A DNA stretch of 64,000 bases from Candidatus Limnocylindrales bacterium (lineage in GTDB: Bacteria > Desulfobacterota > Binatia > UBA1149 > CAITLU01): the NCBI GenBank assembly GCA_035571835.1, contig DATNBU010000039.1:372001-436000 (forward strand), read 5' to 3'. The notes beneath the pieces are model-generated. The model saw only the letters and a list, made by a program, of their open reading frames with translations, was not told the DNA's origin and did no database searches. This document shows, piece after piece, positions 1-64,000 of the stretch. The position numbers were made by a program, and so were the translations under genes. Numbering within the stretch: position 1 is the first letter of the stretch; each line of letters opens with the position of its first letter.

Positions 1-1136
1 GGGCTCGGCGGATTCAGGAACAGGTGCGGATTGAGATCGGCGACGCCTCCGATCGCGCCGATGTTGGCCGGATCGAAGCTCGCGATGCGCTGGCGCACGT
101 TGCTCTGCGCGCTCTGGAAGAAACGGTGCTCGTTCGGACCGTACGTGCCGACGACATACACACGTCCGTTCGCCGGATTGATCGTCATCGCGGCGTTGAT
201 GTTGAGCAGGTTCTTCGCGTACGTCACCGAAAGATTCGACGTCTGGATCATCGCAACGTCGTTCTCGTTCAGGTTCCACGTGACCAGCGCGTCCCAGATG
301 TGGTTGTTGTCGTCCTTCCAGTTGACGCCTTCCTTGTTGATGATCAGCGACGTCGTCGGCGGTGCCGGCAGGCCCCCTGCGATCGGCGGGTTGAACGTCG
401 CGCCGCTGTTCGGCGGAGGATTGGCGCCGCCGTATGGTCCCGAAGGATCCGAGACGATGCTCTCGGGAAGGATCATCGAGCGATTGCCCGATTCGAAGAT
501 CGCCGCGTAGACGCGCGTGCCGTCGGTGGCGAGCGACCGCACGTCCTTGCCGAGGATCGGAACGATCGCCGTAGGCGCCGCGAGCGACGCAGGATCGTAG
601 ACGGCCACCTCGTTCTGCTGCGCAACGCTGATGTACGCGCGCTGCGGGCTGCCGGCGAAGACGACGTCGCACGGCTCGTCGCCCGGCGAGAACGATGTGA
701 CGACGTTATGCGTCGTGAGATCGACGACGCTGACGGAGTCGGAGATCTTGTTGGTCACCCACGCTTCCGAATTCGTTCGGGCGCGCACCGAAACCGGCTC
801 GAGGCCGACCGGGATCGAGGCCGTGTGGACCGGCAGCGCGCCGCCGAGAGTGAAGACCTCGAGGCGCGCATCTGCCGTATTGGTGACGAGAAGCCTCGTG
901 CCGTCGGGCGTCATCTCGACCGGATGAACCGGCGGAGTCTCCCAGTTGTAGAACGATCCCTGGGAATGCGCCGGATGCGCATACGACAACACGATGCTCG
1001 CGGCGCCGAGGAGCGCGCACCCCGCGGTGCAGACGGCCGACCGAGGCCGCGAAGGTTTGGCTGTATGCCGGTTCAGCGAGCGTAGCGCTTGCCGGCTGGA
1101 GACCCCGAGGTACGCGTGCGCGCTGCGTCGAATCAT
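1..1136 (-). CDS. YVTN-type beta-propeller exported protein (3' part cut by window edge)
   Basis: The reading frame is open from the ATG at 1136 to the left edge, so the C-terminus is missing. The N-terminus has a long basic stretch, then a hydrophobic segment (residues about 36-55) ending in a SHPAHSQG-like cleavage region (seen as YAHPAHSQG), so export is likely. After that come repeated blade-like motifs: 'HPVEMTPDGTRLLVTNT', 'AWVTNKISDSVSVVDL', 'GKDVRSLATDGTRVYAAIF' and 'AMTINPANGRVYVVGT'. These are the pattern of YVTN/NHL surface beta-propellers. A GGGAAGAG ribosome site lies about 7 bases before the ATG. Family function is usually ligand or protein binding at the cell surface; the ligand here is unknown. 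Confidence 0.82.
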   Translation of the reverse strand, partial: MIRRSAHAYLGVSSRQALRSLNRHTAKPSRPRSAVCTAGCALLGAASIVLSYAHPAHSQGSFYNWETPPVHPVEMTPDGTRLLVTNTADARLEVFTLGGALPVHTASIPVGLEPVSVRARTNSEAWVTNKISDSVSVVDLTTHNVVTSFSPGDEPCDVVFAGSPQRAYISVAQQNEVAVYDPASLAAPTAIVPILGKDVRSLATDGTRVYAAIFESGNRSMILPESIVSDPSGPYGGANPPPNSGATFNPPIAGGLPAPPTTSLIINKEGVNWKDDNNHIWDALVTWNLNENDVAMIQTSNLSVTYAKNLLNINAAMTINPANGRVYVVGTYGPNEHRFFQSAQSNVRQRIASFDPANIGAIGGVADLNPHLFLNPPS

Positions 1137-1562
1137 TGTCACAACTCTTCCCATGCAGGACAGGCGTGAAAAACGACGTCACGTCGTGACGTTTGGTTCG
1201 CTGCAGGGATCGGCGCGCCGCGGCCATGAATGGCCGGATCGACAGGCAGGAGGACTTTCGGCTGATCGCCCGGTGCGGAATCCGGTGACACACGTCCACT
1301 GGCGACGAGGTCACGGCTTCGAATTCGCATGATGGTTCTCCCCGTTGCGGCCGTGAGCCGCTCCCTGATTCCGTCGAACGTACGGAACCGTGGCGGAGAT
1401 GACCACGGCTGTCGCCGAGCTGGCAAGAGTTTCCACGGGTCGTGGGAAAGATCGCGTCTCAACATGTGTTCAGGATTGTTGCATCACGGGTGGCGAGCCC
1501 GTAGGAGAAAGATGGGGATTCGCCGGGCAAGCCGGCGTAGGACGAGGGGACCAGTGGCGGAT
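1137..1562. other. Divergent intergenic region, 426 bp
   Basis: This stretch separates the minus-strand propeller gene from the plus-strand DUF1329 gene. It should hold both promoters. Apart from the inverted repeat at 1176-1192 I see no RNA gene, riboswitch core or short gene that I can support. Confidence 0.6.
1176..1192. promoter_or_regulatory. 17-bp inverted repeat, possible operator
   Basis: ACGTCACG-T-CGTGACGT has perfect 8-bp arms around one central base. It lies 40 bp upstream of the propeller gene start, in the position expected for a promoter-proximal operator. No regulator gene is adjacent, so the binding protein is unknown. Confidence 0.4.
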
Positions 1563-3290
1563 ATGGAACGCGAACCTGTGAAAGCCATCGAGCGCCGCTC
1601 GATGGCGCTGCTCCGCGCAGCGCTGCCGGCAGTTCGTGTGGCGCGGACTGCATTGCTCGTCGTGCTGCTCGCCGTCGCGATGACTCCTGACGTGATTGCG
1701 GAAGAAGCTCCCGCCGAAGGCATCGTCCCGCCGCCGGCCGGTACCGACATCGAAACGCTCCGCAAGCTGCTCGGCCTTCCCGCGCAGCCCGAGACGCACC
1801 ATACGCCGCCGGCTGCACCTGCTCCGGCGCCCGAAGCACAGGCGCCGCCGCCGGTTCCCGAGCCGCAGGCCGAAGCGCCTGCCGCGCAGCCCGAAGTCAA
1901 AACGCCCGAGCGCGGCAAGCCGTACGTCAAGCCGAAGGCGGTCGCGAAGCCGGTCATCAGGCGCGCGCCGCGGCCGGTCGTAACAGCCGAACCGCAGGCC
2001 CCTTCCCCCGAGCCTCCGAAGGCCGAGCCTGCGCCCGCGGCATCAAAGCAGGAGGCGAAGCAGGAAGAAGTGGTCATGGGTTCGCCGCAGGACATTCCTG
2101 CTGCAGGCACCGTCGTCGACAGCTCGAACCAGGAACGATGGAAGCATCTGCTCGGCCCGTCGATCCAGTGGGCGGTTTCGCGCGGCGCGACGCTTCCCGT
2201 CGTCGACGCGATTCCGACACCGATGGAATCGTTCCGCGAGGCAGCGACGAAGCAGTACAGCCCGCAGGTCGAGCTGTCGCCCGACGGCAACTCGATGCGC
2301 AACTTCGTCGCCGGAATTCCGTTCCCGCTCGTGACCGACGACGATCCGAACGTCGCGATCAAGATGATGTTCAACTTCGAGAACCGCATTGCGGTCGACG
2401 ACATCGCGCTGCGCCACCTGTCGTGCGACACCGGCCGCATTCCGCCGGGCAAGGGAATCGAAGTCGAACGGCATTACGAGGTCGATTCATTCCGCCGCAT
2501 CTTTTACACGGGTCGCTTTCACGTCGACCCGAAGCCGACGTGGGCAACGCCCGAAGGCATTCGCTATCGCGAGATGCTCGGCGCGCTCGACGAGCCGTTC
2601 GACCTGAAAGGCGCGGGCTTCTCGTACATCCGCTATATCGATGCCCGCAGGCCCGACGACTCCTGGCTGTACTTCCCGCAGCTCAAGCGCGTGCGACGCC
2701 TGAGCAGCGCGCAGCGTTCCGAGGGCGTCTTCGGACAGGACGTCGATCTCGACAGCTATGCCGGCTACGCGGGAAATCCCGCGTGGAGCCACTGGAAGTA
2801 TCTCGGCAAGAAGACCGTGCTCGGCGTGCTCCATTCGAAGCATTTTCCGGCCAGGTTCCAGGATGCGCCCGCGGACTTCTTCCCCGACGACCGCTGGGAG
2901 CCGCGCGAGGTGTACATCCTGCTCGCCGTCTCCAAGCTCGGCGGCTACAACTTCGGCCAGCGCGTGCTCTACCTCGACCGCGAAAGCCTGCTGATCCCGT
3001 ACACCGAGATCTACGACCTCAAGGGCTCGCTGTGGAAGAGCCTCATCCAGACGTGGAGCTTCGGCAGGTCGCCGATCATCAATTCGAAAAAGCAGACGTA
3101 CGACTACGAGCAGTTCTACATTCCATCGCTGTCGATGGTCGACATCCAGCAGAACCACGTGACGCGCTGCTACCTGCCGAGCGACAAATCCCCCAAGGAC
3201 GAAGAAGGCTGGTACTGGAACCGGGGATCGGAAGAAGGAACGACCGAGCAGGTCTTCTCGGTTTCCCACTTCATCGAAGCAGGGCACTGA
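1563..3290 (+). CDS. DUF1329 family outer-membrane-associated protein
   Basis: The last ~350 residues match the DUF1329 family (LolA/LppX-like fold), with the family features 'FSYIRYIDARRPDDSWLYFP', 'KRVRRLSSAQRS' and 'VYILLAVSK'. The start at 1563 is the ATG nearest a GAGGGG site; it gives 575 residues with a hydrophobic export segment at about 28-50. In-frame starts upstream (GTG 1554, and ATG 1329) or downstream (ATG 1602) are possible. Residues about 55-180 form an unusual linker rich in Pro, Ala, Glu and Lys. DUF1329 proteins often sit beside RND/MMPL exporters and are thought to act in lipid or sterol-like substrate handling in the envelope; no such exporter is in this window. The stop codon is 13 bp from the end of the convergent PPOX gene. 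Confidence 0.85.
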   Translation: MEREPVKAIERRSMALLRAALPAVRVARTALLVVLLAVAMTPDVIAEEAPAEGIVPPPAGTDIETLRKLLGLPAQPETHHTPPAAPAPAPEAQAPPPVPEPQAEAPAAQPEVKTPERGKPYVKPKAVAKPVIRRAPRPVVTAEPQAPSPEPPKAEPAPAASKQEAKQEEVVMGSPQDIPAAGTVVDSSNQERWKHLLGPSIQWAVSRGATLPVVDAIPTPMESFREAATKQYSPQVELSPDGNSMRNFVAGIPFPLVTDDDPNVAIKMMFNFENRIAVDDIALRHLSCDTGRIPPGKGIEVERHYEVDSFRRIFYTGRFHVDPKPTWATPEGIRYREMLGALDEPFDLKGAGFSYIRYIDARRPDDSWLYFPQLKRVRRLSSAQRSEGVFGQDVDLDSYAGYAGNPAWSHWKYLGKKTVLGVLHSKHFPARFQDAPADFFPDDRWEPREVYILLAVSKLGGYNFGQRVLYLDRESLLIPYTEIYDLKGSLWKSLIQTWSFGRSPIINSKKQTYDYEQFYIPSLSMVDIQQNHVTRCYLPSDKSPKDEEGWYWNRGSEEGTTEQVFSVSHFIEAGH

Positions 3291-3303
3291 ACGCGCCGGA
3301 TCT

Positions 3304-3741
3304 TCAGTCGGCGCTGCCCTGCCAGGAGACGAGCCGGTCGATCCGCAGGCGGATCATCGGATGCGTCGCGAAGGCGAGCGTCATCCTGCGGTACTGCGGG
3401 TATTTGCTCCGCAGCGCTTCGAGTGCCGCGAGGAACTCGCGCTCGTCGGTGACGACGTGCGCATCGCACTCGGCCATCACGAACCACAGCGCTTTCCATT
3501 CTTCTTCGTAGTGATCGACGAGCAGCGTCGCGCGCGGATTGGCCTCGATGTTGCGAAGCCGGCGCAGGTTCGTGCGCGTGCGTTTGGGTTTCTCGTCGAT
3601 GACCGAGTACGCGGCGCCGCTGACGACGGCGAAACACAGCGGGACCACGTGCGGCCGGCCGTCGCTCGACGCAGTGGCGAGATGACCGACGCGTGCGCCG
3701 GCAAGGCGCTGCAGGGCGTCGGTATCGCCGGCGCCGATCAT
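3304..3741 (-). CDS. PPOX-class flavin/F420-dependent protein (TIGR03668-like)
   Basis: A 145-residue split-barrel protein of the pyridoxamine 5'-phosphate oxidase class. Seen motifs are 'RVGHLATASSDGRPHVVPLC', a central 'KRTRTNLRRLRNIEANPRATLLVDHY' region (read in parts, giving the KxxRNI..NPRATLLV signature) and a C-terminal 'RLRIDRLVSWQGS'. These fit the TIGR03668 group often described as F420-dependent. Its ATG overlaps the stop of the upstream hydrolase gene (ATGA at 3738-3741), so the two genes are translationally coupled. The substrate cannot be told from sequence, and F420 versus FMN use is not decided. Confidence 0.85.
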   Translation of the reverse strand: MIGAGDTDALQRLAGARVGHLATASSDGRPHVVPLCFAVVSGAAYSVIDEKPKRTRTNLRRLRNIEANPRATLLVDHYEEEWKALWFVMAECDAHVVTDEREFLAALEALRSKYPQYRRMTLAFATHPMIRLRIDRLVSWQGSAD

Positions 3742-4625
3742 GTCTGCGCCGCGAGCACCGTGCGCGAGAGGAAGTCGATCACGGCTTCGCAGAACACGTC
3801 GTTGCGGTCGCCCGCCACCATGTGCGACGCGTCTTCGACGTCCACGTATTCCGCATGCGGAACCATCTCGAGGAAATCGCGCACGCCTTCCTCGCTGACG
3901 ATCTCGCTCATGCGACCGCGCACGAGCAGGGTCGGAACCGACAGCGAACGGACGGCGGCGTTCATGCGCTCGGGGTAGTCGTGGTGCTTGCTGCGCGGCG
4001 AGTCCGACAGAAAGCGCGGATCCCAGTGCCAGCGCCAGCGGCCGTCGTCGCCGAGGCGGAGGTTCTTGGCGAGCCCGCTCGTGTCGGCCGGTCGCGGACG
4101 GTGCGGAAGGTACTCGGCAATCGCATCAGCAGCGTGCTCGATGGCCTCGAACCCTTCGGGAAAAGCGTTCATGAAGCCGACGATTTTCTGGACGCCGACC
4201 GGATCCATCTTCGGCGTGATGTCGACCAGCACCACCGCCGACGCCACCGGATGCGCGTGCTCGCAGATGATGCTCGCGATCCCGCCGAGCGACGCGCCGA
4301 CGAGCGCGGGTTTCGACGGAAAACGCATGGCGACCTCGTAGACATCGGCCGCGAACGTTGCGATCTCGTAATCCCCGTCGGCCGCCCATTCGCTTTCGCC
4401 GTGCCCGCGCAGGTCGAGCGTCACCGCATGAAATCCGGCCGCCGCGAGCTTGCCCGCGGTTGCGCCCCACGCGTGCCGCGTCTGGCCGCCGCCGTGCAGC
4501 AGAAGAACCGGCGGCCGGTCGGGCTCACCGTACGCGTCGGCCGCGAGCACAATTCCGCCGGCGCCCGTCAGCTCGAGGCGGCGTGATGGCGGCAGTGAAG
4601 TTCGCGATGGGGGTCGAGGTTCCAA
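3738..4625 (-). CDS. alpha/beta-fold hydrolase
   Basis: 295 residues with the full alpha/beta hydrolase layout: oxyanion motif 'LLLHGGGQTRHAW' near residue 42, nucleophile elbow 'VGASLGG' with Ser112, a cap region around 150-215, and a terminal 'VEDASHMV' histidine. The family splits C-O, C-N or C-C bonds in small molecules; the ring-cleavage-type HGGGQ start is common in peroxidase- and esterase-like members. It is the first gene of a coupled pair with the PPOX protein. The N-terminal ~15 residues are Pro/Ser/Arg-rich, so a slightly later start is possible. Confidence 0.87.
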   Translation of the reverse strand: MEPRPPSRTSLPPSRRLELTGAGGIVLAADAYGEPDRPPVLLLHGGGQTRHAWGATAGKLAAAGFHAVTLDLRGHGESEWAADGDYEIATFAADVYEVAMRFPSKPALVGASLGGIASIICEHAHPVASAVVLVDITPKMDPVGVQKIVGFMNAFPEGFEAIEHAADAIAEYLPHRPRPADTSGLAKNLRLGDDGRWRWHWDPRFLSDSPRSKHHDYPERMNAAVRSLSVPTLLVRGRMSEIVSEEGVRDFLEMVPHAEYVDVEDASHMVAGDRNDVFCEAVIDFLSRTVLAAQT

Positions 4626-4705
4626 GGTGCTCTTGTGAAAGGTGAAAGACCGGCGCGCGGAAGCTATGCACCGACGGACGGTGGGTCAAGCTCGTGCCGG
4701 CCGAT

Positions 4706-4760
4706 GCGCGGTGCATGCGCCGTGCATGCGCCGTGCATGCGTGGTGTATGCGCGGCGTAG
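4706..4760. repeat. Five 11-bp tandem repeats (GCGCCGTGCAT)
   Basis: Units begin at 4706, 4717, 4728, 4739 and 4750. The second and third are identical; the others differ by one to four bases. Each of the first three carries TGCATGC, itself a palindrome. The array lies in the 204-bp gap between the divergently transcribed hydrolase and cupin genes. The 11-bp period is close to one helical turn. Confidence 0.75.
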
Positions 4761-4829
4761 CGCGGGCACGCCGCGCAGTGCACAACACCGTCGCGGAGAC
4801 ACCGTTACGCGCCCGACAGGAGTCACTCG

Positions 4830-5192
4830 ATGCCCAAACTCATTTCAGCCCCGAAAACCGTACCGGCCGCAGGCGATCCGCCGAAGAGGATCGACGAGTA
4901 CGTCGGCCGCATGAACACGGGCGATGCCGGAGTAAGCATCGCGCACATGCGTTCGCCGGCCGGCTGGTCGGAGCCGGGACAGCGTCCGGAATTCCGCGAG
5001 ATCACGGTCGTGCTCGGCGGCAGGATCAGGGTCGAGCACGAAGGCGGCGTGATGCTGGTCGAGAAGGGACAGGCCGTCATCGCCGAGCCTGGCGAGTGGG
5101 TTCGTTACTCGTCGCCGTTCGAAGGCGGCGCCGAATACATGGCGGTCTGCATCGAGGCGTTCTCTCCGCAGACCGTCCATCGCGACGAGTAG
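4830..5192 (+). CDS. Small cupin-domain protein
   Basis: 120 residues, one cupin barrel. The strand pattern 'EFREITVVLGGRIRVEHEGG' followed by 'VEKGQAVIAEPGEWVRYSSP' is typical of single-domain cupins. The usual first metal motif (HxH) is replaced by Glu/Arg-rich sequence, so it may bind a small molecule without a classical 3-His metal site. An AGGAG ribosome site precedes the ATG. No enzyme partner is adjacent; function unknown. Confidence 0.82.
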   Translation: MPKLISAPKTVPAAGDPPKRIDEYVGRMNTGDAGVSIAHMRSPAGWSEPGQRPEFREITVVLGGRIRVEHEGGVMLVEKGQAVIAEPGEWVRYSSPFEGGAEYMAVCIEAFSPQTVHRDE

Positions 5193-5205
5193 CGCGTCAG
5201 GACAT

Positions 5206-5706
5206 CTACTTCTTCTTGACGGCCTTCGTCTTCGCGCCGGCCTTTGTTCGTGCCGCCGACGGCAGCGGCGGCCGCACGACCAGCACCGGACAGGGTGCTT
5301 CGCGCAGCACGCGTTCAGTGACGCTGCCGAGGATCACGTGGCCGAGTCCGCGACGCCCGTGCGTGGCCATGACGATCAGGCTCGCTCCCGCCTCTTCGGC
5401 AGCCTTGCAGACAACTTCGTGCGTGACTCCGGCGCGAATCACGATGCGCGGCAGCGTGCGCGCCTTCATGTGCCGCCGGACCCAGCCTTCGAGCGTCTCG
5501 CGCGCCGCGGTCTCGATACTGCGGTCGAGCGACAGGAGGTCGACCGGCGGCGCGAAGTCGGTGAAGAGCAGCGTCGTCGTCTGAGGCACGTGGAGGATCG
5601 TCAGCTTCGCGCCCTGCCCTTCGGCCAGGTGGGCAGCGTACTGGACAGCGGCGAAGGACTCGGGCGACAGGTCGGTGGTCGCAAGGATGTGTTTGAAGCG
5701 TTTCAT
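5206..5706 (-). CDS. Universal stress protein (UspA family)
   Basis: 166 residues. The start was set at the ATG at 5706 because a perfect AGGAGG sits 7 bases upstream; the frame is open further but without support. The protein begins '[15 protein letters not shown]' and has the ATP-binding signature [17 protein letters not shown] at residues 117-133 (G-x2-G-x9-G-S/T), so it belongs to the nucleotide-binding USP class. The C-terminus ends in a lysine-rich tail after 'CPVLVVRPP'. Family members help survival under starvation or respiratory stress; the specific trigger here is not visible. Confidence 0.92.
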
Positions 5707-5966
5707 CTGGAAAACCTCCTGGTCTCGTCCTCCGGAGACACTGCACGGCCCGTGCCACGCAGGATTCCCGCATTTTCGGCGCTGCAAACCGTGATCTTCG
5801 CGAGCGCGCGAACCACGGCGGGCGATATTCTCAACGTCGCGACTCGGCAGCAAGCATTGCGGCGGCATCCGCCGCTCGCTACATCGCTGGGACCCCGCGC
5901 ATCGGCGATTCTTCGTGCGCACGGCGAGACCGCCGCGAGACGGCGACCGCTCAAAGGAACGGCAAA

Positions 5967-6791
5967 ATGGCTTATCAGAACTACCAGTGCCTCAAGGTTC
6001 GGCTCGATCGCGGAGTGTGCTTCGCCACGATCGACCACCCGCCGATCAATCTGTTCGACGTAGCCCTGATGCAGGAGATCGACAGCCTGGGTCGCCAGGT
6101 GGAAGCCGATCCGGACGTTCGCGTGATCGTGTTCGACAGCGCCGACCCGGACTTTTTCATTGCCCATGCCGACGTCTCGCTGATCCAGCAGCTGCCCGAC
6201 AACGCGCCTCCGCGTGCATCCGAGCTCGGGTTCTTCCACGCGATGGTCGACCGCTTCCGCACGATGCCGAAGGTCAGCATCGCAAAGATCGAAGGCCGCA
6301 CGCGCGGCGGCGGCAGCGAGTTCGTGCTGTCGCTCGACATGCGCTTCGCCGCGCTCGGCAAGGCGGTGCTCGCGCAACCGGAAGTCGCGCTCGGGATTCT
6401 TCCGGGAGGAAGCGGCACGCAGCGGCTTCCGCGCCTTTGCGGGCGCGGCCGTGCGCTCGAGATCGTGCTCGGTTGCCAGGACATTCCGGCCGACGTCGCC
6501 GAACGATACGGCTACGTCAATCGCGCACTGCCGCCGCATGAGCTCGGACCGTTCGTGAGCGCGCTTGCATACCGGATCGCGTCGTTTCCGCCGCAGGCGG
6601 TCGCGCTCGCGAAGTCGCTCGTGAACTCGGCCGAGTATCGCGTCGAAGACGGCCTTCTCGACGAAGCCCACGCGTTCAACCAAACGCTGCCGACGCCGGA
6701 AGCCAAAGAGAGGATGGCCGAGTTCCTCGCGCGCGGCGGACAGACGCGCGAGGTCGAGGCCGGCTCGCTCGACGACGTGCTGGTCAAATAG
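5967..6791 (+). CDS. Enoyl-CoA hydratase/isomerase (crotonase) family protein
   Basis: 274 residues, the usual crotonase length. The oxyanion and catalytic region is '[18 protein letters not shown]', with Glu118 at the Glu144 position of rat enoyl-CoA hydratase, and '[20 protein letters not shown]' supplies Glu139, matching Glu164. Both acid/base glutamates of a true hydratase are thus present, although the N-terminal 'DHPPINLFD' and 'FFIAHADVS' segments are divergent. An AAAGGAA site precedes the ATG. It stands alone, so the acyl-CoA substrate is open. Confidence 0.88.
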
Positions 6792-6869
6792 CCGGCAAGC
6801 CGGGAGTGAGAGAGGATCGCCGGGGGCGGTCAGGGAAATAGTTTACTGCCAGTCAACGCGTAAGTGGCA

Positions 6870-6899
6870 CGCGGCCGGTGCAGGGATGCACCGGCCGCG
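6870..6899. terminator. Bidirectional hairpin terminator
   Basis: A perfect 13-bp GC-rich stem (CGCGGCCGGTGCA and its complement) closes on a GGGA loop between two convergent genes, the crotonase gene and the large secreted-protein gene. There is no long T run, so function as an intrinsic terminator is likely but not certain. Confidence 0.7.
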
Positions 6900-6907
6900 C
6901 GCTCGTT

Positions 6908-9900
6908 CTAATGCACCACGCTGACGATGACGGCAGTCTGGTTCGCCGGATTCGGGTCCAGCACCGGGCTCGACGCCGTGGCGGTCACGGTGATGGTCGC
7001 ACCGGCTGCGGGCACGACGGTGATCGTCTTGTCTTTGTGCCGGCCGACGCTGAGGTCCGCAAGCGTACAGGTGATTCCCGCCGCCGTACCCGTGCAGCCG
7101 CTTGGCAGCTTCAGGTCGGTCAGCGCGCCGGTGATCGTCGCCAGGATGGTCACCGCCGGCACGGCACGAGCAGGTCCGAGATTGGTCACGGTCAGCTGGA
7201 ATTTCAGCTGTTTGCCGGCAGTTGCCGTCCTGGTGTCCTGCGCGACCGACATCGCGAGGTCCGCGCGAGCCGTTTCCAGGCAGTCGGCCACGCCGTTGCC
7301 GTTGGAATCGGTGTCGGGCACACCGCAGCCGCACGCGCCCGGAGTTCTCTTCGCGGGGTCGGCCGCGCAGCCGTCGATGCAATCTGCCACACCGTCGCCG
7401 TCGGAATCGGAAGCAACCGGAGTGACCGCGTTGCACGTGGCATCACAGCCGATCGTGCCGCCGCCCGTCGCGCCGCAGACGTTCGGCGTCGAGTTGCAGG
7501 CGTCGCCGTAGCCGGCCGGATTGGGCGGCGTGAGTGCATCGCAGATGCCGTTGCATCCAATCGTCCCGGCGCCGGTCCCACCGCAAGCATTCGGCAGCGA
7601 TGTGCATGCGTCACCGTAGCCGGCGGGATTCGGAGGTGTCTCGGCATTGCAGGCACCGTCGCACCCGATGGTTCCGGCCCCGGTCTCACTGCAGACGTTC
7701 GGCAATGAAGCGCACGCATCGCCATAACCGGCAGGATTCGCCGGAATGGTCGCATCGCACGCGACGCCGAGCCCGTCGGGGGTGCAGACCAGCGTGCCGG
7801 CACCAGTGACGCCGCACGCGTTCGCTTCGCTCTGGCAGGAGCCGCCGGTGTCGAAGCCTTCGTCGGTCACCGAGTCGCAGTTGTCGTCGACGCCGTCGCA
7901 ATGCTCAGCGGCACCAGGATGCACGTCGGCGTTGCTGTCGTCGCAATCCGTTCCTCCGTCAGCGATCGGAGCATAGCCGTCTCCGTCGGCGTCGACCCCG
8001 CCACAGGCAGGATCGACTGCGTTCACACAGCCGGCTGCGGCATCGCACGTGTCGAGCGTGCACGGATTGTTGTCGTCGCAGTTCAGCTTGGTCGCCGAGC
8101 ATCCCGTCGACGGATCGCAGGTCGCATTGACAAGGCACGCATTGCCGTCGTCGCAGCTGACCGGTGAGCCGCCGTTGCAGACACCGCTGTGCCAGGCTTC
8201 GCCGGTGGTGCACAGGTCGCCGTCCTCGCATGGCGTCCCGTTCGGCGGCGGCGGACAGTCGGCCGCGCAATTGGCGTAGTTTTCGCCCGGCATGCATTCG
8301 TCGTCACCGCACTCGCACCCGTCGTCGATCGAGCCTTCGCAGTCGTCGTCCAGACCGTTGTTGCAGATCTCGAACGGAGAAGGCGCCGGAAGCGGGTTGC
8401 ACTTGACCGGGTTGGTCGGGTCGGACGGATCGCACGTGTTGACTGTGTTCTGGCACAGTCCGAAATCGCCGCAGGTTTCGAACATGTCGTCCACGACGCC
8501 GTTGCAGTCGTCGTCGATCCCGTTGCAGCGTTCGTCGCCCGTCTGCCACGACTCGTCGGTCAACCTCCATTCGGTGCTTTTGCAGATTTCGACGTTGCCG
8601 AAGCAGGGTCCCTGCTGATTGACCGCAGGCCGCGTCAGACCCTCTTCCTCCGGCGCACAGCTGGCCGGCAGGTCGGCTTTCGCGCACAACGACTCGCAGT
8701 CGTCCGTCGGCGTGTTGACGCACTCGCCGCCCGGGCAGGTCGTGTCATCGCACTCGCCGTGCGTGAAGCATTCGGGACTGATCGTCGTACCGATCACGCA
8801 GCGTTTGCCGTCGCACGCGTCGTCGCACGTGTACGGCATGGTCGTGCCATCCGGCCACGCATAGACCAGATTGCTGCAGGTCGCAGGCAGTACCGGCGGC
8901 GGCTGGTTGGCCGGCGGCTGCACGGTGCACATCGTCGAGCAGTCGAGCTGCGCCGTCTGCACGTCGACGCACGAGCCCGCGCAGGCGGAGGCGCACTGAT
9001 CGGCCAGGTAACAGGCAGGGCTGATCGTATTGCCGACCACACAACGGAAGCCCGCACACAGATCGGCTCCGCAGGTATACGGCGAGGTCGAGCCGTTCGG
9101 CCACGTGTAGACGAGATTACCGCACGTCACCGACGACGGCGGAACTGCCGGCGGAGGCTGCGTGCCGAGACAGAGCGTGGAGCAACCGTCGTCGCTCACG
9201 TTGTTGCCGTCGTCGCATTCCTCGCCGGGATCCAGCTTGTTGTCGCCGCACAGCAGGGTTGGATCCGTATTGGAGGCATCCACCGCGGCAAACCAGCTTG
9301 CCGGAACCACGACGATCGCCGTGTCGTAGATGTGGTCGCCGGAGTCGGCAACGCGGAAGTTCACCATTTTCGACGACGAAAGGCTCGTCAGGAGCACGAC
9401 GCCGGTGTCCGACGGGCCGTACGGTATGATGTCGACCTTGTTGTTGATCCAGCTGTTGATCGAAACGTCGACCGTCGGAACCCCGGCCCCGGCGATCGTC
9501 ATCCAGTCGGTAAAGATGGTCTGATACCACTCGAACCACTCGGACGAGACCGCCAGCACCACGCTGTCCGTCGGCGGCACGAACGAATCCATCAACACGC
9601 AATCGAAGGTGTCCCAGCCGTCCGGATTGGTTCCGCAACCGGACTGAGTCACGTCGTTGCTGATTTCGGAATCCGGATCCGCGGGATCGCCCGAAGTGAG
9701 AACGAGAACGTTGCCGGCGCCCGTCACGCCGCCTTTGGCAATGATCGCGTCATGGACGAACGGCGGCAAGGTACCGGAATCAAACCATCCGCATTGGCTG
9801 GGATGTGTCGCGCCGTCGCACGGCGACGCGGCCGAAGCCGTCGATGCGAGAAGACTTGCGCCGAGCAGCATTGCGCCGATCAGCGGTACCAGAATATGGA

Positions 9901-9979
9901 CGCCGGCGTGGCTTCTGCCATCACTCCACGGTTGCTGCTGTGAGACGACATCGGCTGAACGTTCAGGAATGGTTCTCAT
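6908..9979 (-). CDS. Large secreted cysteine-rich multidomain protein
   Basis: 1023 residues with a signal peptide (hydrophobic 30-50, cut near 'STASAAS'). Domains in order: an N-terminal ~200-residue domain like the 'choice-of-anchor L' fold; a DUF4215/Myxococcus-type repeat 'CGDNKLDPGEECDDGNN'; two similar Cys-rich segments ('YTWPNGSTSPYTC', 'YAWPDGTTMPYTC'); MopE-type metal-binding motifs 'CNGIDDDCNGVVDD' and 'CDGVDDNCDSVTDEGF'; three identical-length 36-residue repeats; calcium-type 'DSDGDGVADC' segments; and a C-terminal DUF11 beta-sandwich (last ~115 residues). This is an extended surface or released protein, probably disulfide- and Ca-stabilised. Function unknown. A GGGAG site precedes the ATG. 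Confidence 0.86.
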   Translation of the reverse strand: MRTIPERSADVVSQQQPWSDGRSHAGVHILVPLIGAMLLGASLLASTASAASPCDGATHPSQCGWFDSGTLPPFVHDAIIAKGGVTGAGNVLVLTSGDPADPDSEISNDVTQSGCGTNPDGWDTFDCVLMDSFVPPTDSVVLAVSSEWFEWYQTIFTDWMTIAGAGVPTVDVSINSWINNKVDIIPYGPSDTGVVLLTSLSSSKMVNFRVADSGDHIYDTAIVVVPASWFAAVDASNTDPTLLCGDNKLDPGEECDDGNNVSDDGCSTLCLGTQPPPAVPPSSVTCGNLVYTWPNGSTSPYTCGADLCAGFRCVVGNTISPACYLADQCASACAGSCVDVQTAQLDCSTMCTVQPPANQPPPVLPATCSNLVYAWPDGTTMPYTCDDACDGKRCVIGTTISPECFTHGECDDTTCPGGECVNTPTDDCESLCAKADLPASCAPEEEGLTRPAVNQQGPCFGNVEICKSTEWRLTDESWQTGDERCNGIDDDCNGVVDDMFETCGDFGLCQNTVNTCDPSDPTNPVKCNPLPAPSPFEICNNGLDDDCEGSIDDGCECGDDECMPGENYANCAADCPPPPNGTPCEDGDLCTTGEAWHSGVCNGGSPVSCDDGNACLVNATCDPSTGCSATKLNCDDNNPCTLDTCDAAAGCVNAVDPACGGVDADGDGYAPIADGGTDCDDSNADVHPGAAEHCDGVDDNCDSVTDEGFDTGGSCQSEANACGVTGAGTLVCTPDGLGVACDATIPANPAGYGDACASLPNVCSETGAGTIGCDGACNAETPPNPAGYGDACTSLPNACGGTGAGTIGCNGICDALTPPNPAGYGDACNSTPNVCGATGGGTIGCDATCNAVTPVASDSDGDGVADCIDGCAADPAKRTPGACGCGVPDTDSNGNGVADCLETARADLAMSVAQDTRTATAGKQLKFQLTVTNLGPARAVPAVTILATITGALTDLKLPSGCTGTAAGITCTLADLSVGRHKDKTITVVPAAGATITVTATASSPVLDPNPANQTAVIVSVVH
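7415..7738 (-). repeat. Three 108-bp tandem coding repeats
   Basis: Three in-frame units of exactly 108 bp (36 codons) begin at 7738, 7630 and 7522 on the minus strand. Each encodes NPAGYGDAC, then a CG-TGAGTIGC core and an 'ATP' ending. They lie inside the 1023-residue secreted protein, and a weaker relative precedes them. They point to recent expansion by duplication. Confidence 0.85.
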
Positions 9980-10319
9980 AGGTATACTCCCGCGCTTCGC
10001 GCTGTCTGCACGCGAACCGTTGCAACAGGAATGCCATCACGAGAACCGTCCGCGTACTGCGTTGCGGCGAGCCGATTCACGCAAGATCGTGCGCGAACAC
10101 TCGTCGAGTCATGCCAGAACCTGCGTACTCTGCTCGCGCGAGCGTCAGCGGCCGCGCGCAGCGCTTCTCACGAATTGCACGCGCGTCTCAGAATCTGGAA
10201 GAGCGAGGACGGTCAGAAGGCGGCGACAGGTCGCCGAACGTCGGTCGGCAGACCTTGCGGCCGCCGACCGGGATGGACAAGTGCAGAGCTGTGATTACGG
10301 GAGAGAGTAACGCGCGAGA
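9980..10319. other. Intergenic region, 340 bp
   Basis: The region lies upstream of the large secreted-protein gene and downstream of the diiron-protein gene, both on the minus strand. I see the hairpins at 10221-10236 and 10242-10270 and no supportable gene or riboswitch core. Confidence 0.5.
10242..10270 (-). terminator. Possible terminator hairpin after the diiron-protein gene
   Basis: CGGTCGGC and GCCGACCG form an 8-bp stem with a 13-base loop about 50 bp past the stop codon. A second hairpin, CGGCGA-CAGG-TCGCCG, lies at 10221-10236. Neither has a T tract. Confidence 0.35.
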
Positions 10320-11282
10320 TCAGGCCGAAGCTTCCCAGTCCTCGAAGCCGAGAATCCCCAGCTTTCCGAACTGTCCGCGCAGGCGGTCGTTGAGCAGGCC
10401 GAGCCGCTTCACGTTCGGCACGATCTTCGAGAACAGCATCGTGCGGAACGTCTTCATCGTCTCGGACTTGTCGCTGAGCTCTTCCATTTCCCTGACCGGA
10501 AGACCCTGCTCTTCCCACAGCACTTTGGGAAGCAGGCGGTCGCGCATCAGGTAGCACGCCTCGACCGCGAACTCTTCGCGGATCTTGAGGTCCGCATCGC
10601 TCATGTCCTTGTACGCTTCGCGCAGCGAGAGCACGCCGAATGCGACGTGGCGCGACTCGTCACCCATGATGCGCGACGTGATGTCCTTGATGAGCGGCTC
10701 GCGCGTGATCTGGTTCTGCATGCCGAACGCGGCCAGCGCGAGACCTTCGACGAGGATCTGCATGCCGAGGTACTTGATGTCCCATTCCTTGGCCGTGAGG
10801 ATCTGGTCGAGCAGCTTGCGGAGCTCCGGATTGCACGGATACTCCTTTTCCATCTTGCGACTGAGGTAGAGCTCGTACGCTTCGACGTGGCGCGCTTCGT
10901 CGGCGGCCTGCTGCGCAGCATAGAACTTCGCATCGATGTCGGGAACGCAATTGACCAGCTGCGCAGCCACCAGCAGCGCACCCTGCTCGCCGTGCATGAA
11001 CTGGCTGAGCGTCCACGCCTGGCCGGCATGCCTGAGCTCGCGGATGTTCCTGTCGCTCAGCTTGTTCCAGTGCGAGCTGCCGTACCACGGGATCGTCTGG
11101 TCGGGCATGTTCTCGGCTTCGGGATCGACGTGCGTCGACCAGTCGGGATCGCTCTTCGCATTCCAGTGTCCGGCCTTGGACTTCTCATAGAGGTTGCGAA
11201 GACCTTCCTCTTTCGAGGCGTAGTCCCACACGTAGTTGAGATCGAAGCCGGTGTTCAGTGCTTCCGCGCTCTGTCCGAACAT
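10320..11282 (-). CDS. Ferritin-like diiron protein (ribonucleotide reductase R2-like / AurF-like)
   Basis: 320 residues when started at the ATG at 11282, which has a GGAGGG site 8 bases upstream. All six ferritin-like metal ligands can be placed: Glu99 ('HGEQGALL'), Glu129-Ala-Arg-His132 ('DEARHVEAY'), Glu179 ('LVEGLALAAF') and Glu209-Ser-Arg-His212 ('GDESRHVAFG'). The paired ExxH motifs with two lone Glu fit a diiron carboxylate oxygenase or oxidase such as p-aminobenzoate N-oxygenase-like proteins. Its substrate is unknown. A promoter with a palindrome between -35 and -10 precedes it, so expression is probably repressor-controlled. Confidence 0.87.
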   Translation of the reverse strand: MFGQSAEALNTGFDLNYVWDYASKEEGLRNLYEKSKAGHWNAKSDPDWSTHVDPEAENMPDQTIPWYGSSHWNKLSDRNIRELRHAGQAWTLSQFMHGEQGALLVAAQLVNCVPDIDAKFYAAQQAADEARHVEAYELYLSRKMEKEYPCNPELRKLLDQILTAKEWDIKYLGMQILVEGLALAAFGMQNQITREPLIKDITSRIMGDESRHVAFGVLSLREAYKDMSDADLKIREEFAVEACYLMRDRLLPKVLWEEQGLPVREMEELSDKSETMKTFRTMLFSKIVPNVKRLGLLNDRLRGQFGKLGILGFEDWEASA

Positions 11283-11333
11283 GTCTGGTCCCTCCGGAGA
11301 AATGCTCACGGCCGCCGTCGCCGAGGCGCGCGG

Positions 11334-11362
11334 AAAGTAGATAGCTCCACTATCTATGTCAA
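11334..11362 (-). promoter_or_regulatory. Promoter with an operator-like palindrome in the spacer
   Basis: On the minus strand, TTGACA (11362-11357) and TACTTT (11339-11334) are spaced by exactly 17 bp. The spacer and the -10 are overlapped by the inverted repeat TAGATAG-N5-CTATCTA (11338-11356). Such a palindrome would block RNA polymerase when bound, as TetR-family repressors do. It lies 52 bp upstream of the diiron-protein start. Confidence 0.7.
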
Positions 11363-11471
11363 CGGCTCCCATGCGCAGCACCCGATTGGGCGCCAGAACG
11401 AACGGTTGCGCGGGATCGAGGGCGGCCAGCGGACCGCAATTCCGCGAGGATTGCCGCGTTCGTGCGCCGGC

Positions 11472-11774
11472 CTACCCGAGAGCGACCTCGCGCTCGACCT
11501 CGTAAGCCTTGATCCGCAGGCCCTTCGGGCGGATCGCGCCCATCGCCTGGTTGAAGCTCGCCATGTGCGGCGACGCCATGTGCGCCTTGATGTCGTCCAT
11601 CGAGCGCCACAGCTCGACCACGCGGATCTTCGCGGGATCGCTGATGTCGACCGAGAACGCGTAGAGATTGCAGCCCTCCTCGGCGCGCGTTGCGGTTTCC
11701 ATCTCGGCGATGGCGCCTTTCACTTTGTCGGCGGCTCCCGCCTCGACGTCGACTTCGACTGTAACGATGATCAT
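11472..11774 (-). CDS. Antibiotic biosynthesis monooxygenase (ABM) domain protein
   Basis: 100 residues, a single dimeric ferredoxin-like ABM domain: 'MIIVTVEVDVEAG' at the start, 'EEGCNLYAFSVDISDP' in the middle, then 'VVELWRSMDDIKAHMASPH'. Cofactor-free monooxygenases and quinol monooxygenases (YgiN-like) have this layout. It is the gene just upstream of the diiron-protein gene on the same strand, with a 189-bp gap holding that gene's own promoter. Substrate not predictable. Confidence 0.87.
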   Translation of the reverse strand: MIIVTVEVDVEAGAADKVKGAIAEMETATRAEEGCNLYAFSVDISDPAKIRVVELWRSMDDIKAHMASPHMASFNQAMGAIRPKGLRIKAYEVEREVALG

Positions 11775-11888
11775 GCGCTCTCTCTCCTCGATTTGTTTTT
11801 GTATGACCGGCCGAATGGCTGAGGGCCCGCGCAGGCTCGTACTCGAACCTGCGGAAAAACTACATCCGCATGCCGGCGGTGCCGGCCG

Positions 11889-13256
11889 TCAGGCAAGCAG
11901 CTCGAGCAGGCGTGTACGCCGGTACGCAAAAATGAGCGCCACGTCCCGGTCCACGCCGCGTCCGGCAACGAGCTCGCCGAGCGCGCCGAACGGAAGCTCG
12001 TAACGGACCGTATCGCGCACGAGCGTTCCACCGTCGAGCGGCTCGAACTCGTGGGTATGACGCCACGACCGGTACGGTCCCTTCTGCTGAGTGTCGACGA
12101 ACGTACGCGGCGGATCCCAGACGTCGATGCGCGTGCGCCATCGGATCGGAATGCCCCGGAGCCTCAGCCGATACTCGATGATCGCGCCTTCATGGAGCCC
12201 TTCATCCGGAAGCTTGACCACGCGAAATCGCAGGAACGACGGCGTGATCATCTCGAGATTCTTCGCGTCGGAAAAAAACTTGAAGACGTCGTCCTGCGAA
12301 AGATCGAACCAGACTTCCTGTTCGAGAACCTTCGACAGATCGGTGCAGAGGTCGGCAAACGCGGCGGCGATGTCGGGATAGTCGTACGGGAAGCCGTGCT
12401 CGGTCGCCGCAGTGCTTGCCACGCGCTGTCCGGTCAGCACGAGGCCGGCCCGCTCGCCGAGCATGAGGCCGACCAGCGACGACGGAACAGGAACCGGCGC
12501 GCGGCGATGGAGCGCGCCGGCGAGCGCGGCGGCAAAATCCGCGTTGGTCACCGGATGCGGGGCAACCGCATTGATCGGCCCTTCGTACTCGCGATGTTCG
12601 AGCGCCGCGATGTACAGCGAGACGAGATCCTCGATGTGAATCCAGCTCACCCACTGCTTGCCCGTGCCGTGGCGCCCGCCGACGCCGAGCCGGAACGCCG
12701 GAAGGATGCGCGGCAGCGCGCCGCCTTCGCGAGCAAGCACCACGCCGGTTCGCATCGCGACCCAGCGAAGCCCGAGAGTCTCGACCCGGCGCGCTTCCTG
12801 TTCCCACGCGACGCAGACGTCGGCCAGATAGCCGTCGCCGGGCGCAGACTCCTCGCTCAGCAACTCGTCGCCGCGCTCGCCGTAGATGCCGATTCCCGAC
12901 GCGGAAACCATTACCCACGGCCGATCCTCGACGGCCCGGGCGGCGATCGCACCGACCAGCGTGCGGGTGCTGTCGATCCGCGAGCGCATCAGCGCCTCGC
13001 GGCGCTCGGCGCTCCACTTGCCGTCGCTCGCGCTCTCGCCCGCCAGGTGCACGACGCCGTCGACGTCGTCGAGTGCACGGTCGTCGATGTTGCCGTTGTC
13101 GGGAAACCATTCGTGGATCACGCAGCGCACCGGCAGATTGATGCTCGCGTCGTCGAGATTGCGCGTCAGCGCGACGACTTCGTGACCTGCTTCGAGAAGC
13201 CGCTTGACCAGGCGGCGACCCACGAGTCCGGTCGCACCGGTGACGAGGACTTTCAT
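11889..13256 (-). CDS. TIGR01777-family epimerase fused to an SRPBCC domain
   Basis: 455 residues from the ATG at 13256, which opens directly on the Rossmann motif 'MKVLVTGATGLVGRR'. Residues 1 to ~295 are a TIGR01777 (YfcH/SulA-like) NAD(P)-dependent epimerase with 'VMVSASGIGIYGERGDE', and a DUF1731-like C-cap ending 'RVASTAATEHGFPYDYPDI'. Residues ~305-455 form a helix-grip SRPBCC ligand-binding domain ('LSQDDVFKFFSDAKNLEMIT', 'YRSWRHTHEFEPLDGGTLVR'). Such fusions are known; a hydrophobic small-molecule substrate is inferred. The ribosome site is weak. It is divergent from the next PPOX-type gene. Confidence 0.88.
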   Translation of the reverse strand: MKVLVTGATGLVGRRLVKRLLEAGHEVVALTRNLDDASINLPVRCVIHEWFPDNGNIDDRALDDVDGVVHLAGESASDGKWSAERREALMRSRIDSTRTLVGAIAARAVEDRPWVMVSASGIGIYGERGDELLSEESAPGDGYLADVCVAWEQEARRVETLGLRWVAMRTGVVLAREGGALPRILPAFRLGVGGRHGTGKQWVSWIHIEDLVSLYIAALEHREYEGPINAVAPHPVTNADFAAALAGALHRRAPVPVPSSLVGLMLGERAGLVLTGQRVASTAATEHGFPYDYPDIAAAFADLCTDLSKVLEQEVWFDLSQDDVFKFFSDAKNLEMITPSFLRFRVVKLPDEGLHEGAIIEYRLRLRGIPIRWRTRIDVWDPPRTFVDTQQKGPYRSWRHTHEFEPLDGGTLVRDTVRYELPFGALGELVAGRGVDRDVALIFAYRRTRLLELLA

Positions 13257-13408
13257 TGGGGAATGTTCACCACGGAAGCAGGTGCCCTTTGTGCCGGGAA
13301 AGACGCCGGCGCGCAATCCGGATTTCCGCCTCGATCTGCTGCCCGATGTCCGCGTCGAGCTCCGGTGCGGTTCCTGTCGATTTCGCGCGGCCGTGCTATG
13401 CACGCGCG

Positions 13409-13891
13409 ATGAAGACTGACCAGACTGCCGGCGCACTCGCGGCGCTCGAGAGCCTTATCCAGGCAAGCAGCGGCGCAGCCGGACCGGCGCTTGCCGACTC
13501 GATCGCATGGGAGCCGCGCCGGATGAACGCTGCCGAGCTGTTCGAATTCTGGCGAAGCATCCGCATGATCGCGATGACCACCGTCGGCCCCAAGGGACAG
13601 CCGCACACGGCACCGGTGCACGCCGAGCTTCGCGGCGCCAGCGTTCGCATTCTGGTCTACGACGATGCAGCGCGGCGCCGCGATATCGCGGGCAACCCCC
13701 GCGTGGCTCTGACGGCGTGGAACGAAGACGGCGCAGTCGCGATCCTCTACGGACGCGCGCACGAAATCGACGGAAGCCTGCGCGACGCGCGGCCTGCACA
13801 AAGCGGGCGCCCGCGTCGCGTCGTCGAAGTCGACGTCCGGCTTACGCGCGTGCATGCGATGAATGCGAAGAAGGTCTGCGGAGACCGCTGA
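13409..13891 (+). CDS. Pyridoxamine 5'-phosphate oxidase family protein
   Basis: 160 residues with the PNPOx-like split barrel: 'RMIAMTTVGPKGQPHTAPVH' followed by 'VRILVYDDAARRRDIAGNPR' and 'VALTAWNEDG'. The first ~35 residues are a helical extension. The ATG at 13409 was preferred over earlier in-frame ATGs because the sequence before it is not protein-like and is shared with the neighbouring promoter region. Probably an FMN- or F420-binding protein of unknown substrate. Confidence 0.78.
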   Translation: MKTDQTAGALAALESLIQASSGAAGPALADSIAWEPRRMNAAELFEFWRSIRMIAMTTVGPKGQPHTAPVHAELRGASVRILVYDDAARRRDIAGNPRVALTAWNEDGAVAILYGRAHEIDGSLRDARPAQSGRPRRVVEVDVRLTRVHAMNAKKVCGDR

Positions 13892-13896
13892 GTCGC

Positions 13897-14763
13897 TCAG
13901 GGCTTGTGCAGGGAATTGCCGACGAGGGCTCCATAGAGGTCGGTTCTGCGGTCGCGGAAGAATCCGAACGCCGCGCGCGCACGGGCGATGGCGTCGAGAT
14001 CGAACGTCGCGATCGCGACGCCTTCGGTCTGCGAGTCGAGTCCCGCAACGATCTCGCCGCGATGGTCGGCAAGGAACGAGTGCCCGTAGAAGATCTGGCC
14101 GTCCTCGTTTCCGATGCGGTTGGCGGCGGCGATCGGCACGACGTTGGAAACCGCGTGTCCGATCATCGCGCGCTGCCACGGCTTGCGTGTGTCGAGCTCG
14201 GGATCGTGCGGCTCGCTGCCGATCGCGGTCGGATACAGCAGCAGCTCCGCGCCGCCGAGCATCATCGCGCGCGCACATTCGGGGAACCACTGGTCCCAGC
14301 AGACGCCGGTGCCGATGTGTCCATGCCGCGTCGACCAGACGCGGAACCCGGTGTCGCCGGGCCGGAAGTAGAACTTTTCCTCGTAGCCGGGGCCGTCGGG
14401 AATGTGACTCTTGCGATAGACGCCGAGCACGCGGCCGTCGGCGTCGATCATCGCGAGCGAGTTGTAGTAGTGCGGGCCGTCTTTTTCGAAGAACGAGATC
14501 GGCAGCACCACGCCGATTCCGGCGGCGAGATCGCAGAAACGCCGGATCGTCGGGTTGTCCGCGAACGGACGCGCTTCGGCGAACCAGTGCTCGTCTTCGA
14601 CCTTGCAGAAGTACGGGCCTTCGAAGAGCTCGGGCGCCAGCACCACGCCGGCCCCGCGAGCCGCAGCCTCGGTGATGAGCTCTTCGACGCGCGCGACGTT
14701 CTGCTCGCGGGTGCCGCCGAGCGCGCACTGGACGACGCCGACCGTGATGATCCGGTTCGTCAT
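13897..14763 (-). CDS. aguB: N-carbamoylputrescine amidase
   Basis: 288 residues of the nitrilase superfamily. The Glu-Lys-Cys triad is visible: Glu45 ('LAPELFEGPYFC'), Lys118 ('YRKSHIPDGPGY') and Cys155 ('GVCWDQWFPE'). The 'GPGYEEKFYFRPGDTGF' and 'YPTAIGSEPHDP' segments are specific for N-carbamoylputrescine amidases, which release putrescine, CO2 and NH3. The start overlaps the stop of aguA (TCAT at 14760-14763 on the plus strand), so the two steps from agmatine to putrescine are translationally coupled. Confidence 0.94.
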   Translation of the reverse strand: MTNRIITVGVVQCALGGTREQNVARVEELITEAAARGAGVVLAPELFEGPYFCKVEDEHWFAEARPFADNPTIRRFCDLAAGIGVVLPISFFEKDGPHYYNSLAMIDADGRVLGVYRKSHIPDGPGYEEKFYFRPGDTGFRVWSTRHGHIGTGVCWDQWFPECARAMMLGGAELLLYPTAIGSEPHDPELDTRKPWQRAMIGHAVSNVVPIAAANRIGNEDGQIFYGHSFLADHRGEIVAGLDSQTEGVAIATFDLDAIARARAAFGFFRDRRTDLYGALVGNSLHKP

Positions 14764-15854
14764 CGCGCAGCGTCTCCGGGGGCGGCCGGTTCCTGCTGCG
14801 TGATGCAGTGGAATGCGCCGCCGCCGGTCAGGATTGCCCGCGCCGGAAGACCGACCGTTCGGCGCCCCGGGAAACACGACGCGATCACCGAGATGGCTTC
14901 GCCGTCGTAACGGCTGCCGTAGGTCGGAACGACGATCGCCGTGTTCGAGATGTAGTAGTTCACATAGCTCGCGGGCATCGGCTCGCCGTCGGCATTTTCG
15001 ATGATTCCCGGCGATGGAAGCGTGACGACGTCGAGCGAATGTCCGGACGCGTCGCGCATCGTGCGAAGGTCGTCGACGACCGCGGCCAGCACGTCACGAT
15101 TCGGGTCGCCCTCGTCGCGCGCTTCCATGCACAGCACGCGGCGCGGTCCGGCAAACCGTACCAGCGTATCGACGTGACCGTCGGTGTGATCGTTGAGGAG
15201 TCCGTCGCCGAGCCACAGCAGCTTGTCGACGCCGAGCGCATCGAGGACGTGGGCTTCGACATCGGCCTTGGTCATCGTCGGATTGCGATTTGCGTTGAGC
15301 AGGCACTGGCTCGTCGTGATCGCCGTGCCCTGGCCGTCGACTTCGATCGCGCCGCCTTCGAAGATCATCGGCACGTCGAAGCTGTGCAGGCCGCTAGCCT
15401 GGCGAACCGCGCGCGCGAGCGCGAGATCGGCCGGGAAAAGATACTTTTCTCCCCAGCCGTTGAAGCGAAAGCAGACGGCTGCCACTTCTCCCGATTCGCT
15501 CGTCGTAAAAACCGGGGCCGTGTCGCGAAGCCAGATGTCGCCGTACGGGATGCGATGAAAGCGGGCCGCGAGGCCGCTGAGCGCTTCGGTGGCGGCGCGC
15601 TCGGCCTCGTCACCGGCGACGAGCACTTCGAGAAGCTCCGGATTGGCGCCCGACTCCGCGGAAGCGATCGCGCGGCAGAGCGCGGTGAACTCGCGCTGGG
15701 CGTCGGCAAGATCGTCCTGCCAGAGGTCGGCGGCCGCGGGCCATGCCAGCCACACGGCGCGGTGGCGCTCCCATTCCGCCGGCATGCGGAAGCCCGAGCC
15801 CTTCGGGGTGTCGATGCGGACATCAGCCCGCCGTGGAGCGATCACGTCATGCAC
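14760..15854 (-). CDS. aguA: Agmatine deiminase
   Basis: Converts agmatine to N-carbamoylputrescine and ammonia. The start of the mature-type sequence 'GFRMPAEWERHRAVWLAWP', the 'YGDIWLRDTAPVF' and 'EGGAIEVDGQGTAITTSQCL' segments, 'GDGLLNDHTDGHVDTL', and the C-terminal 'GGGAFHCITQQEP' with the catalytic Cys (about residue 350) are all diagnostic of the family. I place the start at the GTG at 15854 (364 residues), with AAGG 6-9 bases upstream; a second GTG at 15845 is possible. An 8-bp hairpin at 15897-15924 lies in its leader. Confidence 0.93.
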   Translation of the reverse strand: MHDVIAPRRADVRIDTPKGSGFRMPAEWERHRAVWLAWPAAADLWQDDLADAQREFTALCRAIASAESGANPELLEVLVAGDEAERAATEALSGLAARFHRIPYGDIWLRDTAPVFTTSESGEVAAVCFRFNGWGEKYLFPADLALARAVRQASGLHSFDVPMIFEGGAIEVDGQGTAITTSQCLLNANRNPTMTKADVEAHVLDALGVDKLLWLGDGLLNDHTDGHVDTLVRFAGPRRVLCMEARDEGDPNRDVLAAVVDDLRTMRDASGHSLDVVTLPSPGIIENADGEPMPASYVNYYISNTAIVVPTYGSRYDGEAISVIASCFPGRRTVGLPARAILTGGGAFHCITQQEPAAPGDAAR

Positions 15855-15896
15855 GGCGCCTTCATGCCTGTGTCCCGGGGAGCGTTGCAAACGCGT

Positions 15897-15924
15897 GCGT
15901 GGTCTCACAGTTCGGCGACCACGC
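15897..15924 (-). promoter_or_regulatory. Hairpin upstream of aguA
   Basis: GCGTGGTC and GACCACGC form a perfect 8-bp stem with a 12-base loop about 43 bp upstream of the aguA start. It could be a leader structure or an operator. I could not match it to a known riboswitch. Confidence 0.3.
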
Positions 15925-16119
15925 GCATCCATTGGACCCCTGCGCGAACCGTTGCGCCAAATTTCGCGCACCGGACTGACTCCTGCCGCGGGTGAGTCGG
16001 CGTGCGCAAAGTCCGTCTTGGAAATACCCTCTTCGTAGTGACTCGAGTCGTTGACAGAGCCTTCGCTCGCAGTCATCACCATCGCGTCCTGCGGGCGCCC
16101 GGAAAACAGGAGGTTCGCA

Positions 16120-16899
16120 ATGAAGATCCTCGTGATTGGCGGCACAGGCCTGATCGGCTCGAAGACCGTCGCGATTCTTCGCCAGGGCGGCCACGAGGTG
16201 GTCGCGGCATCGCCGAAAACCGGCGTCAACACGATCACGGGCGAAGGACTGGCGGAGGCCGTCGCCGGCACAGACGTGGTGATCGATCTGGCCAACTCGC
16301 CTTCGTTCGAAGACAACGCGGTGCTGGAGTTCTTCGAAACCTCCGGACACAACCTTCACGCTGCCGAAGCTGCAGCCGGCGTCGGTCATCATGTCGCGCT
16401 GTCCATCGTCGGAACCGACCGCACGCCCGACAACGGCTATTTCCGCGCCAAGGTCGCGCAGGAGAAGCTCATCGAAGCCTCCGCCATCCCGTACACCATC
16501 ATCCGCTCGACCCAGTTCCTGGAGTTCCTCGGCGGCATCGCCGATTCGAGCCCGGCGTCTGAAGCCTATCCGGCTGGAAAGGCGATCCGGATCTCACCGG
16601 GCTTGTTCCAGCCGATCGCAGCGGACGACGTCGCCGTCTTCGTCGCCGATGTGGCGCTGGCGGCGCCGCGGAACGGCATCGTCGAAATCGCCGGTCCCGA
16701 ACGAGCGCCGTTTCACGAGATCATCGCGCGCTATCTGAAGGCAGTCGGCGACCCGCGCAAGGTCGTAGCCGATCCCGAGGCTCGTTACTTCGGCGGCAAG
16801 GTCGAAGAGCACTCGCTCGTTCCGTTGGGCGAAGCACGCCTCGGCCGCATCGGTCTCGACGAATGGCTGCGTCGCTCGCCGGTGCGCAGGGCAATGTGA
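16120..16899 (+). CDS. NmrA-like NAD(P)-binding protein
   Basis: 259 residues, started at the ATG at 16120 with a perfect AGGAGG ahead. It opens with 'MKILVIGGTGLIGSK', the nucleotide-binding glycine motif at residues 7-13, followed by 'VIDLANSPSFEDNAV', 'HHVALSIVGTDRTPDNGYFR' and 'IPYTIIRSTQFLEF', typical of atypical short-chain reductases of the NmrA/SDR_a5 type. There is no clear YxxxK active site, so it may sense NADP state or be a reductase of the NmrA type. It is 30 bp upstream of the cupin gene and likely heads an operon with it and the hydrolase. Confidence 0.87.
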   Translation: MKILVIGGTGLIGSKTVAILRQGGHEVVAASPKTGVNTITGEGLAEAVAGTDVVIDLANSPSFEDNAVLEFFETSGHNLHAAEAAAGVGHHVALSIVGTDRTPDNGYFRAKVAQEKLIEASAIPYTIIRSTQFLEFLGGIADSSPASEAYPAGKAIRISPGLFQPIAADDVAVFVADVALAAPRNGIVEIAGPERAPFHEIIARYLKAVGDPRKVVADPEARYFGGKVEEHSLVPLGEARLGRIGLDEWLRRSPVRRAM

Positions 16900-16929
16900 T
16901 CTTCACAAGCGAGCGGAAGGAGTCACTTC

Positions 16930-17346
16930 ATGAAAAAGCTTCTTTTTTTGCTCCTCGTCGCCACGCTGCCGTTCGCCAATGCCTCCGCCGAAACCGCGGC
17001 GTCAAAAAACGCCAAGGTCACGCTCGTCTACGAGCACGAGCTTCCGAACGTTCCCGGCAAAAGCATCAAGGGAGTGCTCGTCGAATACGGCCCGGGCGGC
17101 TACTCGCCTGGCCACACGCATGCCCGATCGGCTTTCATCTACGCGACCGTGCTCGAGGGCGCCATCCGCAGCCGAATCAATGACGAACCCGTGAAAACGT
17201 ACGAGGCGGGCCAGAGCTTTACCGAGATGCCCGGCGACCGTCACAGCGTCAGCAGCAATGCGAGCGAGACGAAGCCGGCCAGGCTTCTTGCAGTGTTCGT
17301 CGTGGACACGGGCGAGACCGAGCTTACGATTCCGATGGGAAATTGA
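16930..17346 (+). CDS. Exported cupin-domain protein
   Basis: 138 residues with a short classical signal peptide ('MKKLLFLLLVATLPFANASA'). The cupin core has the metal motif 'PGHTHARSAFIYATVLEG' (HxH at about 58-60) and a later His in 'PGDRHSVSSN', so a metal-binding periplasmic cupin is likely. GGAAGGAG precedes the ATG. It sits between an NmrA-like protein and an epoxide-hydrolase-like enzyme with gaps of 30 and 7 bp. This trio probably shares a transcript. Function unknown. Confidence 0.86.
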   Translation: MKKLLFLLLVATLPFANASAETAASKNAKVTLVYEHELPNVPGKSIKGVLVEYGPGGYSPGHTHARSAFIYATVLEGAIRSRINDEPVKTYEAGQSFTEMPGDRHSVSSNASETKPARLLAVFVVDTGETELTIPMGN

Positions 17347-17353
17347 GCGACGC

Positions 17354-18259
17354 ATGACGACCGGCCCGACCTCGCCGCCGCGCGCCGGTTCATCCGAATG
17401 GCATCACGACGAGCTCGCTGCGGGCGGCCTTCGCTTTCACGTCGTACGTGCAGGCGATGGGCCAGCCGTGCTCCTGCTGCACGGATTCCCCGACTTCTGG
17501 TACTCGTGGCGATACCAGATTCCGGCGCTCGCAGCCGCAGGCTTCCGCGTCATCGCTCCGGATCTTCGCGGCTACAACGCATCCGACAAACCATCAGGGG
17601 TCAAAGCCTACGACATCGATCTGCTGGCCGCGGACGTCGCCGCTCTTGCCGATGCGACCGCGACCGGCCGCGTGCATCTCGCCGGGCACGACTGGGGCGG
17701 AATCGTCGCGTGGTATGCTGCCATGCAGTACCCGGAGAAATTCCAGAGCCTCGTCGTGCTCAACGCGCCCCACCCCGCAACGTTCGCGCGTGACCTGTTC
17801 ACCACGCGGCAGTGGCTGCGATCGTGGTACATGTTTTTCTTCCAGCTGCCCGGACTTCCGGAAGCGATGGTACGGCTGGGCAATTTCCGGTCGCTCGACG
17901 AGACGTATTCGCGCGAGGTATTCGGACGCGACGCGTTCGCGCACCGCGAGATCGACGATTACAAGGCTGCGCTCGCGATGCCGGGCGCGCTGACGTCGGC
18001 CATCAACTACTATCGTGCGGCGTTTCGGCGCTTCGTGCGTGCGCCGCGCGGCGAGCACCGGCCGATCGAAATCCCCACGCTGCTGCTGTGGGGCGACCGC
18101 GACAGGCACCTCGGCAGCAGCCTTACGGTCGGACTCGACCCATGGGTTCCCGATCTCAAGGTCCGGCATTTCCCGGACGCGGGCCACTGGCTGCAGCTGG
18201 ACGAGCCGGACATCGTCAACCGCATGATGATCGACTTTTTCTCGAGCGCTTCGCGATAA
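17354..18259 (+). CDS. Epoxide-hydrolase-like alpha/beta hydrolase
   Basis: 301 residues from the ATG at 17354. Oxyanion motif 'LLHGFPDFWYSWRYQIPALA' at 42-61, and nucleophile elbow 'AGHDWGG' with Asp113. An Asp nucleophile marks epoxide hydrolases or haloalkane dehalogenases rather than esterases. A cap domain with 'SAINYYRAAFRR' follows, and 'LWGDRDRHLG' and 'FPDAGHWLQLDEP' supply the acid and His. The HGFP motif and cap favour epoxide hydrolase. Last gene of the likely NmrA-cupin-hydrolase operon. Confidence 0.88.
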   Translation: MTTGPTSPPRAGSSEWHHDELAAGGLRFHVVRAGDGPAVLLLHGFPDFWYSWRYQIPALAAAGFRVIAPDLRGYNASDKPSGVKAYDIDLLAADVAALADATATGRVHLAGHDWGGIVAWYAAMQYPEKFQSLVVLNAPHPATFARDLFTTRQWLRSWYMFFFQLPGLPEAMVRLGNFRSLDETYSREVFGRDAFAHREIDDYKAALAMPGALTSAINYYRAAFRRFVRAPRGEHRPIEIPTLLLWGDRDRHLGSSLTVGLDPWVPDLKVRHFPDAGHWLQLDEPDIVNRMMIDFFSSASR

Positions 18260-18304
18260 GGGACGCGCAGGAACGCGAATCGATCGAAGCTGCTTTTTGT
18301 CGAG

Positions 18305-18775
18305 TTACTTTTTGGCGGTCACCATCACGACGTCGCCGGGCTTCTTCGCCCATTTCGCGCTCCATTCCTTGATGCAGGCCGGCAGGGCATCGAAGCTCGA
18401 TTGCCGCGAATAGACCCGAACCTTACCGCCCGAGAGCATCGCAGCGTTTACCGTGTTCCTGCCGGCATCGACGCACAGCACCGCGTTCTCCTCGCCGCCC
18501 ATGTGCGGCGCGTTCCCATCCGTCGAAAGCGTGCCGCCGGTGAGCGCTATCGGGCCCATCACCGAAAGGTTGTTCTCGAGATGCTTCAGTTCAGCGCCGA
18601 CCACGTGCTTGAGCTCCCGAGCAACGAGCGGATCCTTGAGGAACTTGGCGAGCTCATAGCTGCCGACGTACTTCGCCAGTGCGGTCTTCTGGGCATCTGT
18701 TCGCGGCTCGTCGCCGGCATGGGCAGCGGCGACGGATATTGCGAAACAGGCGAACGCGATTCCTGCGATTCTCAT
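18305..18775 (-). CDS. Small exported protein of unknown function
   Basis: 156 residues with a signal peptide ('MRIAGIAFACFAISVAAAHA'). The mature part contains 'AKYVGSYELAKFLKDP', 'GGTLSTDGNAPHMGGEENAV' and 'KVRVYSRQSSFDALPACIKE'. I do not recognise the family. It is preceded by GGAG. The composition matches the genome, so it is likely a resident gene. It lies 136 bp downstream of the AmpG-like permease on the same strand. Confidence 0.7.
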   Translation of the reverse strand: MRIAGIAFACFAISVAAAHAGDEPRTDAQKTALAKYVGSYELAKFLKDPLVARELKHVVGAELKHLENNLSVMGPIALTGGTLSTDGNAPHMGGEENAVLCVDAGRNTVNAAMLSGGKVRVYSRQSSFDALPACIKEWSAKWAKKPGDVVMVTAKK

Positions 18776-18911
18776 GGATGGTTCTCCGAGGGATTGCTGA
18801 GGTGGTGCAAATCACTCCACGCGCTCGACGTTGAGCCCACTTGCCGGCTTGCCCACGCCAAGACAAATAGAGCGTATCCGAGGATGATTCTTCGCCCGGC
18901 CGCATGCGGAA

Positions 18912-20231
18912 TCAGGTCCTGTCGGCAATGTTCGCCGGCGTCCACGGCGCGACCTTCAGCAGCAGCAGCATTCCGGGCAGCGTCATCACGAAGCACAAGA
19001 GGAAGAAGTCGACGTAGCCGAGCTGCTCGATGAGCCGGCCGGCATATGCGTTGACGACGGTGCGCGGCACCGCCATCAGGCTCGTAAACAGCGCGAACTG
19101 CGTGGCCGCGTAGGCCGGACTCGTCGTGCGCGCAATGAACGAAACGAATGCGGTCGTCCCAAGCCCGACGCCGAACGCTTCGATGCCGATCACCACGGCG
19201 AGCTGGAGAAGCCGCGCCGTATCCGGCGGCGCGGGTCCTCCGGCGGCGAGCCACATGAAACCGAGGATGGCCAGCGCCTGCGCGGCGCCGAAGATCCACA
19301 GCGCGCGGTCGATGCCGAGCCTCAGCATCCACAAGCCGCCGAGCAGCCCGCCCGCCACGCTGCACCACAGTCCGGCGTTCTTCGCGACGATGCCGATGTC
19401 GGTCTTGGAAAACCCCATGTCGAGGTAGAACGGCGTCGCGAGCGCCGTCGCGAGCGAGTCGCCGAGCTTGTAGAAAAACACGAACGCGAGCACGAGCGCC
19501 GCGCTCTTCCAGCCATGGCGGCTGAAGAACTCGACGAACGGCTCGACGATCGCATCGCTGAGCGTGCGCGGAGCGGCGTGGTACGACTCGGGCTCGCGAA
19601 TCGAGAGCGACAGGATCAGGCCCGGAACGAGGAACGCGGCCGTGATCGCGAATACCTGGAACCACGGAAGCCGGTCGGCAAGAAACAGCGACAACGAGCC
19701 GGGCACGAGCCCGGCCATCTTGTATGCGTTGACGTAGACGCCGTTGCCGAGGCCGAGCTCGGTTTCGGTCAGCAGCTCACGCCGATACGCATCGATCGCG
19801 ATGTCCTGCGTGGCCGACAGCAGCGCGACCAGCGACGCGATGGCGGCAACCAGCGTCACCTGCGTCTTCGGATCGAGTGTGCCGAGCGCGACGACGGCGG
19901 CGAGAAGGCCGAGCTGCGAGAGGAACATCCAGCTTCGCCTGCGGCCGAAGCCGATCGGATCGTAGCGGTCGACGAGCGGCGCCCACAGGAATTTCCACGT
20001 GTACGGAAGCTGGACGAGCGCGAATGCGCCGATGGTCGCGAGCGACAGCTCTTTGGTCTTGAGCCACGCCGGAAGGAGATTGAACAGCAGGAACAGCGGA
20101 AGACCGGACGAGAACCCGACGACGGCGCAGATCGCCATCTTGCGCCAGTCGGTGCGCGGCTTTGCACCCGCCGCTTCACCGGCGGCTTCTGCGCCCTCCA
20201 CAACCTCGTCCGCCACCGACCGATGGTACAT
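18912..20231 (-). CDS. AmpG-like MFS permease
   Basis: 439 residues and about 12 membrane segments. It opens after a short acidic/Ala-rich head with 'AICAVVGFSSGLPLFLLFNL', and has 'SATQDIAIDAYRRELL' in the region of helix 4, both signatures of AmpG-family muropeptide permeases, which import anhydro-muropeptides for cell wall recycling. Related acetyl-CoA or siderophore permeases share these motifs, so the substrate is a family-level inference. No ampC or recycling enzyme is adjacent. Confidence 0.85.
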   Translation of the reverse strand: MYHRSVADEVVEGAEAAGEAAGAKPRTDWRKMAICAVVGFSSGLPLFLLFNLLPAWLKTKELSLATIGAFALVQLPYTWKFLWAPLVDRYDPIGFGRRRSWMFLSQLGLLAAVVALGTLDPKTQVTLVAAIASLVALLSATQDIAIDAYRRELLTETELGLGNGVYVNAYKMAGLVPGSLSLFLADRLPWFQVFAITAAFLVPGLILSLSIREPESYHAAPRTLSDAIVEPFVEFFSRHGWKSAALVLAFVFFYKLGDSLATALATPFYLDMGFSKTDIGIVAKNAGLWCSVAGGLLGGLWMLRLGIDRALWIFGAAQALAILGFMWLAAGGPAPPDTARLLQLAVVIGIEAFGVGLGTTAFVSFIARTTSPAYAATQFALFTSLMAVPRTVVNAYAGRLIEQLGYVDFFLLCFVMTLPGMLLLLKVAPWTPANIADRT

Positions 20232-20341
20232 GGCGCCGGATGCGCGCGCAGCCGGCCGGCAGAAGGTTTCTGTGCAGCAGCGTGTCGCACGTTCCGACGC
20301 GCCGCTGCGCGCGAGCCCCGCGGCCCGTCGCTAACTTCTGC

Positions 20342-20989
20342 TCAACGCTTCGTGCCCCATGCGTTCCAGTACGTGATCTCGCGGCTCGGGATCCGTTTCG
20401 CCGGCTTGAAGTCTTCGCCGGAGAAATACGCGACCGGCAGCAGCGCGGCCTGCGTGATCTCGGGCGGAATGCCGAGGATAGCGGCGGCTTCGGACTCGAA
20501 CATCAGATGGATCGTCGTCCACGCCGATCCGAGGCCGCGGGCCCTGGCGGCCAGCATGAACGACCAGACCGCCGGCAGGATCGATCCATACATCGAGGCT
20601 TGCGCGAACTGCGGCTGCGATTCGAAGCGGCCCTCGATGCACGGGATCAGGAACACCGGCGCCTGCTCCATCGTCTGCGCGAGGTAGACGGCTGAGTCGA
20701 TTACGCGCGGCAGCTGCCTGGTGCGAGGGTCTTCGTCGGGGCGCTCGGGGCGCGGCATCTGCGCGTACAGCTCGAAGCCTTTGCGATACAGGTCGGCGAG
20801 CGCCTTTTTCTTGCCCGCATCGGTCACGACCATGAACGACCAGCCCTGCTGGTTCGATCCGGTCGGCGCCTGAGTCGCGATGTCGATGCATTCCTGGATC
20901 AGCGCGGGATCGACCGGTCGTGAGTAATCGAGCCGTTTTCTCACCGAGCGCGTCGTCGTCAGAAGCCTGTCGGTTGCTGCAAGATCCAT
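20342..20989 (-). CDS. Nitroreductase family protein
   Basis: 215 residues with 'TTTRSVRKRLDYSRPVDP' at the N-terminus and 'ATQAPTGSNQQGWSFMVV' for FMN binding, then 'AARARGLGSAWTTIHLMFE' and 'LGIPPEITQAALLPVAYFSG'. These are the classical FMN-dependent nitroreductase signatures. AAGGAG precedes the ATG. Natural substrates of this family include quinones, enones and iodotyrosine-like compounds; none is implied by the neighbours. Confidence 0.9.
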   Translation of the reverse strand: MDLAATDRLLTTTRSVRKRLDYSRPVDPALIQECIDIATQAPTGSNQQGWSFMVVTDAGKKKALADLYRKGFELYAQMPRPERPDEDPRTRQLPRVIDSAVYLAQTMEQAPVFLIPCIEGRFESQPQFAQASMYGSILPAVWSFMLAARARGLGSAWTTIHLMFESEAAAILGIPPEITQAALLPVAYFSGEDFKPAKRIPSREITYWNAWGTKR

Positions 20990-21036
20990 ATCGGTTCTCC
21001 TTCGAGGTTGCGTAAGGGTCGCGTGCTACTATCGCG

Positions 21037-21092
21037 AAAACGGGACATGTGCATTTTTGCTGGCAAATTTTAAATGTACCTGTCCCCATTTT
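21037..21092. repeat. GGGGACAG-type palindrome, copy 1 (degenerate)
   Basis: AAAACGGGACATGTGCATTT (21037-21056) and AAATGTACCTGTCCCCATTTT (21072-21092) are imperfect inverted arms around a GCTGGCAAATTTT core. The right arm runs into the TAA stop (21091-21093) of the lipase maturation factor gene. It resembles the REP-type palindromes associated with IS200-like (RAYT) transposases. Two relatives are at 37360 and 60919. Confidence 0.75.
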
Positions 21093-22578
21093 ACGGCCGG
21101 GACAAAGTCGGCGAGAACTGGCCGACCGGGCGGCGCTTCCACCATGCTCCGGTCTCGCGGTGGGCGGTCCAGTCGGTGAATTCGTACTCATAGAGCATCG
21201 CGCGCACGTGGTGCGGAGGCTTGCCGTGAAACGGATCGGATGCCAGCAGCGCGATGACGTCGGGTGATCCTTCGAGGAGCCGCCGCTCGAGCTCGACCAG
21301 CCAGGGACTCCTTCGCCAGTCGTCCAGCGCAGCGAACCACATCTGCCAGTCGAGGCGCGGCTGGTGCGGTGCGACGAATCGCGGCCGCCGCGCAACGTCG
21401 ACGGGTTTCCATCGGAACGGATATTCGACCCACTGCTGGCCGTCCTCGCTGCCTTCGAGAATGACCTCGGGGCGGTGCTTGGTCATGACCGAAAACAGTC
21501 CGTAGCTGCTCGTCACGTGCCACGGCTCGAGCACGGCAACGAGCTTCAGTACCGGCGGAGGAAGCACGTCGAAGCCGCGAAAGCGCGCGATCATCAGCGC
21601 GCCGCCGCAGACGGCAAGCGGCAGCGCAACGATCGCCAGCACGGCGGTACGCAGCATCGCGGCGTGCGACCTGACGACCGGCTCGCGCGGCCAGCGACCG
21701 GCAACGAGTCGTTTCGGCTGCACGCGGTCGAGCATCGCATCGATCGCATCGTCGTCGAGCAGCGAAAGGCAAAGCGACGCCGACAGCAGGTTGAAGAACG
21801 TATAGTTGCCGGTCGCCGCGATCAGGAACTGCAGCCCGACCAGCAGGAAGAATCCGGCCAGCCGCGCGCGTCGCGGCCCGAGCGCGAGCCACGATGCGCC
21901 GAGCTCTACTCCGAACATCATCGCGCACGAGAATCTCTGCAAGACAGCCGGAAGCTGGTTGGCGAGCCACGCGGTCCACGTCGGCAGCGGCTGCGTCCAG
22001 TAGTGGTACTCGAGCGCAGTCAGGTTCCACCACACCGGATCGTTGCTGAGGAGCTTCACCGCGCCCGAGGCGAACATCAGCCGGAACACGAGCCAGCGAA
22101 ACATCCAGATGACGACCGGAGACGGCTCCGGATCATAACCGGCCTGCTGACGAAGCCGCATCGGCGCGAGAAAGATCGCAAGGAACCCGGTTTCGAGCAG
22201 AAGGATGTCCCACTGGAATCCAAGAAAGACGCGCCCGATCTGGTACAGCGAAAAATACAGCAGCCAGCAGAGGAGCGCGGTGATCGTCGGCAGCACGCCC
22301 ATCATCAGTAGCAGTGCGCTGGCTGCGCCTGCCCAGCACACGCCGGTCAGCATCGCATCGCTTGCGCCGAGCCAGAACACCGTCGGATGCGCCTGCCACG
22401 CGTCGGGGCCGAGACGCTGCGACAGGTAGTCGAGATACTGCGCTGCCGGCAGGATTCCGCGTGCGCCGTAGAGGCCCTTGATCTGGACGGCCAGTGAGAC
22501 GAACGCGATCAGATAGACGAGCGCGATCGACCGGAGCAGGAGGCGCGCGGCTGCGGCGCGCGGTCGCGGCCCGTTCAT
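21091..22578 (-). CDS. Lipase maturation factor family membrane protein
   Basis: 495 residues. At least six membrane helices in the first ~330 residues, with 'FQWDILLLETGFLAIFLAP' and 'VIWMFRWLVFRLMFASGAVK', and a C-terminal soluble part with 'VILEGSEDGQQWVEYPFRWK' and 'PRLDWQMWFAALDD'. This is the lipase maturation factor (LMF1) layout also found in bacteria as DUF1222. In animals LMF1 helps fold lipases in the ER; the bacterial role is unknown. Its stop codon lies inside a GGGGACAG palindrome. It is divergent from the Rieske gene with only 35 bp between starts. Confidence 0.9.
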   Translation of the reverse strand: MNGPRPRAAAARLLLRSIALVYLIAFVSLAVQIKGLYGARGILPAAQYLDYLSQRLGPDAWQAHPTVFWLGASDAMLTGVCWAGAASALLLMMGVLPTITALLCWLLYFSLYQIGRVFLGFQWDILLLETGFLAIFLAPMRLRQQAGYDPEPSPVVIWMFRWLVFRLMFASGAVKLLSNDPVWWNLTALEYHYWTQPLPTWTAWLANQLPAVLQRFSCAMMFGVELGASWLALGPRRARLAGFFLLVGLQFLIAATGNYTFFNLLSASLCLSLLDDDAIDAMLDRVQPKRLVAGRWPREPVVRSHAAMLRTAVLAIVALPLAVCGGALMIARFRGFDVLPPPVLKLVAVLEPWHVTSSYGLFSVMTKHRPEVILEGSEDGQQWVEYPFRWKPVDVARRPRFVAPHQPRLDWQMWFAALDDWRRSPWLVELERRLLEGSPDVIALLASDPFHGKPPHHVRAMLYEYEFTDWTAHRETGAWWKRRPVGQFSPTLSRP

Positions 22579-22613
22579 TCCCTTCGGAGCCGTTCGGCTG
22601 GTAGCCTCGGCAC

Positions 22614-23024
22614 GTGAGCGGAGACGTGCGCCAGGACCGCGACCAGAACATCGACCGGAAGATCGATGAGGAAAGGATCGTCGTCTGCAGCGCGGACGCG
22701 CTCGGCGAAAACCAGACGGTCAAGTTCCGCATCACGCGCGGGCCGGGCGAAGGCTTCGTGATCCGGCACAACGGGGAGCTTTACGCCTACCGCAATGAAT
22801 GCCGGCATATTCCGCTTACGATGGACTGGGTGGAAAACCGTTTCCTGTCGCGCGACGGATGCTGGATCCAGTGCGCGACGCACGGTGCGCGCTATGAGAT
22901 CGCGACAGGACTTTGCGTGGCCGGTCCGCCGGCAGGTCTTGTGCTTCATCGATTGCCCGTCACGGTCGAGGACGGGACCATCATCGTGCGCGTTGCGGCC
23001 GGCGAGGTCGATCCGCGGCGCTAG
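22614..23024 (+). CDS. Rieske [2Fe-2S] domain protein
   Basis: 136 residues from a GTG start. The cluster ligands are Cys63-x-His65 ('NECRHIPLTMDW') and Cys87-x2-His90 ('IQCATHGARYEIATGLC'), the CxH-CxxH pattern of Rieske proteins. There is no membrane anchor and no oxygenase domain, so it is a stand-alone soluble ferredoxin-like protein. The redox partner is not adjacent. The ribosome site is weak and a GTG at 22626 is an alternative. Confidence 0.85.
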   Translation: MSGDVRQDRDQNIDRKIDEERIVVCSADALGENQTVKFRITRGPGEGFVIRHNGELYAYRNECRHIPLTMDWVENRFLSRDGCWIQCATHGARYEIATGLCVAGPPAGLVLHRLPVTVEDGTIIVRVAAGEVDPRR

Positions 23025-23036
23025 CGATTCGCCTGG

Positions 23037-24254
23037 CTACGGGCAGCTGAGCGCGACCGGCTGCCCCACCGAGTAACGCAGCAGCGGCAGCGCGTCACTC
23101 GAGGTCACGCCGCCCGGGGACGACACGTCGCAGACTTCCGCAGGACAGGTCGTCGAGCCGACGGCACCCTTCAGAGCCTGCAGCGCATCGGTGGCGGTGA
23201 TGTCGTCGTCGCTGTTGGCATCGCCGCAGCGGGGCTCCGGCGCCATCTGCCAGCCGATGTCGGACAGTATCGCGAGCGTGATGCGCAGGCTGTGCGGCGC
23301 CGGGCTCGTGATGTACGGCTCCATCAGCTCGTTCGGAGCGACGGCCGTGTCGAGATGCGCGACCGACGAACCGGGCTGGTAGAAAATCGGCGCGAACAGC
23401 TGCACCGCTCCGTCGAGACGCTTTCCGCGCGTGATCGTCTCGGCCGCGTCGATGACGGCCGGGCCGGCCCAGACCAGCGCCGTGTTGTCGACGATCGCGC
23501 GCTGGCGCTGCACGTCCGACATGCGCGAGACCTGCTTCGGATTGATATTCCGGTCTTCGACGTTGTCGATGTAGGCGTCCTGAAAGTTGAAATACATCTG
23601 GCCGGTGTTCGGGTCGATGAGATCGAGCACGCCGAGACCGTGACCGATCTCGTGCAGCACGACCGACAGGAAGTCGATGTCCCCTCCGGCGTTGCCGTCG
23701 ACACCGTAGTAGAAGCCGAGACCGCCGAGCACGAGATCGCCGTCCACTTCCGAATTGAACTGCGACTGGATCTCCGGGCACTGGTCGCCGAGAAGCTCGA
23801 TCGGACAATCATTGGGAACGCGGTCGTTCAGGTCGCTTCCGCGGAACTGGTTGGCGAGCGCGGCGACGTACCACGTCTCGGGCTTGGCTACGCCGGGAAA
23901 ATCGCGGTGCACCGTGGTCGGTGCGGCCTGGCCGAGAATGGCCCCGAACTCATCGCCCTGCAGATCGTCGAAGCTCGCGCTGACGATGATCGGCACGTTT
24001 CCACGAAGGCGCAGGCCCCAGGCTTCGGCGGCATACTGGAAAACGTAGTAACGCTGCTCGCCGAGCGTCGTCCCGGGGTTTCGGCCGACCGGGGCGACCG
24101 GCGTGTCATCGTTGAAGCCCTCGTCGCCCGTATTGGTGCTCGTGACGATGATCTGGACGGCGCCGGCCGGAGTCGCCACAGCGGCAAGCATGACGCCGAG
24201 CAGAGGCGCTGCCAGCCAGAGGTTCGTTCGCGATGATTTGATGCAGCGTCTCAT
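23037..24254 (-). CDS. Secreted zinc metalloprotease with dockerin-like tail (copy A)
   Basis: 405 residues with a signal peptide to about 32. The zinc motif is HEIGHGLGVLD at 201-211: His201, Glu202 and His205, with Asp211 at the third-ligand position of HExxHxxGxxD metzincins. A Met-turn-like 'PNELMEPYITSPAPHS' follows. It fits the NF038122-type metalloproteases. The last ~62 residues are a two-repeat dockerin-like module: CGDANSDDDITATDALQALK, then a Cys pair, then 'GGVTSSDALPLLRYSVGQPV' and a terminal Cys-Pro. It is a tandem paralogue of the next gene and lies 76 bp downstream of it on the same strand. Confidence 0.87.
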   Translation of the reverse strand: MRRCIKSSRTNLWLAAPLLGVMLAAVATPAGAVQIIVTSTNTGDEGFNDDTPVAPVGRNPGTTLGEQRYYVFQYAAEAWGLRLRGNVPIIVSASFDDLQGDEFGAILGQAAPTTVHRDFPGVAKPETWYVAALANQFRGSDLNDRVPNDCPIELLGDQCPEIQSQFNSEVDGDLVLGGLGFYYGVDGNAGGDIDFLSVVLHEIGHGLGVLDLIDPNTGQMYFNFQDAYIDNVEDRNINPKQVSRMSDVQRQRAIVDNTALVWAGPAVIDAAETITRGKRLDGAVQLFAPIFYQPGSSVAHLDTAVAPNELMEPYITSPAPHSLRITLAILSDIGWQMAPEPRCGDANSDDDITATDALQALKGAVGSTTCPAEVCDVSSPGGVTSSDALPLLRYSVGQPVALSCP

Positions 24255-24330
24255 GATTGCCCCCGACGATACCGAGCCGTGGAAACTGTGACCAGCGGTC
24301 CGGCAAAAGAGAACATGGAACTCACGGTCT

Positions 24331-25557
24331 TCATGCCTGCGGACACGTCAGCGAAACCGGCTGTCCGACCGAGCGGCGAAGGACGAGCAGCGCGTCGGCT
24401 GTGGTCACACCGCCAAAATTGTTCACGTTACAGACCGCGAGCGGACACGCGCCGTTTCCGACCGCCCCCCTGAGAACCATCAGGGCGTCGCTCGTGGACA
24501 CGCTGCCGTCTCCGTTGGCATCTCCGCAGACCGCGTTGGCGTGCTCCGTCCAGCCCATGTCGGCGAGCATCGCGACCGTGATGTCGAGGTTGTGCGGCTG
24601 CGGATCCGACAGGTATGGCTCCATCAGCTCGTTCGGGCTCGCCACCGTGTCGACGTGCGAGACCGACGAACCGAGCTGGTAGATCGACGGCGCGAAGACC
24701 TTGAGCGCTCCGTCGACGCGTCGCCCCGCCGCCAGACCGCCCGCCGCGGCGAGCGTAGCGGCGCCGGTGAAGACGAGATTGCCGTCCGCGCGCAGCGCGA
24801 TCTTGCGCTGCGTGTCGGTCATTGCCGAAAGCTTGCGCGGAGTGAGCAGCATGTCCTCGAGCAGGCTGAGGTACGGATCGTCCTCGCCATTGAACTTTAC
24901 GCCGTTCGGATCGACGAGCGTCAGGAATCCGAGACCGTGTCCGATCTCGTGCAGCAGCACCGACAGGAAGTCGATGTCGATGCCGTTGTTGCCGTCGACG
25001 CCGTAGTAGAAGTCGTGAAGGCCGAGCACGACGGGCCCGTCGACGTCGCTGTTGAAGTTGGCCTCGATCTCCGGACAGTGGTTGCCGGCAAGCGCAATCG
25101 GACATTCGCCGGGCAGCAGGTCGTTCAGGTCGATGCCGATGCGCTGGTTCGCGAGCGCGGCGACATACCAGGTCGACGGCTTGGGCGCGTTCGTGAAGTC
25201 GTCGTGCACGGTGGTCGGCCGTGCGAAGCCGAGCACTGCACTGACGCTCGTGCCGCCCTGCTGCGAGAAGCTCGCCGATACAACGATCGGAACGTTTCCG
25301 CCGAGACGCTCGCTCCAGATGTCGGCCGCGTACTGGAACAGAAAGAGCCGCTGCGCTCCGAGCGATCTGCCTGGATTGCCGCCCACCGGCTGCACGGGCG
25401 ACGGATCGTTGAAACCCTTGCCCGGCAGGTCGTTGTTCCTGATGGTGATCGTGACGGCGGAAGCCGTCACGGGAACCGCGACGAGCGAACATGCGACCAG
25501 CAGAGCGGCCGTTCCGATCTTTCGATACACGGATAGAATGCGATGCCCGTCCCCCAT
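24331..25557 (-). CDS. Secreted zinc metalloprotease with dockerin-like tail (copy B)
   Basis: 408 residues, same layout as copy A: signal peptide to ~34, 'NNDLPGKGFNDPSPVQPVGG' near the mature start, 'FYYGVDGNNGIDIDFLSVLL' and the zinc motif HEIGHGLGFLT at 203-213. Here the position of the third in-line ligand is Thr213, not Asp or His, so the third ligand must come from elsewhere or activity is altered. The Met-turn 'PNELMEPYLSDPQPHN' is kept. The tail has CGDANGDGSVSTSDALMVLR and 'GGVTTADALLVLRRSVGQPV'. First gene of the tandem pair. A GTG at 25530 is an alternative start. Confidence 0.87.
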   Translation of the reverse strand: MGDGHRILSVYRKIGTAALLVACSLVAVPVTASAVTITIRNNDLPGKGFNDPSPVQPVGGNPGRSLGAQRLFLFQYAADIWSERLGGNVPIVVSASFSQQGGTSVSAVLGFARPTTVHDDFTNAPKPSTWYVAALANQRIGIDLNDLLPGECPIALAGNHCPEIEANFNSDVDGPVVLGLHDFYYGVDGNNGIDIDFLSVLLHEIGHGLGFLTLVDPNGVKFNGEDDPYLSLLEDMLLTPRKLSAMTDTQRKIALRADGNLVFTGAATLAAAGGLAAGRRVDGALKVFAPSIYQLGSSVSHVDTVASPNELMEPYLSDPQPHNLDITVAMLADMGWTEHANAVCGDANGDGSVSTSDALMVLRGAVGNGACPLAVCNVNNFGGVTTADALLVLRRSVGQPVSLTCPQA

Positions 25558-25658
25558 GGCTCATGCGGACCATAGCAGCGGCCGGGAACGCCGACAATGA
25601 CTCGAAATCGCTCTTTCTGCCGAGTCGGCCGCACGTTTGGCTCCCGGCGTCCGGCCGA

Positions 25659-26402
25659 CTATTCCTTTAGTTCGTCCTTGAATAACGAGACGACGCGGCG
25701 CCACGCGTCAGTCGCGGACTTTTCGTCGTAATCCGGACGCTCGTCGCAGAAGAAGCCGTGACCGACGCCCGGGTAGACGACGACTTCGTGTCGTACGCCT
25801 GCCGCCTCGAGGGCCGAGCGGATCTTTTCGACGTCCGAGGCCGGAATGTAGCCGTCGTTTTCGCCGAAGAAGCAGGCGATGCGTCCCTTGATCTTCGGCG
25901 TGAGCTCGACGGTCGCGGGCCCGGGCCCCATTCCGCCGGCAATCCCTCCGCCGTAGAAACTCGCGGCGGCTGCGATCGGCAGCTCGCACGCGGTGCGGTA
26001 CGCCATGTGTCCGCCGAAACAGAATCCGATCGCTCCGATGCCTTTGCCGCCGACATCGCTGCGACCGCGCAGCCAGTCGTACGCCGCGCTCACGTCGGCC
26101 TGGATCTCCTGCGGCCGCACCTGCTGCATCAGACCGATGCCGCGCGCCAGGCCGTCGGCGTCATAGCCGAGCTCGATGCCCGGTGCGGTTCGATAGAAGA
26201 GCTCCGGCGCGAGCGCGACGTAACCCTCGGCGGCCACGCGGTCGGCGACGGACTTGATGTGGTGATTGACGCCGAAAATCTCCTGATAGACGAGCACGCC
26301 CGGCAGTCTGGAACGGTTGCCGTCATCCGAAGGGCGTGACAGGTACGCCGGCATCGACGCCGCACCGACGGGAATCTGGACTCTCTCGCTTTTCGTATTC
26401 AT
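25659..26402 (-). CDS. Dienelactone hydrolase family protein
   Basis: 247 residues, the normal length. Nucleophile Cys128 ('GAIGFCFGGHMAYR'), the Glu41 that activates it ('VYQEIFGVNHHIK'), the acid in 'GENDGYIP' and the His in 'YPGVGHGFFCDERPDY' match carboxymethylenebutenolidase. That enzyme opens dienelactone in chlorocatechol and related pathways, but most genomic members have other ester or lactone substrates. It is divergent from the crotonase gene 119 bp away. Confidence 0.93.
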   Translation of the reverse strand: MNTKSERVQIPVGAASMPAYLSRPSDDGNRSRLPGVLVYQEIFGVNHHIKSVADRVAAEGYVALAPELFYRTAPGIELGYDADGLARGIGLMQQVRPQEIQADVSAAYDWLRGRSDVGGKGIGAIGFCFGGHMAYRTACELPIAAAASFYGGGIAGGMGPGPATVELTPKIKGRIACFFGENDGYIPASDVEKIRSALEAAGVRHEVVVYPGVGHGFFCDERPDYDEKSATDAWRRVVSLFKDELKE

Positions 26403-26521
26403 GCCTGAACCTCCGGTCGAGCGGAGCTAGCACGAGACGGAATCGGGGCGAAACCCGCGCATTTCCTGCGCAAACATCGGCCGGACGCTTCGCCAGCTGC
26501 CTTTCGGCCACGGAGATCACG

Positions 26522-27379
26522 ATGGAACGCAAGCACACACGCTACGAAGTCGATCGCGGAGTCGGAGTCCTGACGCTCAACCGTCCCGACCGGCTCAACG
26601 CCTTCACCAACACGATGCTCGCCGAGATGATCGAAACGTTCCAGGAAGCGAGCCGCGACGACAACGTGCGCGCGGTGGTCGTCACCGGCGCGGGCAAGGC
26701 GTTCTGCGCGGGCGCGGATCTCGGCGGCGGTGGAAAGACGTTCGATGCGGGCGCGGGCGGTGCGGATGTGGGCCTGACCGGGCACCGCGACGGCGGCGGT
26801 CAGGCCACGCTCGAGATCTTCGCGTGCCGCAAGCCGGTGATTGCCGCCATCAACGGCGCGGCGGTCGGCGTCGGCATCACGATGACGCTGCCGATGGACA
26901 TCCGCGTGGTCGCGGAAGATGCCAAGATCGGTTTCGTGTTCGCACGCCGCGGCATCGTGCCCGAGGCATGCTCGTCGTGGTTCCTGCCGCGCATCGTCGG
27001 GATCTCCAAGGCCGTCGAGCTGTGCGTGACCGGCCGCGTGTTCCGCGCGTCGGAGGAAGCCGCGTCGGGCCTTTTCAACCACATCGTTCCGGCCGACCAG
27101 GTCCTCGACAAGGCGATGTCGATCGCACGCGAGATCGCCGACAACACCAGCGCGGTGTCCGTCGCGCTTGCGCGCGCGCTGCTGTGGCACGGCCTCGCGC
27201 AGCCCGATCCGCAGCACGCGCACATCATCGACTCGAAGTGCATCTTCTGGGCCGGCCGCGGAGCCGACGCATACGAAGGAGTGCAGAGCTTCCTCGACAA
27301 ACGCCCCGCCAAATTCACGATGAGCGCATGGAAAGACATGCCGGACTTCTATCCCTGGTGGATCGAACCGAAAGTATGA
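26522..27379 (+). CDS. Crotonase family protein lacking the first catalytic glutamate
   Basis: 285 residues from the ATG at 26522, preceded by CGGAGA. 'LNRPDRLNAFTNTM' and 'GKAFCAGADLGGGG' form the CoA pocket. In 'INGAAVGVGITMTLPMDIR' the residue at the Glu144 position is Thr120, while Glu148 in 'FARRGIVPEACSSWFLPRIV' is kept. One-glutamate crotonases are more often isomerases or act in other chemistry than water addition; this subfamily is common in actinobacteria and proteobacteria as 'enoyl-CoA hydratase'. The C-terminal 'MPDFYPWWIE' is unusually aromatic. Confidence 0.88.
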   Translation: MERKHTRYEVDRGVGVLTLNRPDRLNAFTNTMLAEMIETFQEASRDDNVRAVVVTGAGKAFCAGADLGGGGKTFDAGAGGADVGLTGHRDGGGQATLEIFACRKPVIAAINGAAVGVGITMTLPMDIRVVAEDAKIGFVFARRGIVPEACSSWFLPRIVGISKAVELCVTGRVFRASEEAASGLFNHIVPADQVLDKAMSIAREIADNTSAVSVALARALLWHGLAQPDPQHAHIIDSKCIFWAGRGADAYEGVQSFLDKRPAKFTMSAWKDMPDFYPWWIEPKV

Positions 27380-27450
27380 CGACGTCGAGCTACGGACCGG
27401 ACACGGAGAAAGGGTCGAGATGCGAGGCGGAGCCCGCGAGAGAGAGCGTA

Positions 27451-27469
27451 AGCGTACTTCCCGTACGCT
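27451..27469 (+). terminator. Hairpin after the crotonase gene
   Basis: AGCGTAC-TTCCC-GTACGCT is a perfect 7-bp stem in the 174-bp gap before the convergent Mrp gene. It lacks a T tract, so termination is only possible. Confidence 0.4.
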
Positions 27470-27553
27470 GAAGCGAACGACGCGGCGACAACGAAGCAGA
27501 TCGGCCCTTTCTACGCGTCCGGAGCCACGAGCGAGCCGATAAGCAACACTCGA

Positions 27554-28669
27554 CTAGACGCGACACTCCGGAAATTCAGCAATCTCTTTCAGCCAGTCGA
27601 ACGAGTACATGCCGGTCGAGTGGCCGTCGGCCCACAGGAAGCGCAGCGCATAGCGGCCGACGGGCTCGTAACCGGTGACGCGCGCGCCGGTCGTTTCGAC
27701 GAAGCGAGTCTCGCTCGAATGGCCCTGGCACTGCGCGCACGGACACCAGCCTCGCAGGCCGCGGAACGAGTACGACGTCGTCTTTCCGTCGCTCCATGCA
27801 ATGCGTACCTCAGACTTCGCGTCGTCGATCGTCACGGTCGACGGCTCGGGACCGTAGAGCTCATCGCGTACGCGCGCGAGCGAACCTTCGATCGCGGCGG
27901 CAAGATCGAGATAGCGGCGCGAGACCGGATCGGCGGGATCCGCCACGACGATCGGGCGGCCGGCATCGCCGCTCTCGCGAACCTTCATCTCGATCGGAAA
28001 TTCCGCGAGCACCGGCGCGCCGATCTCGCGCGCGATGCTGTCGGCCGTGAGCTCGCCGAACACGTCGTCGCGAGTCCCGCATTTCGGGCAGACGTAGCCG
28101 GCCATGTTGATTGCGACGCCGAGGATCGGCGTGTTGACGCGCCGGAACATCGCGACGCCGCGCGTAACGTCGGCAAGCGCGACGTCCTGCGGCGTGGTCA
28201 CGATCAGGCCGCCGTCGAGCGGCACCTCCTGCGCGAGAGTCAGCGGAATGTCGCCGGTGCCGGGAGGAAGGTCGACGATCAGGTAGTCGAGCTCGCCCCA
28301 CGCGACGCCGCGCAGGAACTGTTTGGTCGCGCTCATCGCCATCGGTCCGCGCCACACGACGGGCGCCTGGTCGTCGAGGAAGAACCCCATCGACATGATC
28401 CGGATGCCGAAGGCTTCGACCGGCGCGAGCAGGCGCGAGCTCTCGTCGGGATGCGGGAGCTCCTTGATGCCGAACAGGATCGGAGCGCTCGGACCATAGA
28501 TGTCGACGTCGGCGAGGCCGACCTTGCGGCCGAGAGCCCGCAGCGCGACGGCCAGGTTGGCGGCCACGGTCGATTTGCCGACGCCTCCCTTGCCGCTCGC
28601 GACCGCAATGATGCGCGCGACGCCGTCGATCGGCGGCTGGCGCGAAACTCCCGGTGCCGACTCAGGCAT
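27554..28669 (-). CDS. Mrp/ApbC-type Fe-S carrier P-loop NTPase fused to DUF971
   Basis: 371 residues from the ATG at 28669. The deviant Walker A 'VASGKGGVGKSTVAANLAVA' is near residue 24, followed by 'VDLPPGTGDIPLTLAQE' and the cluster-binding CxxC in 'AGYVCPKCGTRDDVFGE'. It has no N-terminal DUF59 domain but does have a C-terminal DUF971 domain with 'IAWSDGKTTSYSFRGLRGWC' and further Cys residues (CPCAQC). Mrp/ApbC proteins carry 4Fe-4S clusters to apo-enzymes. It overlaps the upstream mrp gene by 8 bp, so the two are co-expressed and could form a heterodimer. Confidence 0.9.
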   Translation of the reverse strand: MPESAPGVSRQPPIDGVARIIAVASGKGGVGKSTVAANLAVALRALGRKVGLADVDIYGPSAPILFGIKELPHPDESSRLLAPVEAFGIRIMSMGFFLDDQAPVVWRGPMAMSATKQFLRGVAWGELDYLIVDLPPGTGDIPLTLAQEVPLDGGLIVTTPQDVALADVTRGVAMFRRVNTPILGVAINMAGYVCPKCGTRDDVFGELTADSIAREIGAPVLAEFPIEMKVRESGDAGRPIVVADPADPVSRRYLDLAAAIEGSLARVRDELYGPEPSTVTIDDAKSEVRIAWSDGKTTSYSFRGLRGWCPCAQCQGHSSETRFVETTGARVTGYEPVGRYALRFLWADGHSTGMYSFDWLKEIAEFPECRV

Positions 28670-29774
28670 GACCGGCCACCTCGCGTTCGGCCTTGATGCC
28701 TTCGGCAACGCGCTCGGCCAACGCGCGGAACGCGGCGGCCACCGGACCGTCCGGATCGGAGACGACAATCGGCGAACCGGCGTCGCCCGATACGCGCACC
28801 GCGCGTGCCAGCGGGATGCCGCCGAGCACCGCGATTCCGAAACGATTGGCGACCCGCGCGGCGCCGCCGTCGCCGAACAGATGGGCTTTTTCACCGCAGC
28901 CCGGGCACACGTGAAAGCTCATGTTTTCGATGACACCGAGCACCGGAACCTGCGCCTGCTGAAACATCTTTACGCCCCGCTCCACATCCGCGAGCGCAAC
29001 GTCCTGCGGCGTCGTCACGATGATCCCGGCGTCGAGCGCGACCTGCTGCGTAAGCGTCATCTGAACGTCGCCGGTGCCGGGCGGCAGATCGAGCACGAGC
29101 ACGTCGAGCTCGCCCCAGGCCACGTCGCGAAGAAATTGCGTGAGCGCCTTGGTCAGCATCGGGCCTCGCCAGATCAGCGGTGCGCCGTCGGCAACGAAAA
29201 AGCCCATCGAGACCAGCCGGACGCCGTGCCTGACGGCCGGGATGAATCTGCCGTCGGCATCGCTGGCGCCGACGCCTTCCGAACCGCCATCGCCTGCTCG
29301 GCCCCGGCGAATGCCGAACATCGTCGGAATGCTCGGTCCATAGATGTCGGCGTCGAGAAGACCGACGGCCAGCCCGCGGGCTGCCAGAGCGACGGCCAGA
29401 TTGGCCGCGACGGTCGATTTGCCGACCCCGCCCTTTCCGCTGGCAACCGCGATCATACGAGCGATACCGGGGACTTGCGCGGGCCCGCGGCCCATCGCCT
29501 TGGCCGTTTCGCGGGCCTGCGCGGGCTTGTCGACCGACGGTCGTTCGACGACGACATCGATGCGCGAGGCGCCGGTACGGCCTGCGAGCATGCCTTCGAC
29601 ATCGGCGACGATCTGCCGGATGACGTCCTGGTTGTCGCTGAGAATGCTGAGTCGGACCTCGACGCGATCCGGATCGACGACGATTTGCTTGATGAGCCCG
29701 AACGAAACGATGTCTCTCGTGAAGCCGGGGTACTTGACCCCCTTCAGGAGTTCCTTGATTTCATTTTCAGTCAT
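28662..29774 (-). CDS. Mrp/ApbC-type Fe-S carrier P-loop NTPase with N-terminal DUF59
   Basis: 370 residues. Residues 1 to ~85 are a DUF59/MIP18 domain ('LLKGVKYPGFTRDIVSFGLI'), residues ~105-370 the ParA-like NTPase with deviant Walker A 'AVASGKGGVGKSTVAANLAV', 'DADIYGPSIPTMFGI', 'LDLPPGTGDVQMTLTQQVA' and the CPGC cluster-binding motif ('FHVCPGCGEKAHLFG'). This is the ordinary bacterial Mrp layout. With the DUF971-bearing neighbour downstream it provides the three domains that plant HCF101 carries on one chain. Confidence 0.93.
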   Translation of the reverse strand: MTENEIKELLKGVKYPGFTRDIVSFGLIKQIVVDPDRVEVRLSILSDNQDVIRQIVADVEGMLAGRTGASRIDVVVERPSVDKPAQARETAKAMGRGPAQVPGIARMIAVASGKGGVGKSTVAANLAVALAARGLAVGLLDADIYGPSIPTMFGIRRGRAGDGGSEGVGASDADGRFIPAVRHGVRLVSMGFFVADGAPLIWRGPMLTKALTQFLRDVAWGELDVLVLDLPPGTGDVQMTLTQQVALDAGIIVTTPQDVALADVERGVKMFQQAQVPVLGVIENMSFHVCPGCGEKAHLFGDGGAARVANRFGIAVLGGIPLARAVRVSGDAGSPIVVSDPDGPVAAAFRALAERVAEGIKAEREVAGHA

Positions 29775-29948
29775 GAGGCCCGGCGTCCCGGTGCTTCGAG
29801 TTCGCTGTTGTTGGTTTCCAACGGTGAGGAAATCTGCAATGCTCGCGGAAACGTTAAGGGATGTCGGTCATTGGCTGATGTCAAACGGTCCGGCGGCCGG
29901 GCACAACGGGTAGTGCACGGTTGTCTGGAGGGGGTTCTCCTTACAATC

Positions 29949-29977
29949 TTGACGTACCCTCAGGATTGGGGCTAAGT
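29949..29977 (+). promoter_or_regulatory. Possible promoter of the dockerin-like secreted-protein gene
   Basis: TTGACG (29949-29954) and CTAAGT (29972-29977) are 17 bp apart, 43 bp upstream of the ATG at 30021. The -35 is good and the -10 weak. The 246-bp gap is shared with the divergent mrp promoter. Confidence 0.3.
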
Positions 29978-30020
29978 CTGCGCGGCGTTTCGGCCCGATA
30001 CCCCGCGACAGGAATAAAGA

Positions 30021-31583
30021 ATGGGATTGCCACGTTATCTTCGCTCCGCGGCTGCAGCACTTTCGCTTTTCGCCGTCCTGCCTGCGCCGCCGGCGTCGGC
30101 CGACTGCCCGACGGGGAGCGGAATCGAATTTCCATTCCTGACGCAGGACCAGTTCGTCTGCCAGCGCGTGACGTTCAACGCGACGGTCGACTACTTCTAC
30201 AGCTTCATTTCGGCCCGCCAGGACTGCTTCAGCAAAGAGATTTTCGAGCAGGTCGCTCCGAACTCTCTCGACTGCCTGGCTCCGATCACGTCCGACGTGC
30301 CCGGCACCACCGGCGATGAAGACACCGACCGCCGGCTTCGCGTCGCCGAGGCCCAGCTGACGAGCGCGATCCTGACCGCCTGCACGAACGTCGACCTGTC
30401 CGTCCTCGGGTTTCCGGGCTTCTGCGACGACGCGACCCCGACCACTCCGTACGACGCGTTCGATCATCTCCAGTGCCTGCTGACCCGGTCCCAGAATCTC
30501 GGCTCGTTCATCATCGACACCGAGCATCCCGATCCGATGCCGCTGCACCTCGAGTTCAACGAGGAGAGCTGCCAGGACCAGCTCGCGCGACTTTCGTCGC
30601 GCCTGACGAGCACCGAGTTCGAGCGCCGCGGGCGCTGCGTCCTCAAGCAGATGGCCGGCAACCTCGAGCTTCCGCCCGACGTCGACTGCCGGCGCGAAGT
30701 GGATCTTCAGGCACCGGGAACCGGACTGGGCGAGCTCGACGCCGACATCGTCGATTCGCACAACCACATCCTGCGCTTCCTGCCGAGCGCGTGCCCGGGC
30801 ATCAACCTGATGAATCTCGGGTTCCCGTGGCGATGCGAAGGACCGGACAACGGCTCGGTCTTCCCGCTTCCCGAGCTCGTTGAGTGCATGTTCGACTTCC
30901 ACCACGACGACGTCTTCCGTTTCGTCGACCTGATCTTCCCGTGCAGCACCAAGTGCGGCAACGGCTTCCTCAACGCCGAGGAAGACTGCGACGACGGCGA
31001 CAACTTCTACATGTTCGGCGACTTCTGCCGCCGCGACTGCAGCCAGGTGCTGTGCGGCGACACCAACGACGACGGCGACCGCGACATCGTGGACGCGCTC
31101 TACATCCTGCGCTCGGCAGTCGGCCTCGAGGAATGCACGCTGCTCGTCTGTGACGTCACAGGCGACCTCAAGATCCGCGCGTCCGATGCACTGCGCATGC
31201 TGCAGCACGCGATCGGCCTGCCGGTCATTCTGAACTGCCCGGATCTCAGCACGACCTGCGGCAACGGCTTCCTCGAAGCGAAGGAAACCTGCGACGACGG
31301 CGACAGCCAGTTCGACAACGGTGACTTCTGCAACTCGGCCTGCCTGCTGGTGCGTTGCGGCGACACCGACGACAGCGGCGCGGTCACGATCCTCGATGCG
31401 CAGTACATCCTGAATGCATCGGTCGGAAACCTGCCGTGCGACCTGTTCGTCTGCGACATCACCGGCAACAGCATCATCAACTCGACGGATGCGCTGCGCG
31501 CGCTGATGTGGTCGGTCGGGCTGCCGATCAACTTCGCATGCCCGGCCCCGCCGCCGACTCCGCCGGCCCCGCCGATCACCTGA
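30021..31583 (+). CDS. Secreted cysteine-rich protein with two dockerin-like modules
   Basis: 520 residues with a signal peptide to about 27. Residues ~28-310 form a Cys-rich domain with no clear family. Two copies of the combination DUF4215-type repeat plus dockerin-like module follow: 'CGNGFLNAEEDCDDGDNF' then CGDTNDDGDRDIVDALYILR..., and 'CGNGFLEAKETCDDGDSQ' then CGDTDDSGAVTILDAQYILN.... Each module has two Asp-rich loops, 'DAL..L' helices and conserved Cys pairs, ending 'GLPVILNCP' or 'GLPINFACP'. A Pro-rich tail ends the protein. The same module ends the two metalloproteases at 23-25.5 kb. A strong terminator follows. Confidence 0.87.
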   Translation: MGLPRYLRSAAAALSLFAVLPAPPASADCPTGSGIEFPFLTQDQFVCQRVTFNATVDYFYSFISARQDCFSKEIFEQVAPNSLDCLAPITSDVPGTTGDEDTDRRLRVAEAQLTSAILTACTNVDLSVLGFPGFCDDATPTTPYDAFDHLQCLLTRSQNLGSFIIDTEHPDPMPLHLEFNEESCQDQLARLSSRLTSTEFERRGRCVLKQMAGNLELPPDVDCRREVDLQAPGTGLGELDADIVDSHNHILRFLPSACPGINLMNLGFPWRCEGPDNGSVFPLPELVECMFDFHHDDVFRFVDLIFPCSTKCGNGFLNAEEDCDDGDNFYMFGDFCRRDCSQVLCGDTNDDGDRDIVDALYILRSAVGLEECTLLVCDVTGDLKIRASDALRMLQHAIGLPVILNCPDLSTTCGNGFLEAKETCDDGDSQFDNGDFCNSACLLVRCGDTDDSGAVTILDAQYILNASVGNLPCDLFVCDITGNSIINSTDALRALMWSVGLPINFACPAPPPTPPAPPIT

Positions 31584-31609
31584 CGGCATCCGGCCAGTAT
31601 CCAGCGAAC

Positions 31610-31645
31610 CGAAAGGGCGTCTTCCGCAAGGGAGACGCCCTTTCG
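31610..31645 (+). terminator. Rho-independent terminator
   Basis: CGAAAGGGCGTCT and AGACGCCCTTTCG form a perfect 13-bp stem with a 10-base loop, followed by ACTTTTC, 27 bp past the stop of the dockerin-like secreted-protein gene. Confidence 0.85.
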
Positions 31646-31707
31646 ACTTTTCACGCCCACGCGACGAGAACAGGCGCCATTCGGCAACCGTCAGGAGGCA
31701 AGCGAAC

Positions 31708-32460
31708 ATGGATCTCGGTCTGCGCGGAAAATCCGCACTCATCACCGGAGGCGCGTCCGGTCTCGGAAAGGAAACCGCACGCACGATGGCCGCCGAAGGC
31801 GTCCGCGTGATGATCGCCGACGTCAACCGCGAGACGCTCGATGCCGCGCGCACCGAGCTTTCCGGAGGCGGCGCGGAAGTCGCGGCCGTCGTGCTCGATG
31901 TGCGCAGCATGGACGCGTGCCGCTCGGCCGCTCAGGAGACGATCGCGAAGTTCGGCGCGCTCGACATCCTCGTCAATTCGGCCGGCATCGGCGGGCCGAC
32001 GACGTTCTTCGCCGATACCGAGGCCGAGGACTGGACCGACCTCGTCGCGATCAACTTCCTCGGCGTGATGAACTGCTGCCGCGCGGTCACCGATCACATG
32101 ATCGAGCGGCGCTCGGGCCGGATCGTCTCGATCGCGTCCGAAGCCGGCAAGGCCAACGAGAAACGCATGGTCGTCTACGGCGCCACCAAGGGCGGCGTGA
32201 TCTCGCTGACGCGCGGGCTCGCCGCCGAGCTCGGTCGCTACAACATCAACGTCAATGCGGTGTGTCCGGGCGTCACGCGCACGCCGATGACGGCCTACAT
32301 CGACGAGGACATGGAGCGGCAGGCTTCGCGCTTCTATCCGCTCGGACGTCTCGGCCAGCCCGAAGACATCGCGCCGATGATCACGTTCCTCGCGTCGGAT
32401 CGCGCGAGCTGGATTACCGGGCAGGCGATCAGCATCAGTGGCGGGTTCGGGCGGAGCTGA
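31708..32460 (+). CDS. Short-chain dehydrogenase/reductase
   Basis: 250 residues, classical SDR. Cofactor motif TGGASGLG at 13-20, 'VLDVRSMD' for adenine binding, 'DILVNSAGIGGPTTFFADTE', the active-site Ser in 'RIVSIASEAGKANEKRM' and YGATK ('VVYGATKGGVISLTRGLAAE'), then 'NVNAVCPGVTRTPM'. A perfect AGGAGG precedes the ATG. The acidic end of strand 2 (Asp in 'IADVNRE') favours NAD. The next gene starts 7 bp after its stop. Confidence 0.92.
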   Translation: MDLGLRGKSALITGGASGLGKETARTMAAEGVRVMIADVNRETLDAARTELSGGGAEVAAVVLDVRSMDACRSAAQETIAKFGALDILVNSAGIGGPTTFFADTEAEDWTDLVAINFLGVMNCCRAVTDHMIERRSGRIVSIASEAGKANEKRMVVYGATKGGVISLTRGLAAELGRYNINVNAVCPGVTRTPMTAYIDEDMERQASRFYPLGRLGQPEDIAPMITFLASDRASWITGQAISISGGFGRS

Positions 32461-32467
32461 CGCCGAC

Positions 32468-33865
32468 GTGACGCGCCTGCTCGCCGCCGCGGTCGTTGCC
32501 GCGGTCATGGTCTTCGCTTCGACCGGCTGCCGCCGACCGCAGCACGACGGCTGCGCCGACTGCAACGTCGTGCTGATCTCGATCGACACCCTTCGCGCGG
32601 ATCACGTCGGTGCCTACGGCTATGCACTTCCGACGACCCCGCGGTTCGATGCGCTCGCAGCCAAAGGCGTGCTGTTCGAGAACGCGATCGCGCAGTCGTC
32701 GTGGACGCGCCCGGCGCACATGTCGATTTTTACCGGGCTGCATCCGCACGAGCACGGCTTCGTCTCGCTCGGCGACACGCGCCGCCTCGAAGACTCGATA
32801 CCTACGCTCGCGACTGTGCTCAAAGACAAAGGCTACCAGACTGCAGCCTTCGTCGGCGGTGTGAATCTTTCGGCAAGCTTCGGCTTCAACCGGGGGTTCG
32901 ACACGTACCGCAGCAACGGCAAATATTTTCGCGACAATCTCGAGGATATCCGATACTGGCTCGACCACAGGCCGCCGGGCAGATTCTTCCTGTTCCTGCA
33001 GGGCTACGATCCGCACACGCCGTATCTCAGCGATCCCGTCGATCGCCAGGTGTTCGGCCTTCCCGCTGCGCCGCCGCAAGCGTCGCACGGAGCGACATGC
33101 CGCAGCGAAGGACCAGTCTCGCGCATCGACCCGTACATCAAGGAATACGATGCCGCGACTCATCGCGGCGACCGGTACGTCGGCAAGCTCGTCGACGAGC
33201 TGACGGCACGCGGCCTCATGCAGCGAACGATCCTCGTCGTGCTTTCCGATCACGGAGAAGAATTTCTCGAGCATGGACGCTGCTTCCATCTGGCCACGCT
33301 CCATCGCGAAGTGCTGCACGTGCCGCTGCTGATCGTCGCTCCGGGTCTGGTGCCGCGCCGTGTTCCCGGCCTGGTCTCGGCATCGGTTACGATCGCGCCG
33401 ACAGTGATGGAGCTTCTCGGAGGATCGATCGAACCGTTTCCCGGCCCCTCGCTCGTCGAGGCGGCCGCCGGCGGACCCACGCCCGACGATCTGATCGTCA
33501 GCGAGACGGAACGAACGGAGGCGCGACGTGGAGACGGACACGTTCGGTCGCTGACGACTGCTCGTGACAAGCTCATCCACTGGACGACCCAGAAGCGATT
33601 CGCGCTTTACGATGTGATCAAGGACCCCGGAGAGACGAGTGCCCTGACTGCCCCGGATCGTCAGCGCGAGCTCGCGGCCGAGCTCGATAAATGGACCGCG
33701 GCACATCCACCACGGGTCGAATCGCGGCGGGCACAGACGTCGGGAACATCCCAGGCAAGCGACGAACCCGACAACCCGGACGATCCCGACGATCCCGGAG
33801 GCTCCGATGACGAAGATCACCAGCGCCGCGCCGAGGACTTGAGGTCACTTGGCTATGCCGAGTGA
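32468..33865 (+). CDS. Lipoprotein of the sulfatase/alkaline-phosphatase fold
   Basis: 465 residues from a GTG at 32468, with GGAG 11 bases upstream and a lipobox-like 'VFASTGC' (Cys21). 'VVLISIDTLRADHVGAYGY' carries the metal Asp40; the active-site motif is 'SSWTRPAHMSIFTGLHPHEH'. Aligned to the sulfatase C/S-x-P-x-R motif it reads Thr80-Arg-Pro-Ala-His, so the formylglycine Cys or Ser is replaced by Thr, as in alkaline-phosphatase-like phosphodiesterases and phosphotransferases. 'VLSDHGEEFLEHGRCFH' supplies later metal ligands. The C-terminus is highly acidic and Pro-rich. Likely a surface or periplasmic phospho-ester enzyme rather than a sulfatase. Confidence 0.85.
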   Translation: MTRLLAAAVVAAVMVFASTGCRRPQHDGCADCNVVLISIDTLRADHVGAYGYALPTTPRFDALAAKGVLFENAIAQSSWTRPAHMSIFTGLHPHEHGFVSLGDTRRLEDSIPTLATVLKDKGYQTAAFVGGVNLSASFGFNRGFDTYRSNGKYFRDNLEDIRYWLDHRPPGRFFLFLQGYDPHTPYLSDPVDRQVFGLPAAPPQASHGATCRSEGPVSRIDPYIKEYDAATHRGDRYVGKLVDELTARGLMQRTILVVLSDHGEEFLEHGRCFHLATLHREVLHVPLLIVAPGLVPRRVPGLVSASVTIAPTVMELLGGSIEPFPGPSLVEAAAGGPTPDDLIVSETERTEARRGDGHVRSLTTARDKLIHWTTQKRFALYDVIKDPGETSALTAPDRQRELAAELDKWTAAHPPRVESRRAQTSGTSQASDEPDNPDDPDDPGGSDDEDHQRRAEDLRSLGYAE

Positions 33866-33970
33866 CCACAAACTCGAGGCACGGCGACGGAGGAAAGCCG
33901 TTTTGAACTGCTGCCTTTGCGCGACAACGGTTCATTGACACTTCCTGCGCCGGGGAGATAGCCTCCGCCG

Positions 33971-34810
33971 GTGTTCGACGATCGCCACCGACGGCCGCAC
34001 GGGAGAGCCTGGGCTGTCGCTGCGCGAACAGCGATCGCAGTTTCCCTGCTGTTCTTCTTTCCTCTCGTCGCGCGGGCGCGCGACTGCGGCGACAACGTTG
34101 CAGGCAGCCGCATCGCCTGCGCGTGCGGTGATACCGTGATCAGCGACACGGTGCTCGCCGTGAGCGATCCTGTCGTCAACGGCCGCTGTCCTCATGGCGG
34201 ACTCGTGATCGATGCAAACCCCTTTGCCGAAACCCTGACGCTGGACCTTCATGGACTGTCGCTCGTCGGCACGGGCGAAGGCGACGGGATCCTGGTTCAT
34301 TCCGGCGGCAGCGATGGCGCCGTGATCACCGGGGGAGCAGGTGATCACCGCGCGCAGGTCGTCGGTTTTTCCGACGGCATCCACGTGCCGACCGGGCGCA
34401 GCGTGCGTCGCATCGAGAAGCTGGAGATCAAGGGCCAGCGGCGCCACGGCCTGCTGCTTCAAATGACGGGCACGCTCGTCCTCGACGTGCGCGCCACTCG
34501 CAACGGTGGCGACGGACTTCGCGTGTCCGGCCAGGGCGGCCGTCTGCTTGGAATCGAAGCGAGCGAGAACGCGGGCGCGGGTCTCCGCGTGCAGACGCGC
34601 TACACGATCATTCGCGCCGACGCACGGCGCAACGCCGACAGCGGAATCGTCCTGCATGGCTATCGGGACGACGTAAGCGAATGCGTCGCCAACGACAACA
34701 AAGGTTTCGGGATCATTCTCGGGGGCTCCAACAACAAGCTCGATCGCGTGGAGACGACCGGTAATTCCCGCGGCGGAATCGGAACCATCAACCGGAGGGA
34801 CCAGTCATGA
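33971..34810 (+). CDS. Exported right-handed beta-helix protein
   Basis: 279 residues from a GTG start, with a hydrophobic export segment at about 18-36. The body is built of short repeats ending in turns such as 'GDGILVHSGGSDGAVI', 'GLRVSGQGGRLLGIEASENA', 'SGIVLHGYRDDVSECVANDN' and 'GFGIILGGSNNKLDRVETTG', the ~22-residue pattern of parallel beta-helix (PbH1/NosD-like) proteins. Such folds act as polysaccharide lyases or as surface scaffolds; no catalytic residues stand out. The stop overlaps the next ATG (ATGA at 34807-34810). Confidence 0.82.
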   Translation: MFDDRHRRPHGRAWAVAARTAIAVSLLFFFPLVARARDCGDNVAGSRIACACGDTVISDTVLAVSDPVVNGRCPHGGLVIDANPFAETLTLDLHGLSLVGTGEGDGILVHSGGSDGAVITGGAGDHRAQVVGFSDGIHVPTGRSVRRIEKLEIKGQRRHGLLLQMTGTLVLDVRATRNGGDGLRVSGQGGRLLGIEASENAGAGLRVQTRYTIIRADARRNADSGIVLHGYRDDVSECVANDNKGFGIILGGSNNKLDRVETTGNSRGGIGTINRRDQS

Positions 34811-37359
34811 ACAAGCCTCTTTGCACGATGGCGATCTGCGGATTGCTTCTCCTGCCATCGGCCGCACGAGCCGTCGATATCGCCGCAAGCGCGGACGACA
34901 TCTGCCTGCCGGCGGAGGATCCGTGCGTGATCGACGGCGTTTTCGACGTGACCGGGCCACTCGATTTCGGCGGACGGACAGTCAACATCACATTGACGGG
35001 ACGCCTGCGCGGCGTGCCGGGAGTGGACCTGTCGGCAGGCGCGATCCAGATCGCATCGGGTCCTGGCGAGAACGCCATCGATTCCGACGGCTCGGCAGGA
35101 GGCGACATCTCGCTGCGCGCGTATCGCTCGTGCTCGGGCGATCTTTCGTTCCTGTGCCGCTACGACAGCCAGTGCTCCTCGGAAGGCAAAGGGACGTGTA
35201 CGGCCGGAAACACCGGGACGATCTACGTCGACAGTGGGCTCAGCACGGCGGGAAGCTCTCCCGGATCCATCCTCATCAGCTCGCCAGGCGACATCACGCT
35301 GACCCGCCGCGTAACCGCTACCGCCACACTCGCGGGCAGCAGCGGATCCGAGATCAACATCGGCACCGGCGGCTCGCTCTTCGCGTCGGGTGAGCTCGCC
35401 GCAGCGTCGGCGGGTGGCGAGTTCGACTATGAGACTGGCTACGGCGGATCGGTAACGGTCGGTGCTGCGGTGGATGCGAACATCGCGGGCGGTATCCGGG
35501 TCTGGGGCGCAGGCGAAGGTGGACAGGTCGACGTGAGTGCCGGTCGTGACGTGGTGATTACATCGAACATCACCGGCAACGCGGGAAAAGCCCTTTACGC
35601 GGGCGGCGGCCAGATCGATGTTGCGGCAGGACGCGACCTGAAGGTCACGTCGCCGATCGGGGAAACCTTCCCGCAGCAGATCAACAGCGATGGCGGCGGC
35701 AGCTTCTACTCCTACGGGTACGGCTACGGCGGCGGCCTGGCGAGCGGCTACGGAGGCTACCAGAGTTTCGAGGCGGGAAACGACCTCACGATCGGCAAGA
35801 CCGCCACGGTCCACTCCAACGGCGGGCCCGCGGCGTCGGGCGGCGAACTGTGGTTCATTTCGGACGGAAATCTCGCCATCGACGGCACGATCCAGGCAAA
35901 GGGAACACCTCCGGCTTTCGGCTCCGATACCGGGGCTGCCGGCGGCAGGGTCTACCTGTTCGCGGACGATGACGTGAGCGTCGGCCGTACCGGCGTCGTC
36001 GACACCGCGTCCCCGCTCGGACAGGGCACCGTCTCGATCTACTCCGGCGGAAAGGTCACGATCGACGGAAGCGTCGACGTGCACGGCTTTGCATCGGAAA
36101 GTTACTACGGCGGGGTCGCAACCGGCGGGTATTTCAGTGCCGGCGGCGACACCGACGTGACGATCAGTGGGAAAGTGCGCGGCGGCGGCAACAACGGGTC
36201 CGGAGACTTCGACATCGACGTCTGCCGGCTGCACCTGACATCGACGGCACTGGTCCGTAATTCCATCGACACGCCGAACGACTCTCCCGGCAACGTGATC
36301 GTCTCTGTCGGCGAGAGCATGGTCGCCGACACGGGCAGCCGCATCATCACCGATCCCACGGGCGGCAACACGATCATCAACACGCGCGACCCGAAGAAGC
36401 CGGCCGTCCTCAACGGGTCGATCACGCCCGCTCCGCTGCTCAACGTAAACCCGACGCTCGAAGGCTGTCCGGTCTGCGGCAACAGCGAAATCGACGAGGG
36501 CGAAAGCTGCGACGACGGCAACACGACGAGCGGCGACGGCTGCCGCAACGACTGCCAGGACGAAGGATGCCTGGCCGCGTCCCCCGGATTCCCGGGAACG
36601 CCGATGTGCGACGACGGCGTCGCCTGCACCAAAGACGATTGCGACCCGGTCGCCCATGCATGCCACCACCCGGTGTCGTGCGACGACGGCATCGCGTGCA
36701 CCGTCGACTCGTGCAATGCGAACGTCTGCCAGCACGTCGGTAGCGACACGCTTTGCAACGATCGCAACGATTGCACCGACGACATCTGCAACGACGCGAC
36801 CGGCTGCGTGTACGCCGACCTGACCGGCAACACGTGCGAAGATGGGGACGTCTGCACGCTGGCCGGCACCTGCGACAACGGAAATTGCACAGTCACCGGC
36901 GGTCTCCACACAACGCGCAATTCACTGAAGGCCAAGGCCCCGGAAGGTGCGGCCAACGATCGTCTGAAGGGTCGCATCGAGTTCCCGTTCGACCAGCTCA
37001 CCGCCAATCCGACCGTCAGCGGCGCAACTCTCACGCTGGAGAATGAGTTCGATACGATCATCTACACTCTGGCGATGCCGGCAGGCCAGTGGACACATAC
37101 GGATGCCACGCTCTGGGCCTGGCACTCGACCGGCGTCGACGGAAGCTCCGTCACCGTCCGAACCGACGCGACGCACGGTACGGTGCGCGTAACGCTGAAA
37201 ATCGCCGGAGCGGAGATCGCGGGCGCCATCGGTCAGACGCAGCTGTCGGCGTCGGTGCTGTTCGGCAGCGATCCGGGCACAGACCAGTGCGTGACCGCGC
37301 GCAGCGTTCCGTGCCGCCCGCACGGCACGACCACGATCTGCAAGGACGTGGCGCAGTAA
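34807..37359 (+). CDS. Adhesin-like secreted protein with beta-solenoid and Cys-rich regions
   Basis: 850 residues with a signal peptide ('MAICGLLLLPSAARA'). Residues ~25-540 show filamentous-haemagglutinin-like repeats with 'GSILISSPGDITLT', 'GGQVDVSAGRDVVITSN' and 'GGQIDVAAGRDLKVTS', plus a Gly/Tyr-rich insert at ~298-320. Residues ~560-700 are Cys-rich: a DUF4215 repeat 'CGNSEIDEGESCDDGNTT', then 'CDDGVACTKDDC' and 'CDDGIACTVDSC' motifs. The last ~130 residues form a beta-rich domain. Translationally coupled to the beta-helix gene. No TPS secretion partner is in the window. A 23-bp hairpin starts directly after its stop codon. Confidence 0.85.
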   Translation: MNKPLCTMAICGLLLLPSAARAVDIAASADDICLPAEDPCVIDGVFDVTGPLDFGGRTVNITLTGRLRGVPGVDLSAGAIQIASGPGENAIDSDGSAGGDISLRAYRSCSGDLSFLCRYDSQCSSEGKGTCTAGNTGTIYVDSGLSTAGSSPGSILISSPGDITLTRRVTATATLAGSSGSEINIGTGGSLFASGELAAASAGGEFDYETGYGGSVTVGAAVDANIAGGIRVWGAGEGGQVDVSAGRDVVITSNITGNAGKALYAGGGQIDVAAGRDLKVTSPIGETFPQQINSDGGGSFYSYGYGYGGGLASGYGGYQSFEAGNDLTIGKTATVHSNGGPAASGGELWFISDGNLAIDGTIQAKGTPPAFGSDTGAAGGRVYLFADDDVSVGRTGVVDTASPLGQGTVSIYSGGKVTIDGSVDVHGFASESYYGGVATGGYFSAGGDTDVTISGKVRGGGNNGSGDFDIDVCRLHLTSTALVRNSIDTPNDSPGNVIVSVGESMVADTGSRIITDPTGGNTIINTRDPKKPAVLNGSITPAPLLNVNPTLEGCPVCGNSEIDEGESCDDGNTTSGDGCRNDCQDEGCLAASPGFPGTPMCDDGVACTKDDCDPVAHACHHPVSCDDGIACTVDSCNANVCQHVGSDTLCNDRNDCTDDICNDATGCVYADLTGNTCEDGDVCTLAGTCDNGNCTVTGGLHTTRNSLKAKAPEGAANDRLKGRIEFPFDQLTANPTVSGATLTLENEFDTIIYTLAMPAGQWTHTDATLWAWHSTGVDGSSVTVRTDATHGTVRVTLKIAGAEIAGAIGQTQLSASVLFGSDPGTDQCVTARSVPCRPHGTTTICKDVAQ

Positions 37360-37409
37360 AAATCGGGGACAGACACCGATTTCCGGAAATCGGTGTCTGT
37401 CCCCGATTT
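37360..37409. repeat. GGGGACAG-type palindrome, copy 2 (perfect)
   Basis: Two perfect 23-bp arms (AAATCGGGGACAGACACCG... and its complement) close on CCGG. The first base of the left arm follows the TAA stop of the adhesin-like gene directly. A partial third copy of the end (ATGTCCCCGATTTCG) follows. It resembles RAYT-type REP palindromes and could also act as a transcription terminator. Confidence 0.85.
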
Positions 37410-37433
37410 CCATGTCCCCGATTTCGCTGCGAG

Positions 37434-37637
37434 TCAGGCCCGGGCCTTGCGGCCGCGCGTTTTCGGGGCCGCGCCGAGCAGCTGGCTGCAGAACAGGCGG
37501 ACGGCGCGCAGGTAGCGCTCGCGTTCGGTCGCCGACAGTCCGGGGTTTTCCTTCTCGAGACTTGCCTGGAATTTCTCGACCTCGCCGTCGAGAAGAAGCC
37601 GTAGAAGCGTGCGATCGAGTTCCGCCGAAGAGCTCAT
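37434..37637 (-). CDS. Small protein of unknown function
   Basis: 67 residues, predicted mostly helical, with 'LDRTLLRLLLDGEVEKFQAS' and 'LSATERERYLRAVRLFCSQ', and a basic tail. AAGG lies about 7 bases before the ATG. No family recognised. It is downstream of the metal ABC transporter genes on the same strand, with a 72-bp gap, so co-transcription is possible. Confidence 0.6.
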   Translation of the reverse strand: MSSSAELDRTLLRLLLDGEVEKFQASLEKENPGLSATERERYLRAVRLFCSQLLGAAPKTRGRKARA

Positions 37638-37709
37638 GGCTGCCTTATAGCTTCGAGCGCTGCTTGGGGGAAAGGCGGCCGGCTCGGTGGGAACGCGCCC
37701 GGCTCGCCG

Positions 37710-38501
37710 CTACGCGCCCCGCCGCAGCACCCACGACAGGAAGAACGCGCTGACCGCCACCAGCACGATGGCCGCGCCGGCGCTCACGTCGTACGCAAAC
37801 GACAGGTAGAGGCCGGAAATTGCGCTCGCCGCTCCGAGCCCCATCGACAGTGCGACCTGGCGGCGAAAATCGAGCGTCCACAATGCGGCGGTTGCCGCCG
37901 GCACGACCAGCAGCGCTTCGACGAGCAGCACGCCGACCACCCGCACTCCGGCCACCACCGTGAGCGCGAGCACGACGATCAGCACGGCATCGAACAGGTC
38001 GACAGGCCGGTTGTACGCACGCGCAACTTCGTCGTCGAAAGCAATGAACAGCATCTCGCGGAACGAGACCGCGATGATCGACGCGAGCACCGCGGCCAGA
38101 GCGCCGAGCATCCAGAGGTCGCCTGTCGAAACCGACAGCAGGCTTCCGAAGAGATACGCGAACAGGTCCTTCTGGTAGCCGTGGTTCATGCCGACCAGCA
38201 GCAGCCCGAGCGCCATCGCGCCGGAGAGAAACACGCCGATGATCGCGTCTTCGCCGAGTCGCCGGTCGCGCGCGACCGAGAACATCCCGAGCGCAACCGC
38301 CACGGCAAACACCGCGGCCGAGAGCCCGGGATCGACGCCGAGAAGCAGCCCGATCGCCACGCCGCCGATCGCCGAATGGGAAATGCCGACGCCGATGAAC
38401 GCGAGCCGGCGCAGGATCACGAAGAAGCCGAGCAGCCCGCACAGCAGACCGACGATCACGGCCGCGGCCAGCGCGCGCTCGGCGAACGCGTATTCGAACA
38501 T
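37710..38501 (-). CDS. Metal (zinc/manganese-type) ABC transporter permease, ZnuB-like
   Basis: 263 residues with about eight hydrophobic segments. 'LLCGLLGFFVILRRLAFIGV' followed by 'GISHSAIGGVAIGLLLG' and 'VRVVGVLLVEALLVVPAATA' are the signature of the ABC-3 family that imports Zn, Mn or Fe. Its ATG shares one base with the TGA stop of the ATPase gene (TGATG), so the two are translationally coupled. Substrate by family and by His-rich partners: probably zinc. Confidence 0.92.
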   Translation of the reverse strand: MFEYAFAERALAAAVIVGLLCGLLGFFVILRRLAFIGVGISHSAIGGVAIGLLLGVDPGLSAAVFAVAVALGMFSVARDRRLGEDAIIGVFLSGAMALGLLLVGMNHGYQKDLFAYLFGSLLSVSTGDLWMLGALAAVLASIIAVSFREMLFIAFDDEVARAYNRPVDLFDAVLIVVLALTVVAGVRVVGVLLVEALLVVPAATAALWTLDFRRQVALSMGLGAASAISGLYLSFAYDVSAGAAIVLVAVSAFFLSWVLRRGA

Positions 38502-39277
38502 CAGTGGGCGCTGCCGTGATGGCGCTCGTGGTGCGCGATCTCGCCGGCGAGGAAATCGAACTCGCACGAATACGCTTCACGAAGAGCGTGGCTGTGGACG
38601 ACTTCCTCGGGATTGCCGTGCACGTGCATGCGGCGATTGATGCAGACGAGCTCGCTTGCCTGCCCGGCGAGCGCGAGCAGGTCGTGCGAGACGCAGACCA
38701 CGGTGATCGCGCGCTCGTGCTGGAGCCTTCGCAGCAGCCCGTAGAATTCTAGCTCGGCCGGAAGGTCGAGACCGACCGTCGGCTCGTCGAGGATCAGGAG
38801 GCGCGTTCCGGCGCACAGCGCCTGCGCGAGAAGCACGCGCCGCGTTTCGCCGCCCGACAGTCTGCCGATCGGGCGCGACGCAAGCGCACCAAGCCCGATC
38901 GCATCGAGATCGTCCTGCACGCGCTTCCAGTCCGCCGCGCGCGCCGGGCGGAAGCGCCCGTTGCAGCACACGCGGCCCATCATGACGACATCGGCGACGG
39001 TGGCCGGAAAGTTTCGCGGAATCGCCTGGCGCTGCGGCACGTATCCGATCGCGTGCGCATCGCCGCCATGGCTGGCGGGCGAATGACCAAGCACCTCGAT
39101 CGTGCCCGAGCGCACCGGCACCAGGCCGAGCAGCGCACGCAGCAGCGTGGTCTTGCCCGCTCCGTTGGGACCGATCACGCCGAGAAACGCGCCTTCGGCG
39201 ACACGAAACGAAATGTCCTCGAGGACCGGATGGCCGTCGAGGTCGATACTGACTCGGTCGAACAGCACGGCATCCAT
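38501..39277 (-). CDS. Metal ABC transporter ATP-binding protein, ZnuC-like
   Basis: 258 residues from the ATG at 39277. Walker A 'GVIGPNGAGKTTLLRALLG' at 33-51, ABC signature 'IGRLSGGETRRVLLAQAL', Walker B 'LLILDEPTVGLDLPAELEFY' and the switch His in 'VCVSHDL'. The C-terminus is His-rich (HHERHHGSAH), common in zinc transporters. First gene of the coupled ATPase-permease pair. The frame is open far upstream, but only this start gives a normal ZnuC N-terminus. Confidence 0.93.
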   Translation of the reverse strand: MDAVLFDRVSIDLDGHPVLEDISFRVAEGAFLGVIGPNGAGKTTLLRALLGLVPVRSGTIEVLGHSPASHGGDAHAIGYVPQRQAIPRNFPATVADVVMMGRVCCNGRFRPARAADWKRVQDDLDAIGLGALASRPIGRLSGGETRRVLLAQALCAGTRLLILDEPTVGLDLPAELEFYGLLRRLQHERAITVVCVSHDLLALAGQASELVCINRRMHVHGNPEEVVHSHALREAYSCEFDFLAGEIAHHERHHGSAH

Positions 39278-39451
39278 GGGAGAGCGCCGCCATATCAGGA
39301 CTCTGGGCGGCGGGCGAATATGTTCGCTCCGGCAGCGTGTCGCAAACCGCAGGCGGAAGGCGGCGCTCGCACGGCTCTCGTTCCGGGAGGGCCAGCGATC
39401 GCGGCAGCGCTCGAATTGGAGGCTGCGCGAGCGTCGGCTACAAGCGCGGCG

Positions 39452-41344
39452 ATGGGTCGCAAGGCGCGAGGCAAACGGGACGAGCCGATCGCAAAGGCTC
39501 GGCCTCAAGCAGCAGCTGCTGTCACTTCCCGGCCGGCAACCTCGCGCGCGAGCACCTCTGCGAACGCCTGGGTTGCCACCGCGCTGTGGATCGCTGGCCT
39601 GTGGATCGCGGCAGCTGCAGCTTACGCCGGCAGTATCGGCACGCCGTTCCTCCTCGACGATCCGATCAACATCACGAAGAACCCGCAGATCCAGCTGCCG
39701 CTCTCGATCGCAAGCCTGATCGCGGATCCGCGCGCGCTCGTGACGGCGAGCCTTCGGCTGAATTACCTCGCCGGCGGGTTCTCCGTCGCGGGCTACCACG
39801 TCCTCAACATCGTCGCGCACGCGATCGCGGGGACGCTCGTGTTCCTGCTCGCAAGGGCGACGCTGCGGCTTCCGGTATTTCGCCGAACCGATGAGCCGGC
39901 CGCACACGGCAACGAACGCGTCACGGACGCGCTTGCCGCCGTCATTGCGCTCATCTTCCTCATGCATCCGATGCAGACCGAGAGCGTCACGTACGTGATC
40001 CAGCGCGCAGAGATCTTCGTCAGCGCGGCGCTCACGGCGAGCCTGCTCGCGTTTTCGAACATGGACGGCGGCACGAGCGCGCGCACTCTTGTCGCGCTCG
40101 CCGTCTCGTGCATCGCGGGCATCTACAGCAAGCCTTCGTTCGCCGTGGTTCCCGCGCTGCTGCTGGTCTACGACCTTTGTTTCCTCGTCCGCGCACCACT
40201 CGTCGAGGAACGCCGCACCGGGCAATCCGAAGCACGGCCGGCCGGACGCTTCGGCGAAATCGCGCGCCGATGGCCGGCGTATGCGATAGCCGCAGTCGCC
40301 GCGCTCTGGACGTTCGTGCTGACCAAAACGCGCGGCGGCTTCGAGGCCGAGACGGCCGGTTTCGATGTAGCCGGCATTACGCCGATCGATTACCTCGGCG
40401 CGCAGGCCGGAGTGATCGTCCAGTATCTGCGCGTCGCGCTGTGGCCTTCGCGGCTGTGCTTCGACTGCGGCTACCGCGGCGCGTGGCCCGTGCACGCGAC
40501 ATTCCTCGGCAATTCGGTCGCGATACCGGCGGTCATCCTGCTCGCCATTGCTGCCGGCGCGCTCGCCCTGTGGAGACGGCAGCCGCTCGCGACGTTCGCG
40601 GTCTTCGGGTCGGCCGTCGTGCTGACACCGACGTCATCGCTGCTGCCGCTGGCCGATTTTTACGTCGAGCACCGCATGTACCTGCCGATCGCATTCCTGG
40701 CGATGGCGGTGGTTCCCGCCGCAAACGCGGCGCTGCAGCGCTTTGCCCCGCACGCGAATGCTGCCGGGCGGATCGGAGCCGCACTCGCGCTGGTCGTCGT
40801 CGCGACGCTCGCGATTGCGACGACGAGGCGAAACGCGCTGCTGTCGGATCCGGTCGCGATGATGGAGGATTCGCTCGCGCAGGCGCCGAACAACGAGCGC
40901 GTGCAGTACAACCTCGCCAACGCGTACAAGCGCATGGGCCGCGCCGCTGACGCGATTCCCCACTACGAAGCCGCGATCCGCATCGCGCCGAACGTCGTGC
41001 GCTCGTACGAGAACCTGGGGTCGCTCTACGCCGAGATGGGAAGAAGCGAGGATGCGCTGCGCGTCTACCTGGCCGGCGCCGCTGCCAAGCCGGACGCCGG
41101 CATGGCGCACCGCAACGTCGCGAGCGCGTACCTGCGACTGAATCGACCGCAGGAAGCGTTCGAGGCGGCAAAGAAGTCGCTCGAAGTCGAGCGCGGCAAC
41201 GCGAACGGCTTCCGCCTGCTCGGGGCTGCGCTCGAAAAGCTCGGCCGCAGCGGAGAAGCGGCCGAAGCCTATCGCGAGGGACTTGCCGCCAATCCCGGCA
41301 ACGCCGCACTTACCGAAAGCCTGGCCAACGTCGGCCAGCGCTGA
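39452..41344 (+). CDS. TMTC-like membrane protein with C-terminal TPR repeats
   Basis: 630 residues. After a basic/Ala-rich head there are roughly nine to ten membrane helices with 'FLLDDPINITKNPQIQLPLS' in the first extracytoplasmic loop, whose DD/N pattern matches the acidic loop of GT-C glycosyltransferases and eukaryotic TMTC O-mannosyltransferases. 'LMHPMQTESVTYVIQRAEIF' is also typical. Residues ~470-630 are TPR repeats ('NLANAYKRMGRAADAIPHYE', 'ENLGSLYAEMGRSEDALRVY', 'GAALEKLGRSGEAAEAYREG'). A protein or sugar transferase role is inferred. It lies between the zinc ATPase and binding-protein genes on the opposite strand. Confidence 0.87.
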   Translation: MGRKARGKRDEPIAKARPQAAAAVTSRPATSRASTSANAWVATALWIAGLWIAAAAAYAGSIGTPFLLDDPINITKNPQIQLPLSIASLIADPRALVTASLRLNYLAGGFSVAGYHVLNIVAHAIAGTLVFLLARATLRLPVFRRTDEPAAHGNERVTDALAAVIALIFLMHPMQTESVTYVIQRAEIFVSAALTASLLAFSNMDGGTSARTLVALAVSCIAGIYSKPSFAVVPALLLVYDLCFLVRAPLVEERRTGQSEARPAGRFGEIARRWPAYAIAAVAALWTFVLTKTRGGFEAETAGFDVAGITPIDYLGAQAGVIVQYLRVALWPSRLCFDCGYRGAWPVHATFLGNSVAIPAVILLAIAAGALALWRRQPLATFAVFGSAVVLTPTSSLLPLADFYVEHRMYLPIAFLAMAVVPAANAALQRFAPHANAAGRIGAALALVVVATLAIATTRRNALLSDPVAMMEDSLAQAPNNERVQYNLANAYKRMGRAADAIPHYEAAIRIAPNVVRSYENLGSLYAEMGRSEDALRVYLAGAAAKPDAGMAHRNVASAYLRLNRPQEAFEAAKKSLEVERGNANGFRLLGAALEKLGRSGEAAEAYREGLAANPGNAALTESLANVGQR

Positions 41345-41361
41345 CGACGATCCGGAACATT

Positions 41362-41389
41362 CCGGTGCTCGCGCACGAGCCGGCACCGG
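41362..41389. terminator. Hairpin between convergent genes
   Basis: CCGGTGC (41362-41368) pairs with GCACCGG (41383-41389), with an inner GCTCG/CGAGC stem, in the short gap between the convergent TMTC-like and ZnuA-like genes. No T run. Confidence 0.45.
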
Positions 41390-41392
41390 CCT

Positions 41393-42328
41393 TCATTGTC
41401 GGCGGACGGGCTTTTCCGGAATCGGGCTGACCGGCGGCGCTTCTTTCGGCAGGGAAACGGCGAGCGCCTGCTGGAATGCGTGCACGTTGAACAGGATCAG
41501 CGACGCATAGGTTGCGCGCTCGAGGCCCCACGCGCCGCCGAGCGGATCGACGGTCACGAGCGGAACGCCGAGCTCGCCGGCGAGCACGCGCGCCTGCCGC
41601 GGATCGATCTGCGGCTCGACGAGCACTGCACGCACGCCGGCAGCGCGCCCCGCGCGCACGGCATCGATCATCGCGCGCAGCGACGGTTCGCGTCCTTCGC
41701 TTTCGCCGAGGCTTCCGACCGGATGCAGGTCGAAACGTTCGGCGAAGCGGTTCCATGCCGGATGCCACGCGAGAAAGCTGCGCGTGGACGCCAGCGCGAA
41801 CGCGCCGCGCACTTCGGTTTCGAGATCGGCGAGCGCTTCGGACATCGCCCTTGCCGTTACGCCGTAGCGTGGCGCTCCTTCGGGATCGGCCTCGGCGAGC
41901 GCCCGGTAGATCGGCGAGATCGCATGGTCGCGAACCCAGGACGGATCGAGCCACACGTGCGGATCGCGCTCGTGGTCGTGCGAGGCCGCGGACTCTGCCG
42001 GTGCAGCGTCGAGACGGACGACGATCGCGCCGTCCGGTGCATCGAGCGTGTCGCCGAGCCAGTCGTCGATGGCCGAGCCGAGCGAGATCACGATGTGCGC
42101 GGCGGCCACGGCAGCGGCGTCCGAAGGCTTCGGCTCGAACGTATGCGGATCGGCGCCAGCCGGAAGGATGCTGCGGACGACGACGCGGTCGCCGCCGAGC
42201 TCGGAGACGATCATCGCGAGCGGCGGAATCGACACGACGACGTGGAGCGGAAGCTCGGCCGCCCCGGCAACTGCGGCCTGGGAAAGCGTGACGACGGCGA
42301 GCGCTGCAGCGATGCGAATGGAACGCAT
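41393..42328 (-). CDS. Metal ABC transporter substrate-binding protein, ZnuA-like
   Basis: 311 residues from the ATG at 42328, with a signal peptide to about 24. Cluster A-I metal ligands are in place: His62 ('GADPHTFEPKPSD'), His124 ('RDPHVWLDPSWV') and His189 ('FLAWHPAWNRFA'), with the acidic residue in 'AVLVEPQIDPRQA'. A short His/Asp-containing loop (SHDHERD) precedes His124, like the zinc-sensing loop of ZnuA. Same strand as the ATPase-permease pair but separated from it by the TMTC-like gene on the other strand. Confidence 0.92.
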   Translation of the reverse strand: MRSIRIAAALAVVTLSQAAVAGAAELPLHVVVSIPPLAMIVSELGGDRVVVRSILPAGADPHTFEPKPSDAAAVAAAHIVISLGSAIDDWLGDTLDAPDGAIVVRLDAAPAESAASHDHERDPHVWLDPSWVRDHAISPIYRALAEADPEGAPRYGVTARAMSEALADLETEVRGAFALASTRSFLAWHPAWNRFAERFDLHPVGSLGESEGREPSLRAMIDAVRAGRAAGVRAVLVEPQIDPRQARVLAGELGVPLVTVDPLGGAWGLERATYASLILFNVHAFQQALAVSLPKEAPPVSPIPEKPVRRQ

Positions 42329-42456
42329 GATCCGACCGCGTCTATCGCTCGTCAGACCCTCGAGCAATCAGGCGCCGATTCCACTGAGCTAGCGGCAGGC
42401 CGGGCGATCATCAGGCGGCAGTGTACGGATCAGGCGACAGGCCCGACGCCCGGCGA

Positions 42457-43707
42457 CTACGCCGCAGCCACTTCGGCGCGCGTATCGGGTGCTTCCAGCC
42501 AGCGCATGCGCGCGCTTCCGACAAAGATGCGGCTCATCATTGCGAAGCGACGCGTGACCGGCTGCTGCAGGTACGGAACGCCGAAGCGCTCACAGATCTC
42601 GATGACCCTCGGCTGCACGCGCCGGTACGCGAGCATCGGCATGTCCGGAAACAGATGATGCTCGATCTGGTAGTTCAGCCACAGGTGCGCGTAGTCGCAG
42701 ACGTCGCCGCCGGTCCGGTAGTTGACCGACCCGACCACCTGCCGCACGTAGAACTCGCCTCGCGATTCGGGGCTCCCCTCGAAACGATAGACGTCTTCTC
42801 CGCTGTGATTCGGACCGACCACGAAGAACGTGTGGATGTTGGTCAGCACGTCGGCCATCAGCGAGTTGCACAGCGCCGAGAACGCCGCCCACGCTCCGAG
42901 CGGCGCGAACAGAAGCGGCAGCGCGACGAAACTGAGAAGCGCGTACGGTGCGTAGCAGGCGAGCAGCAGCGCGCGGACCGGCGTCGGACGCGGGGCGTTT
43001 TCCGGCGCACGCCGGTGCCACCACGCGGTCAGCGTCTTCGGCGCGTAGTACGACGCGCGCCAGGTCGCGGCCAGCAGCGCAAGCAGGCCGTAGCGCGCGG
43101 CCACCGGCAGACGCGACCCGTGGATGTCGGCAACGTTGTGCTCGATCAGGTCCGGATCGCGCAGCTCGCCGGTGTGCTGGTGGTGCAGGATGTTGTGCTC
43201 GTAGATCCACGCTTCGGGCAGCATCCAGTCGGCCCAGTCGACCAGGCGCCGGCGGCCGCGCGCGAAGACACGCGACGTGTAGCGCGCCGGGGCCCCGGGG
43301 ACTCTGTCGTAACCGCGATGACCGATGTGATGCATCAGCAGCCAGCGCGTCGAGCGACCGAGCGAAAGCGCTGCTGCGCTCAGCGGATTCGGTGCGATCC
43401 ACGCCGTCGCGAGCCCGACGGCTGTCGCAATGCGACCCCATCGTTCGATGCGACGCAGGTGACGCAGGTCGTCATCGCCGAGCGTTGCGCGCAATTCGGC
43501 GCGCAGCTCGCCGATCGCCTGCGCGAAGCCTTCGAGGTCAATATGATCGAGGGTGTCGAGATTCGGATTCGCAGCTGTCACGGAACGCGCGTGTGTATGC
43601 GATGGAGCGTCACGAGAAAAGCGAAATCGTTCGTAACTCTTCTCTGCGCGATAAGTTGATTTCCTGATTCGACGAACAACGAAGCGTGACACGCATCGGT
43701 CATTCAC
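42457..43707 (-). CDS. Fatty acid desaturase
   Basis: 416 residues with three histidine boxes of membrane desaturases: HHIGH at 126-130, HNILHHQH at 171-178 and QIEHHLFP near 346. The QxxHH third box is typical of front-end and some acyl-lipid desaturases. Four to six membrane segments surround them. The ATG at 43707 has GGAG/GGTGA upstream; a GTG at 43581 would give 374 residues and remove a basic head, so the start is not settled. An iron-dependent oxygenase of membrane lipids is inferred; no cytochrome b5 domain is present. Confidence 0.88.
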   Translation of the reverse strand: MNDRCVSRFVVRRIRKSTYRAEKSYERFRFSRDAPSHTHARSVTAANPNLDTLDHIDLEGFAQAIGELRAELRATLGDDDLRHLRRIERWGRIATAVGLATAWIAPNPLSAAALSLGRSTRWLLMHHIGHRGYDRVPGAPARYTSRVFARGRRRLVDWADWMLPEAWIYEHNILHHQHTGELRDPDLIEHNVADIHGSRLPVAARYGLLALLAATWRASYYAPKTLTAWWHRRAPENAPRPTPVRALLLACYAPYALLSFVALPLLFAPLGAWAAFSALCNSLMADVLTNIHTFFVVGPNHSGEDVYRFEGSPESRGEFYVRQVVGSVNYRTGGDVCDYAHLWLNYQIEHHLFPDMPMLAYRRVQPRVIEICERFGVPYLQQPVTRRFAMMSRIFVGSARMRWLEAPDTRAEVAAA

Positions 43708-43808
43708 CGAGACACTCCCGGACAGTCGCGCTTCTGCAATACGACCGAGCTCGTGCCGTTCCCGCGTTCATGCGTTCCTGCGCGTTTCGAAGCGGAATCG
43801 GGAAGGAA

Positions 43809-43848
43809 GTCGGGAACGAAGTCGGACTGATCCGTTTCGTGTCCCGAC
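43809..43848 (-). terminator. Hairpin after the B12-controlled operon
   Basis: GTCGGGA-A-CGAA (43809-43820) pairs with TTCG-TG-TCCCGAC (43836-43848), an 11-pair stem with one internal mismatch, only 3 bp beyond the TAA stop of the second operon gene. No T tract, so the call is moderate. Confidence 0.5.
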
Positions 43849-43851
43849 TTG

Positions 43852-44796
43852 TTACCGCAGATCGAGATCGACTGTCACACGCAGATGATCTTCATCGACG
43901 TGCACGATCTCGGCGGCGCTTCCGACATCGGCGACTTCGCTCCGGACGTCGTAGTCGCGCCCGGGCGTGAGGCGGCAGACCCGGTAGCGGCCGTTGGTGC
44001 GCGTCACGCGGCGCCGCGACCTTTCGCCTTCGGCTTCCACGTGCACGCGCGCCCCGGCCACCGCGACTCCGTCCGCCGTGACGCGGCCGGCGATGCACCC
44101 GAGACCGATCCAGTGGATCGCCGCGACAGCATCGAGGTCGAATCCGCCTTTGGTGCCGGCGAAGCTGTGATTGCCGGGATCATCGATCAGGTCGCCGGCG
44201 TCGGTGATGCGCACGAAGCGCGCGAATTCGAGCCCGACGTCGGCAAGATCGAAGCGATCGCCGCCCGACTCGGGCGCCAGCGGGTCGAGGCCGTTCTCAC
44301 TGTTCGCAAGGACCGGCGTCCGGCCTGCCAGCCCGGCGTGCGTGTCGGGATCGTAAGGGAATGCGAACCACTGCCGTGCGTCGGCGCTGACCTCCACGAA
44401 CGCGAGCTCGGCAAAGAGCAGGTCTCCGCCGAAGAACGCGTTCTCGAAGATCACGAGATCGTCGCCTTCGCCGTCGACGACCACGTTGTCGGCGAACGCA
44501 ACGGTGATGCTTCCGCCGTTACCGAGCGAAACCACGTCGAGCGACCCCTTCAGCATGCCGCCGCCTTCCGGCGGACCGAGCACGATGCCCGGCAGCTGGT
44601 CGGCTCCGAAACCGGACGACGTACCCGGCTCGAACACGCGAACGCGGTCGAGCCAGGCATCGCCGAGCCGGTCGGCGGCAAGAGAAGGCGCGGGCGCCGC
44701 GATGCACGCGAAGTACGCCGTGCTCGCGATCCATGCGATGCGCGCAACCGGAACGAACGCCGCGCGGCATATCGCGGCAACCCGCGCACCCATCAT
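43852..44796 (-). CDS. Exported surface protein with C-terminal carboxypeptidase-regulatory-like domain
   Basis: 314 residues, signal peptide to about 40. The main domain (~45-235) has 'DVVSLGNGGSITVAFADNVV', 'GDDLVIFENAFFGGDLLFAE', 'LAFVEVSADARQWFAFPYDP' and 'FVRITDAGDLIDDPG', and a 'GGFDLDAVAAIH' end. This is the pattern of a widespread 'cell surface protein' family with a discoidin-like beta-sandwich. The last ~70 residues match a carboxypeptidase-regulatory/SdrB-like fold ('CIAGRVTADGVAVAGARVHV'). Its ATG shares a base with the upstream stop (TGATG at 44798-44794), so it is translated with the propeller protein and falls under the same cobalamin riboswitch. Confidence 0.85.
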   Translation of the reverse strand: MMGARVAAICRAAFVPVARIAWIASTAYFACIAAPAPSLAADRLGDAWLDRVRVFEPGTSSGFGADQLPGIVLGPPEGGGMLKGSLDVVSLGNGGSITVAFADNVVVDGEGDDLVIFENAFFGGDLLFAELAFVEVSADARQWFAFPYDPDTHAGLAGRTPVLANSENGLDPLAPESGGDRFDLADVGLEFARFVRITDAGDLIDDPGNHSFAGTKGGFDLDAVAAIHWIGLGCIAGRVTADGVAVAGARVHVEAEGERSRRRVTRTNGRYRVCRLTPGRDYDVRSEVADVGSAAEIVHVDEDHLRVTVDLDLR

Positions 44797-46256
44797 CAGT
44801 GGCCGCTCATCGCCGGGCCGGATGTCGCCGGAGGCTCGCACACGAGCCGAATGCCGTCCGTATCCCGAACGGAGCTCGCACTGTCGGTCGTCGTGCGGAA
44901 TCGGATGTTCGCCCTGCCCCTCTGCGGCTTGCCGTTGCTGGCGATGCGAAGCGGTACGCGCACGCCGTCTCCGAGGACGCACGCGCTGTCCGACGTCGGC
45001 AGCAGCGCCGACGCATCTGCGACGAGATCGTCGAGCCCGGTGCTTTCGAGCCTCGTGCGAACTTCGATGCTCGCGATCGGCGACGGCGGCGCGCAGTCGC
45101 CGGTCCGTGCATCGCCGACGTTCAGGCACAGGCCGAGCGGGAACGTGCAGGTGCCGTCCGCCACGCCGTCCGCATCGCACGCGTCGCCGTCGGTGCAGTA
45201 CGCCGAGCGCGTCGGCGTTCCATCGTCCGAGATCGCGACCTCGACGCCGTACAGCTCGAGCATGCAGTCGGTCTCCGTGCTGCCGCCACCGAGAACCAGA
45301 CGGTCGATCGGGATCAGCCGGTGCACGCTCTTGTCGTCGTCGGCGCCGGAGAACGACGACGCGAGGAAATCGATCCGGCCGGTGAACGCATTGACGGAAA
45401 CGCCGCCGCCGAACGCATCGAATCCGGTGCCGCCGTCGACACCGGTGACGAGCGGCGTGACCGTGCCGCCGGGTGCGACCGCGGCAATGGTCGGGCTGCC
45501 GGTCGCGAGCACGGCGCCGTCGGTTGTCACCGCGATATCGATCGAGCCATGGTCGTAGGTCGGTCCCGATAGTGTGCTCTGGCGCACGCCGGCATCGGAG
45601 TACGAATAGATCGCACTCGCGAACGAACCGGTGGCTTCGCTGATCAGCACATCGGAATCCCGCACGACGAGCCCGCCGGTGTAGTCGAACCCGGTAGCGA
45701 ACGTCGTCGCCACCGGCGTCTGTTCCGACAGGTCGATGTGAATGACGGTGCCGGCGCCGCTGCCGTTGGCATCGGAGACGAGCAGGCCGCCTGCGAACAG
45801 ATCGATGCTGAACGCATTGGCAATGGTGCCGCTCGGCAGGACCTCGAGGCCATCAACCGGGACACTCGTCGAGTCGCCGGGAATCGCGAACACGGTATCG
45901 CCGGTCGTTGCGCCGCTGAAGTTGAAGCCGCTGTCCGTCACGTAGAGCACGTCCGACGCCGCGTCATAGACGCAGTCGGCGATCGAGTTGAGCCCGGTCG
46001 CCACCGTTCGCACGTCTCCGCGGTTCGACACGAACAGGATGCTGCGCGTGCGGCCGCTCGGCGTCGGAAACGAAAGCGCCGGTCCTACGCCGACAAAGTC
46101 GCCGCCCTTCGCGTGGGCAACGCAGCCTTCGGTCAGCTCCGCAAGCGTCTGCCTCGCATAGAGATAGCCGTCGGCCGGCTGCACGGCAGCCGATCCAACA
46201 GATGCAGAAAAATGGATGGAAATCGCGACCGCAGTCGCGACAGAAACACTACGCAT
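44796..46256 (-). CDS. Exported beta-propeller-like surface protein under cobalamin riboswitch control
   Basis: 486 residues from the ATG at 46256, with AAGGAG 8 bases upstream and a signal peptide to ~24. Repeats such as 'FVSNRGDVRTVATGLNSIAD', 'DAASDVLYVTDSGFNFSGA', 'IDLFAGGLLVSDANGSGAG' and 'SIDIAVTTDGAVLATGSPTI' suggest a six- or seven-bladed propeller (~30-330). A Cys-bearing region ('CTDGDACDADGVADGTC') and a beta domain follow. The cobalamin riboswitch at 46403-46603 lies in its 5' leader. In Bacteroides the surface propeller BtuG captures B12 for the TonB receptor BtuB; a similar role here is an inference only, since sequence similarity to BtuG was not tested. Confidence 0.85.
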   Translation of the reverse strand: MRSVSVATAVAISIHFSASVGSAAVQPADGYLYARQTLAELTEGCVAHAKGGDFVGVGPALSFPTPSGRTRSILFVSNRGDVRTVATGLNSIADCVYDAASDVLYVTDSGFNFSGATTGDTVFAIPGDSTSVPVDGLEVLPSGTIANAFSIDLFAGGLLVSDANGSGAGTVIHIDLSEQTPVATTFATGFDYTGGLVVRDSDVLISEATGSFASAIYSYSDAGVRQSTLSGPTYDHGSIDIAVTTDGAVLATGSPTIAAVAPGGTVTPLVTGVDGGTGFDAFGGGVSVNAFTGRIDFLASSFSGADDDKSVHRLIPIDRLVLGGGSTETDCMLELYGVEVAISDDGTPTRSAYCTDGDACDADGVADGTCTFPLGLCLNVGDARTGDCAPPSPIASIEVRTRLESTGLDDLVADASALLPTSDSACVLGDGVRVPLRIASNGKPQRGRANIRFRTTTDSASSVRDTDGIRLVCEPPATSGPAMSGH

Positions 46257-46402
46257 GCTGGTTCTCCTTCCGGCCCGCGCCGGGGTTTGCTCGAAGAACC
46301 ATCCGCAAAAAGGAAGAGGGAATCGGGGCCGGAAGCCGCAGCGATCGATCGCCACGACTCGAATCCCGGTCGCTCCTTCCCCGTCGGAAGGTTCAACCAA
46401 AA

Positions 46403-46603
46403 GCGAGCCGCGTCGATATCCTGACTTTGGGATCGTCCGAGCCGTCGCGCCTTCCCAGGTGCATTGGATGGACTGCTTTCGCAGCCCTGCGCCCAGTGGC
46501 TTAGTGCGACGTTCGTCCCCCTTCACAGTTGCGGGGCAGTCGAGGAGTTTCACCTCGTTCCCGACAGAGAGCGGAATTGCTCTCGATCGACTCGCGGCGC
46601 GAC
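46403..46603 (-). ncRNA. Cobalamin (B12/AdoCbl) riboswitch
   Basis: Read on the minus strand, all conserved blocks occur in order: GGGAACGAGGTGAAACTCC, then GACTGCCCCGCAACTGTGA, then AAGCCACTGG, a variable hairpin, CTGGGAAGGCGCGACGG, and the B12 box AGTCAGGATATCGACGCGG. The outer P1 stem pairs GCCGCGAGTCG (near 46597) with CGACGCGGC (near 46408). About 150 nt separate it from the AUG of the surface propeller gene; a CCGGC/GCCGG hairpin sits directly before the AAGGAG site and could be part of the switch. Family behaviour: B12 binding lowers expression. Confidence 0.93.
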
Positions 46604-46630
46604 CGTAGGAGCCAGAGCGCCACATGTCAA
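46602..46630 (-). promoter_or_regulatory. Promoter of the riboswitch-controlled operon
   Basis: TTGACA (46630-46625) and TACGGT (46607-46602) with a 17-bp spacer. The predicted start of transcription falls near 46595, exactly at the 5' strand of the riboswitch P1 stem, which supports both calls. Confidence 0.65.
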
Positions 46631-46677
46631 ACCTGCTCTACCGTTCGCGCTGGTCCTCTACCGCTTGCCGGGTCACT

Positions 46678-46705
46678 TTGAGTTCACCCTTGCGGCGGCT
46701 ATACG
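46678..46705 (+). promoter_or_regulatory. Possible promoter of the ThDP-enzyme gene
   Basis: TTGAGT (46678-46683) and TATACG (46700-46705) are 16 bp apart, about 70 bp upstream of the ATG at 46776. Confidence 0.35.
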
Positions 46706-46775
46706 AGCCTATCTCGCAGCAACCGTCCGGAAGCCGGCTGCCGACACCGAGAAACAAGCGAACGAGGACTTACGA

Positions 46776-48407
46776 ATGGACGGTGGAAAACTGGTTGCGA
46801 GGGCCCTGAAAAAAGCGGGCGTCGACTGCATCTTCACGCTCTCCGGCGGCCACGTGATGGCGATCTACGACGGCTGCCTGAACGAAGGCATTCGCGTGGT
46901 GGACGTTCGCCATGAGCAGGCCGCCGTCCACGCCGCCGATGCGTACGCACGGCTTCATCCCGGCAAAGTAGGCGTTGCGGTGCTGACCGCCGGCCCCGGC
47001 GCGACCGACGGCGTCACCGGCATTGCGAATGCGTGGCGCGCGAACTCGCCGATCCTCGTGATCGGCGGACAGGGACCGCTCGCGAACCTGCGGCGCGGCT
47101 CGCTGCAGGAGATGGACCACATCTCGGTCATGCGCCCGATCACGAAGTGGGCCAATGCATGTTACGCCGCCGACCGACTCGGCGAATTCGTCGAAGAGGC
47201 GATCCGTTTTGCGCTCGCGGGAAATCCCGGGCCTTCCTATCTCGAAGTACCGATCGACGTGCTCGGCGGCACCGTCAATCTCGAGACCGCGTACTGCCCT
47301 GCCCCGATGGCTGCTCCGCGCGTGCGGCCGGAAGACGCGGTCCTTCGCGCGGCCGTCGAGCTGCTCAAGCAGTCGAAGATGCCGATGGTCATGTCGGGCA
47401 CGGGCGTCAAGTGGTCGAACGGCGCCGACGCGCTCAACCGCTTCCTGTCGGCGACGAAGATGCCGGCGTACTGCAACGGCATGGGACGCGGCACCGTGCC
47501 GCACGACTCGCCGTACTTCTTCAACCGCACGCGCCGCGACTACATGGAGCTGTCGGACTGCGTGCTGCTGGCCGGCTCGCTGCTCGATTTCCGCATGCGC
47601 TTCGGAAAATCGATTCCCGCCACTGCCAAGATCATCCAGATGGATCTCGATGCGACGTTGATCGGCCAGAACCGGCGCGCCGACATCGGCATGGTCGGCG
47701 ACCTCGGCCTGATGTTCGACGGCATGCTCGAGATCATGAAGAAGGACGGCGTCACGCTTGACTTCAGCGCCGTCGTCAAGGAATGGCGTGCGAAGGAAGA
47801 CGACGAGGAAGCGGCGCTCGCCGACAAGCTGACGTCGAATGAAGTGCCGATCGATCCGATGCGGCTCTGCAAGGAGATCGCCGACTTCGTCACCGACGAG
47901 ATGATCCTCGTCGGAGACGGCGGCGACATCGTCGCGAAGGCCGCCAAGGTCGTGCCGATTCCGAAGAACGGATTGTGGATGGATCCGGGGCCGCTCGGGA
48001 CGCTCGGAGTCGGCATGCCGTTCGCGATCGCGGCGCAGCTCGCCAACCCCGACAAGCGCGTGCTGATCATCTATGGCGACGGGTCGTTCGGCCTGAACGG
48101 CTTCGAGTACGACACCGCGATCCGCCACAATCTTCCGATCGTCGGCATCATCGGCAACGACGCCGCGTGGGGCCAGATGATGCGGCCGCAGGTCATGATG
48201 TACGGCCGCGAACGACTGGTCGCGACCGAGCTTCTTCCGACGCGCTACGACAAGGTCGTCGAAGCGCTCGGCGGCTACGGCGAGCTCGTGACCGAGCCCG
48301 ACCAGATCCGCCCTGCCCTCGAGCGCGCGTTCGCGAGCGGCAAGGCCGCGTGCGTGAACGTGATGATCCGCAAGGACTTCGACTTCATGGGCGGCATCTA
48401 CATGTAG
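46776..48407 (+). CDS. Thiamine-diphosphate enzyme, acetolactate synthase / 2-hydroxyacyl-CoA lyase type
   Basis: 543 residues from the ATG at 46776 (GAGGA upstream). Three-domain ThDP layout: the activating Glu47 in 'VRHEQAAVHAADAYAR', 'AVLTAGPGATDGVTGIANAW', and the ThDP motif GDG at 434-436 with Asn461 27 residues on ('IIGNDAAWGQMM'). The family includes acetolactate synthase, oxalyl-CoA decarboxylase, 2-hydroxyacyl-CoA lyase and benzaldehyde lyase. There is no regulatory subunit gene (ilvH/N) nearby, which argues against a biosynthetic acetolactate synthase. Reaction not fixed from sequence. Confidence 0.88.
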   Translation: MDGGKLVARALKKAGVDCIFTLSGGHVMAIYDGCLNEGIRVVDVRHEQAAVHAADAYARLHPGKVGVAVLTAGPGATDGVTGIANAWRANSPILVIGGQGPLANLRRGSLQEMDHISVMRPITKWANACYAADRLGEFVEEAIRFALAGNPGPSYLEVPIDVLGGTVNLETAYCPAPMAAPRVRPEDAVLRAAVELLKQSKMPMVMSGTGVKWSNGADALNRFLSATKMPAYCNGMGRGTVPHDSPYFFNRTRRDYMELSDCVLLAGSLLDFRMRFGKSIPATAKIIQMDLDATLIGQNRRADIGMVGDLGLMFDGMLEIMKKDGVTLDFSAVVKEWRAKEDDEEAALADKLTSNEVPIDPMRLCKEIADFVTDEMILVGDGGDIVAKAAKVVPIPKNGLWMDPGPLGTLGVGMPFAIAAQLANPDKRVLIIYGDGSFGLNGFEYDTAIRHNLPIVGIIGNDAAWGQMMRPQVMMYGRERLVATELLPTRYDKVVEALGGYGELVTEPDQIRPALERAFASGKAACVNVMIRKDFDFMGGIYM

Positions 48408-48415
48408 GACCGGGA

Positions 48416-48446
48416 CCCGGCCGATCCGCACTGCGGATCGGCCGGG
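48416..48446. terminator. Bidirectional hairpin terminator
   Basis: A perfect 15-bp stem, CCCGGCCGATCCGCA and its complement, around one central base lies between the convergent ThDP-enzyme and secreted-protein genes. Confidence 0.7.
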
Positions 48447-48455
48447 CTCGGTCGT

Positions 48456-50582
48456 TCAGTAACGCCTTTCCAGGATCGTCTCCATCCTCATCGTTACCGG
48501 GCCGGGCAACCCGTACGCCGTATTGACCGCGCTGTTCGAGCTTGCCGGCGCGCACGAAACTCCGGCAAGGGTCGGAGCCGCCGGATCGGCCACACCCTCG
48601 ACGACGATCGGATCCAGATAGCAGCTCGGCGGCGGGCCTGCCGCGCAGTCTCCGCAATTGTCGTTCGGGCAGACCCATTGCTCCTCGTCGAGGCTCCCGG
48701 TCACGTACGCGTCGCAGGAAGCGTCGCTGGCGCACGGCAGCAGGCCGCGGCCATCGGCGCGCAGCATTCCGTTACAATACTTGGCGGTGTCGCTGCTGCA
48801 CTGGCCACGATCGGTCTGTCCGGGAACCGCCGTGCAGGTGAGATCGCCGCAGTTGTTCGGTCGACGGTCGACTCCCGGACTTCCGCCGCTGCCGCAGGTG
48901 CCGAGTCCCATGCCCGCGCAGTGTGCGTCGTCGTCGCAGGTCTCCAGAGTGTCGCCGCTGCACACTCCGCAAAAACAGCTCAACGCATTGAGTGGGGCTT
49001 CGCAGGCATCGGAGGCAGGCTTGGAAGTCGATCCCGTCTTCATGTCGATCTCGCGCGGGATCCCCGTGGCGCCGGTAAGGGCCAGTCCCAAAGACGGCGG
49101 ACAGTCGAGGCTGTTGCCGGAAACCGGAGCGTCGGCATCGGTCGCATAGGTCAGATCGAATCCCTGCACGTCGCACGCCATCCCGTCGCGCGCGCCTCCG
49201 TTGCATAGACCGTTCGCGTTGCCGTCCTGCGGAGTCGCATCGCCCTCGCAGATCGGGCATGGCTGCTGCTGGGCGATTCCGATGTAAACGCTCGAGCGCG
49301 TCGCCATCGTGATGTTCGCCGAACCGGAATCGGGATCGACCGTGCCCGACACGTCCTCGTCGAAGCGGCTGAGAAGGCAAACTGGTGTTCCTCCCACCGC
49401 CTGCGCGATCGGAGGGCTCGCGAAGTATGTGCAGTTTCCACCGCCGCAGGCGGCGTCCGTATCAAAGACGTTGCTGCACTCGATCCACGGGGACGCCGCG
49501 CAGCGCGCGAAACCGTCGTAGAGCACGCTGTCGGTGCTGATGCCTCCGATCGTGCAGCTTCCGCAGCTTCCGAACGCGCCCGGGCACGAGACGTCGAGCG
49601 CCAACGGGACGGCATCGACGAGGTCCTGGTCGTGGCCGTACCCCTTCCATCCGTCCGAAGACGAGCTAGTAGTTGCGCCGCCGTTCGAGCAACCGCCCGC
49701 GGTCTCTTCGAGCGTGCTGCAGCCGCTGCGCGTGGTCAGGCGAACCGCCGGCGGGCAGAGCGTGGCGTGGGCTTCGTACGTGATCTCGAATGCGTCGTTC
49801 TCGGCGCTGGCAAAAGCCGCGGCACTGCAGGTTTTCAGGTTCGCGATCGTGTCGGTCGCGCATGTGTCGAGATTGGCGAGCGCCGCGGCGGCGCACGAGG
49901 ATTCGACCTTGCCGTCGGCCTTGGTCTGGGCCCCGCTCACTTTGGAATCGGGATCGAAGCCGACGCAGCTTGCGATGTCGTAGTCGCCAGCCTCATCGTC
50001 GTCTCCCTGGCACGACGTCTCCGTCTTGTACGCGGTTGCCGCGACGTTGGCGTAGCCCTTCGCCAGCGCGCTCCGGCACTTGATGTCGTCACTCGTAAGA
50101 GAAGAAGGAGTCGGGGATCCGAGCGCCGTCGTGCCCGCTGTCTCCGCAATGTTTTCGGCCCGGCAACCAAGACAGGTCGCGACCTCGGCCATCGTCGTCA
50201 TCGGATTCGGCACCGCGCACGATACCGGACACGACACGTAGAATTGAGTGCCGGAACTGGCCGAGGTGAGCGTAGCGTTCTCGCCCGCGCATGCAGTGCT
50301 GATCGCCATTTCGGCCTTGGTTCGGGCAGACGAGAATTTCGACTTTGAATCGGCCTGCGTCATGTCATTGCAGTCTACGCCGGCCATGGTCTTGCCACCG
50401 TCACGGGATTTGTGGCAGGCCGCGATCGTCTTGTGCGCGGTCTTCATCAGCTTTGCGTAGTTCTTCGCGATAGTGCCGCGACAATCGACAGCGGAATCCG
50501 GCAACGCGACGGCCGAAGCCTGCGTGACACCCAGCAGACCCAGTGCAATCGAGAACAGGAGTGGTTTGGACCTTCGAAGCAT
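48456..50582 (-). CDS. Large secreted cysteine-rich protein of unknown function
   Basis: 708 residues from the ATG at 50582 (AGGGAGA 9 bases upstream), signal peptide to about 24. The N-terminal third holds two related Cys-containing helical segments, 'CRGTIAKNYAKLMKTAHKTI' and 'CRSALAKGYANVAATAYKTE', followed by paired 'CPVSC' and 'CLGC'. The middle has many Cys pairs ('CGSCTIGG', 'CGGGNC', 'CPICEGDATPQDGNANGLC'), and the C-terminal third has 'CFCGVCSGDTLETCDDDAHC'. The pattern fits a disulfide-rich surface protein. I do not recognise a named domain. A 9-bp inverted repeat lies 20-53 bp upstream of the start. Confidence 0.8.
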   Translation of the reverse strand: MLRRSKPLLFSIALGLLGVTQASAVALPDSAVDCRGTIAKNYAKLMKTAHKTIAACHKSRDGGKTMAGVDCNDMTQADSKSKFSSARTKAEMAISTACAGENATLTSASSGTQFYVSCPVSCAVPNPMTTMAEVATCLGCRAENIAETAGTTALGSPTPSSLTSDDIKCRSALAKGYANVAATAYKTETSCQGDDDEAGDYDIASCVGFDPDSKVSGAQTKADGKVESSCAAAALANLDTCATDTIANLKTCSAAAFASAENDAFEITYEAHATLCPPAVRLTTRSGCSTLEETAGGCSNGGATTSSSSDGWKGYGHDQDLVDAVPLALDVSCPGAFGSCGSCTIGGISTDSVLYDGFARCAASPWIECSNVFDTDAACGGGNCTYFASPPIAQAVGGTPVCLLSRFDEDVSGTVDPDSGSANITMATRSSVYIGIAQQQPCPICEGDATPQDGNANGLCNGGARDGMACDVQGFDLTYATDADAPVSGNSLDCPPSLGLALTGATGIPREIDMKTGSTSKPASDACEAPLNALSCFCGVCSGDTLETCDDDAHCAGMGLGTCGSGGSPGVDRRPNNCGDLTCTAVPGQTDRGQCSSDTAKYCNGMLRADGRGLLPCASDASCDAYVTGSLDEEQWVCPNDNCGDCAAGPPPSCYLDPIVVEGVADPAAPTLAGVSCAPASSNSAVNTAYGLPGPVTMRMETILERRY

Positions 50583-50601
50583 CGATTCAGTCTCCCTTTT
50601 T

Positions 50602-50635
50602 TCGAGGCGAGTCGGTTCGGGGCGATTCGCCTCGA
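50602..50635. promoter_or_regulatory. 9-bp inverted repeat upstream of the secreted-protein gene
   Basis: TCGAGGCGA (50602-50610) and TCGCCTCGA (50627-50635) are perfect arms 16 bp apart, just upstream of the ribosome site of the 708-residue secreted protein. It may be an operator or a leader hairpin. Confidence 0.35.
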
Positions 50636-50805
50636 GTGCCGCATCGAGCCCGGGAGTCGTATGGGACGGTCGCGGCTCTGTCGATGCGGGAACGGAGATT
50701 CTCGAGGGGCGTGACACGTACGAAGTAACGCGGCTCACCATTCTCGATGGAATTCGAGCTCTTGCGCCCGCCCTCGGCGCACGGCGAATCGTCGGGAAAG
50801 TTGTT

Positions 50806-51270
50806 CTAGGCCTGCGCAGCAGCGGTCTTGCGGTGGTCCCAGCTCGACGTTTTCTCGGGATGAAAGACCAGCGCGACGCGCTTGCGGATGTAGTAGCGCA
50901 GCGCCGCTCCCGCCGTTTCTTCATCGAGCCCCTGGTATTTTTTCGCCGACGCGAGCGCGATCCGGTAGCACAGGTCCTGGTCGTCGATGATCTGGTAGCG
51001 GCCGCGGATGAAGACGCCGCGCAGCTTGTCGTACTCGGTGCCGTCCTCGACGAGGATCGAGCCGCGCGCGTCGCGCTCGATGTTCTTCACTTTCTGCGAT
51101 GACTTGTACGTATGCATGTGCACGAGGCCGTCGAGCATGCTGTACCACATGGGGACGAGGTGCGGATATCCGTCGTGATTGATCGTGCCGACGATCACGG
51201 TCTTGCTCGACGCGAGGAAGTCGCGCATCTCGTCGTCGGTCAGGCGAATCTGGTCTCGTACGTTAGGCAT
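50806..51270 (-). CDS. PPOX-class flavin/F420-binding protein
   Basis: 154 residues: 'RDFLASSKTVIVGTINHDGY', 'PHLVPMWYSMLDGLVHMHTY', 'SSQKVKNIERDARGSILVED' and 'FIRGRYQIIDDQDLCYRI' form the split-barrel flavin-binding fold of the pyridoxamine-phosphate-oxidase group, of the type often annotated F420-dependent. Third protein of this class in the window (others at 3304 and 13409). The substrate is unknown. A tandem-repeat array lies directly upstream of its start. Confidence 0.87.
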   Translation of the reverse strand: MPNVRDQIRLTDDEMRDFLASSKTVIVGTINHDGYPHLVPMWYSMLDGLVHMHTYKSSQKVKNIERDARGSILVEDGTEYDKLRGVFIRGRYQIIDDQDLCYRIALASAKKYQGLDEETAGAALRYYIRKRVALVFHPEKTSSWDHRKTAAAQA

Positions 51271-51285
51271 CGTTACTCTCCAGCG

Positions 51286-51420
51286 GCGCTCTGCGCGTTT
51301 ACCGAACAGCGCCCTGCGCGTTTACCCAACAGCGCGTAGCGCGTTTACCCAAAGCGCGTAGCGCGTCTACCCAACAGCGCGTAGCGCGTTTACCCAAAGT
51401 GCGTAGCGCGTCTACCATGG
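51286..51420. repeat. Six 22/23-bp tandem repeats (GCGCGTAGCGCGTTTACCCAA)
   Basis: Units start at 51286, 51309, 51332, 51354, 51377 and 51399. Units 3 and 5 are identical; lengths alternate between 23 bp (ending CAACA) and 22 bp (ending CAAA). The array fills the gap between the PPOX gene and the small secreted-protein gene and includes the latter's TAG stop (51412-51414). The units are directly contiguous, with no spacers. Confidence 0.9.
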
Positions 51421-51960
51421 ATCTTCGCTTTCGCGATTGTACTTCTCGTCGTCTTCGTCGAGCGGCGAAGGCTGGCGCTCTTCTTCCTGCTGGTTTTCCG
51501 GAAGATCCGGCGTCAGGACGTCGGGGAGCTCGCGATTCGGCTCGGGGACCGGCGTGTCCGCCTCGGCCTTTCCATCGGAGCCTGCAATCGGCGGCGTCGG
51601 TCGCGCGGCCGGCGGCTGAAAATCCGGCGCGAGCCCCGGCTGTGCGGCGCGCGGCGGCGGCGGAGCGTCTTCATCCAGGAACGGATCGTCCTTGTCTTCG
51701 TCGGGGTCGATCTTCTCTGGAGCGCGACGATGGTCGCCGGGCTTCGGCGCGGGCCAGGTCCGGTCGAGCACCGGATCGGGAAGCGACAAATCCGGATCGC
51801 CCGGCGCTTCGGGCACGACGCCGAACTCGTCGCGCCGGGGCTCGTCGGTCGACGGCTGATCCGGTGTCGCAAGCGCGCGCGTAACGCCGAACGGCGTCAT
51901 CGCGAACATCGCGGCCATCGCGGAAATGCCAGCCGCGATGACAATGGGAGCAGGTCTCAC
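51412..51960 (-). CDS. Exported acidic, proline-rich protein
   Basis: 182 residues from a GTG at 51960 that overlaps the upstream SDR stop (GTGA), so translation is coupled. A signal peptide (to ~32, 'FGVTRALATP') is followed by low-complexity sequence rich in Pro, Asp and Glu with 'IDPDEDKDDPFLDED' and 'PENQQEEERQPSPLDEDDEK'. No fold is evident; it is probably disordered. Third gene of an Lrp-SDR-exported protein operon. Its 3' end lies in a tandem-repeat array. Confidence 0.72.
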   Translation of the reverse strand: MRPAPIVIAAGISAMAAMFAMTPFGVTRALATPDQPSTDEPRRDEFGVVPEAPGDPDLSLPDPVLDRTWPAPKPGDHRRAPEKIDPDEDKDDPFLDEDAPPPPRAAQPGLAPDFQPPAARPTPPIAGSDGKAEADTPVPEPNRELPDVLTPDLPENQQEEERQPSPLDEDDEKYNRESEDPW

Positions 51961-52832
51961 CGGCGATCCTGCGGGGTCTGCTCCTTCTGGCGCTTCGCAA
52001 CGATGTCGAGGAACATGCGGCGCGGAAGAAAACGCGCGGCGAACAGTGACAGCCTGTTCTCGAAGCCGGGCACGACGACGGTTCGACGTCCGAGACCATT
52101 CAGGGATTCGGTGACGACGTCCTCTACGCTGGACCATTTCGTCGACATCTCGCCGGCGACTTCCTGGAACCCCGTCTTCGTATCCCCCGGTGCGAGCACC
52201 TGGATGTCGACGCCGGTGCCGCGCATCTCGAGCGCAAGTGCTTCGCCCCAGTTCTGCAGCAGCGCCTTGGTGCCGCTGTATACGGCGTAGTACGGGAGCG
52301 GGACCATGCCGCCCATCGACGAAACAATGATCACGCCCCCGCGCTTGCGCTCGATCATCGGCGGCAGCAGGCGCGCAGTGAGCTCGACGTGCATCTCGCA
52401 GTGGAGACGGATCAGCGACGCGTGCGAATCGGGTGCCTGGCGATCGAAGCGGCCGATCCATCCCGTGCCGGCGTTGGCGACCAGCAGGCCGATTTCGAGA
52501 TCCGAAACCTGCAGCGCAAGGCGTGCCGCGGCGCCCGGCTCGGCAAGATCCATCTCGAGCACGCGGCACGAAACCGCGTGACGCTGCGTAAGATCGGCGG
52601 CAAGCTGCTCGAGCGCTGCGCGGCGGCGCGCAACCATCGCAACGTGAAGTCCGGATGCGGCGAGCCGCGACGCGAACTCCTGTCCGATGCCGGACGATGC
52701 GCCGGTCACAAGTGCCCACGGACCGTAGCGATCCGACGTGGGCGTCGATCGCCCGGGCGCGTTCGAGACAGCGGGGGATCTCGAGGTTTCAAACCTCTTC
52801 GTCTCTTCGGGCTTTTCCACGGTCGAGCTCAT
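51957..52832 (-). CDS. Short-chain dehydrogenase/reductase
   Basis: 291 residues. A ~37-residue Ser/Thr/Pro-rich head precedes the SDR core: 'PWALVTGASSGIGQEFASRL', 'LVANAGTGWIGRFDRQAP', the Ser in 'VIIVSSMGGMVPLPYYA' and YSGTK. The C-terminal 'RFLPRRMFLDIVAKRQKEQ' resembles membrane-associated SDRs acting on lipids or sterols. The Arg cluster after strand 2 ('VARRRA') favours NADP. It overlaps the Lrp-type regulator gene upstream (ATGA, 52829-52832) and the exported-protein gene downstream. Confidence 0.9.
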   Translation of the reverse strand: MSSTVEKPEETKRFETSRSPAVSNAPGRSTPTSDRYGPWALVTGASSGIGQEFASRLAASGLHVAMVARRRAALEQLAADLTQRHAVSCRVLEMDLAEPGAAARLALQVSDLEIGLLVANAGTGWIGRFDRQAPDSHASLIRLHCEMHVELTARLLPPMIERKRGGVIIVSSMGGMVPLPYYAVYSGTKALLQNWGEALALEMRGTGVDIQVLAPGDTKTGFQEVAGEMSTKWSSVEDVVTESLNGLGRRTVVVPGFENRLSLFAARFLPRRMFLDIVAKRQKEQTPQDRR

Positions 52833-53404
52833 GCGACGAAGATGGAGTTCGTGCTCCAGTCGGGTTTCATCATGCCGTTCTCCATGTTCACCGCCGGAAG
52901 ATAATTGCGCAGGATCCGCACGCGGCTGAGCAGGCGGATGGTCGAGATGTCTTCGATCGAATCCTTGCCGTGGTTCTTCTGCAGCGACGGAACGATCTTC
53001 TGCTGGAAGCTCTCGACGATGTCGGAGTCCGACGTCCCCTCGACGACCATCACGAGCGCAACGCGCCCGTCGATCTCGGCAATGTGCGATTCGCGGATGA
53101 GCTCGGTGAAGACCGTGACGACGTTCGGCTCATGCCGGATCTCGTCCTGGATCTGGCTGACGGTGACGCCCACCTTGAAGCGGATGATGTACAGGTGGCT
53201 GGTCGGAAAATATCCGGTGCCTTCGGCCGACATGTCGACCTCGGCGAAGTAACGAAGCAGCCCCTCTTTTTCGAGGCGCGCGCGTTTGCGACTGACGGTC
53301 CGCACCGGAATGTCGTACAACTCGCCGAGGCGATTGTCCGACAGGCGCGGGTTGCGCGTCAGGGCCTTTGCGATTTTCAGTTCCTGCTCGTCGAGTTTTC
53401 TCAT
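52829..53404 (-). CDS. Lrp/AsnC-family transcriptional regulator
   Basis: 191 residues. The N-terminal winged helix 'LKIAKALTRNPRLSDNRLGE' with 'DIPVRTVSRKRARLEKEGLL' matches the Lrp/AsnC helix-turn-helix, and residues ~70-150 resemble the RAM effector domain ('TSHLYIIRFKVGVTVSQIQD', 'GRVALVMVVEGTSD'). It is longer than typical Lrp (~160). It is first in an operon with the SDR gene and is divergent from gltB, 289 bp away. In E. coli, Lrp controls gltBD; the same link here is an inference. Confidence 0.85.
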   Translation of the reverse strand: MRKLDEQELKIAKALTRNPRLSDNRLGELYDIPVRTVSRKRARLEKEGLLRYFAEVDMSAEGTGYFPTSHLYIIRFKVGVTVSQIQDEIRHEPNVVTVFTELIRESHIAEIDGRVALVMVVEGTSDSDIVESFQQKIVPSLQKNHGKDSIEDISTIRLLSRVRILRNYLPAVNMENGMMKPDWSTNSIFVA

Positions 53405-53588
53405 TCGGTAAATCCCTTCTGCGTGTCACACGGGCGCGGGGTTGCCCGTGCTTGGCGTGCGCCGCTGGCCGAAGCCTGGACCGGCCTCCATATCTGGACA
53501 GACCTTGGGCCATCCGGGGAGGCGATACGACAAAGTTAGGCCAGATTGTGCGCAAGTTCAACATCTGTGGGCCAATGTCAGAGGATCA

Positions 53589-53617
53589 TTGACATTTTTC
53601 TGCATTCTTACTAGACA
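53589..53617 (+). promoter_or_regulatory. Promoter of gltB
   Basis: A consensus TTGACA (53589-53594) and TAGACA (53612-53617) are spaced by 17 bp, 77 bp upstream of the gltB ATG. The AT-rich spacer stands out in this GC-rich region. Confidence 0.6.
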
Positions 53618-53693
53618 AGCCGACCGCCGCCGGGCCAAGCACGGCATTAAGAGGATGCCGGCCGGCCGAACGGCCTATCTGGAGTAGCCAGCC

Positions 53694-56600
53694 ATGAGAG
53701 AACCAACCAGCCGAGCGCAGGGCACAGCGGGTCGTGAGACCCGCGTCGGCACAGCGGGTCGTGAGACCCGCGTCGGATTGTCCGCCTCCCGATCGCGAGG
53801 ACTCTCCGAGTCCGTTGCGCGGGGACTCTCCGAGTCCGTTGTCGAACGTGATGCGTGCGGCGTCGGGTTCGTCGCGAACATCCGCGGCGAAGCCTCGCAC
53901 ACGATCATCGAGACGGGCATCGAGGTCCTCAAAAGGCTCGAACACCGCGGCGCGTGCGGCTGCGATTCGGAGACCGGCGACGGCGCCGGCGTGCTCCTTC
54001 AGGTTCCGGACAAGCTTCTGCGCGCGCGCGCAGACGAAAAGGGCATTCATCTGCCCGCCGCCGGACGCTACGGCGTCGCAATGACGTTTCTTCCGCCTGC
54101 GGACAAGGCCCGTGAATGGGCCATGGGCGCGCTCGAAGCGGCCTGCCGCGCAAGCGGGCTCACGCCGCTCGGCTGGCGCGACGTTCCCGTTACCGTCACC
54201 GACCCGCAGACCGGCCAGCGCTCGGTCGGCACCGTGGCCGACAGCAAGCGGCCGCACATCGCGCAGCTGTTCGTCGCACCGGTGCGCGAGATGGAAGAGG
54301 AAGAGCTCGAGCGGCGCCTCTACGTCGCGCGCCGCACGGCCGAGAACGCGATCGCAGCCGAGGGCGGCGACATCGCGTACCACTCGTACATCTGCAGCTT
54401 CTCGTCGCGCACGATCGTCTACAAGGGCATGCTCGTCAGCTCGCAGCTCGACGGGTTCTTCCCCGACCTTCGCGATCCGCTGTGCGAGAGCGCGCTGGCG
54501 CTGATCCACTCGCGTTTCAGCACCAACACGCTGCCGACCTGGCGGCTCGCGCATCCGTTCCGCTTCATGGCGCACAACGGCGAAATCAACACGCTGCGCG
54601 GCAACATCAACTGGATGACCGCGCGCGAAAAGCTGTTCACGTCACCGGTCTACGGCGACGAGATGCAGCAGCTGATGCCGGTCATCGCGCCCGGGCAGAG
54701 CGACTCGGCGTCGTTCGACAACGCGCTCGAGCTGCTGACGCGCACCGGCCGCTCTCTGCCGCATGCGATCACGATGATGATCCCGGAGGCCTGGGAGAAG
54801 CACGAATCGATGCCGCGCGAGCGGCGCGCGTTCTACCAGTACCACGCGTCCCTGATGGAGCCGTGGGACGGCCCCGCATCGATCGCGTTCTCCGACGGCC
54901 GCCGCATCGGCGCCGTGCTCGACAGGAACGGCCTGCGTCCGTCGCGCTATCTCGTGACCAAGGGCGGCCTCGTCGTGATGGCGTCCGAGACGGGCGTGGT
55001 CGACGTCGCGCCCGAGGACATCCTCGTCAAGGACCGGCTGCAGCCGGGGCGCATTTTCTGCGTGGATCTCGACGAGAAGAGGATCGTCACCGACGACGAG
55101 CTGAAGCTCAAGATGTCGGCTCGTCACCCGTACGCCGTGTGGCTCAAGGACCAGACCTGCGACCTCGACGACCTTCCGGCCGCCGAGAGCGTCGACTGGC
55201 ACGTCGAAGGCGCCGAGCTCGAGCGCCTGCAGAACCTGTTCGGCTATTCGCGCGAAGATCTTTCGGTGCTGCTGTCGCCGATTGCGCTCAACGGCCAGGA
55301 GCCGGTCGGCTCGATGGGAACCGACACGCCGCTCGCGTGCCTGTCGGATCAGCCGCAGCTGGTCTTCAACTACTTCAAGCAGCTGTTCGCGCAGGTGACC
55401 AATCCGCCGATCGATCCGATCCGCGAAGAGCTGGTGATGTCGATCGAGACCGCGATCGGCCGCCAGGGAAACATCTTCGAGGAGACGCCCGAGCACTGCC
55501 GGCAGCTGAAGATCCCGCATCCGCTGCTGACCAACGAGGACCTCGCGAAGATCCGCGAGATCGGCTCGCACGGCATTCGCAGCCGTACGATCCGCATCCT
55601 GTTCGACGCCGGCAGCGGCAAGGACGGGCTCGTGGCCGCGCTCGACCGCATCTGCGACGAAGCGTCGCGCGCGATCAGCGAAGGCGCGGAGATCCTGGTT
55701 CTTTCGGACCGCGGCGTGACCGAGGAGCTCGATCCGGTGCCGTCGCTTCTTGCCGTGGGCGCGGTGCACCATCACCTGATCCGCACCGGGCAGAGGATGC
55801 TGACGGGCATCGTGCTCGAGTCGGCCGAGCCGCGCGAGGTCATGCACTTCGCGCTCTTGACCGGCTACGGCTGCAGCGCGGTCAATCCGTATCTTGCAAT
55901 CGACACGCTCGTCGACATGTCCGAGGCGGGAAACCTGCACGGGCTCAAGGAAGACGAAGCCGTCGACCATTTCCGCAAGGCGATCGGCAAGGGCCTGCTC
56001 AAGACCATGTCGAAGATGGGCATCTCGACGCTCGCGAGCTATCGCGGCGCGCAGATCTTCGAGGCTGTCGGGCTTTCCGAAGAAGTCATTGACCGCTGCT
56101 TCGCGTGGACGTCGTCGCGCATCCGCGGCGTCGGCTTCGACGTGCTCGCGCGCGAGGTCGAGATGCGCCACGAGCGCGCGTGGCGTCAGGAAGTCGGCGA
56201 CGACACCGGGCTCGTTCCGGGCGGCCAGTATGCATGGCGCCGTCGCGGCGAGTTCCACCTGTTCAACCCGGAAACGATCGCTCGCCTTCAGCACGCGGTG
56301 CGCTCCGGCAGCTACACGAACTTCAAGAGCTACAGCCGGCTCGTCAACGAGCAGGACCGGCACCTGTGTACGCTGCGCAGCCTTCTCGATTTCGTGCCGG
56401 CGGCCGAGCCGATTGCAATCGATGACGTGGAGCCGGCGTCCGAGATCGTCAAGCGCTTCAAGACCGGAGCGATGAGCTTCGGCTCGATCTCGCGCGAGGC
56501 GCACACGACCCTTGCGATCGCGATGAACCGCATCGGCGGCAAGTCGAACACCGGCGAAGGCGGCGAAGAGCCGTGGCGCTACGAGCCGATGGCCAACGGC

Positions 56601-58352
56601 GATTCCGCGCGCAGCGCGATCAAGCAGGTCGCGTCGGGACGCTTCGGCGTGACGGCGGCGTATCTTACGAACGCGAGCGAGCTGCAGATCAAGATGGCGC
56701 AGGGCGCGAAGCCCGGCGAGGGCGGACAGCTGCCCGGACACAAGGTCGACGAGGTCATCGCGAAGACCCGCTACTCGACTCCGGGCGTGGGCCTGATTTC
56801 GCCGCCGCCGCACCACGACATCTATTCGATCGAGGATCTCGCGCAGCTGATCCACGATTTGAAGAATGCGAACCCGGCCGCGCGCGTCAGCGTCAAGCTG
56901 GTCGCCGAAGTCGGCGTCGGCACGATTGCCGCGGGCGTTGCGAAGGCGAAGGCCGACGTCGTGCTGATCAGCGGACACGACGGCGGCACCGGTGCATCGC
57001 CGCTCAGCTCGATCAAGCATGCGGGCATCCCGTGGGAGCTCGGGCTTGCCGAGACGCAGCAGGTGCTGGTCGAGAACGGGCTCAGAAGCCGGATCCGCGT
57101 CGAAACCGACGGACAGCTCAAGACCGGCCGCGACGTTGCGATCGCCGCGCTGCTCGGAGCCGACGAGTTCGGCTTCGCGACCGCGGCGCTCGTCTCGGAA
57201 GGCTGCATCCTGATGCGCAAGTGTCACCTGAACACGTGCCCGGTCGGGATCGCGACTCAGGATCCGGAGCTGCGCAAGCGCTTCGCGGGCCAGCCCGAGC
57301 ACGTCATCAACTTCATGTTCTTCGTCGCCGAAGAGCTGCGCGAGATCATGGCGAAGCTCGGCTTCCGCACGGTGCAGGAGATGACCGGGCGCGTCGAGCG
57401 CCTCAAGGTCCGCGAGAACATCACGCACTGGAAGGCCAAGGGCATCGACTTCTCGCCGATTCTCTACAAGCCGGAAGTCGAAGAAGGCGTCGGCATCAGC
57501 GGCTACGAAAGCCAGGACCACGGGCTCGAGAAGGCGCTCGACAACGAGCTGATCCGCCTTTGCGCGGATGCGCTCGAGTCGAAGAAGCCCGTGCGCCTCG
57601 AGATGCCGATCAAGAACGTGAACCGCACGGTCTGCACGACCTTGTCGCACGAGATCACCAAGCGCTACGGCGAGGAAGGCCTGCCGCCGTACACGGTGCA
57701 GATCGACTTCGACGGCTCGGCCGGCCAGAGCTTTGCCGCGTTCCTGACGCGCGGGCTGTCGCTGACGATCAAGGGCGACGCGAACGACTATTTCTGCAAG
57801 GGAATGTCGGGCGGCCAGGTCGTGATTCAGCCGCCGGCGGGCGTCAAGTTCGCCGCCGAGGACAACATCGTGATCGGCAACGTCGCTCTGTACGGTGCGA
57901 CCGGCGGCGAGGTGTTCATCCGCGGGCGCGCGGGCGAACGATTCGGCGTGCGCAACAGCGGTGCAACGGCCGTCGTCGAAGGCATCGGCGACCACGGGTG
58001 CGAGTACATGACCCGCGGCATCGTCGTCGTGCTCGGCACCACCGGCCGCAACTTTGCGGCCGGCATGAGCGGCGGCATCGCGTACGTGCTCGACGAGGAG
58101 AAGACGTTCCGCTCGCGCTGCAACCTCGGCATGGTCGAGCTGTTGCCGATCGATTCGGACGAAGACCGCCGGCGCGTGCACCAGCTGCTCGTCCGCCATG
58201 CGCAGTACACGAAGAGCGCCGTCGCCGCGCGCCTGCTCGAGGAGTGGGACGATTCGCGGGATGCGTTCGTCAAGGTGATGCCGACCGAGTACCGCAAGGT
58301 CATCGAGTCGATGAAGCTCGACGCGGAAGCGCAGAAGCTCGCGGCGGTTTAG
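53694..58352 (+). CDS. gltB: Glutamate synthase (NADPH), large subunit
   Basis: 1552 residues. Makes glutamate from glutamine and 2-oxoglutarate with GltD. The N-terminal class-II glutaminase domain has its nucleophile at Cys55 ('ERDACGVGFVANI'), exposed after removal of a 54-residue propeptide. The FMN/synthase domain has 'GAMSFGSISREAHTTLAIAM' and 'AKADVVLISGHDGGTGASPL', and the 3Fe-4S ligands Cys1171, Cys1177 and Cys1182 are in 'GCILMRKCHLNTCPVGIATQ'. The C-terminal GxGxG domain ('ATGGEVFIRGRAGERFGVRN') is intact. The propeptide is made of short tandem repeats, and the stop codon lies in another tandem duplication. GGAG precedes the ATG. Confidence 0.97.
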   Translation: MREPTSRAQGTAGRETRVGTAGRETRVGLSASRSRGLSESVARGLSESVVERDACGVGFVANIRGEASHTIIETGIEVLKRLEHRGACGCDSETGDGAGVLLQVPDKLLRARADEKGIHLPAAGRYGVAMTFLPPADKAREWAMGALEAACRASGLTPLGWRDVPVTVTDPQTGQRSVGTVADSKRPHIAQLFVAPVREMEEEELERRLYVARRTAENAIAAEGGDIAYHSYICSFSSRTIVYKGMLVSSQLDGFFPDLRDPLCESALALIHSRFSTNTLPTWRLAHPFRFMAHNGEINTLRGNINWMTAREKLFTSPVYGDEMQQLMPVIAPGQSDSASFDNALELLTRTGRSLPHAITMMIPEAWEKHESMPRERRAFYQYHASLMEPWDGPASIAFSDGRRIGAVLDRNGLRPSRYLVTKGGLVVMASETGVVDVAPEDILVKDRLQPGRIFCVDLDEKRIVTDDELKLKMSARHPYAVWLKDQTCDLDDLPAAESVDWHVEGAELERLQNLFGYSREDLSVLLSPIALNGQEPVGSMGTDTPLACLSDQPQLVFNYFKQLFAQVTNPPIDPIREELVMSIETAIGRQGNIFEETPEHCRQLKIPHPLLTNEDLAKIREIGSHGIRSRTIRILFDAGSGKDGLVAALDRICDEASRAISEGAEILVLSDRGVTEELDPVPSLLAVGAVHHHLIRTGQRMLTGIVLESAEPREVMHFALLTGYGCSAVNPYLAIDTLVDMSEAGNLHGLKEDEAVDHFRKAIGKGLLKTMSKMGISTLASYRGAQIFEAVGLSEEVIDRCFAWTSSRIRGVGFDVLAREVEMRHERAWRQEVGDDTGLVPGGQYAWRRRGEFHLFNPETIARLQHAVRSGSYTNFKSYSRLVNEQDRHLCTLRSLLDFVPAAEPIAIDDVEPASEIVKRFKTGAMSFGSISREAHTTLAIAMNRIGGKSNTGEGGEEPWRYEPMANGDSARSAIKQVASGRFGVTAAYLTNASELQIKMAQGAKPGEGGQLPGHKVDEVIAKTRYSTPGVGLISPPPHHDIYSIEDLAQLIHDLKNANPAARVSVKLVAEVGVGTIAAGVAKAKADVVLISGHDGGTGASPLSSIKHAGIPWELGLAETQQVLVENGLRSRIRVETDGQLKTGRDVAIAALLGADEFGFATAALVSEGCILMRKCHLNTCPVGIATQDPELRKRFAGQPEHVINFMFFVAEELREIMAKLGFRTVQEMTGRVERLKVRENITHWKAKGIDFSPILYKPEVEEGVGISGYESQDHGLEKALDNELIRLCADALESKKPVRLEMPIKNVNRTVCTTLSHEITKRYGEEGLPPYTVQIDFDGSAGQSFAAFLTRGLSLTIKGDANDYFCKGMSGGQVVIQPPAGVKFAAEDNIVIGNVALYGATGGEVFIRGRAGERFGVRNSGATAVVEGIGDHGCEYMTRGIVVVLGTTGRNFAAGMSGGIAYVLDEEKTFRSRCNLGMVELLPIDSDEDRRRVHQLLVRHAQYTKSAVAARLLEEWDDSRDAFVKVMPTEYRKVIESMKLDAEAQKLAAV
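53721..53843 (+). repeat. Two sets of tandem duplications in the gltB propeptide region
   Basis: A 27-bp unit is repeated exactly at 53721-53747 and 53748-53774, encoding GTAGRETRV twice. A 24-bp unit is repeated at 53796-53819 and 53820-53843, encoding RGLSESVA and RGLSESVV. Both unit lengths are multiples of three, so the frame is kept. Confidence 0.9.
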
Positions 58353-58425
58353 TCGGACGCCGAAGCACGGAAGCTCGCGGCGGTTTAGCCGGACGCCGAA
58401 GCTGAGAAGCTCGCGGCGGTTTTAG
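58320..58425 (+). repeat. 36-bp tandem duplication across the gltB stop codon
   Basis: Units at 58320-58355, 58356-58391 and 58392-58425 all carry AAGCTCGCGGCGGTTTAG. Only the first is coding; its TAG is the gltB stop. The second keeps the frame (36 bp is 12 codons) and again ends in TAG; the third has one extra T. Confidence 0.88.
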
Positions 58426-58478
58426 CTCGAAGAATTTTTTTCAGGACAAGTAACGCTTTATGGGCACAGCGTAAGCAT

Positions 58479-59924
58479 ATGGGAAAGATCACAGGCTTTC
58501 TGGAGTATCCGCGCGAGCAGCCGACGAGGCGGCCCGTCGCAGAGCGTCTCCGTGACTGGCGCGAGTTCGAAGGCAAGCCTTCGGAGGACGTGCTCAAGAA
58601 CCAGGGCGCGCGCTGCATGGATTGCGGCGTGCCGTTCTGCCACAACGGCTGTCCGCTCGGCAACGAAATTCCCGACTGGAACGACCTCGTCTATCGCGGC
58701 CGCTGGAAGGAGGCGATCGAGGCGTTGCACGCGACCAACAACTTCCCGGAGTTCACCGGCCGCATCTGTCCGGCTCCGTGCGAGGAAGCGTGCGTGCTCG
58801 GCATCAACGCCGATCCGGTTTCGATCAAGCTCATCGAGAAAAACGTGATCGACCATGCGTGGCGGGCCGGGTACGTGCGGCCGCAGCCGGCGCTCGTCGA
58901 GAGCGGAAAGAAAGTGGCCGTGGTCGGCTCGGGTCCTGCGGGAATGGCCTGCGCGCAGCAGCTCGCGCGCGCGGGACACGCCGTGACCTTGTTCGAAAGG
59001 AGCGACCGCATCGGCGGACTGCTTCGCTACGGCATTCCCGACTTCAAGATGGAAAAGCACCTGATCGACCGGCGCATGGAACAGATGGAAGCCGAAGGTG
59101 TCACGTTCCGCGCAGGCGTCGCGGTCGGTTCGGACGTCACGGCCGACGAGCTTCGCAAGGAGTTCGATGCCGTCGTGCTGTCGGTCGGCGCCACGCAGGC
59201 GCGCGACCTCCCGGTTCCAGGGCGCGATCTCGACGGCGTGCATTACGCGATGGAGTTCCTGCCACTTCAGAACAAGCGGGTCGCCGGTGACCGCAACGTC
59301 GCGCCGCTGACCGCGGCCGGCAAGCACGTGGTCGTGATCGGCGGCGGCGATACCGGCTCCGACTGCATCGGCACGTCGAACCGGCACGGCGCCACGAGCA
59401 TCACGCAGCTCGAGATCCTGCCGAAGCCGCCGAATGCGCGCACGCCCGACATGCCGTGGCCATACTGGCCGATGATCTTCCGCACGTCGAGCTCGCAGGA
59501 AGAAGGCGCCGAGCGCGACTTTGCCGTCAATACACGCCGCTTCATCGGAGAGAACGGCAAGGTGAAAGCGATGGAGTGCGTGCGCGTCGAGTGGTTCACC
59601 GACTCGGACGGCCGCCGCAAGATGCGCGACATCCCGGACTCGATCTTCGAGATCCCGGCCGACCTCGTGCTGATCGCGATGGGCTTCCTCGGACCGGAGA
59701 AGAATCCGCTGCTCGACGGCTTCGGCGTCGAGCTCGACGAACGCAGCAACGTCAAGGTCACCGACTGGCAGACGTCGGTCGAGTCGGTGTTTGCGTGCGG
59801 CGACGCGCGCCGCGGGCAGTCGCTCGTCGTGTGGGCGATCTGGGAAGGCCGCGAGTGCGCGCGCGCCGTCGACGAATTCCTGACCGGGACGAGCAAGCTG
59901 CCGTCGACACCGCAACTCCTCTGA
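58479..59924 (+). CDS. gltD: Glutamate synthase, small (beta) subunit
   Basis: 481 residues. N-terminal Cys ligands for 4Fe-4S clusters at Cys46, Cys49, Cys54, Cys58 ('[20 protein letters not shown]') and Cys97, Cys101, Cys105 ('CPAPCEEAC'). FAD motif GSGPAG at 150-155, the NADPH motif '[20 protein letters not shown]', and the C-terminal '[20 protein letters not shown]'. It feeds electrons from NADPH to GltB. It follows gltB by 126 bp, a gap that holds the tandem duplication and an A-rich stretch. Confidence 0.97.
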
Positions 59925-59929
59925 GCACG

Positions 59930-60919
59930 GTGGCCGCGAGCGAACCGCCCGAAGCATTGCATGGCGCGTCGAATATCGGTGCGGGCGCCGGAGGACCGGC
60001 GGAGGCACGGGCCGGTGTCGGTTCGCCGGCGCACGGGCGGCCGGGTTCTGCTGCGCCAGCCCTCGACGCAGAACGTTTCGCGGCCTTTTATGAACGCTCG
60101 GGCGTGCGCGTCGCGAAGAGCGAGAGTGCGTGGTGGTACGAAGCCGCGCCGCGCTTCCTGCTCGCGCTGCCGAGTCATCGCGAGCTCGTGCTTCCGGACG
60201 ACGAAGCGCGCGAGCTGATCCGGCGCGAGCGGCTGGCCGGGCTGCGCTACATCAGCGGCGACGGCGGGCGCGAGAGCTTCCAGCTCGTCTGCGACTCGCC
60301 CGATTACAGCCTCGAGAAGCTTTCGGCCAACACGCGCAGCAAGGTGCGGCGGGGTCTTTCGCGAAACGAGATCCGGCAGATTTCCGGACGCGAGCTCGCG
60401 GCGCTTGCCGAAAGCGCGTTTGTCGAGACGATGGAGCGGCAGAACCGCGCATCCGCGAGCGCCGTCGAGACGTGGCGGCGCATGCTCGCGGCGGCCGACC
60501 AGGAGCCGGCCATCGAGATCTGGACGTCGTGGCACGAGGGCGAGTTCGCGAGCTACCTGATCGCCGTGCGCATCGACGACGTCTGCGAGTTCTTCCAGGC
60601 GCGCTCGGTCAGCCGGCTGCTCAAGCATTATCCGAACAACGCGCTGATCTACACGTTGACCGAAGAGATGCTGGTGCGGCGCGGCGTGCGCGAGGTGACG
60701 TTCGGGATCGAATCGCCGGAACCCGTCGAAGAGCTCGATGCGTTCAAACTGCAGATGGGCTATCGCAAGAAACCGATGCTGCAGCGGGTCGTGTTCCATC
60801 CGCTGCTGCGCACCGCGTTCGCCGTCGCGCCCGTTCGCCAGGCCGTCATGAGGCTCGGCACCAACCCCACCGCCAACGTCCGCCTGCGAAAACTCGCCGG
60901 CATCCTCAAGTTCGCGTGA
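59930..60919 (+). CDS. GNAT/FemAB-like acyltransferase
   Basis: 329 residues from a GTG 5 bp after the gltD stop. After a Gly/Ala/Pro-rich head, the core has 'LEKLSANTRSKVRRGLSRNE', 'AFVETMERQNRASASAVETW' and 'YPNNALIYTLTEEMLVRRGV', the layout of FemAB-type (double-GNAT-like) aminoacyl- or acyltransferases, with 'KLQMGYRKKPMLQRVVFHP' at the end. Its placement behind gltD may reflect read-through rather than shared function. Family assignment is by pattern only. A GGGGACAG palindrome begins at its stop codon. Confidence 0.7.
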   Translation: MAASEPPEALHGASNIGAGAGGPAEARAGVGSPAHGRPGSAAPALDAERFAAFYERSGVRVAKSESAWWYEAAPRFLLALPSHRELVLPDDEARELIRRERLAGLRYISGDGGRESFQLVCDSPDYSLEKLSANTRSKVRRGLSRNEIRQISGRELAALAESAFVETMERQNRASASAVETWRRMLAAADQEPAIEIWTSWHEGEFASYLIAVRIDDVCEFFQARSVSRLLKHYPNNALIYTLTEEMLVRRGVREVTFGIESPEPVEELDAFKLQMGYRKKPMLQRVVFHPLLRTAFAVAPVRQAVMRLGTNPTANVRLRKLAGILKFA

Positions 60920-61032
60920 AAAAAGGGGACAGGTACAATTAATTTTTCGCAGCAAATTCACGGGTGGGTTTCGTGCTGCGTTTCCCCCGAGCGAATTCAT
61001 TGATCTTTTTTAAATCTACCTGTCCCCTTTTT
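60919..61032. repeat. GGGGACAG-type palindromic element, copy 3
   Basis: The end arms AAAAAAGGGGACAGGTA (60919-60935) and TACCTGTCCCCTTTTT (61017-61032) are inverted; between them are 81 bp with GCAGCAAATTC, an inner motif also seen in copy 1 (GGCAAATTTT). The left arm begins at the last base of the TGA stop of the acyltransferase gene. The element ends 12 bp before the ATP-grasp gene. Confidence 0.85.
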
Positions 61033-61043
61033 CGGATCCCGTG

Positions 61044-62237
61044 ATGTCGCGGCCGATTGCTGTCGTGTTTCCGGACAATCTCGGGGCGCTGGCGGCGGCT
61101 CGCGAGCTTGGCGCCGCGGGCATCGACGTCGTCGTTGCGGGGCCGAAGCGCGGGCCGGCGGCGCGCTCGCGGTTCGCGACGTTTGTCGAGATGCCCGATC
61201 TGTACGAGAGCACCGCGCGCTGGGCCGAAGCGCTGTGCGCGTGGGGCGCCGCGCAGACGACGAAGCCCGTGCTGTTCGCGAGCGAAGACGCCGGCCTGCT
61301 CGCCGCCGAAAAACATCACGACGAGCTCGCACAGCACTTCCTCAAGCCGCATCCCGCCCCCGGCGTCATCCTCGACGTCGTCGACAAGCGCCGCCTCTAC
61401 GCCGCCGCCGAGCGCATCGGCGTCGGCGTGCCCGGCTCGCGCGAAGTCACCGACGCGAGCGAAATCGGCGACACGAAGGCGAGCGGATGGCTGATCAAGC
61501 CCGCTGTCCGCTATCGCCTGAGCGAAAGCGGCGGCATCCAGACGTTCCTGCAGGCGACCGGCGCCACCAAGGCGATCGCCGGCGATCCGGTGAGCGCCGC
61601 GCGCGCCGTCATCGCTGCCGGATTCCCGACGATTCTCCAGGAAGCCGTGCCGGGGCCGTTCGAGAACCTCGTGACGATCGCCGTGTCGATCTCGCGCGAC
61701 GGCCGCGTGCTCGACTGGTTCGCCGCGCAGAAACAGTATGAGTATCCCGAGCCGTTCGGCGACGGTCTGATCGTGCGCACGATCAGCGATCCGGGCCTGC
61801 TCGAGCCGTGCGTGCGGCTGCTGCGCGAGATCGGGTATTGGGGGATCTGCGACATCGAGTTCAAGCGCGATGCCCGCAGCGGCCAGTACAAACTCCTCGA
61901 TGCCAACCCGCGGACGTGGCTGTGGCTGAACCTCGGCACGCGTTCGGGACACAACCTGCTGCTGGCCGCGTACGGCGAGGCCACGGGGCTCAAAATCCAG
62001 CCTCCGCTGGCCCCCGACCGGCGGCCTCAGTGGGTCTCACCGCGCGGAACAATTGCCTTTTTGACGCGGTGTTACAGGCCGAAGCGCCACGGACTGGCGT
62101 TGGTTCCACGCTTGATGATAGGTGCTGCTTCCACCATGATGGCCAACTGGTGGGCCTTTCGGGATCCACTCTATCTGCGACCTTCTGCGTGGCCGGGACT
62201 CGTGCGGGCGAGTAAGCGCCTTGTCCGTGGACGGTAA
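61044..62237 (+). CDS. ATP-grasp family ligase
   Basis: 397 residues from the ATG at 61044 (a GTG directly before it at 61041 is possible). N-terminal 'IAVVFPDNLGALAAARELGA' preATP-grasp Rossmann domain; 'VILDVVDKRRLYAAAERIGV' begins the ATP-grasp core, with 'GWLIKPAVRYR' (Lys for phosphate), 'ILQEAVPGPFENLVTIAVSI' and 'DIEFKRDARSGQYKLLDANP' (metal-binding Glu, Asp and Asn). The C-terminal part is basic. Such enzymes couple carboxylates to amines or thiols, often in cell-wall or peptide modification. Substrates unknown. Confidence 0.85.
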   Translation: MSRPIAVVFPDNLGALAAARELGAAGIDVVVAGPKRGPAARSRFATFVEMPDLYESTARWAEALCAWGAAQTTKPVLFASEDAGLLAAEKHHDELAQHFLKPHPAPGVILDVVDKRRLYAAAERIGVGVPGSREVTDASEIGDTKASGWLIKPAVRYRLSESGGIQTFLQATGATKAIAGDPVSAARAVIAAGFPTILQEAVPGPFENLVTIAVSISRDGRVLDWFAAQKQYEYPEPFGDGLIVRTISDPGLLEPCVRLLREIGYWGICDIEFKRDARSGQYKLLDANPRTWLWLNLGTRSGHNLLLAAYGEATGLKIQPPLAPDRRPQWVSPRGTIAFLTRCYRPKRHGLALVPRLMIGAASTMMANWWAFRDPLYLRPSAWPGLVRASKRLVRGR

Positions 62238-62383
62238 CCGGATCTGATCATCCGGCGGGGCAACAGAGAGAAGCATCCATCAGTCGACGACATCAGGCCA
62301 GCGGGCACTGCTTCGCCCCATCGTGAAGAGGGGCGTCGTCGCATACGAAATCGGCAATCGAATTATCGAGGAGCAAGCACGGC

Positions 62384-63760
62384 ATGACGGTAGCGAAACA
62401 AGTGGAGCACTTTGTCTGGGAGCCCTCTGGCAAGGCTACGATCGACGGTTACGACCTGGCGGAGCTGGCAAAGAAATACCCCACCCCTTTCTACCTGATC
62501 TCCCAGGGCCAGCTGCGCGACAACTACCGCCGGCTGCGTCAGGCCTTCGCCAGCGTCGAGGGCCTCGAGACGTACTATTCGGTCAAGTCCAACTTCGAGA
62601 GCATCGTGCTGCGCACGCTCGCCGAAGAGGGCTGCGGCGCCGAGATTTCCGGTGCGCTCGACATGGAGCTCGCCAAGCGCGCCGGCATGCCGCCGAACAA
62701 GGTCGTCTATGACGGCCCGGTAAAACCCGAAGCCGATCTTCGCGCTGCGATCGAATGGGGCGTGCGCTTCATCAACATCGAGTCGATGACCGAGGCGCGC
62801 CTCATCAGCCGCATCGCGACCGAGATGGGCAAGAAGGTCAAGGTCGGTCTGCGCATCGACCCGCAGCTGTCCAAGCCGTACTACGACAAGGTCATCTCGA
62901 CGTACAAGGAAAAGTTCGGTCTTCCGATCGAGCAGGCCGAAGCCGCCGTCGTCGAGATCGCGAAGCTCCCCGGCCTCGACTTCCGCTGCATCATGACCCA
63001 CATCGGGTCGCAGATCTTCACACCGAGCCGTTACCTGACCACGCTCGAGAAGATTTTCGATCTCGTCGGCAAGCTCAAGGCGCGCGGCATCGAGATCGAA
63101 GAGATCAACATGGGCGGCGGGTACCCGGCGCAGAGCATGCGCAACCTTCGCATGTCGCGCCGCTTCGTATTCGCGCAGGTCATGGAGCGCTTCGGACGCA
63201 TCGAGAAGAAGACGTCGTCGATCGACGATTTCGGCACGGCGATCTCGGGCAAGTATCACGAGCTCGTGAAATCGACCGGGCTGCATCCGCGCCTGACGCT
63301 CGAGCCTGGACGCTGCATCTGCGCCAATGCGCAGACCGTGATCGGCAACATCAAGATCGTCAAGAACGACTGGGTCTTCACGGACATTTCGATCAACGAC
63401 GTTCCGGAGAACCTGTTCTTCTCGGAGTGGCGTTTCGTGGTGCCCGGCGAGAAGCCCGAGGCCAAGGGCAAGGCGTACAACGTCGCCGGTCCGACGCTCG
63501 CAACGCAGGACGTGCTGTATTTCAAGCGCGAGGTGCCGGGCGCAGCCGAAGGCCGTGCGGTCGCGATCCTGGACGCCGGAGCGTACAGCGTCGCCCGCGC
63601 CAACCAGTTCACGCGCGCGAGAAGCGCCGTGTATGCGATCAATCTCGACGGTGACATCGAGCTCGTGCGCCGGCCGGAGACGGTCGAGGACGTGCTCGTG
63701 AGCCAGGTGTGGCCGGAAGCCAAGGGCCAGGCGAAAGAGAAGAAGGCGTCGGCGGCGTAA
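62384..63760 (+). CDS. Fold-type III PLP decarboxylase (diaminopimelate/ornithine/arginine decarboxylase group)
   Basis: 458 residues. PLP Lys68 in 'ETYYSVKSNFESIV', then 'GCGAEISGALDMELAKRAG', 'CIMTHIGSQIFTP', the phosphate-binding 'EINMGGGYPAQSM', 'LTLEPGRCICANA', and 'DAGAYSVARANQFT' near the C-terminus. The group contains LysA and ornithine or arginine decarboxylases; the lack of a clear LysA 'GC' specificity helix and the unusual 'EHFVWEPSGKATIDGYDL' head leave the substrate open. Together with aguAB an arginine decarboxylase role would complete a putrescine route, but this is only a possibility. A strong terminator follows. Confidence 0.88.
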   Translation: MTVAKQVEHFVWEPSGKATIDGYDLAELAKKYPTPFYLISQGQLRDNYRRLRQAFASVEGLETYYSVKSNFESIVLRTLAEEGCGAEISGALDMELAKRAGMPPNKVVYDGPVKPEADLRAAIEWGVRFINIESMTEARLISRIATEMGKKVKVGLRIDPQLSKPYYDKVISTYKEKFGLPIEQAEAAVVEIAKLPGLDFRCIMTHIGSQIFTPSRYLTTLEKIFDLVGKLKARGIEIEEINMGGGYPAQSMRNLRMSRRFVFAQVMERFGRIEKKTSSIDDFGTAISGKYHELVKSTGLHPRLTLEPGRCICANAQTVIGNIKIVKNDWVFTDISINDVPENLFFSEWRFVVPGEKPEAKGKAYNVAGPTLATQDVLYFKREVPGAAEGRAVAILDAGAYSVARANQFTRARSAVYAINLDGDIELVRRPETVEDVLVSQVWPEAKGQAKEKKASAA

Positions 63761-63786
63761 CTCGTCGACTGTCATCTGGGTCAGCG

Positions 63787-63824
63787 AAAGGGCGGGAGGC
63801 TTTGAGTCTCCCGCCCTTTCTTTT
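63787..63824 (+). terminator. Rho-independent terminator
   Basis: AAAGGGCGGGAG and CTCCCGCCCTTT form a perfect 12-bp stem with a 9-base loop, followed by CTTTT, 27 bp after the decarboxylase stop. Confidence 0.9.
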
Positions 63825-63886
63825 GCCGGGCATGGGCGTGGCAGCGCTTCGAAAAGATGCTCTCGCGAGCAGCGGGCCGGAATTGC

Positions 63887-64000
63887 ATGACCTCGGCTCT
63901 CGTGATCGCTTCGCGCGCCATGCTCGAGCCGATGCATTCGCGATACACCCGCCCTCCCCTCGTCCGCCGTCTGAACGCGATGGCCGCTGCGTGCGGAGAT
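63887..64000 (+). CDS. Possible start of a gene cut by the right edge
   Basis: An open frame runs from an ATG at 63887 (another at 63920) to the window end, giving at least 38 residues with 'HSRYTRPPLVRRLNAMAAAC'. No good ribosome site is visible, and the length is too short to name a family. Confidence 0.25.
   Translation, partial: MTSALVIASRAMLEPMHSRYTRPPLVRRLNAMAAACGD

Follow-up and report, generated by a model that had tools for sequence, protein, structure and literature searches.

The locus analysed here, on the minus strand of a stretch of 64,000 nucleotides (the window), raises the question of which function is served by two coupled genes, P0001 and P0002, that stand behind a cobalamin riboswitch. 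We consider it highly probable that the locus is a cobamide-scavenging operon encoding a capture pair, which would represent another lineage's version of the Bacteroides BtuG/BtuH system. A preliminary description had read the locus as a surface cobalamin-capture system, and this reading is supported by the riboswitch, by gene linkage and by the BtuH-type nature of P0002, from which B12 binding and a surface location are presumed.

The full B12 riboswitch core that had been recognised in the sequence is corroborated by the covariance model, the RF00174 match being strong (77.3 bits against a gathering score of 31.5) and covering the full model (Table 1). No further RF00174 copy was found in the bacterium's own genome, which is 98% complete. 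The "consensus-type promoter" placed at 46630 did not hold: TTGACA lies at 46630-46625, the hexamer 17 nt further, TACGGT, matches TATAAT by eye at only three of six positions, and a scan of 43600-46750 requiring four of six matches per hexamer found no sigma-70 promoter. A transcript started from this pair would, as judged by eye, also truncate helix P1 of the riboswitch on its 5' strand. Downstream of the aptamer, the predicted hairpin encloses a Shine-Dalgarno-like GGAAGGAG at 46271-46264, ahead of the P0001 start codon, and is a candidate for the element that switches expression. The fold of the whole leader beats that of shuffled sequences (z -3.28), while the part downstream of the aptamer is not significant alone (z -1.06); a terminator scan gave three sites, where shuffled sequence gives 2.1, and each of the three falls within the genes. 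Judging from the known riboswitch class, low cellular cobalamin would permit expression of the P0001-P0002 mRNA, and high cobalamin would stop it; sequestration of the P0001 Shine-Dalgarno sequence is the most likely means, and translational coupling would bring P0002 under the same control.

P0001 runs from ATG 46256 to TGA 44798-44796, and the ATG of P0002 at 44796 overlaps it by 1 nt in the TGATG junction already described. The N-termini of both proteins resemble cleavable signal peptides when inspected by eye, in agreement with the export proposed earlier, and are judged in the same way to be without a canonical lipobox. A lipobox-like motif is also rare among homologues (5/38 for P0001 and 3/42 for P0002, by a simple regular expression), so that the mode of attachment would differ from that in Bacteroides. 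As had been claimed, neither gene appears to encode an enzyme of B12 synthesis or a TonB receptor: the Pfam search linked neither protein to B12 enzymes or TonB receptors and gave no BtuB-type plug or beta-barrel domain.

Table 1. Features of the riboswitch-led gene pair (positions in the window).
Feature	Position	Strand	Basis
Cobalamin riboswitch aptamer RF00174	46396..46610	-	77.3 bits, E 2.6e-17, model 1-189
Predicted hairpin UGGUUCU/AGAACCA, candidate expression platform	46259..46301	-	MFE structure
P0001, gene 1, 486 aa: putative signal peptide, six-bladed NHL-like propeller, C-terminal Cys-rich module	44796..46256	-	model pLDDT 89.8, folds, homologues behind riboswitches
P0001 propeller part, residues about 26-319	45300..46181	-	Z up to 26.5 to NHL/SMP-30-like propellers
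P0001 Cys-rich module, residues about 317-486	44799..45308	-	common to other proteins of the class
P0002, gene 2, 314 aa: putative signal peptide, BtuH-type domain, carboxypeptidase-regulatory-like domain	43852..44796	-	model pLDDT 88.3
P0002 predicted BtuH-type domain, residues 43-228	44113..44670	-	7biz_A Z 14.5; 8blw_B Z 14.1
P0002 C-terminal CNA-B/carboxypeptidase-regulatory-like domain, residues 231-314	43855..44106	-	PF13620 and fold

The "beta-sandwich partner" of the preliminary description can be specified further, residues 43-228 of P0002 being a BtuH-type domain by predicted fold and by profile. The model of this part aligns with BtuH2 (7biz_A) over 151 residues (Z 14.5, rmsd 2.5, 19% identity) and with the H-domain of BtuG1 (8blw_B) over 156 residues (Z 14.1, rmsd 2.8, 24% identity); these are ranks 1 and 2 in VIA-align, and the next match confined to this part has Z 9.6. 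A search of the PDB with the single P0002 sequence gave no match. The family profile A4 (28 sequences including P0002, composed of part of the homologue list and seven sequences from profile A1) matched 8blw_B at E 5.4e-14 and 7biz_A at E 2.4e-05. Profile A1 (31 sequences, 30 from the class and one from Sumerlaeota) reached 8blw_B at a non-significant E of 0.18, with the unrelated 2hdw scoring almost equally, and the A4 match to BtuH therefore rests on intermediates from other classes. A1 and its P0001 counterpart A2 each hold 31 sequences, from 42 and 38 entries respectively, fragments and some very long entries having been omitted. P0002 also matches PF13620 (E 7.9e-07, 29.8 bits, under the cut-off of 32.3), and its residues 78-147 weakly match the LIC_13355 family lipoprotein NF033170 (E 2.6e-06, scoring 26.8 bits where the cut-off is 120).

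The likeness of P0002 to BtuH (BtuH2, BT_1956, and the BtuG1 H-domain, BT_1490, of Bacteroides thetaiotaomicron) comprises the fold, the SLGxxGxI...N-A-F region, the profile and the control by a B12 riboswitch, together with a BtuB-like linkage in its relatives. In contrast to BtuH, a surface lipoprotein, P0002 has a shorter chain from which most of the long corrin-contact insertion is missing, has no canonical lipobox and carries the C-terminal CNA-B/carboxypeptidase-regulatory-like domain in place of N-terminal PKD domains. The B12-contact residues of BtuH2 given in an excerpt of PMC8941943 are Gln333, Asn399, Phe401, His476, Tyr510, Trp511, Trp577 and Leu578. Asn399 and Phe401 correspond to N119 and F121 of P0002, kept in 31/31 and 30/31 A1 sequences respectively; these conserved residues could be structural and not ligand contacts. 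Neither Gln333 nor Trp577 is retained in P0002, and His476, Tyr510 and Trp511, which sit in the long insertion, are without clear counterpart. BtuJ/DUF4465 proteins, augmented jelly-roll B12-binding proteins, are a similar case, being exported beta-sandwich scavengers encoded near B12 transport genes, also outside Bacteroidota, according to excerpts of PMC12751083 and PMC13398666. This assignment was dropped for P0002, whose fold matches are to BtuH; no DUF4465 match was found in either protein at E 1 in Pfam.

As for P0001, the propeller was borne out, but its comparison with BtuG was not. The predicted fold is six-bladed and NHL-like, six-bladed NHL/SMP-30-like chains fill the list of 50 structure matches, from which a family's absence does not exclude it, and E. 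coli YncE stands at rank 31 of the Foldseek list. Profile A2 matches designed pizza propellers and the NHL domains of PknD and TRIM proteins, and BtuG is not among its matches up to E 10; the single P0001 sequence gave two weak matches in the PDB, to enzyme IIA. With no preference for BtuG in fold or profile, BtuG was dropped as the family of P0001, and the BtuG-like protein of this group is the product of a separate gene, c2. P0001 (pI 4.1) resembles BtuG, a seven-bladed YncE-type propeller that forms the lid of BtuB, in being an exported acidic propeller whose gene adjoins that of a BtuH-type protein and is led by a B12 riboswitch, as in BtuG1, in which the G and H parts are fused.

In accordance with the capture reading, relatives have homologues of both genes behind B12 riboswitches and next to genes of BtuB-, BtuF- and BtuC-like type. 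Of the 40 P0002-positive genomes (own included), 32 have a same-strand RF00174 match no more than 5 kb upstream, at 1.2-2.0 kb in 31 of these 32; six of the eight others have P0002 0.6-1.7 kb from a contig end. Against the reading stands the P0002 relative in G007, which has no upstream riboswitch on its contig although 58 kb separate it from the contig end. Of 98 genomes, 35 encode the propeller part of P0001, all of them among the 40. P0002 is absent from 58/98; 52 of these 58 still carry B12 riboswitches, mostly leading BtuB-like genes in the examples read, so that B12 uptake in the class in general does not require P0002. Some operons of relatives extend to a TonB receptor (PF00593 and PF07715), a BtuG-like propeller and BtuF-like (PF01497) and BtuC-like (PF01032) proteins, and in two loci (L043 and L050) P0001 is replaced by a BtuG-like protein. 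Of the 20 P0002-positive genomes from other classes of the phylum, 13 have RF00174 no more than 5 kb upstream and 15 have it no more than 9 kb upstream, counting riboswitches only on contigs with A1 matches; in five, which likewise speak against the reading, the contig with the P0002 relative shows no riboswitch upstream of it. BtuB-, BtuF- or BtuC-like genes are present in 13 of these 20 regions, read without that of G209, and five of the other-class proteins are BtuG+BtuH fusions. Neighbouring genes were called with a simple codon-bias script, which can miss genes or starts.

CobS was not found in any of 13 genomes of the order, B12-binding domains and FecCD are present in all 13, and the bacterium seems unable to make B12. 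BtuB-, BtuG-, BtuF- and BtuC-like genes are all present elsewhere in its own genome; the BtuB-like receptor (G000:C32) lies outside the locus of the pair and is adjoined by c2, whose profile matches BtuG-type chains at E 0.002. No weak or degenerate riboswitch was found beside this BtuB-like gene at E 5. We propose that both products of the pair are exported, that the BtuH-type domain of P0002 would catch cobamides outside the cell, and that the P0001 propeller may act as its partner, either as a second binder, a docking partner or a lid. The cobamide would then be handed over to the BtuB-like TonB receptor with its BtuG-like propeller, and from there to the BtuF- and BtuC-like proteins.

It can alternatively be supposed that the pair serves cobalt or another metal, captured at the surface to feed a neighbouring ZnuABC-type transporter. 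A ZnuA-like gene (42367-41393) does follow P0002 on the same strand of the window, behind a desaturase; such a gene comes directly after P0002 in L033 and L034 (script-called genes), ZnuA lies near P0001 in G007, and its position after P0002 in G001, G002 and G006 leaves room for a metal role. However, in L035 and L104 the opposite strand carries the ZnuA-like gene, other families of the class carry BtuB-, BtuF- and BtuC-like genes at this position, the fold of P0002 is that of BtuH, and, with no CobS found, cobalt alone should not yield B12; we hold this metal role to be very improbable. That the two proteins are surface structural or adhesive components made under B12 scarcity, with no cobamide binding of their own, is also decidedly unlikely. 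The recurrent linkage with cobalamin uptake genes across the phylum and the BtuG+BtuH fusions within the same homologous family argue against it, although the Cys-rich module of P0001 is common to unrelated secreted proteins, the C-terminal domain type of P0002 occurs in pilins and adhesins, and the corrin contacts of BtuH are poorly kept.

Within the uptake reading itself, P0002 may be a degenerate binder, such that only P0001, or neither protein alone, binds cobamide and the H-domain serves to dock onto the BtuB/BtuG complex. We judge this rather unlikely but deserving of attention: the B12-contact loop of BtuH is mostly absent from P0002, yet 30 residues are invariant across the 31 A1 sequences, including the N of the ENAF motif.

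If the cobamide-capture reading is retained, P0001 could represent a new kind of cobamide-binding protein, namely a six-bladed NHL-type propeller in the operon slot that some relatives give to a BtuG-like propeller, paired with a secreted BtuH that is not lipid-anchored. BtuG/BtuH-assisted uptake would then be general among free-living Gram-negative B12 auxotrophs, and not an invention of gut Bacteroidetes. We advance this proposition tentatively, with some doubt. BtuG was called exclusive to Bacteroidetes on the basis of 313 gut genomes (excerpt of PMC6143338), and BtuH was described as belonging to gut Bacteroidetes, with three hits in Firmicutes (excerpt of PMC8941943). Part of the wider point is already published: according to an excerpt of PMC13398666, DUF4465 proteins that bind B12 occur across several bacterial clades, often in the vicinity of TonB receptors and PF16819 propellers. 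Among the literature matches listed, which were titles and abstract starts of incomplete coverage, none described the BtuH part and the six-bladed partner. The system supplies proteins amenable to testing, fusions of BtuG with BtuH, and a shorter BtuH with which the minimal B12 pocket may be defined. Domains of BtuH type, and BtuG-like propellers adjoining a TonB receptor, recur behind B12 riboswitches in another phylum, and also in a Sumerlaeota contig, where a riboswitch, a propeller-like protein and a P0002 relative stand in the same order.

The cobalamin riboswitch proposed in the preliminary description is recovered as a full RF00174 match, the only one found in the genome (5.46 Mb, 98% complete), and it precedes P0001, formed of a propeller and a Cys-rich module, and P0002, which carries a BtuH-type domain (H-domain). 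The coupling claimed at TGATG likewise holds, as the two genes overlap by one base within this motif; the consensus-type promoter placed upstream of the riboswitch is unconfirmed.

Coordinates of the riboswitch operon, its neighbours in the window and the fusion proteins of other classes
Feature	Position	Strand	Remark
Cobalamin riboswitch RF00174	46610-46396	minus	77.3 bits, E 2.6e-17, full
P0001, 486 aa	46256-44796	minus	downstream of riboswitch
Cys-rich C-terminal module of P0001	45308-44799	minus	
P0002, 314 aa	44796-43852	minus	downstream of P0001
Fatty acid desaturase, PF00487	43707-42457	minus	between P0002 and ZnuA
ZnuA	42367-41393	minus	metal transporter near riboswitch operon
ABC ATPase	39274-38504	minus	same metal transporter
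ABC-3 permease	38567-37710	minus	same metal transporter
BtuG-like/BtuH-like fusion	L149:6062-8179		
BtuG-like/BtuH-like fusion	L150:8266-10071		
BtuG-like/BtuH-like fusion	L151:8892-11003		
BtuG-like/BtuH-like fusion	L163:5403-7505		PKD domain between
BtuG-like/BtuH-like fusion	L165:6624-8780		PKD domain between

The structural model of P0002 (mean pLDDT 88.3) was compared with 350,542 PDB chains by Foldseek, which placed BtuG1 of B. theta (8blw_B) at rank 3 (E 4.7e-06), many other high ranks being accounted for, by their VIA-align ranges, by the C-terminal CNA-B-like domain. When VIA-align was applied to the top 1000 from Foldseek, BtuH2 (7biz_A) came first (Z 14.5, rmsd 2.5, 151 aligned, 19% identity) and 8blw_B second (Z 14.1, rmsd 2.8, 156 aligned, 24% identity), both alignments spanning residues 42-228, to which the next restricted match was PAPP-A at Z 9.6. 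The family profile A1 (31 sequences, 30 from the class and one from Sumerlaeota) reached 8blw_B in the PDB at E 0.18 only; after the addition of homologues from other classes, the wider profile A4 (28 sequences) matched 8blw_B at E 5.4e-14 and 7biz_A at E 2.4e-05. The intermediates behind A4 match A1 themselves (L163, E 2.6e-16; L165, E 3.4e-10), and L163 as a lone query finds 8blw_B at E 5.3e-19 and 7biz_A at E 1.2e-10. BtuH2 is described as making polar contacts through Tyr510, Trp577, Trp511, His476, Asn399 and Gln333, and lower-ligand contacts through Leu578 and Phe401 (PMC8941943), in a numbering equal to the 7biz sequence index + 100, under which the identities of Asn399, Gln333, Trp577, Leu578 and Phe401 agree. 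Asn399 corresponds to P0002 N119, kept in 31/31 A1 sequences and in at least 90% of A4, and Phe401 to F121, kept in 30/31 of A1. In the alignments with A4 and the PDB chains, Gln333 and Trp577 are not conserved in the family, and the BtuH2 insertion carrying His476, Tyr510 and Trp511 is mostly missing from P0002. The domain is thus of BtuH type, with a pocket that is altered or reduced; we infer that its ligand is B12.

The model of P0001 (pLDDT 89.8) forms a six-bladed propeller over residues 26-319, whose best 50 structural matches (Z 25.3-26.5) comprise NHL domains, SMP-30-/DFPase-like proteins, designed relatives and a few others; the family profile likewise retrieves NHL-type chains from the PDB, the best being a designed propeller (E 6e-18). 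The propeller and the H-domain are both acidic, with a pI of about 4.1, a resemblance to the negatively charged face by which BtuG2 is reported to bind positively charged cofactors (PMC10404256) that constitutes weak evidence only. The Cys-rich module (residues about 316-478), for which a Pfam search of P0001 gave no match, recurs elsewhere among the secreted proteins of the class: in eight of the ten loci read it lies inside the N-terminal 275 residues of the frame, the remaining two being L175, where it is C-terminal, and L177, a P0001 homologue. In the loci read, the unrelated secreted proteins carry it mostly towards the N-terminus, and it has the appearance of a mobile surface module. The L177 gene (6435-5044, minus; G022:C43) is a second P0001 homologue with its own riboswitch, and no P0002 relative lies within the 10 kb read.

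Among the 98 genomes of the class, 91 contain RF00174 and 40, the present one and all 13 of the order included, have a P0002 relative. A riboswitch lies on the same strand within 5 kb upstream in 32 of these 40, at 1.2-2.0 kb in 31 and at 3.9 kb in G044; by chance, such linkage would be expected for about 0.05-0.2% of genes (1-4 riboswitches per ~4.5-Mb genome), and of 61 TonB plug matches across the order's 13 genomes, two (G009, G011) follow a riboswitch at a distance of up to 5 kb. In six of the eight exceptions (G004, G006, G010, G024, G051, G066), the contig ends 0.6-1.7 kb from P0002, close enough for a riboswitch at the normal spacing to have been lost; in G072, with 3.6 kb of contig left, this would apply only to the wide spacing seen in G044, and G007 is a real exception, its riboswitch heading P0001 alone with P0002 on a separate contig. 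P0001 matches at E 1e-8 occur in 49/98 genomes; those starting before residue 200, in the propeller, occur in 35, all within the 40 with P0002, and are lacking in G006 (contig cut), G030, G044, G067 and G072. P0002 is absent from 58 genomes, 52 of which nevertheless have a B12 riboswitch; the pair is thus an extra, missing in many class members. Tandem RF00174 matches, ~1 kb apart on one strand, were seen in G013 and G074 (loci L110 and L111, respectively), where the second precedes a weakly BtuB-like gene, and tandems also occur in G033, G040, G046, G053, G064, G069, G079, G084 and G089.

Of the btuB/btuFCD genes to be looked for near homologues, BtuB-, BtuF- and BtuC-like ones follow P0002 in several other families of the class. 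The order there, exemplified by L045, is riboswitch, P0001, P0002, TonB receptor (PF00593, PF07715), a 425-aa propeller termed c2, a BtuF-like binding protein (PF01497) and a BtuC-like permease (PF01032). Clustering of neighbours over 39 regions, part of the window and the Sumerlaeota contig L002 gave the receptor in 14 loci, c2 in 17, BtuF-like genes in 9 and BtuC-like genes in 10. The nine best PDB matches of c2 (E 0.0017 to 0.0087) are eight chains named surface-layer or YncE-family protein and 3dsm, reported as the BtuG2 structure (PMC6143338); these matches make c2 the counterpart of BtuG. A c2-type protein fills the P0001 position in L043 and L050, and the two propellers may therefore be interchangeable in function. 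In G001 and G002 (L033, L034), P0002 is followed directly, with no desaturase between, by a script-called ZnuA-like frame overlapping its end, and the metal transporter may thus be under B12 riboswitch control there.

In the present genome, a BtuB-like receptor and c2 stand together on contig C32 (L102), with no RF00174 match in the vicinity at a threshold as loose as E 5, and a BtuF-like gene (PF01497) adjoins a FecCD permease on C22. A selenocysteine tRNA (RF01852, 68.5 bits; L102:4922-5013) lies ~3 kb from the BtuB-like gene. CobS (PF02654) was found in none of the 13 genomes of the order (10/14 control genomes were positive) and B12-binding domains (PF02310) in all 13, so that these bacteria, with the synthesis pathway judged by CobS alone, appear to depend on finished cobamides from outside.

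We propose a mechanism from what has been established, namely the RNA and the two genes, the linkage between them, the relationship to BtuH, the presence of uptake genes elsewhere and the failure to find CobS. Most likely, the riboswitch is open when cobalamin is low, and P0001 and P0002 are both made and exported. Cobalamin would repress, as is known for this riboswitch class, presumably at translation through a hairpin around the Shine-Dalgarno sequence, the prediction of which is not significant by itself. Outside the cell, P0002, and perhaps P0001 too, would bind scarce cobamides, which would be handed over to the receptor. By eye, neither protein has a canonical lipobox, and they may therefore be secreted, or retained through their additional domains.

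Profile A1 was positive in 28 of 395 genomes sampled from the phylum, eight in the class and 20 in other classes. All 20 contain RF00174: the match is on the same strand and at most 5 kb upstream in 13, at most 9 kb upstream in 15, and confined to other contigs in five. BtuB-, BtuF- or BtuC-like genes occur in 13 of the 20 other-class regions read, which come from 19 of the 20 genomes (G209 left out), and in seven there are none. In five proteins a BtuG-like propeller and a BtuH-like domain are fused, the same join as that described for BtuG1 of B. theta (PMC10404256). The parts of the system belong to known kinds, and DUF4465 proteins are reported as B12-binding accessory proteins outside Bacteroidota, with receptor and propeller neighbours (PMC13398666). 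Among the papers listed by a literature search, with subscription journals mostly outside its coverage, none describes, in its title or the start of its abstract, the pairing of a BtuH-type protein with a six-bladed propeller or the spread of BtuH-type domains over the phylum. The Sumerlaeota contig L002 repeats the order of the window, with a riboswitch (80.5 bits), a propeller-like protein weakly similar to P0001 (one blastp match within its family, E 5.5e-08) and a P0002 relative. Four other-class BtuH-like proteins (L153, L154, L158, L164) carry tails that we take to be PEP-CTERM-like, and anchoring may thus differ between lineages. The two Sumerlaeota proteins (L002:1987-3132 and 3221-3994) close with similar short tails (..RWTYYE, ..NWYLYE), possibly a sorting signal.
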